A stretch of DNA of 18,331 nucleotides from Lentzea sp. (lineage in GTDB: Bacteria; Actinomycetota; Actinomycetes; Mycobacteriales; Pseudonocardiaceae): the NCBI GenBank assembly GCA_030146905.1, contig JASLAV010000938.1, forward strand, positions 1-18,331, in the 5' to 3' direction. The notes below the pieces were generated by a model. It was not told where the DNA came from. It ran no database searches and worked only from the letters and a program-made list of their open reading frames with translations. Of this stretch, positions 1 through 18,331 are shown in pieces. A program made the position numbers and the translations under genes. Numbering within the stretch: position 1 is the first letter of the stretch; the number at the start of each line of letters is the position of its first letter.

Positions 1-453
1 GTCGCCGTCGCAGATCGCGGCGTCGATCATCGAGTCACCGCGCACGCGCAGCGCGAACACGTTGCTGCCACGCCCCACGAGCCCGCGCGGCAGGCTCAGC
101 ACGTCGTCCACGTGCTCCACGGCCGAGATCGGCGCGCCGGCGGCGATGTCACCGACGACCGGAACGGAGACTGAGTCCTCTGTGGACGGCGCGGAGGTCG
201 CACCGGTCAGGAAGACCCGCACGTCCATCGGCCGCGTCACCGAGGGGCCGCGCTTGAGGAACCCCTTGTCCTCCAATGCGGACAGGTGCTTGGACACCGA
301 AGAGGACGACTTCAGGCCGACTGCCTCGCCGATCTCGCGGGTGCTGGGGGAGTAGCCGTGCTCGACGACCCAGTCGCGGATGGCGACGAGGATCTTCTGC
401 TGGCGTTCCGGCAGCACCGTCGTGTCGAGTTCAAGATCGTCGTAGGCGCTCAT
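1..453 (-). CDS. lexA: LexA-family SOS-type repressor (5' part, runs off the window)
   Basis: The minus-strand frame open from ATG at 453 to the window edge encodes the first 151 residues of a LexA-type repressor. The N-terminal winged helix (about residues 14-70) has the family pattern RQQKIL, GYSPSTREIGEAVGL and LEDKGFLKR. The autocleavage bond is Ala105-Gly106 (VVGDIAAGAPIS) and the catalytic Ser141 lies in RGDSMID. The partner lysine lies beyond the edge. LexA binds DNA as a dimer and cleaves itself when stimulated by RecA. The recognition region reads KSSSSVSKHLSALEDKGFLKRG, whereas the usual actinobacterial LexA has TSTSSVAHQL and a KGFLRRDPNRPRA stretch (from memory). This could therefore be a second, diverged LexA. 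No GAAC-N4-GTTC SOS box lies upstream (454-589). The family call is firm; main copy versus paralogue is open. Confidence 0.9.
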   Translation of the reverse strand, partial: MSAYDDLELDTTVLPERQQKILVAIRDWVVEHGYSPSTREIGEAVGLKSSSSVSKHLSALEDKGFLKRGPSVTRPMDVRVFLTGATSAPSTEDSVSVPVVGDIAAGAPISAVEHVDDVLSLPRGLVGRGSNVFALRVRGDSMIDAAICDGD

Positions 454-460
454 CGGCCAG

Positions 461-466
461 ATAGTA
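461..466 (-). promoter_or_regulatory. -10 element of the lexA-family gene, probably leaderless
   Basis: TACTAT on the minus strand ends 7 bases before the ATG at 453. This spacing places the transcription start at or next to the start codon. No convincing Shine-Dalgarno sequence precedes this ATG and no clear -35 element is seen. Confidence 0.45.
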
Positions 467-512
467 GTTATCGGGTCGCCCGACACGATCGGGTGGTCGC
501 CTGACAAGACAT

Positions 513-528
513 GCAACCTCAGGGTTGC
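513..528. promoter_or_regulatory. Palindromic operator 1, upstream of the SRPBCC gene
   Basis: GCAACC-TCAG-GGTTGC is a perfect 6-bp dyad around a 4-base centre. It is the exact reverse complement of the core of the second operator at 547-562, 34 bp away centre to centre. This dyad type resembles operators I associate with ArsR-family regulators of AHSA1/SRPBCC genes. The regulator itself is not identifiable in the window. Confidence 0.65.
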
Positions 529-542
529 GCATGCTTCGCGCC

Positions 543-566
543 ATGTGCAACCCTGAGGTTGCACAT
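543..566. promoter_or_regulatory. Palindromic operator 2, upstream of the SRPBCC gene
   Basis: This is a 24-bp dyad with perfect 10-base arms (ATGTGCAACC and GGTTGCACAT) around CTGA. It ends 23 bases before the SRPBCC start codon, where a bound protein would block transcription of that gene. The divergent lexA-family promoter is about 80 bp away and might also be affected. Confidence 0.7.
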
Positions 567-589
567 GTTGACGGACCTTGGGAGTTGTC

Positions 590-1021
590 GTGAGCGTGGA
601 CCGGATCGAACGCGAGACCCTGATCGAGGCACCGCTGGAGCGGGTCTGGCGGCTGGTGACGGAGCCGGGGTTCTGGGTGGCCTCCGAACCGTCGGGCACC
701 GCCGTCGAGGGGGAGACGACCGTGTGCAAGAACGAGCAGTACGGCGACTTCCCCGTGCGGGTCGAGACCGTGACGCCGCAGAGCTACGTGTCGTACCGCT
801 GGGCCAGTGCGTTCGCGGGGCAGGAGCTGGCCGCGGACAACACGACGCTGGTCGAGTTCACCCTCACGCCGGAGGGCTCGGGAACGCGGCTGCGCGTCGT
901 CGAGAGCGGGTTCTCCTCGCTCGCCGGCTCGGAGGAGCTGCGCGTGAAGGCGCACCAGGACAACACCGGTGGCTGGCAGGAAGTCCTCGACACGTTCAAG
1001 AAGAAGGTCGAGAGCCTTTAG
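590..1021 (+). CDS. SRPBCC (AHSA1-type) domain protein
   Basis: A 143-aa protein made almost entirely of one START/Bet v1-like SRPBCC domain. The opening IERETLIEAPLERVWRLVTEP is the classic first strand and helix of the AHSA1 family. WASAFAG, TTLVEFTLTPEGSGTRLRVVESGF and the C-terminal helix with NTGGWQEVLDTFKKKVE also fit. These domains form a hydrophobic pocket; the ligand here is unknown. GTG at 590 was chosen because GGGAG (580-584) sits 5 bases upstream; TTG at 578 is in frame but overlaps that ribosome site. Two strong palindromes precede the gene. In many actinobacteria an ArsR regulator accompanies such a gene, but here the next gene, 9 bases on, is a TetR regulator with its own promoter module. 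Confidence 0.85.
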   Translation: MSVDRIERETLIEAPLERVWRLVTEPGFWVASEPSGTAVEGETTVCKNEQYGDFPVRVETVTPQSYVSYRWASAFAGQELAADNTTLVEFTLTPEGSGTRLRVVESGFSSLAGSEELRVKAHQDNTGGWQEVLDTFKKKVESL

Positions 1022-1041
1022 GTTGGTCGTGTGCCCAAGTC
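1019..1041 (+). promoter_or_regulatory. Leaderless promoter plus TetR operator, copy A (tetR start)
   Basis: The -10 hexamer TAGGTT (1019-1024, overlapping the SRPBCC stop codon) is followed by 6 bases and the GTG start at 1031. The imperfect palindrome TTGGTCGTGTGCCCAA (1023-1038) spans the start codon. The block matches 1627-1649 at 19 of 23 bases. It is probably the autoregulatory site of the TetR protein. Confidence 0.6.
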
Positions 1042-1579
1042 AGCCGACCGCGGTCGCCGCACCCGTGAACAACTGCTCGACGCCGCCGCCGCGCTCGTGG
1101 GCGAGGTGGGCTGGGGTGCGGTGACCACGCGGCTGGTCGCCGAACGGGCGGGCGTCAACGCCGCGCTCGTGCACTACCACTTCTCGTCGGTGTCCGAGCT
1201 GCTGTCGACGGCCGCGCTGCGGTTCGCGGCGAAGGCGCTCGCCGGGGCGCTCCCCGAGGGTGATCCCGCCGACGGGATCGAGCGGATGTTCGAGGAGCTC
1301 GGCCGCTACACCGGCGCGGACCCGGAGTCGTTGCTGCTGGCGGAGGCGTTCCTCGCGTCGCACCGGTTGCCCGAGCTCAGGGGCGGGCTGTCGTCGTTGG
1401 TCGCGGACTTCCGCGCGCGTGTCGCCGACTGGTTGCGGGCGTCAGGTGTGCAGGACGCCGACGCGGTGGCGTTGTTGCTGGGCGCGGCCATTGACGGGCT
1501 GGTCCTGCACCGCGCGCTGGACCCCTCCGTCGACTTCCGCGTGGTCGCGGGCCCGTTCCGACGTCTCGTCGCGGGCTGA
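1031..1579 (+). CDS. TetR/AcrR family transcriptional regulator
   Basis: A 182-aa repressor. The N-terminal helix-turn-helix occupies about residues 9-57: TREQLLDAAAALVGEVGW, then VTTRLVAERAGVNAALVHYHF, the family's hallmark recognition helix with a YHF end. The rest is the helical ligand-binding and dimer domain, which is too variable to indicate a ligand. Start GTG 1031 lies directly behind a TANNNT -10 box, as expected for a leaderless mRNA. The same 23-base module stands at the start of the next gene, an FAD monooxygenase 59 bases downstream. I infer that this protein represses itself and the monooxygenase, with release by a small molecule that may be the monooxygenase substrate. The first residues MPKS are identical in both proteins because the operator extends into the coding sequence. 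Confidence 0.9.
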   Translation: MPKSADRGRRTREQLLDAAAALVGEVGWGAVTTRLVAERAGVNAALVHYHFSSVSELLSTAALRFAAKALAGALPEGDPADGIERMFEELGRYTGADPESLLLAEAFLASHRLPELRGGLSSLVADFRARVADWLRASGVQDADAVALLLGAAIDGLVLHRALDPSVDFRVVAGPFRRLVAG

Positions 1580-1626
1580 CCAGGCGTTCTTCGCAGATTT
1601 CTGGTCGTGGGGAGGCTGACGCGTGC

Positions 1627-1649
1627 TAAGTTGGGCATATGCCCAAGTC
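1627..1649 (+). promoter_or_regulatory. Leaderless promoter plus TetR operator, copy B (monooxygenase start)
   Basis: TAAGTT (1627-1632) is a TANNNT -10 box, followed by 6 bases and ATG at 1639. The perfect 16-bp palindrome TTGGGCATATGCCCAA (1631-1646) is centred on the start codon. The nearest GGAGG (1611-1615) lies 23 bases upstream, too far to serve as a ribosome site, which supports leaderless initiation. Repressor binding here would cover the transcription start. Confidence 0.65.
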
Positions 1650-2802
1650 GAACGCCCAAAGCGCGCTGGTGGTGGGAGCGGGGATCGCCGGGCTCACGAC
1701 GGCGTGGTGGCTGGAACGCGCGGGGTGGAACGTCCTGGTCGTGGAGCGGGCGCCCTCGTTGCGCGCGGGCGGCTACATGATCGACTTCTTCGGGCCGGGG
1801 CTCGAAGTGGCACGGCGGATGGGCCTGCTGCCGGAGCTGGAACGGCGGCGGGCGCCGATCTCGTCGGTGACGAGCGTGGACTCGCGCGGCCGGCGCCGTG
1901 GTGAGATCTCCGCTTCCGCCTACGAGTCGGTCGCGGACGGGGTGGTCAGCCTGCTGCGCGGCGACCTGGCGTCGGTGATCCACGCCGATGTCTCGGCGCC
2001 GATTCGTTACGGCACAACGGTTTATTCGATAGACGATGGCCGCGTGACGTTCTCCGACGGGTCGGTGTCGGAGTTCGACCTGGTCGTGGGTGCGGACGGC
2101 GTGCACTCCCGCGTGCGGGAGCTGGTGTTCGGGCCGTCGTCGGAGTTCGTGCGGTACCTGGGGCACCACACGGCCGCGTTCTCCTTGCGGGACACGTCGC
2201 TGAGCGCCCGGATCGGCCACCGCTACCAGATGCTGACCGTGCCGCACCGGATGATCGGCTGCTACGCCGTGCGGGACGGCGCGGTGGCCGCGCTGATGTT
2301 GTACAGGTCGCCCGAGCAGACTTTGCCCGCGGACTCGGCGGCGGTTCTGCGCGACCGGTTCGGCGACCTCGGCTGGGTCGTGCCCGAGCTGCTTTCCGCA
2401 CTGCCGGAGGACATCTACTACGACGAGGTGTCCCAGGTGGACATGCCGTCGTGGCATCGCGGGAAGGTCGTGCTGGCCGGTGACGCGTGCGGGGCCGTGT
2501 CGCTGTTCGCCGGCCATGGCGCGTCCCTCGCGATGACCGGCGCGTCCGTGCTGGCGGAGGAGCTCGCCGCCGGGACGGACGGCGCCTTCGAGCGCTACCA
2601 GGCGCGGATGAAGCCCGCGGTGGCGCGCACCCAGGAGTTCGGGAGGAAGTTCATCGGCTGGATGGCGCCCGCGTCGGCCTGGCGGATCTCGGTGCGCGAC
2701 CTGGTTTTCCGCCTGTCCGGGCTTCCCGTCGTGCGGAACCTGATCCGCGGCTCCGTCACGCCGGACCTCACCGAGAGCCTGCGTCGTACGCCTCGCGGTT
2801 GA
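1639..2802 (+). CDS. FAD-dependent monooxygenase (PHBH / TetX-like fold)
   Basis: A 387-aa class A flavoprotein hydroxylase. Residues 10-18 (LVVGAGIAG) form the Rossmann dinucleotide loop, with an acidic residue at the end of strand 2 (VVERAP, Glu36). The DG motif, which contacts NADPH and FAD, is GADGVHSRVR (151-160). The GD motif, which binds the FAD ribitol, is VVLAGDACGAVSLFAGHGASLAMTGA (from about 278). Such enzymes use NAD(P)H and O2 to hydroxylate aromatics, polyketides or tetracyclines; the substrate cannot be read here. It is not necessarily a resistance enzyme. Pairing with the upstream TetR gene through a shared operator suggests substrate-inducible expression. The short stretch 2000-2040 is AT-richer than its surroundings, but the frame is intact. 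Confidence 0.9.
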   Translation: MPKSNAQSALVVGAGIAGLTTAWWLERAGWNVLVVERAPSLRAGGYMIDFFGPGLEVARRMGLLPELERRRAPISSVTSVDSRGRRRGEISASAYESVADGVVSLLRGDLASVIHADVSAPIRYGTTVYSIDDGRVTFSDGSVSEFDLVVGADGVHSRVRELVFGPSSEFVRYLGHHTAAFSLRDTSLSARIGHRYQMLTVPHRMIGCYAVRDGAVAALMLYRSPEQTLPADSAAVLRDRFGDLGWVVPELLSALPEDIYYDEVSQVDMPSWHRGKVVLAGDACGAVSLFAGHGASLAMTGASVLAEELAAGTDGAFERYQARMKPAVARTQEFGRKFIGWMAPASAWRISVRDLVFRLSGLPVVRNLIRGSVTPDLTESLRRTPRG

Positions 2803-3094
2803 GGAGCACCTGCTCGATGTGCTCCTCGGCCCACGTGCACAACGCCGGCAACGGTGCGTGTGACGTGCACCCGAGCTCCGTCAGGACGTCGTGTGGCACC
2901 AGCCCGGCGACAACCGGTTCGCCGGCGTGCACCGCGGCAGCGACGCGGTGGGCGCGATGATCGGCGGCCGACCCGGCCGAGGAGGCCGCCTTCCGGGGCC
3001 CGGCCTGACCCGTCCGGTCACGACAGGTGGGAAACACCGGGAGACGCTCCGCTAACGAAACGGCGGGTCTGTCACGCGCTCGGGCGTGGATCAC
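2768..3094 (-). CDS. Possible small hypothetical protein or gene remnant
   Basis: This minus-strand frame overlaps the monooxygenase 3' end by 35 bases and fills most of the 2803-3108 gap. The C-terminal ~65 residues (about 2771-2965) look protein-like: mostly G/C third codon positions and a plausible helix CTWAEEHIEQVLLNREAYDAG before the stop. The upstream half is Arg/Pro-rich and less convincing, so the true start is uncertain, and the fragment may be the tail of a decayed gene. No family recognised. Apart from this and the transporter's promoter, I see nothing in the gap. Confidence 0.25.
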   Translation of the reverse strand: MIHARARDRPAVSLAERLPVFPTCRDRTGQAGPRKAASSAGSAADHRAHRVAAAVHAGEPVVAGLVPHDVLTELGCTSHAPLPALCTWAEEHIEQVLLNREAYDAGSR

Positions 3095-3108
3095 GACAGA
3101 CTGGGTGC

Positions 3109-4248
3109 GTGGATCGGGAACGCAAGTGGGCGGACAAGGGTGAGGCCATCGGGCACGGCGTGAGCTGGCTGTCGCGGTGGAGTCTGCGGGTGGCGCTCGC
3201 GGCGCTCGGCTTCTGGATGGTGTTCTGGCTCGTCGGGAAGCTCTGGGTGGTCGTGATGCCCGTGCTGCTCGCCCTGCTGATCACCACGGTGCTGTGGCCG
3301 CCTGCCCGCTGGATGATGTCGAAGGGCATGAACTCGGCCCTGGCGGCCACGATCGTGCTGCTGGTCGGCCTGGGCGTGCTGGGAGGGGTGATCGCGGCCA
3401 TCTCGAGCTCGATCGCCTCGGGTGTGCCGGAGATCGCGCAGAGCGCGCAGAAGGCCGTCAAGCAGCTGCAGGACTGGGCGAGCGGACCGCCGCTCAACCT
3501 GCGCGGCAGCGACCTCGACCGGTTGATCTCGCAGGGCGTCGACCAGGTCCAGGCCAGCATCGGGTCGATCGCCAGCGGGTTGCTGACGGGCGCCGGCGCG
3601 GTGACGTCCGGTGTCGTGACCGGCGTGGTGGCGTTGCTGCTCGCGTTCTTCTTCGTCAAGGACGGCATGCGGTTCACGCCGTGGGTGCGCGGCCTCATCG
3701 GTGAGCGCGCCGGTGCGCACGTCACCACGGTGCTGGAGCGGATCTGGGCCACGCTCGGCAGCTTCATCCGCAGCCAGGCCGCCGTGTCGCTGATCGACGC
3801 GGTGTTCATCGGGCTCGGCCTGCTCATCCTGGGCGTGCCGCTCGCGATCCCGCTGGCCGCGCTCACGTTCCTCGGCGGGTTCGTCCCGATCGTCGGCGCG
3901 TTCATCGCCGGTGCGCTGGCGGTGCTGGTCGCGCTCGTCAGCAACGGCCTGACCACGGCGCTCATCATGCTCGCCATCGTCGTCGTGGTGCAGCAGATCG
4001 AGGGCAACGTGCTGCAGCCCATCCTGCAGTCGCGCGGCCTGCGCCTGCACGCGGCGGTGGTCCTGCTGGTGGTCACCGCGGGCACCAGCCTCTACGGCAT
4101 CGCGGGCGCGTTCTTCTCCGTGCCGGTCGCCGCCGCCGTGGCCGTCGTCATGCGCTACCTGGGCGAGGTCATCGAGGCGAGGTCCGCATGGGGCACGTCG
4201 CAAGCCGCCGGGGATGAACCGGCGGAGACCGAACGTCCTGCCGAGTGA
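3109..4248 (+). CDS. AI-2E family transporter
   Basis: A 379-aa multi-pass membrane protein of the AI-2E/PerM family. Hydrophobic segments lie near residues 26-64 (two helices), 78-98, 160-183, 228-252, 256-278, 283-297 and 315-350. The central amphipathic stretch is soluble (100-155: VPEIAQSAQKAVKQLQDWA). Family landmarks are the FFVKDG turn (181-186), GGFVPIVGAF (256-265) and the conserved QQIEGNVLQPILQSR (295-309). The C-terminal tail is acidic and hydrophilic. The family includes the E. coli AI-2 exporter TqsA and Na+(Li+)/H+ antiporters; the actinobacterial substrate is unknown. GTG 3109 was chosen because it fits just before the first helix and follows CAGACT by 6 bases, a weak leaderless -10. 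The open frame extends further upstream but that part is low-complexity. It stands alone. Confidence 0.88.
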   Translation: MDRERKWADKGEAIGHGVSWLSRWSLRVALAALGFWMVFWLVGKLWVVVMPVLLALLITTVLWPPARWMMSKGMNSALAATIVLLVGLGVLGGVIAAISSSIASGVPEIAQSAQKAVKQLQDWASGPPLNLRGSDLDRLISQGVDQVQASIGSIASGLLTGAGAVTSGVVTGVVALLLAFFFVKDGMRFTPWVRGLIGERAGAHVTTVLERIWATLGSFIRSQAAVSLIDAVFIGLGLLILGVPLAIPLAALTFLGGFVPIVGAFIAGALAVLVALVSNGLTTALIMLAIVVVVQQIEGNVLQPILQSRGLRLHAAVVLLVVTAGTSLYGIAGAFFSVPVAAAVAVVMRYLGEVIEARSAWGTSQAAGDEPAETERPAE

Positions 4249-4332
4249 TGCCCGAGCGGAGGAGAACCCAGGACCACGACCAGCACCGGTCCTGCGTCGA
4301 GTGACCCTGCGCAACAGGCCTGGGATCGGGAC

Positions 4333-4357
4333 GAGGGCCGTCCGATGGACGGCCCTC
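4333..4357. terminator. Strong hairpin between convergent genes
   Basis: A perfect 11-bp G+C-rich stem (GAGGGCCGTCC / GGACGGCCCTC) with a 3-base GAT loop lies between the AI-2E gene (+) and the SDR gene (-). There is no T-tract on either side, as is common for actinobacterial terminators. Its position suits bidirectional termination. Confidence 0.75.
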
Positions 4358-4396
4358 TCGGGTGTGCACGGCGGAGACGTGCGACGCGATGCCGGG

Positions 4397-5185
4397 TCAC
4401 GCGGCCTGGAAGGAACCGCCGTCGATGCGGAAGTCCGCGCCGGTGATCCAGCCGGCCCGCCCGGACACCAGGAACGCAACCAGTTCGGCGACCTCGGCGG
4501 GAGCTCCCGGACGACCCATGGGAATGCCGCCGACCCACTGCCTGAGCATCTGTGCCCTGGGATCGTCCGGGGGCGCGTCGGTCAGCAGCGCGGACACGGT
4601 GTCGTTGACGACCAGTCCCGGTGAGACCCGGTTGACCCGGACACCACGGCCGGCGAACTCGTTCGCCAGGGCCTTGCTGTAGGTCGACAGCGCGGCCTTG
4701 GCCGTCTCGTACGGCGCGTCGGGGCCGATCGGCAGGTGGGCTCCCACGGAGGTGACGTGGACGATCACGCCACCACCGCGGGCGACCATCCCGGGAAGCA
4801 CCGCGCGATCCAGCCGCACCGAAGCCAGCAGGTTCAGCCGCAGCGCCTGCTCCCAGAGTTCGTCGGACGCCGAGAGCAGGCCGTCCGCCGGCGGTGTACC
4901 GCCACCGGCGTTGTTGACCACCACGTCGATCCCGCCCATCAGGTCGGTCGCGGCCTCGGCCAGCCGGCTGCAGCCCTCGGCGGTGCTGATGTCAGCCGGC
5001 ACGAACCGCACCGAGGAGGGCAGGGTGTCCGGGGCGGTGCGGGCGGCGGTGACGACGACGGCCCCGGAAGCCGCCAGGCGGGCGGCGACGGCCCGCCCGA
5101 TTCCCTTGCTGCCCCCGGTGACGAGCACGCGTCGACCGCGTAGTCCCTCCATCTCGACGGCGGGCGTGGTGGTGGGTTCGGACAT
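4397..5185 (-). CDS. SDR family NAD(P)-dependent oxidoreductase
   Basis: A 262-aa classical short-chain dehydrogenase. Cofactor loop TGGSKGIG (23-30), structural NNAG (91-94), catalytic Ser146 (HVTSVGA), Tyr159 and Lys163 (YETAK), then VSPGLV and a typical C-terminus GWITGADFRIDGG. The lack of an acidic residue at the end of strand 2 (TAARTAP) favours NADP(H); this is an inference. Start ATG 5185 has GAAAGG about 8 bases upstream and gives a normal N-terminus. It is the second gene of a two-SDR unit, 38 bases after the stop of the frameshifted SDR. The likely common promoter is at 6018-6049. Substrate unknown. Confidence 0.9.
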   Translation of the reverse strand: MSEPTTTPAVEMEGLRGRRVLVTGGSKGIGRAVAARLAASGAVVVTAARTAPDTLPSSVRFVPADISTAEGCSRLAEAATDLMGGIDVVVNNAGGGTPPADGLLSASDELWEQALRLNLLASVRLDRAVLPGMVARGGGVIVHVTSVGAHLPIGPDAPYETAKAALSTYSKALANEFAGRGVRVNRVSPGLVVNDTVSALLTDAPPDDPRAQMLRQWVGGIPMGRPGAPAEVAELVAFLVSGRAGWITGADFRIDGGSFQAA

Positions 5186-5223
5186 GGTGTCGGCCTTTCG
5201 GGAGGAGGAGTTCTGCGCGGGAC

Positions 5224-6010
5224 TCAGCGGTCGGACATCATCGGAAGGACCCGCTTCGCGATGCGGGCCGCGGTGGAGGCGGCCAGCACCCTGCCGAAGA
5301 TGAAGGCCAGGGCCGCGTTGCCCCGTCCGTCCACGACGGCGGGACGCCCACGGCCGAGCGCGGCCAGCGCCGTCCGCGCCACCTGCTCGGGCCGGCGCAG
5401 GCGTGCCCGCGACGCGGTGTTCATCGCGGGTCTCGGTGGGCCCGGGACAGACGGCCACGGCGCGCACGCCGGTACCCTTGGTCTCCGCCCACACCGCCTG
5501 GGTGAAGGACAGGACGAACGCCTTGGACGCGCCGTAGGCCGCCAGGTACGGGGTCGGCTGGTAGGCGCCGGTGCCGGAGATGTTGATCACTGATCCGTGA
5601 CCGCGCCGGATCATGCCGGGAAGCACCCGTGCGGTCAGTTCGGCCAGTGCCCCGACGTTGAGCTCCAGCATTGCGCGCACGCGCGCCGGATCGGTGTCGG
5701 CGAGTGCGCCCGCCACGCTGCTGCCCGCGTTGTTGACCAGCATCTCGACCTCGATCGCGGCGTCGTCGAGTCGCCGGGCGAGGTGACGGGGGGACTCCCG
5801 GTCGCCCAGGTCGAGCGGCACGGTGAGGACGTCGACCCCGTACCGGGCGCGTAAGCGCGCCGCCGTCGAGTCCAGACTGCCGGTGCCGCGAGCCACCAGC
5901 ACGAGACGGGCGCCGTGCCCCGCCAGCCGTTCCGCGATCGCGGCTCCGATACCGCTCGTGGCACCGGTCACCACCGCGGTCCGGCCCCTCATCTCAGCTG
6001 CGGTCGTCAT
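5224..6010 (-). pseudogene. SDR family oxidoreductase, frameshifted (or a base-call error)
   Basis: From ATG 6010 the frame encodes a good SDR: TGATSGIG (15-22), NNAG (93-96), Ser145 (NISGTGAY), Tyr159/Lys163 (YGASK) and the cofactor segment VCPGPTETR. Past about 5428 the similarity leaves this frame. The expected C-terminal part (RRPEQVARTALAALGRGRP to VLPMMSDR) continues in another frame, stopping at 5226-5224. The span of 787 bases is one more than a multiple of three, so one surplus base lies between about 5428 and 5390. The intact protein would have 261 aa. Without correction the first frame runs on, without a stop, into the next SDR. ATG 6010 was preferred over an upstream ATG that falls inside the promoter dyad. 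The gene is divergent from merR and its first target. The active site is upstream of the lesion. Confidence 0.8.
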
Positions 6011-6017
6011 GTCCGCC

Positions 6018-6049
6018 AAGCTAAACTTTGACATCAGTGTCAATGTCAA
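6018..6049 (-). promoter_or_regulatory. MerR-type promoter/operator for the SDR genes
   Basis: On the minus strand, -35 TTGACA (6049-6044) is separated by an over-long 20-bp spacer from -10 TAGCTT (6023-6018), which ends 7 bases before the SDR ATG. The dyad TTGACA-CTGA-TGTCAA (6043-6028) fills the spacer. A dyad between over-spaced elements is the classic MerR-activator arrangement, in which the bound activator untwists the spacer. The merR gene starts just across this region. Confidence 0.8.
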
Positions 6050-6064
6050 CACCGGAGATTCGTG

Positions 6065-6478
6065 GTGCGGATCGGAGAGCTCAGCGCGGCCACCGGGGTG
6101 AGCACCCGTTCCCTGCGCTACTACGAGCAACAAGGCCTGCTCCAGAGCCGCCGCCGGGCCAACGCCTACCGGGAGTACTCCCCGGACGCGATAGAGCAGG
6201 TCGAGTTCATCCAGGACCTCTTCGGCGCGGGCTTGTCCTCACAGCTCATCCGCGACAGTCTTCCGATGGTGGGACAGTCACGGTCCCCGGTGTCCTGCAC
6301 CGCCCTCCTCGCGCGTGTCCGTGAGGCCCGTGACGAGCTCGTGCGGCAGGAACAGCGCTTGTCGGCACGTCGGAAAACTCTCGACAGCTACCTCGCGGGC
6401 GACAGCACACCGCGCGGCATGACCGCAACCAATCCTCCGTCGGGCAGCCAACCGGTGGCACCACAGGCCGCGAGCTGA
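6065..6478 (+). CDS. MerR family transcriptional regulator
   Basis: A 137-aa regulator with the N-terminal winged helix RIGELSAATGVSTRSLRYYEQQGLL (residues 2-26) and the second wing NAYREYSPDAIEQVEFIQDL. A C-terminal coiled-coil helix follows (ARVREARDELVRQEQRLSARRKTLDSYL), then a short disordered Ser/Pro tail. The effector domain is minimal: there is no Cys cluster as in SoxR or the metal-binding MerRs, only a single Cys near residue 78. The signal is probably a small organic molecule or unknown. GTG 6065 was chosen because GGAG at 6054-6057 lies 7 bases upstream; GTG 6062 is an in-frame alternative. The gene is divergent from the SDR pair, with a MerR-type promoter in between, so it most likely activates these SDR genes. 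Confidence 0.9.
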   Translation: MRIGELSAATGVSTRSLRYYEQQGLLQSRRRANAYREYSPDAIEQVEFIQDLFGAGLSSQLIRDSLPMVGQSRSPVSCTALLARVREARDELVRQEQRLSARRKTLDSYLAGDSTPRGMTATNPPSGSQPVAPQAAS

Positions 6479-6635
6479 GCGTCAACGGCCAGGAGAGCGG
6501 ATCTTCCCGCACCTGCGCCGATCAGCTCACCGGCATCGCAGAGCTTCTTTCCGCGCCAACGCGCCACAAGCGATGGTGGATGTTCTTCGTCGGCTGCTGA
6601 CGAACCAGCGCCTCCGAACATCCGCTGTACAGCCC

Positions 6636-7250
6636 TCAGGGGCACTGCTTCCGGAAATCGGATATCTCGTCGGCACTCGGGTGGCTGGCGTCGAGTGGCG
6701 CTGAGGGGGCGATCACCAATCGCCCGGCGGCCTCGGCCAAGCCGTCGTACTGCTCGTCCAACGCTCCGGCCGCACCGCTGAAATGGGCGATGAGGAGCAC
6801 CTCGGGACGAGGTCCGGGCTCGAGCACGTCGGCTATGCCACACGCGAGTTCGACCAGCTCCTGTGGATCCGGCGTGAGCTCGTCATGAGCTTCACATCTG
6901 GCGTCGGCCCGGACTCGGGCCTGCTCGAAGGACTCGTCGTCGTCCTCGTCGAGCGCGACCTTCAGATCATTGGAGAGATCCTGAAGCCCGGTGTCCAGGA
7001 CGCGGTTGCCCGCTTCGAGAAACGCGGTGGAGACGGCGTATCCGAGCTCCCGTCCGGCTTCGTGCTCCTCGACCGCGGCACGGCTCAGGTTCCGCTGGTG
7101 GAGGTGCAAGCCGCAGGCGAGATCCAGGTACCCCTGCGCACTCGGTTCGAACGGTTTGTCACGGGTCAGCCAGACCGCCGCGCCGACTGACATGAGAACG
7201 AGAACCGACGCGGCGACGACAACGGGCCTGCCCCACCGTCGCGTGATCAT
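6636..7250 (-). CDS. Membrane-anchored extracytoplasmic protein of unknown function (5' end probably frameshifted)
   Basis: A 204-aa protein from ATG 7250: a basic N-terminus (MITRRWGRP), one membrane helix (about 9-29), then an acidic, mostly helical domain outside the cell. Two cysteine motifs are repeated, LDLACGLHLH (43-52) and VELACGIADV, with more cysteines at ARCEAHDE and the C-terminal KQCP, suggesting disulfides. No family recognised. The same frame stays coding-like upstream of ATG 7250 (VAIPRWTAEELANLSLVAFG, G/C-rich third positions) but contains no ATG, GTG or TTG. Another frame upstream (from ATG 7408, ending HLSEVLVFGLGEYS) looks like the true N-terminus, joined by a one-base loss near 7331-7350. 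The corrected protein would have about 257 aa with a cytoplasmic head. It is divergent from a lipoprotein gene. The 157 bases at 6479-6635, towards merR, hold no gene I recognise. Confidence 0.7.
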   Translation of the reverse strand: MITRRWGRPVVVAASVLVLMSVGAAVWLTRDKPFEPSAQGYLDLACGLHLHQRNLSRAAVEEHEAGRELGYAVSTAFLEAGNRVLDTGLQDLSNDLKVALDEDDDESFEQARVRADARCEAHDELTPDPQELVELACGIADVLEPGPRPEVLLIAHFSGAAGALDEQYDGLAEAAGRLVIAPSAPLDASHPSADEISDFRKQCP

Positions 7251-7408
7251 CGTGCGATGCCAGCGAAAGGTGCCGAAGGCGACGAGAGACAGGTTGGCCA
7301 GCTCCTCCGCTGTCCAGCGGGGGATTGCGACCAGGGAAGGGAATACTCGCCGAGGCCGAACACCAGCACCTCGGACAGGTGCGGAGGATCGTGCTCACCG
7401 CTGCCCAT
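7251..7408 (-). pseudogene. Probable missing 5' part of the membrane-anchored protein gene
   Basis: Two reading frames complement each other here. Near 7408-7340, frame A gives HLSEVLVFGLGEYS. From about 7345 down to 7251, the frame of the downstream gene gives AIPRWTAEELANLSLVAFGTFRWHRT with 24 of 29 codons ending in G or C. A one-base loss in the C/T-rich run around 7331-7345 would unite them. Frame A itself ends at a TGA overlapping ATG 7250 (ATGA), which could instead be read as a small coupled ORF. The start at 7408 is a guess; the remaining stretch to 7605 contains only a possible promoter. Confidence 0.4.
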
Positions 7409-7495
7409 GGCCGGAGCGAGTCCTTTGCTCGAAGACATCCGGGTCAACGCAGCATCCGGCTTGGCCGGTCCGCCATGACGACGAGTGCTGGGTTG

Positions 7496-7524
7496 TTGTC
7501 CGTCTTCCGGCCGGGTGTCATCCT
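7496..7524 (+). promoter_or_regulatory. Possible promoter of the lipoprotein gene
   Basis: TTGTCC (7496-7501), a 17-bp spacer and CATCCT (7519-7524) lie about 80 bases before the GTG at 7606. Each hexamer matches the sigma-70 consensus only moderately. Confidence 0.3.
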
Positions 7525-7605
7525 GGTGGCATGGTCTCGCGGGCCGGCAGCCAAGCGCACTGGGACGACGGGAAGAAAGCCTGCGGGGCACCGTTGCGCT
7601 CAAAC

Positions 7606-8586
7606 GTGATCCGGTGTGGATGGATGTTGGCGGTGCTGCTGTTCATGGCGGCTTGTGCGTCTGAACCTGCGTCGACGCCACCACCACCTGCGCCGGCAAC
7701 GAGTGTCCCGTCTGCCGCGTTGCCGCGTACCACCGGCATCGCGGTCACGCCGGAGCAGTTGGCCAAGGCTGACCCGTGCGACCTGGCGAACCAGGACTCG
7801 CTGGCCAGGTTCGGCAAGGTGTCACTCGACATCGGCATCGCGTTCACCGAGTGCGAGCTGACCCTCCTGATAGGGCCCCACGACGTGGTGACCGTACAGG
7901 TCTCCTTCGAATTCGTGCCGTCCGCCGACGCGAAACCGATCACCCGCAACGGCGTGACGTTCTACGGCGACGAGGACACCAACTGGTGCCGCCGGTACGT
8001 CGTGGTGGCCGAACGGTCGACGATCTTCGTCGCCGCACGCCGTTCTCCGCTTCCCGGACCCGCGTGCGAGTTCGCAGACGCGGTGGTCGACGGGATGATG
8101 CCGCAGTTGGTGCGCGGAGAACTGAAACCGGCCGATCCGGCACCCGAATCCCTTGCGTGGCAGGACGCCTGCCACGCCATCGACTTCGCCGAGATCCGGC
8201 GGATCCTCGGTCGTGATCCCGTCACGCTGACCCCTGCGTACAACAACCAGACCTGCACGGTGGACACCGGTGGTCAGGCCGATCCCGGCATCCTGGTGAC
8301 CTTCACCCGCTCCAACCGGCCGAAAACCGACGAACAGACTGACCGCGAGATCACCATCGACGGCCACGAAGCGGTCACCGACACCTGGGTGGGCGGCGGC
8401 ACAGGCGCGAACCGCACGCTCCCGAGCTGTGCGGCCAAAGTGGTGTACCGACCTCTGGACCGCCCGATGGGTATCAAGCAGATCGAACAGCTGCAGGTCA
8501 GCGTGTACCGCGAGGCACCAGAGGACACCAGCTGCCAACCCGCGGCGGACCTGGCGACCGCAGCTCTCCGGAAACTGGGCGACTAG
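7606..8586 (+). CDS. DUF3558-like secreted lipoprotein with two related halves
   Basis: A 326-aa predicted lipoprotein. The signal peptide MLAVLLFMAAC ends in a lipobox with lipidated Cys17, followed by a Ser/Pro/Ala-rich linker (18-45). The mature part carries two similar blocks: ADPCDLANQDSLARFG with a partner Cys in FTECEL, and DACHAIDFAEIRRILG with a partner Cys in NQTCTVDTGG. This is the DPC-helix-Cys pattern of DUF3558, so it looks like a tandem pair of such domains, longer than usual for the family. The function is unknown; DUF3558 proteins are surface lipoproteins of actinobacteria. GTG 7606 gives a normal signal peptide but has no clear ribosome site. ATG 7531 is in frame and would add 25 residues. 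Divergent from the membrane-anchored gene. The TAG stop overlaps the left end of a foldback element. Confidence 0.75.
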   Translation: MIRCGWMLAVLLFMAACASEPASTPPPPAPATSVPSAALPRTTGIAVTPEQLAKADPCDLANQDSLARFGKVSLDIGIAFTECELTLLIGPHDVVTVQVSFEFVPSADAKPITRNGVTFYGDEDTNWCRRYVVVAERSTIFVAARRSPLPGPACEFADAVVDGMMPQLVRGELKPADPAPESLAWQDACHAIDFAEIRRILGRDPVTLTPAYNNQTCTVDTGGQADPGILVTFTRSNRPKTDEQTDREITIDGHEAVTDTWVGGGTGANRTLPSCAAKVVYRPLDRPMGIKQIEQLQVSVYREAPEDTSCQPAADLATAALRKLGD

Positions 8587-8749
8587 GGCCTGTGTCGAAG
8601 TCTCGTTCGATGGGAGCCGCGCCTGAGGTGGTTCATGGCGGTGCGGCCGGATGGGCCGCATACCGCTGTTGTACGTGGGCCGTCCGGCCGTGCCGCCAGG
8701 GGCCGCGTCAAGCCCGGCTATCGAGAACACGGACTTCGATACAGGCCCT
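8585..8749. mobile_element. MITE-like foldback element (no transposase)
   Basis: The left end AGGGCCTGTGTCGAAGTC (8585-8602) and the reverse complement of the right end (8732-8749) match at 17 of 18 bases. Such ends resemble IS terminal inverted repeats. An internal imperfect 21-bp inverted repeat (8637-8657 with 8677-8697) shares the same centre of symmetry (8667), so the whole 165-bp unit can fold into one long hairpin. It contains no transposase and probably moved in trans. Flanks CTAG/CTGG give only a weak hint of target duplication. It sits exactly between convergent genes and may also act as a terminator. The rest of the gap (8750-8866) shows nothing recognisable. Confidence 0.6.
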
Positions 8750-8866
8750 GGCAGGGGGCCTCATGCACGTCGATGAGAGCCAGGCCCCGCGCATCCGGCC
8801 CGGCTGTGGCGACGTCCCGCCCTGCAGCGCGCCATCCCGCGGTGAGCCGTCGAATGGTGGAGACGG

Positions 8867-10468
8867 TCAGCCGAAGTCGTTCCAGAACGCGCACTGGTGC
8901 GCGCTGGTGGCGTCCACCGGGGCGATCCCGCCCGTACCGGTGCGGAACTGCTGGGAGACCGGCGAGTGCGGGGTCACCGGCGGCCAGCGCGGGGTGTCTC
9001 CATTGGGATCGCCGGTTCGTGCGAACCGGGTCCAGTAGCCGATCATGGTAGTTGCCAGGGCTCGTTGTGGTTCGGTGTGCGGCACCCGGTTCCCGTTCCA
9101 GTCCACCGGTTTCCCGGCCATGTCGAACAAGTAGGTCAGCTCTGCACCGTGTCCGGCACCATCGGGCATCGAACCCGGGGGAACCGGTGCGTAAGCCGGT
9201 GCGGTGCGGTCGGCGAACTCGTAGGCGAAGGTGGGCGTCCGCGCGGCGAACAGCTGTGCGTCGTGCAGCTGTGGGCAGGCCATGCTGCGGTCGGTGTCCA
9301 GCGCCGCCCACGCCAGTGCAGGGGTGTCGTAGTGGGCCAGCGGATAGCGTTGCCGCACACGTTCGCCGGCCGCGCCGAACGCCTGCTCGGTCAGGGTGTG
9401 GAACCGGTCAGGGGTGATCGGCAGGTCAGGCAGTTCGGACCAGGCGGTGACGAACCGGGCCTCGTCCCTCGTGTGCCCGGTGAGCACCGGCATCGTGGGA
9501 AACGCTCCTGCGGTGACCGCGTCGTCAGGAGCCAGCGGGAGCGTCGGCGTACCCGAAGCCGGGGCGCCGAACTCGATCATCCTGCCCAGCAACGCCTCGG
9601 CAGGAAGTGCGCGCAGGCAACGCAGTGCGTCCGGTCCGGCCGGACAGCCCAGCTCGGTCGCCGCCGCGGCTCCGCTCGCCACGACGTCCTGCCGGGAGGG
9701 CCAGTACGAGCGCTCGCCGGTCGAGGGAGTGGTGAACCCCGGTCCGATCGTCCAGCCCGCGAACGAGCAGCTGCCGCTCTGCAGGATCACCTTGTGGAAC
9801 AGGCCACGCGCGCGCGGTGAGGTCAGCTGGGCGCAGCTGTCGATGCCGCCCGCGGACTCGCCGAACAGCGTCACGTTCCTCGGGTCGCCGCCGAACGCCG
9901 CCGCGTTGTCCCGCACCCAGCGCAGCGCCGCCTGTTGGTCCAGCAGCCCGAACGAGCCCGAGTCGGCGAGTCCGGGATGGCCGAAGAAACCGAACACGCC
10001 GAGCCGGTAGTTGACCGTCACCACCACGACGTCACCACCGGTGGCCATCCGCCGCGCGTCGACTTCGTTTCCCGTGCCGCCGAAGTTGCCGCCGCCGTGC
10101 AACCACACCATGACCGGCTTCGGCCCAGGCGTGCGGCGTGGCGCGGTCACGTTCAGGTACAGGCAGTCCTCGCTGCTGGGGTCGAACTCGCCAGAAGCCT
10201 GGCGGCACGGCAGCGCGTGAGTGCCGGCATCACGCACGCCTGACCACGGAATCACCGATCGCGGTGCACGCCAGCGCAGCTCGCCGACAGGCGGCTTGGC
10301 ATAGGGCACACCGGAGAACCGGAGCACGTGGTCGTCCACCACGCCACGCACCAGCCCCGCCGTGGTGCGCACGATGTCTTCGGGTTCGCCGTCGACATCC
10401 GCCGACGCTCCCGTCACAAGCGCTGCCGCCACCGCTGTGCCTACTGCCGCGAATCGCCACCGGACCAC
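8867..10468 (-). CDS. Secreted type-B carboxylesterase/lipase
   Basis: A 533-aa alpha/beta hydrolase of the carboxylesterase type-B (PnbA/cholinesterase) family. The signal peptide is about residues 1-23 (ending VTGASA), then the mature start DVDGEPED. Family signatures: VPYAKPPVGELRWRAP (54-69), SEDCLYLNV (99-107), the oxyanion-hole motif HGGGNFGG (124-131) and the nucleophile elbow GESAG with Ser205. The triad partners are Glu336 (GHTRDEARF) and His440 (GAGHGAELTYLF). It should hydrolyse carboxylic esters outside the cell; the substrate is unknown. GTG 10468 was chosen because AAGGGGGAG lies 5 bases upstream and because it gives a clean signal peptide. The frame is open further (to 10588) but that would bury the signal. 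It is divergent from a two-component system, 192 bases apart, with phased repeats between. Confidence 0.92.
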   Translation of the reverse strand: MVRWRFAAVGTAVAAALVTGASADVDGEPEDIVRTTAGLVRGVVDDHVLRFSGVPYAKPPVGELRWRAPRSVIPWSGVRDAGTHALPCRQASGEFDPSSEDCLYLNVTAPRRTPGPKPVMVWLHGGGNFGGTGNEVDARRMATGGDVVVVTVNYRLGVFGFFGHPGLADSGSFGLLDQQAALRWVRDNAAAFGGDPRNVTLFGESAGGIDSCAQLTSPRARGLFHKVILQSGSCSFAGWTIGPGFTTPSTGERSYWPSRQDVVASGAAAATELGCPAGPDALRCLRALPAEALLGRMIEFGAPASGTPTLPLAPDDAVTAGAFPTMPVLTGHTRDEARFVTAWSELPDLPITPDRFHTLTEQAFGAAGERVRQRYPLAHYDTPALAWAALDTDRSMACPQLHDAQLFAARTPTFAYEFADRTAPAYAPVPPGSMPDGAGHGAELTYLFDMAGKPVDWNGNRVPHTEPQRALATTMIGYWTRFARTGDPNGDTPRWPPVTPHSPVSQQFRTGTGGIAPVDATSAHQCAFWNDFG

Positions 10469-10575
10469 TGCTGCTCCCCCTTCTGCGCATCGGACCGTCC
10501 CAGCCTGCGGCCCGGCTCCTGCGGCCCACCAGTCACGAACGGGTGGCACCGGTGCGCCGGTCGGTTGGCCGTCCG

Positions 10576-10610
10576 CGACGAAAGTCATTCATGGCACGAC
10601 GAAAGTCATT
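10576..10610. promoter_or_regulatory. Two 14-bp direct repeats at 21-bp phase, candidate response-regulator sites
   Basis: CGACGAAAGTCATT occurs at 10576-10589 and 10597-10610, exactly 21 bp (two helical turns) apart, on the same face of the DNA. The second copy extends to a perfect dyad ACGAAA-GTCA-TTTCGT (10599-10614). Each copy holds the short dyad GAC-GAAA-GTC, similar in type to DesR/NarL-class sites. The location between the carboxylesterase and the kinase gene suggests binding by the response regulator encoded at 11833-12477. Confidence 0.6.
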
Positions 10611-10648
10611 TCGTGCGTGTGACCGGTACGCCTGCGATGCGGCGGACC

Positions 10649-10654
10649 TATCCT
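10649..10654 (+). promoter_or_regulatory. Leaderless -10 element of the two-component operon
   Basis: TATCCT is followed by exactly 6 bases and the GTG at 10661, placing the transcription start on the start codon. It lies 39 bases downstream of the phased repeats, so a protein bound there could contact RNA polymerase. Confidence 0.6.
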
Positions 10655-10660
10655 CCCGGA

Positions 10661-11836
10661 GTGATCGACGCTCCCCGCTGGCTGCCGCCGTTCACGGCGG
10701 TGCTGGCCGTGCTCGGCGCGCTGTTCGGGCTGGCGGTGCTCCCCGGCCCACCCGGCTCCCTGGTGCCCGCACTCACGGTCGGCGTGGTCGCGCAGCTCGC
10801 CGCGACCGCCGTGGTCCACCGGTTCCGCATGTCAGCTCCACACCTGGGTATGGCGGCGGTGACGGTGGTCGCGGCGCTGCTGTTCCTGCTCGGCTCCCCG
10901 TGGCGCCCGTTGCTGATCGCCCAAGGGGTGCCGTGGGTTCCGGTCATGCTGGCTTGGGCGACGATCCTCGCGGTGGACAACGCGCGCACTCCGCGTCAGT
11001 TGCGGATCGCTGCGGCGTTCGCGTTCCTCTACCCACTGGCTGCGGGCCTGCGCCAGATGCTGGACGGTGACGGTCCCTCCGCGCTGTCCACGCTGGCCGC
11101 CGCAGCCGCCCCGATTCTCGGTGGCCTGGCGATCGGGCTGGCAGGCCGGTTGCGGCGGGCACGGCGGGACCGGGTGGCCGCGCTCGCTCGTGAGCGGGCC
11201 GAGGTGGCCAGGCGGGCACGGGACGACGAGCGGCAGCGCCTGGCCGCGGAGATCCACGACAGCCTCGGCCACGTGTTGACCTTGCTGGTGTTGCAGGCCA
11301 ACGCGTTGACCGTCACCACCACCGACCACCATGCCCAGGACGCCGCGAGGCGGATGAGCCGCCTGGGCACCGACGGCCTCACCGAACTGCGGCAGCTGCT
11401 GCAGCTGCTCAGCCCGCCGGAGCGGGCCACCCCGGCTGTGGCCGCACTGGTGGACGACGCGCGGGCCGCGGGACAGGACGTGCTGCTCGACCTGACCGGG
11501 GACGTCGACGGGTTGCCCCCGGTCCTCGCGCGCATCCTGCACCAGGTGGTGCGGGAGGGCCTGACCAACGCCCGCCGACACGCGCCGGGCGCGACCACGA
11601 AGGTACGGGTCGCCGTGGGGGACGACGTGCACGTGGTTGTGCTCAACGGTCCCGGTGGCTCGGATCCCGGTCCGGGCACCGGGCGGGGACTGGCCGCGGT
11701 ACGGCACAACGTGGCCGTGCTCGGCGGGATCTGTGAGCACGCGCCCACCGATGACGGCGGCTACGCTCTGCGCATCAGCCTGCCCGCCGGCAGCGCTGAG
11801 GACTCGGACGACACCGGGGCGGGGGAGCAGCGGTGA
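10661..11836 (+). CDS. Two-component sensor histidine kinase (NarL/DesK type, HisKA_3)
   Basis: A 391-aa membrane kinase. The N-terminus has about five hydrophobic helices (residues 12-28, 36-54, 62-78, 92-106, 115-130, with another near 143-162) and no large extracellular sensor domain. A cytoplasmic coiled linker follows (RARRDRVAALARERAEVARRARDD). The HisKA_3 dimerisation box ERQRLAAEIHDSLGH holds phospho-acceptor His199. The HATPase domain shows an N-box (EGLTNARRHAP) and a G-box (GRGLAAVRHNV). GTG 10661 is supported by the leaderless -10; ATG 10637 is an in-frame alternative that would contain that -10. The stop overlaps the next start (GTGA), so kinase and regulator are translationally coupled. 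The signal is unknown. The divergent carboxylesterase is a likely target. Confidence 0.92.
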   Translation: MIDAPRWLPPFTAVLAVLGALFGLAVLPGPPGSLVPALTVGVVAQLAATAVVHRFRMSAPHLGMAAVTVVAALLFLLGSPWRPLLIAQGVPWVPVMLAWATILAVDNARTPRQLRIAAAFAFLYPLAAGLRQMLDGDGPSALSTLAAAAAPILGGLAIGLAGRLRRARRDRVAALARERAEVARRARDDERQRLAAEIHDSLGHVLTLLVLQANALTVTTTDHHAQDAARRMSRLGTDGLTELRQLLQLLSPPERATPAVAALVDDARAAGQDVLLDLTGDVDGLPPVLARILHQVVREGLTNARRHAPGATTKVRVAVGDDVHVVVLNGPGGSDPGPGTGRGLAAVRHNVAVLGGICEHAPTDDGGYALRISLPAGSAEDSDDTGAGEQR

Positions 11837-12477
11837 GCACGGATCCCCAACCGGTGCCGGTCGTCGTGGTGGACGACGAGCCCATGGTGTGCGAGTTCCT
11901 GCGCACCATCCTGTCCGCGACCGGCGAGATCACCGTGGCCGCGGTGGCACACGACGGCACCGAGGGCATCGCCATGACCCGTCGGCACCATCCCTCGGTG
12001 GTGCTGATGGACCTGAGGATGCCGGGCATGGACGGAGCCGCCGCGACCCGCGAGATCCGCGCACTGCCCGACCCGCCCGCCGTCGTCGCGATGACCACCT
12101 TCGACACCGACGAACACGTATTCGCCGCCCTCGACGCCGGAGCGCACGGCTTCCTGCTCAAAACCACCCCACCGAACCAACTGGTACCGCTGGTGCTGGC
12201 CGCGGCGACCGGTGCGTCGGTGCTCTCTCCCGAGGCACTGCGCCGGTTGCGTGAGCGCCGCGCACCCAAGCCCCGCCCGCGCCCCGACGCGGAACTGGAC
12301 GCACTCGGCGAACGGGAGCGCGCGGTCCTCGCACTGGTCGCAGAAGGACTGTCCAATGCGGACATCGCCGCCCGGCTCTACCTCAGTGAGGGCACCGTGA
12401 AAGGACACGTCTCCCGGCTGATGGCACAGCTGCACTGCGCCAACCGCACACAGCTCGCCTTGCGCGCGGCCCGATGA
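11833..12477 (+). CDS. NarL/FixJ (LuxR-HTH) response regulator
   Basis: A 214-aa response regulator. The receiver domain spans residues 8-125: acidic pair Asp14/Asp15, phospho-acceptor Asp60 (VVLMDLRMPGMDG), a Thr in VAMTTF and Lys110 (GFLLKTTPP). A Pro/Arg linker (144-153) leads to a LuxR-type helix-turn-helix: LGERERAVLALVAEGLSNADIAARLYLSEGTVKGHVSRLMAQL. All catalytic residues are present, so it should be phosphorylated by the kinase whose gene it overlaps by 4 bases. Candidate binding sites are the phased repeats at 10576-10610. It may control its own operon and the carboxylesterase. Two hairpins follow the stop. Confidence 0.93.
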   Translation: MSTDPQPVPVVVVDDEPMVCEFLRTILSATGEITVAAVAHDGTEGIAMTRRHHPSVVLMDLRMPGMDGAAATREIRALPDPPAVVAMTTFDTDEHVFAALDAGAHGFLLKTTPPNQLVPLVLAAATGASVLSPEALRRLRERRAPKPRPRPDAELDALGERERAVLALVAEGLSNADIAARLYLSEGTVKGHVSRLMAQLHCANRTQLALRAAR

Positions 12478-12486
12478 CGGCTGCGA

Positions 12487-12513
12487 ATCGTGCCAGTCAC
12501 CGCTCGGCACGAT
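12487..12513. terminator. Hairpin after the two-component operon
   Basis: An 8-bp perfect stem ATCGTGCC/GGCACGAT with an 11-base loop begins 9 bases after the response-regulator stop. There is no T-run. Confidence 0.5.
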
Positions 12514-12526
12514 CGGCGCGTGCGCT

Positions 12527-12555
12527 CGAGGTTGAGCCGTCAATGCTCGACCTCG
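12527..12555. terminator. Second hairpin in the convergent gap
   Basis: An 11-bp stem (CGAGGTTGAGC with GCTCGACCTCG, one G-U or mismatched position) and a 7-base loop lie between the response-regulator gene (+) and the TPR/OmpA-like gene (-). It probably terminates both transcripts. Confidence 0.5.
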
Positions 12556-12611
12556 CACCTCCAAGAATTGTCCAGTGGCCCCCTTTCACGGCCGCGACCG
12601 ATCCGAAGTGG

Positions 12612-13451
12612 CTACCGCGGGTCCACCTGAAGAGTCACGGTCCGGTTCAGGGCGGGGTCTGCGCCCGCGTGCGGGGCGCTCGACTGCTCCGCCGACCGCA
12701 GGACGAACGCGGTCGGCGGCTGGTCGCCCGCCACCGCGAGCACCTCGACGGCCGCGGCCGCCCTCGCCACGGCTGTCGCCGATCCGCCGGTCGCCGGGCC
12801 GCCGGGTACCGCCAGCCCGTGCCCCAGCACCGTCACGCGAACTTCTTTGCCGCGCAGCACCTGTCCCCAGCGTTCCAGCTGCTGCCGCCCCTGTGGGCTC
12901 AGCATGGTGCTGTCCGGCAGGAACATGCCCTGCAGGAACACCACGCGGACACCGGTGCCGATGGGTTCGACGCGTACGTCCGGGGTTGCCAGCGACGCCA
13001 TCAGCGCTGGGTCCGCGGTGTCCGGGGTGACGGCCACCGGCTGGGTCGCTGCCGGTGTGGATGTGCGGGCGTCGGGCGGTTGCTCGTCGTGTGCGGAGGT
13101 GATCGGGAGGAGCACGGCGGCCAGCGCGACGGTGACGAGCGCCAGTGAGCCGCCGATGAAGGCGATCGGTACCGGCTGGGCACGGCGCCTTCCCCTGGTG
13201 ATGTCGGAGATCAACCGCGTGCCGGCCAGTGCCGAGGCGTGCGCCGGGTCCGCGGACAGGACCTCGGCCCACACAGCCTCCGCCTCGGCCAGGTCACCGC
13301 GCTGGGCGTGCACTCTGGCGAGCAGGTCCAGGGTGGCCGGGTCACGGCCGAGGCCATCGAGGATCAGCTTCGCCGCGGCATGATCACCTGCCCGTGCCAG
13401 ATCCGCCGCTCGTGCCCGGTCGACATCGCGTGCGTGGGAAACGGCGTTCAT
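12612..13451 (-). CDS. TPR - single TM - OmpA-like domain protein (last gene of the Hsp70-like operon)
   Basis: A 279-aa protein. Residues 5-80 are TPR-like helices (AADLARAGDHAAAKLILDGL, LDLLARVHAQRGDLAEAEAVWAEVLSADPAHASAL). A basic stretch (RGRRRAQ) and one membrane helix follow (about 95-118), then a Thr/Pro/Ala linker (120-150). The C-terminal 168-276 region resembles an OmpA-like fold: VVFLQGMFLPDSTMLSPQGRQQLERWGQVL, VTVLGHG, VARAAAAVEVL and the final NRTVTLQV. OmpA domains commonly bind peptidoglycan; this one is diverged and the binding residues are not certain. Predicted topology: TPR inside, OmpA-like part outside. ATG 13451 overlaps the Hsp70 stop (ATGA), so translation is coupled. 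TPR domains often dock on Hsp70 tails, which suits the neighbour, but this is inference. Confidence 0.75.
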   Translation of the reverse strand: MNAVSHARDVDRARAADLARAGDHAAAKLILDGLGRDPATLDLLARVHAQRGDLAEAEAVWAEVLSADPAHASALAGTRLISDITRGRRRAQPVPIAFIGGSLALVTVALAAVLLPITSAHDEQPPDARTSTPAATQPVAVTPDTADPALMASLATPDVRVEPIGTGVRVVFLQGMFLPDSTMLSPQGRQQLERWGQVLRGKEVRVTVLGHGLAVPGGPATGGSATAVARAAAAVEVLAVAGDQPPTAFVLRSAEQSSAPHAGADPALNRTVTLQVDPR

Positions 13452-15937
13452 CGTTGCCGTCCGTTCATGCTGCGGACGCCACCTGGCGAGCGGTCCTGCC
13501 GGCCGGCGGGCCACAGCCCGCGCAGCTCTTGGTTGATCACGGGCAGGAGGCGCCAGTTGCCCTCGGCGAGTGCCTGGTTCCCCTCGGCGATCAGCGCTCG
13601 GGCACGCACCGGCTGGGACAGCTTCGGCAGGTTGGAGCGGAAGTGGTGGAAGATGGCGATGTCGTAGGTCTCGTCGCGCTTCATCACCGTGGTCGCGAGG
13701 TGGACGGCGCGGTTGAGCAACTCCTCGACGGCGGCGCGGTCGGGGTCGGCGCGGAGGTCCGCTGCGCGGCGTTCGACGTCGGCCAGTTCCAGGTGGTCGT
13801 CGGCGGCGCCCTTGCGATCGAGCAACTCCCGGCAGTGCGCGATCTCTTCGTCCAGCTCGTCGAACAGCGCTCGCAGATCGCACTGCTCCTCGACCTCGTC
13901 CAGCACGGCGTGGACGTCCCGCAGGCGCTGGTCCGCGGCTGCCGCGCTGCCGTGGTCCGAGGCGGCGGCACGGACCTCGTCGCGAGCCAGCAGCAGCATC
14001 TGCTCGCCTTCCAGCTGGTCGAGCTTGCGGCGGGCCTGCGCCGGCACGCGTCCGTTCTCCTGCAACGCGGCCAACCGGCCGTGCACCTCGCGCAGCTCGC
14101 GTTCCAGCGTTGCGGCGTCGGGCGGCCGCACGTGGGAGAGGTCGATCTCGGCTTCGAACTGCTCGTCCACCAGCGGCACGTCGGCGACCACGGTGACTCG
14201 CCGCGACTCGTCCACCTCGACGGTGATCTCGACCTCGCTGCCGCTCGGCAGGTCGACCCGGACGTCCTTGGGCCGGATCTCGATCAGGCCGATGCGCAGG
14301 TTGCGGTCGGCGCGCGTTCGCTCGCCCTCGACGAGCGGAATGCGGATGACCGCGTCGGAATCGGTGCGGTGCAGGGCGATCGTGGTGTAGAAGGTGCCGG
14401 ACATCGCGGCCGGCAGCCTGGCTCCCTTGCGCAGGACCGGCGCGAAGGTTCCGTCCGCTTCGGACAGTCCGAGGGAGTTGGTCAGCACCTGCCCGCCGAG
14501 CTCGTTGGTCACGTGCGTGATCGACACAACGGGCGGGTTCACCTTGTACCGCATGCCATCGACATCGATGAGCAGCAAGGCGAACGCCGATGTCGTCCGC
14601 TCGTTCAGCTTCACCTCGGTGACGAACGTGCCTCGCGCGTCGAGGCTGACCTGCGGCGTGCGGAACGGCGGCGTGCCGGTTTCGTTGTCCAGGACGACGT
14701 GGAACCGCGACCAGTCCTGCTCGGTCGTGCTCTCGAACCTTCCCTGCACCGGGACGATGTCCAGGCTCGTGGTGCGTGGATAGCGGAGGTCGGCGGTGAA
14801 CTCGCCCGCGATCGCGCGTGCTTTCGGGCGGTCCAGCGGGACGGTGCTCGCGAACACGGCCGCACCGCGCGCGACCACCGTGCTCGGGTCCTGGCTGTGG
14901 TCCAGTTCGATGCCGAGGCCCACCGCGGGATCTGCGAGCCGCTCGCGCAGGCCTGGAGCCAACGTCGTCCCGCCGACCAGCAGCAGCTTGTCGATGTCAC
15001 CGGTGCCGAGACCGGCCGCGGTGAGTGCTTCGCGGCACAGGTTGATCGCGCGGAGGTAGTACGGCTCGGCGACGCGGTCGACTTCGCCGCGGTGCAGCGC
15101 GTGGTCGAACGCCACCTTGCGGCCGCCGACTTCGAGTTCGACGTCCACCTCGGCGACCTCGTTGCGCGACAACGCGATCTTGGCCCTTTCCGCCGCGTCT
15201 TTGAGCAGCGCGAAGTTGCCTCGCCACAGCGGGTCGTCCCTGCGCACGTCCCGTACACCCAGACCGGCCTCCACCGCCGGTACGAGCAGCCGTTCCACGA
15301 TCGCCCAGTCGATCAGCTTGCCGCCGAGGTGCGGGTCGCCCGCGTGGTCGAGCACGCGCAGCTCGCCGTCGTGGGTGCTGACGATCGCGGAGTCGAACGT
15401 GCCGCCGCCGAAGTCGAACACCATCCAGTACGCGTCGGTGCTCTCGTTCTGGAAGCCGAAGGCGAACGCCGCCGCCGTCGGTTCCTGGACCAGGGGGCAG
15501 TTGCCGAACCCGGCCAGCGCCGCCGCCTCACCGGTGGCGTTGTTCTCGTGCAGGCGGAACGCGGCGGGAACGGTGATGACCGCCGCCGGCGGTGCCTCGC
15601 CGAACACGTGCGCGGCGTCGGCTCGCAGCGACTTGAGCACCTCTGCCGACAGCTGTTGCGGTGTCAGGGAAAGCCCCGCCTTCGGAAACTGCCTGGCCGC
15701 GTCGGCGAGTCCCATCTCCTGCTTGAACTCGATGTGCACGTTGGCGGGGTCGCTCGGGATGCGGTCACGTGCGCTGCGCCCGACGTGCGTGACGCCGGGT
15801 TTGGGGATCCACACGGCGGAAGGCGTGTAGTCCCAGCCCTCGTTGTTCTTGACCACCGACACGGTGCCGTCGTGCACGACGGCCATCGCGCTGTTGGTGG
15901 TGCCGAGGTCGATGCCGAAGTCGATGGTGTCACGCAT
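13448..15937 (-). CDS. Divergent Hsp70-family ATPase with coiled-coil C-terminus
   Basis: An 829-aa protein. The ATPase domain (1-370) is well kept: phosphate-1 loop FGIDLGTTNSA (7-17), the catalytic-type Lys72 (HIEFKQEMG), connect-1 LVQEPTAAAFAFG (149-161), phosphate-2 FDFGGGTFDS (174-183), DPHLGGKLID (201-210), ERAKIALS (250-257) and adenosine motif LLLVGGTTLAPGL (318-330). The hydrophobic DnaK linker ending in DVTPLSLG is replaced by RYPRTTSLDIVPVQ (about 385-398). A beta-rich region (400-580) and a long charged coiled-coil region (about 585-760) follow, so it is about 200 residues longer than DnaK (~620 aa). ATG 15937 has GGAGG 6 bases upstream and overlaps the GrpE-like gene by 8 bases. 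It probably hydrolyses ATP; substrate handling should differ from DnaK. It is not the housekeeping dnaK. Confidence 0.9.
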   Translation of the reverse strand: MRDTIDFGIDLGTTNSAMAVVHDGTVSVVKNNEGWDYTPSAVWIPKPGVTHVGRSARDRIPSDPANVHIEFKQEMGLADAARQFPKAGLSLTPQQLSAEVLKSLRADAAHVFGEAPPAAVITVPAAFRLHENNATGEAAALAGFGNCPLVQEPTAAAFAFGFQNESTDAYWMVFDFGGGTFDSAIVSTHDGELRVLDHAGDPHLGGKLIDWAIVERLLVPAVEAGLGVRDVRRDDPLWRGNFALLKDAAERAKIALSRNEVAEVDVELEVGGRKVAFDHALHRGEVDRVAEPYYLRAINLCREALTAAGLGTGDIDKLLLVGGTTLAPGLRERLADPAVGLGIELDHSQDPSTVVARGAAVFASTVPLDRPKARAIAGEFTADLRYPRTTSLDIVPVQGRFESTTEQDWSRFHVVLDNETGTPPFRTPQVSLDARGTFVTEVKLNERTTSAFALLLIDVDGMRYKVNPPVVSITHVTNELGGQVLTNSLGLSEADGTFAPVLRKGARLPAAMSGTFYTTIALHRTDSDAVIRIPLVEGERTRADRNLRIGLIEIRPKDVRVDLPSGSEVEITVEVDESRRVTVVADVPLVDEQFEAEIDLSHVRPPDAATLERELREVHGRLAALQENGRVPAQARRKLDQLEGEQMLLLARDEVRAAASDHGSAAAADQRLRDVHAVLDEVEEQCDLRALFDELDEEIAHCRELLDRKGAADDHLELADVERRAADLRADPDRAAVEELLNRAVHLATTVMKRDETYDIAIFHHFRSNLPKLSQPVRARALIAEGNQALAEGNWRLLPVINQELRGLWPAGRQDRSPGGVRSMNGRQR

Positions 15938-16427
15938 CGGTTTCCTCCAGAACGTCACCGGGGTAGCCGACGATGACCTGCCCCATTTGAATGCGTTTGC
16001 CTGCCAGGTAGACAGACGGGCGGACGGTCTCCCGCACGATCTCGTGGTGCAGCGACGGATCCGGTTGCATCGTCAGCACCTCCAGCGACAGACCGGGGTG
16101 GAAGGTCGTTCCGTCGTGGTCCTGGATCAGCAGGCCCGCCTCGTCCAGCGCGCGCTGGGCCGCCTGCAGGTAGCGGCCGACCCGCTTGGCCTCACGCGAG
16201 TCCTCTTCGGCGAGGCGGGAGAGCCTGCGTTGCGCGCGCCAGAGGTTCGTGGCGGCGTCGGCGAGGTCCTTCTCCTCCAGTGCCGGGCCGCCTGCATCCT
16301 CGATGGCCTGCGCGGTGAGCTGCTCGACCACCGCGGTGAGCGAGACCGGGTCCGGCCAGCGCGGTGCGGCGATCCGGAACTCGCGGTGGAACCGCCTCTG
16401 CCCGCGCCACTTCGTCCACCTGCTCAT
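15930..16427 (-). CDS. GrpE-like nucleotide exchange factor (diverged)
   Basis: A 165-aa protein: a basic N-terminus, a long charged helix (about 28-98: AIEDAGGPALEEKDLADAATNLWRAQRRLSRLAEEDSREA and on), then a small beta domain (98-157). The beta part follows the GrpE head pattern: AGLLIQDHDGTTFHPGLSLEVL, then EIVRETVRPSVYLAGKRIQMGQVIVG, comparable to the GrpE stretch with a Gly-Tyr turn and RPA-V-V ending. GrpE releases ADP from Hsp70. Identification rests on this pattern and on the gene lying directly before an Hsp70 gene; it is weak by sequence alone. ATG 16427 overlaps the upstream stop (ATGA) and has AGGA upstream. The last 8 bases overlap the Hsp70 start, so the two are tightly coupled. 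Confidence 0.65.
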   Translation of the reverse strand: MSRWTKWRGQRRFHREFRIAAPRWPDPVSLTAVVEQLTAQAIEDAGGPALEEKDLADAATNLWRAQRRLSRLAEEDSREAKRVGRYLQAAQRALDEAGLLIQDHDGTTFHPGLSLEVLTMQPDPSLHHEIVRETVRPSVYLAGKRIQMGQVIVGYPGDVLEETDA

Positions 16428-17830
16428 CTGCGGTCCTGCCAATCAGCGAACAGCGCGTACACGAACGGGGAGACCAGCAGGAAGGCGACGCCGGACCACA
16501 GGAACGGCACCACCGCGTCCCAGGGCGCCGAGCTGACCGCCCACCAGCCGAGGACGAACGCGCAACCGCCCACGAGGTAGGTCGCCACATCTCCCATCAG
16601 CGACCGGTACCAGTCCGCGGTGAGGACTCCCATGGGCGCCCAGGAGAACAGGACGGTCGCGACCACCGAGACCCACGTCGGTGCGTCGAGCAGACCCACC
16701 ACGGAGGTGGTCATCGCCGCGACGAAGAGGGCGAAGACCGCCAGGTTCGACGGCCAGCGGGGTGGCAGCAGCGGGGCGGCAGCCGTGGTCAGCTGCACAG
16801 GACTCCGCGTCACCGCGTTCTGCCTCCCGCGGTCCACCTGCCAGGACTGGACCGGTGTGGCCGCCAGGTTGTCCTCGATGGTCTCCCGGTCGCCCGGCTC
16901 GACCACGAACGACAGTGCCAGCTCCATCAGGTCGGCCGCGCGGTGCCGATCGGCCGCCTTCAGCGCCAGTCCGCAGTTGTTCAGCATCACGGCGACCCTG
17001 TTGCGCTGCTTCGCCGACCACCGGTACCGCTCGTGCGGCGCGAGTTCCTCGAGCCGGTCGGCGAGCTCCGGCAGTTCGGCGACCAGGTCGGCCGCCCTGC
17101 CGTTCGCCCTGTCCGTCAACAACCGGTGGACGTCGTCGACCAGCTCGTCGATCCTTCTGGACGTCGGCTCGGCGGCGGTGCGGCGCGCGTCGTCGATCAG
17201 CCCGGCCGGCACGTCCCACGTGTCGAGCAGGGCCGCGAGCGCCGGTGTGGTGCCGGCCAGTGCGACCTGTGGCCCGAGCAGCGCCCCCGGCAGGGCGCTT
17301 CGCAGCCCGTCCACCGTGGACCCTTCCATCCTGCGGTCGGACAACGTCGCCATCCGGTGCCGCACGTGGGCCCAGAACCCCGGGTGGTCCAATGCGTCCA
17401 TCCACGCGTCCGCGGCGTCGACCCAGAGGTCCTCGTCCGTCTCGGCGTCGAGCGCCTTCGCGTGCGCCTCGACCGCGGCGTCGTGCGCCTCGTGGACCTC
17501 CGCCGGGCATCCGCAGGCACCCGGTTCGCCCCACCACCAGAACAGCTCGTCCACCAAGCGGTGATCAGGACGTTCCAGCGCGTCGAACGCCGCGCGCACC
17601 TCCTGCGCCGAAGGCGGGCGCCGCAACGGCAACCGCCGGTCGCCGGGAACCGTGCCGCTTCCGAGTTCGAGTGCGCCGAGCAGCAGGTGACGTTGTGCGC
17701 GCACCTGCGCAGGCCTGGCGTTCGTGGCGAGCCCGACGACGCGGAACGGGTTGCGCCGGTACAGGTCCGGCCCCGCGATCTCGCGCAACCGGGTCGCGGC
17801 CACGCGACTTCTGTCCTGGCTGATCGGCAT
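16424..17830 (-). CDS. J-like domain (no visible HPD motif) membrane protein, first gene of the Hsp70-like operon
   Basis: A 468-aa protein. Residues 27-100 resemble a degenerate J domain: NPFRVVGL (27-34), then the helix ARPAQVRAQRHLLLGALELG (38-57), a Pro/Arg-rich loop where HPD is expected, then PSAQEVRAAFDALERPDHRLVDELFWWW (73-100), like the J-domain end where a sub-unit is followed by Leu-x-Asp-Pro. The middle (110-350) is helical and TPR-like (ADLVAELPELADRLEEL, NRVAVMLNNCGLALKAADRHRAADLMELAL). The C-terminus has four membrane helices (about 362-380, 386-406, 416-434, 440-461). ATG 17830 follows the leaderless -10 TAGCGT by 6 bases. The gene overlaps the GrpE-like gene by 4 bases. I infer a membrane-bound co-chaperone or recruiter for the Hsp70. 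The J assignment rests on pattern and context. Confidence 0.6.
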   Translation of the reverse strand: MPISQDRSRVAATRLREIAGPDLYRRNPFRVVGLATNARPAQVRAQRHLLLGALELGSGTVPGDRRLPLRRPPSAQEVRAAFDALERPDHRLVDELFWWWGEPGACGCPAEVHEAHDAAVEAHAKALDAETDEDLWVDAADAWMDALDHPGFWAHVRHRMATLSDRRMEGSTVDGLRSALPGALLGPQVALAGTTPALAALLDTWDVPAGLIDDARRTAAEPTSRRIDELVDDVHRLLTDRANGRAADLVAELPELADRLEELAPHERYRWSAKQRNRVAVMLNNCGLALKAADRHRAADLMELALSFVVEPGDRETIEDNLAATPVQSWQVDRGRQNAVTRSPVQLTTAAAPLLPPRWPSNLAVFALFVAAMTTSVVGLLDAPTWVSVVATVLFSWAPMGVLTADWYRSLMGDVATYLVGGCAFVLGWWAVSSAPWDAVVPFLWSGVAFLLVSPFVYALFADWQDRR

Positions 17831-17836
17831 GAGATC

Positions 17837-17842
17837 ACGCTA
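17837..17842 (-). promoter_or_regulatory. Leaderless -10 element of the Hsp70-like operon
   Basis: TAGCGT on the minus strand ends 6 bases before ATG 17830. No ribosome site is visible. No HAIR (CTTGAGT) or CIRCE repeat is present upstream, so classical heat-shock control by HspR or HrcA is not supported. Confidence 0.55.
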
Positions 17843-17931
17843 TGGCCGTGGTGCCACCCGGCGCCGCCCGCTGACCTCTTCCTGCCAGCGCACCCTGGCG
17901 GGCAGGGCACGGCGATCACGATCGCAGCACC

Positions 17932-18231
17932 ATGAAGAGGATCGGGGTGCTCGCCTTCGCCGCGACCATGACGTGCCCCTGGGCAGCGGCGGCCGCGGGA
18001 GCGTCGGATCCAAGCCCGTGCCGTCCGTGCGGCGCAGCATCCAGCCACTGTGCTCGGCGCCCGCGTGGGCGAGCAGGCTCCGGTGCGGCGATGGTCACCC
18101 TGACCAGCTCCGTTGTCGTCCTCGGTTCCCCACCCTCTCCCGAGGCCGCTTCCTGCCGTGAGGGCTTGATCGCTCATGCACCTACCTACGATCGCCGGAT
18201 GCGGACCAGCGTGAACCGGTTCGGCAGGTAG
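17932..18231 (+). CDS. Doubtful small ORF in the gap upstream of the Hsp70-like operon
   Basis: A 99-codon frame that begins like a signal peptide (MKRIGVLAFAATMTCPWAAAAAGAS) with good G/C third positions for about 25 codons; after that, codon use is unremarkable. No ribosome site or TANNNT box precedes it. It is the only candidate in the 17843-18257 gap, which otherwise holds a 14-bp dyad GCGATC-AC-GATCGC (17912-17925) and no recognisable gene. Confidence 0.2.
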   Translation: MKRIGVLAFAATMTCPWAAAAAGASDPSPCRPCGAASSHCARRPRGRAGSGAAMVTLTSSVVVLGSPPSPEAASCREGLIAHAPTYDRRMRTSVNRFGR

Positions 18232-18269
18232 CGGCCACACGGGAGGACTTCTCTAGGATGGGACCCGCG

Positions 18270-18331
18270 ATGGGAACTGATCACGGGTTCGGGGACCTGG
18301 TGCCGCGCGGCACCGGGCCGAGAGCGACGGT
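18270..18331 (+). CDS. Start of a plus-strand gene cut by the window end
   Basis: An open frame begins at ATG 18270 (MGTDHGFGDLVPRGTGPRAT) and runs off the window. TAGGAT (18254-18259) is a plausible -10 box 10 bases upstream. ATG 18258 is an in-frame alternative with GGAGG at 18242-18246. About 20 residues are too few to name a family. Confidence 0.4.
   Translation, partial: MGTDHGFGDLVPRGTGPRAT

Follow-up and report, generated by a model that had tools for sequence, protein, structure and literature searches.

A conserved operon of Lentzea and its relatives encodes an Hsp70 with J-like, GrpE-like, and TPR/OmpA-like partners and may specify a membrane-tethered chaperone machine

Four overlapping genes (A to D) in an 18,331-nt stretch of Lentzea sp. 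DNA, which is referred to here as the window, encode an Hsp70 together with a J-like membrane protein, a GrpE-like protein, and a TPR protein with an OmpA-like outer domain, and the same four families are found side by side in related genomes. We lean toward the view that the operon encodes a dedicated Hsp70 machine that is tethered to the membrane, serves to assemble or sense the envelope, and in many lineages is controlled by a kinase. The operon has the parts list of an Hsp70 cycle together with two membrane proteins as partners and with outer domains, which speaks for an envelope machine, and the kinase genes found in relatives speak for control or signaling.

The genes lie on the minus strand and span positions 17830 to 12612 (Table 1). 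Their coordinates bear out the successive overlaps of 4, 8, and 4 bp given in a preliminary description of this DNA. The named relatives with the highest identity in B are from Lentzea (80 to 88%), and the nearest neighbor of C in a tree is a protein from Lentzea xinjiangensis (91% identical).

Table 1. Positions of the operon genes and of upstream elements in the window
Feature	Coordinates	Strand	Description
Gene A	17830-16424	-	468 aa; J-like, helical, about four membrane spans
Gene B	16427-15930	-	165 aa; GrpE-like
Gene C	15937-13448	-	829 aa; Hsp70
Gene D	13451-12612	-	279 aa; TPR, one membrane span, OmpA-like outer domain
Putative -10 element TAGCGT, for a leaderless start of A	17837..17842	-	Shared by the window, L001, and L099
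25-bp block with CGCTG/CAGCG arms, possible operator	17867..17891		Identical in the window, L001, and L099

A leaderless promoter had been proposed for the operon. In the window and in loci L001 and L099, the TAGCGT element is separated from the ATG of A by 6, 6, and 7 nt, respectively, and GCCATAGCGT is found immediately 5' of that ATG in all three. The 25-bp block stands further upstream than TAGCGT, and a palindrome related to it is visible in L003. A consensus scan did not find a promoter for the operon, and the called start of A in L002 and L004 overlaps a preceding small gene by 4 bp, both of which count against a leaderless promoter as a general feature. What stands of the proposal is the element kept in the three loci, which makes a putative leaderless promoter of A plausible there.

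Lack of joint conservation in other genomes had been set beforehand as a possible refutation of the four-gene set. However, the four genes share a strand and follow one another in the order A-B-C-D in 62/71 loci and, after removal of duplicates, in 54 of the 63 distinct loci, and their linkage is therefore not due to chance. These loci consist of a first set of 45 from one genome scan with a B profile and a second set of 26 from the family, 18 of them new (eight were taken twice). The profiles used for the calls derive from the window and the loci of the first set. In that set, iterated profiles recovered A, B, and C from 45/45 loci and D from 41/45, with two of the four misses at contig ends; in the second set, A, B, and C were found in 26/26 and D in 23/26. 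The presence of B in every locus is by construction, because the loci were picked with B, which is not so for the other genes. Among the exceptions to the common order, A is placed after D in L036 and L037, and L044 has A on the opposite strand and no D; D is also missing from L007, L010, L020, and L121 to L123. The copies of the set in L121 to L123, and perhaps in L045, look decayed. An apparent B-C fusion in L045 was rejected, since the long frame arises because the end of B sits in another frame. Horizontal transfer between Rhodococcus and Kibdelosporangium, considered for the nearly identical C proteins of L027 and L030, was also dropped; the “Rhodococcus rhodnii” assembly is 12.4 Mb in size and probably mislabeled.

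Matches were found in 31/297 genomes of the family (one of them weak) and in 4/396 genomes of a phylum-wide draw, in which the center genome alone had a strong match. A canonical GrpE, with an Hsp70 frame beside it, is also present in all 10 genomes tested, which indicates that the A-B-C-D set is an accessory addition.

The sequence and predicted structure of C identify it as a true Hsp70, in which the ATPase site is intact and a substrate-binding domain is present. Pfam HSP70 matches it at 4.3e-70, and seven nucleotide-site positions, labeled after DnaK, are invariant in 44/44 C proteins. The AlphaFold2 model (mean pLDDT, 90.2) has DnaK as its top Foldseek matches (2.2e-41 for an integrative model and 3.4e-40 for crystal structure 4b9q). 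The protein can be divided into an ATPase domain (residues ~5 to 367), a beta insert (~378 to 477), a substrate-binding beta domain (~488 to 597), and a long helical tail (~608 to 806). Consistent with this division, a C profile of 44 rows aligns with Geobacillus DnaK in the PDB over two stretches, namely, 7 to 369 (ATPase) and 491 to 636, the latter aligning to DnaK 367 to 503, which is the substrate-binding beta domain (i-Evalue, 2e-11). The gap between these stretches is ~120 residues in C versus ~15 in Geobacillus DnaK, and in the model it is filled by a six-strand beta domain of ~100 residues, which the model places at ~380 to 475.

C lacks two features of the switch found in DnaK. At the position of DnaK R167, as located by profile alignment, C proteins have Pro (42/44) or Thr (2/44) and never Arg (0/44), and a motif search of residues 350 to 520 found a VLLLDV-like linker in 0/44 C proteins. 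The Hsp70 frames of L057 and L064, which are beside divergent GrpE matches, retain the arginine. The suggestion that a private co-chaperone-like set accompanies an Hsp70 other than DnaK is supported.

In A, a J-like part (residues ~24 to 100) is followed by a C-x-C-x4-H-x2-H motif (106 to 116), a helical domain that extends to ~335 and is possibly TPR-like, and about four membrane spans (359 to 467). The AlphaFold2 model (mean pLDDT, 91.4) has helices at 28 to 32, 40 to 55, 75 to 86, and 88 to 96 in the order of a J domain, then a large helical domain, and then about four membrane helices. These last helices agree with the hydrophobicity of A, in which there are four partly overlapping windows; along with the single span of D, this gives the two membrane proteins that had been predicted for the operon.

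The likeness of A to J domains is weak but specific. A profile of the N-terminal part (28 rows, of which one comes from the short J-like protein that a sister set in L036 encodes) gives 11 PDB hits at E ≤ 10. Ten of them are J domains (best E value, 0.053), and four of those ten are Escherichia coli DnaJ constructs. With the full-length profile, DnaJ accounts for only 4/22 PDB hits (E ≤ 5; best, 0.72), and unrelated helical proteins rank higher; fold searches with the whole model are dominated by matches to the helical domain. Among the frames of L046 to L064, the A profile has a single hit (E, 0.0032), a true DnaJ that carries HPD as well as four CxxCxGxG (zinc-finger) motifs. The window A protein matches no Pfam family at an E value of ≤1, and DnaJ is not among the best 25 of the 28 Pfam families for 70 A proteins. 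The C-x-C-x4-H-x2-H motif follows the J-like part in 68/70 of these proteins, the HPD motif is found in 0/70, and GAD is present in the J-like region of 17/70.

The C-terminal parts of A proteins are variable. Septum_form (Pfam; E ≤ 0.1) is found in 14/70 relatives, in some longer members a Septum_form-like outer part replaces the approximately four spans, and the A protein of L014 has the match on the far side of its single membrane span. Hydrophobic windows also vary widely in number, and none is clear in 5/48 proteins, including those of L036 and L037, so tethering via A is not general.

J proteins start the Hsp70 cycle through an HPD-Arg167 contact, and R167-D35 and L391-H33 are among the DnaK/J-domain contacts described in one report (PMC13012618). 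The preliminary description had presented A as J-like and C as an Hsp70. Of this, the J-like part of A is retained, but with both HPD and the matching arginine absent, A and C cannot be treated as a J/Hsp70 pair of the ordinary kind, and ATP hydrolysis would need another trigger. Should A act on C at all, a nonclassical trigger is likely; A may instead be no more than an anchor. A further and tentative idea, which we consider possible but rather doubtful, is that the operon forms an Hsp70 relay across the membrane whose switch has been rewired, in which the classic HPD-Arg167 contact and the linker have been lost, a beta insert has been placed between the domains, and ATP hydrolysis would be gated not by a classic J protein but by another signal, such as envelope state conveyed by A and D or a phosphorylation event for which the operon kinase is responsible. 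A conserved Hsp70/J-like pair with neither side of this contact is a natural setting in which to ask what else can drive the cycle.

The C-terminal ~62 residues of B align to the GrpE beta domain (hhalign against canonical GrpE: P, 1.5e-4; probability, 51). Pfam GrpE matches 10/41 B relatives at an E value of ≤0.1 (best, 4.1e-4), and in a small set the B profile finds canonical GrpE frames at E values of 4.8e-4 and 9.9e-4 and one divergent GrpE at 0.001. Some databases already give the name GrpE to relatives of B. The window B protein alone has no match to Pfam GrpE, and GrpE is absent both from its 32 PDB hits (E ≤ 10) and from the 6 that the B profile gives at E ≤ 5.

The single hydrophobic segment of D (residues 96 to 114) is its membrane span, and among D proteins of >250 aa a hydrophobic window is present in 27/27, with exactly one in 22. 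Searches of the PDB with the D family profile find TPR structures (best, 5.2e-9) and the OmpA-like domains of PA0833-PD (1.6e-8) and YiaD (8.4e-8). Taken by itself, the window D protein resembles OmpA only weakly, with a Pfam OmpA E value of 0.014 that falls below the cutoff, but the likeness is firm for the family profile, which upholds the earlier assignment of an OmpA-like outer part; Pfam OmpA is found at an E value of ≤0.01 in 13/39 D relatives. Domains of the OmpA type hold peptidoglycan through a pair of Asp and Arg residues. The Arg is conserved in 39/39 D proteins and the Asp in only 4/39, which makes wall binding doubtful.

These weak single-sequence scores (0.014 for OmpA in D, none for A, and none to GrpE for B), along with the PDB search of the B profile in which GrpE did not appear, would fit a view in which A, B, and D resemble J, GrpE, and OmpA proteins only superficially and the genes form a loose signaling cluster around an extra Hsp70. 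We regard this as very improbable, since the family-level tests agree for all three proteins and the gene order is kept in most of the distinct loci.

Relatives of the operon often carry additional genes. A Ser/Thr kinase gene is present on the same strand within 6 kb in 39/71 loci (36/63 distinct loci), a gene for an FHA/winged-helix protein in 15 loci, and a gene for a PP2C phosphatase in 6. The fullest form, in L014, is a seven-gene operon in the order A, FHA, PP2C, kinase, B, C, D, with overlaps of 4 bp at all six junctions. The window has no operon kinase, FHA/winged-helix, or PP2C gene and represents a reduced form. As the kinase is missing from 27/63 loci and from the window, it cannot be essential. 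In a quick tree of C, which has long branches, the distribution of the kinase needs five changes, a count that does not separate gain from loss. Loss of the kinase in the Lentzea group is the simplest reading, because Actinocrispum, its neighbor in this tree, has the kinase. In nine genomes with a kinase-less locus, neither a close kinase (E ≤ 1e-60) nor an FHA protein (E ≤ 1e-5) was found elsewhere, and 3/3 positive controls were detected. The Lentzea-type loci L001 and L099 have a different kinase gene directly upstream of A in the opposite direction.

In the membrane-tethered machine that we favor, the cytoplasmic part of A and the TPR of D would tether C to the inner membrane face, and B would recharge C with ATP. 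The outer parts of D and of the long A proteins may touch the wall or report on it, and the machine as a whole would assemble, remodel, or sense envelope proteins. The kinase, where present, may switch the machine or read its state. An operon of this kind would link Hsp70 chaperones to Ser/Thr kinase signaling and to the cell envelope in large-genome actinobacteria.

Defense had been considered as open as an envelope role. With PADLOC-DB 2023, models match 0/4 operon proteins and 47 models match among 120 flanking proteins, the best 25 of the 47 having 5 members each. These best 25 are mostly kinase models plus one TPR model. The 120 proteins are those left of 124 chosen from 22 loci and the window after exclusion of four operon kinases, and they give no sign of a defense island among the best 25 of 129 Pfam families and 25 of 47 PADLOC families, in a weak test that has no control set. 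Defense is accordingly somewhat less favored than an envelope role. In its most explicit form it would make the operon a conflict system, anti-phage or anti-competitor, in which the Hsp70 sets a threshold for the assembly or release of an effector; this has been proposed for GAP1-N2 GTPase systems that bear Hsp70 and GrpE. The patchy presence of the set in the family, the variable C-terminal parts of A, the association with kinases, and the decayed-looking copies are compatible with such a role. So is the published account of these systems, in which the closest gene sets that we found in print, those of the HSP70/GrpE theme, are predicted conflict systems (PMC7159879). Against this, the best 25 of the 47 flanking PADLOC models are largely of the kinase type, a variable effector gene was not noticed, and a GAP1-N2 gene is present in 0/20 tested loci as judged by coordinates. 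No GAP1-N2 match was found in 14 of those 20 genomes, and in the other 6 (one below the family cutoff) the coordinates are outside the loci. The operon was thus rejected as a GAP1-N2 system for the 20 loci tested, and we consider a conflict system in the wider sense unlikely.

GAP1-N2 clusters with the HSP70/GrpE theme are mainly actinobacterial and firmicute (eLife 2020, PMC7159879) and, like the operon, they include HSP70, GrpE, DnaJ- or TPR-bearing proteins, and membrane parts; another theme pairs a kinase with PP2C. They differ in that GAP1 and GTPase genes, together with those for FNIII-repeat proteins, define them (PMC7159879), whereas the operon has a J-like membrane protein in A and a TPR-TM-OmpA-like protein in D. 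A description of the operon itself was not recognized in the full-text literature covered, which leaves out most subscription journals.

Like DnaK-DnaJ-GrpE, the operon encodes Hsp70, J-like, and GrpE-like parts together. Unlike it, the operon lacks HPD, an equivalent of Arg167, and a VLLLDV-like linker, has a beta insert and membrane partners, and coexists with a normal GrpE and its Hsp70 frame. Systems of the PknH-EmbR kind consist of a Ser/Thr kinase and an FHA/DNA-binding protein. The kinase/FHA pair described above differs from these in lying within a string of Hsp70 genes, and it does so in some lineages only. DjlB and DjlC, the J proteins that accompany HscC, are membrane proteins.

The remaining alternative is a client-specific folding machine that, like HscC with DjlB/DjlC, serves a single membrane or secreted client or a small number of them and has no part in sensing. 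We consider this improbable, although the signaling genes are absent from the Lentzea form and an arrangement of specialized Hsp70, dedicated J protein, and probable transmembrane client has been proposed for HscC with DjlB/DjlC (PMC8215388). The kinase, FHA/winged-helix, and PP2C genes of relatives point to signaling. Furthermore, the GrpE signature is missing from HscC, which probably works without GrpE (PMC8215388), whereas the operon retains a GrpE-like gene of its own. HscC is also short (550 to 580 aa) and without the features of GrpE contact, compared with the longer C and its dedicated partner B. A specialized Hsp70, J proteins dedicated to it, and clients that are probably transmembrane (PMC8215388) make E. 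coli HscC with DjlB/DjlC the known system nearest to the operon in layout.

The motif C-x-C-x4-H-x2-H directly follows the J-like helices of the membrane protein A (residues 106 to 116). Of 70 A proteins, 68 conserve this motif, which is a candidate metal site. Ahead of A, a 25-bp block with inverted arms precedes the putative -10 element by approximately 24 bp and may be an operator. A plus-strand gene pair (10661-12477) is convergent with D, the TPR-TM-OmpA-like gene. Reading by eye suggests that its second member encodes a response regulator, for which the preceding gene may encode the partner kinase.

Features within and outside the window
Feature	Location	Strand	Remark
Gene A, containing the motif	window 16424-17830	-	
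25-bp block with inverted arms	window 17867-17891		identical ahead of A in three Lentzea-type genomes
Response-regulator-like gene	window 11854-12477	+	read by eye
Second FHA protein and kinase pair	contig C13:33436-35911		genome of L005 (G003)
Sister set	L036:3-8621; L037:5-7885	opposite to A-D operon	

Among the relatives, several copies are irregular. The GrpE-like gene B is split over two frames in L045 and has an in-frame TGA in L121 and L122, both of which are missing D, while L123 has a broken Hsp70 gene (C) and is also missing D. These four copies may represent decay or sequence errors. In the L027/L030 pair, one record carries the title Rhodococcus rhodnii NRRL B-16535, yet its C protein is nearly identical to that of Kibdelosporangium aridum and the assembly behind it is 12.4 Mb; the species label is probably wrong. 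Locus L003, titled Nocardia sp. NRRL S-836, clusters with Lentzea.

The Actinocrispum genome (that of L005) encodes a second operon-type FHA protein and kinase pair away from the operon locus, so the system may be present there twice. At two Streptomyces loci, L036 and L037, a sister gene set adjoins the A-D operon and encodes a ClpB-like AAA protein, a Ser/Thr kinase, a TPR protein, a short protein judged by eye to be J-like, and another Hsp70 (the Pfam search covered the L036 genes). A B-like gene lies within the set in L037, and L036 has an additional Hsp70, with an ATPase domain only, directly ahead of B.
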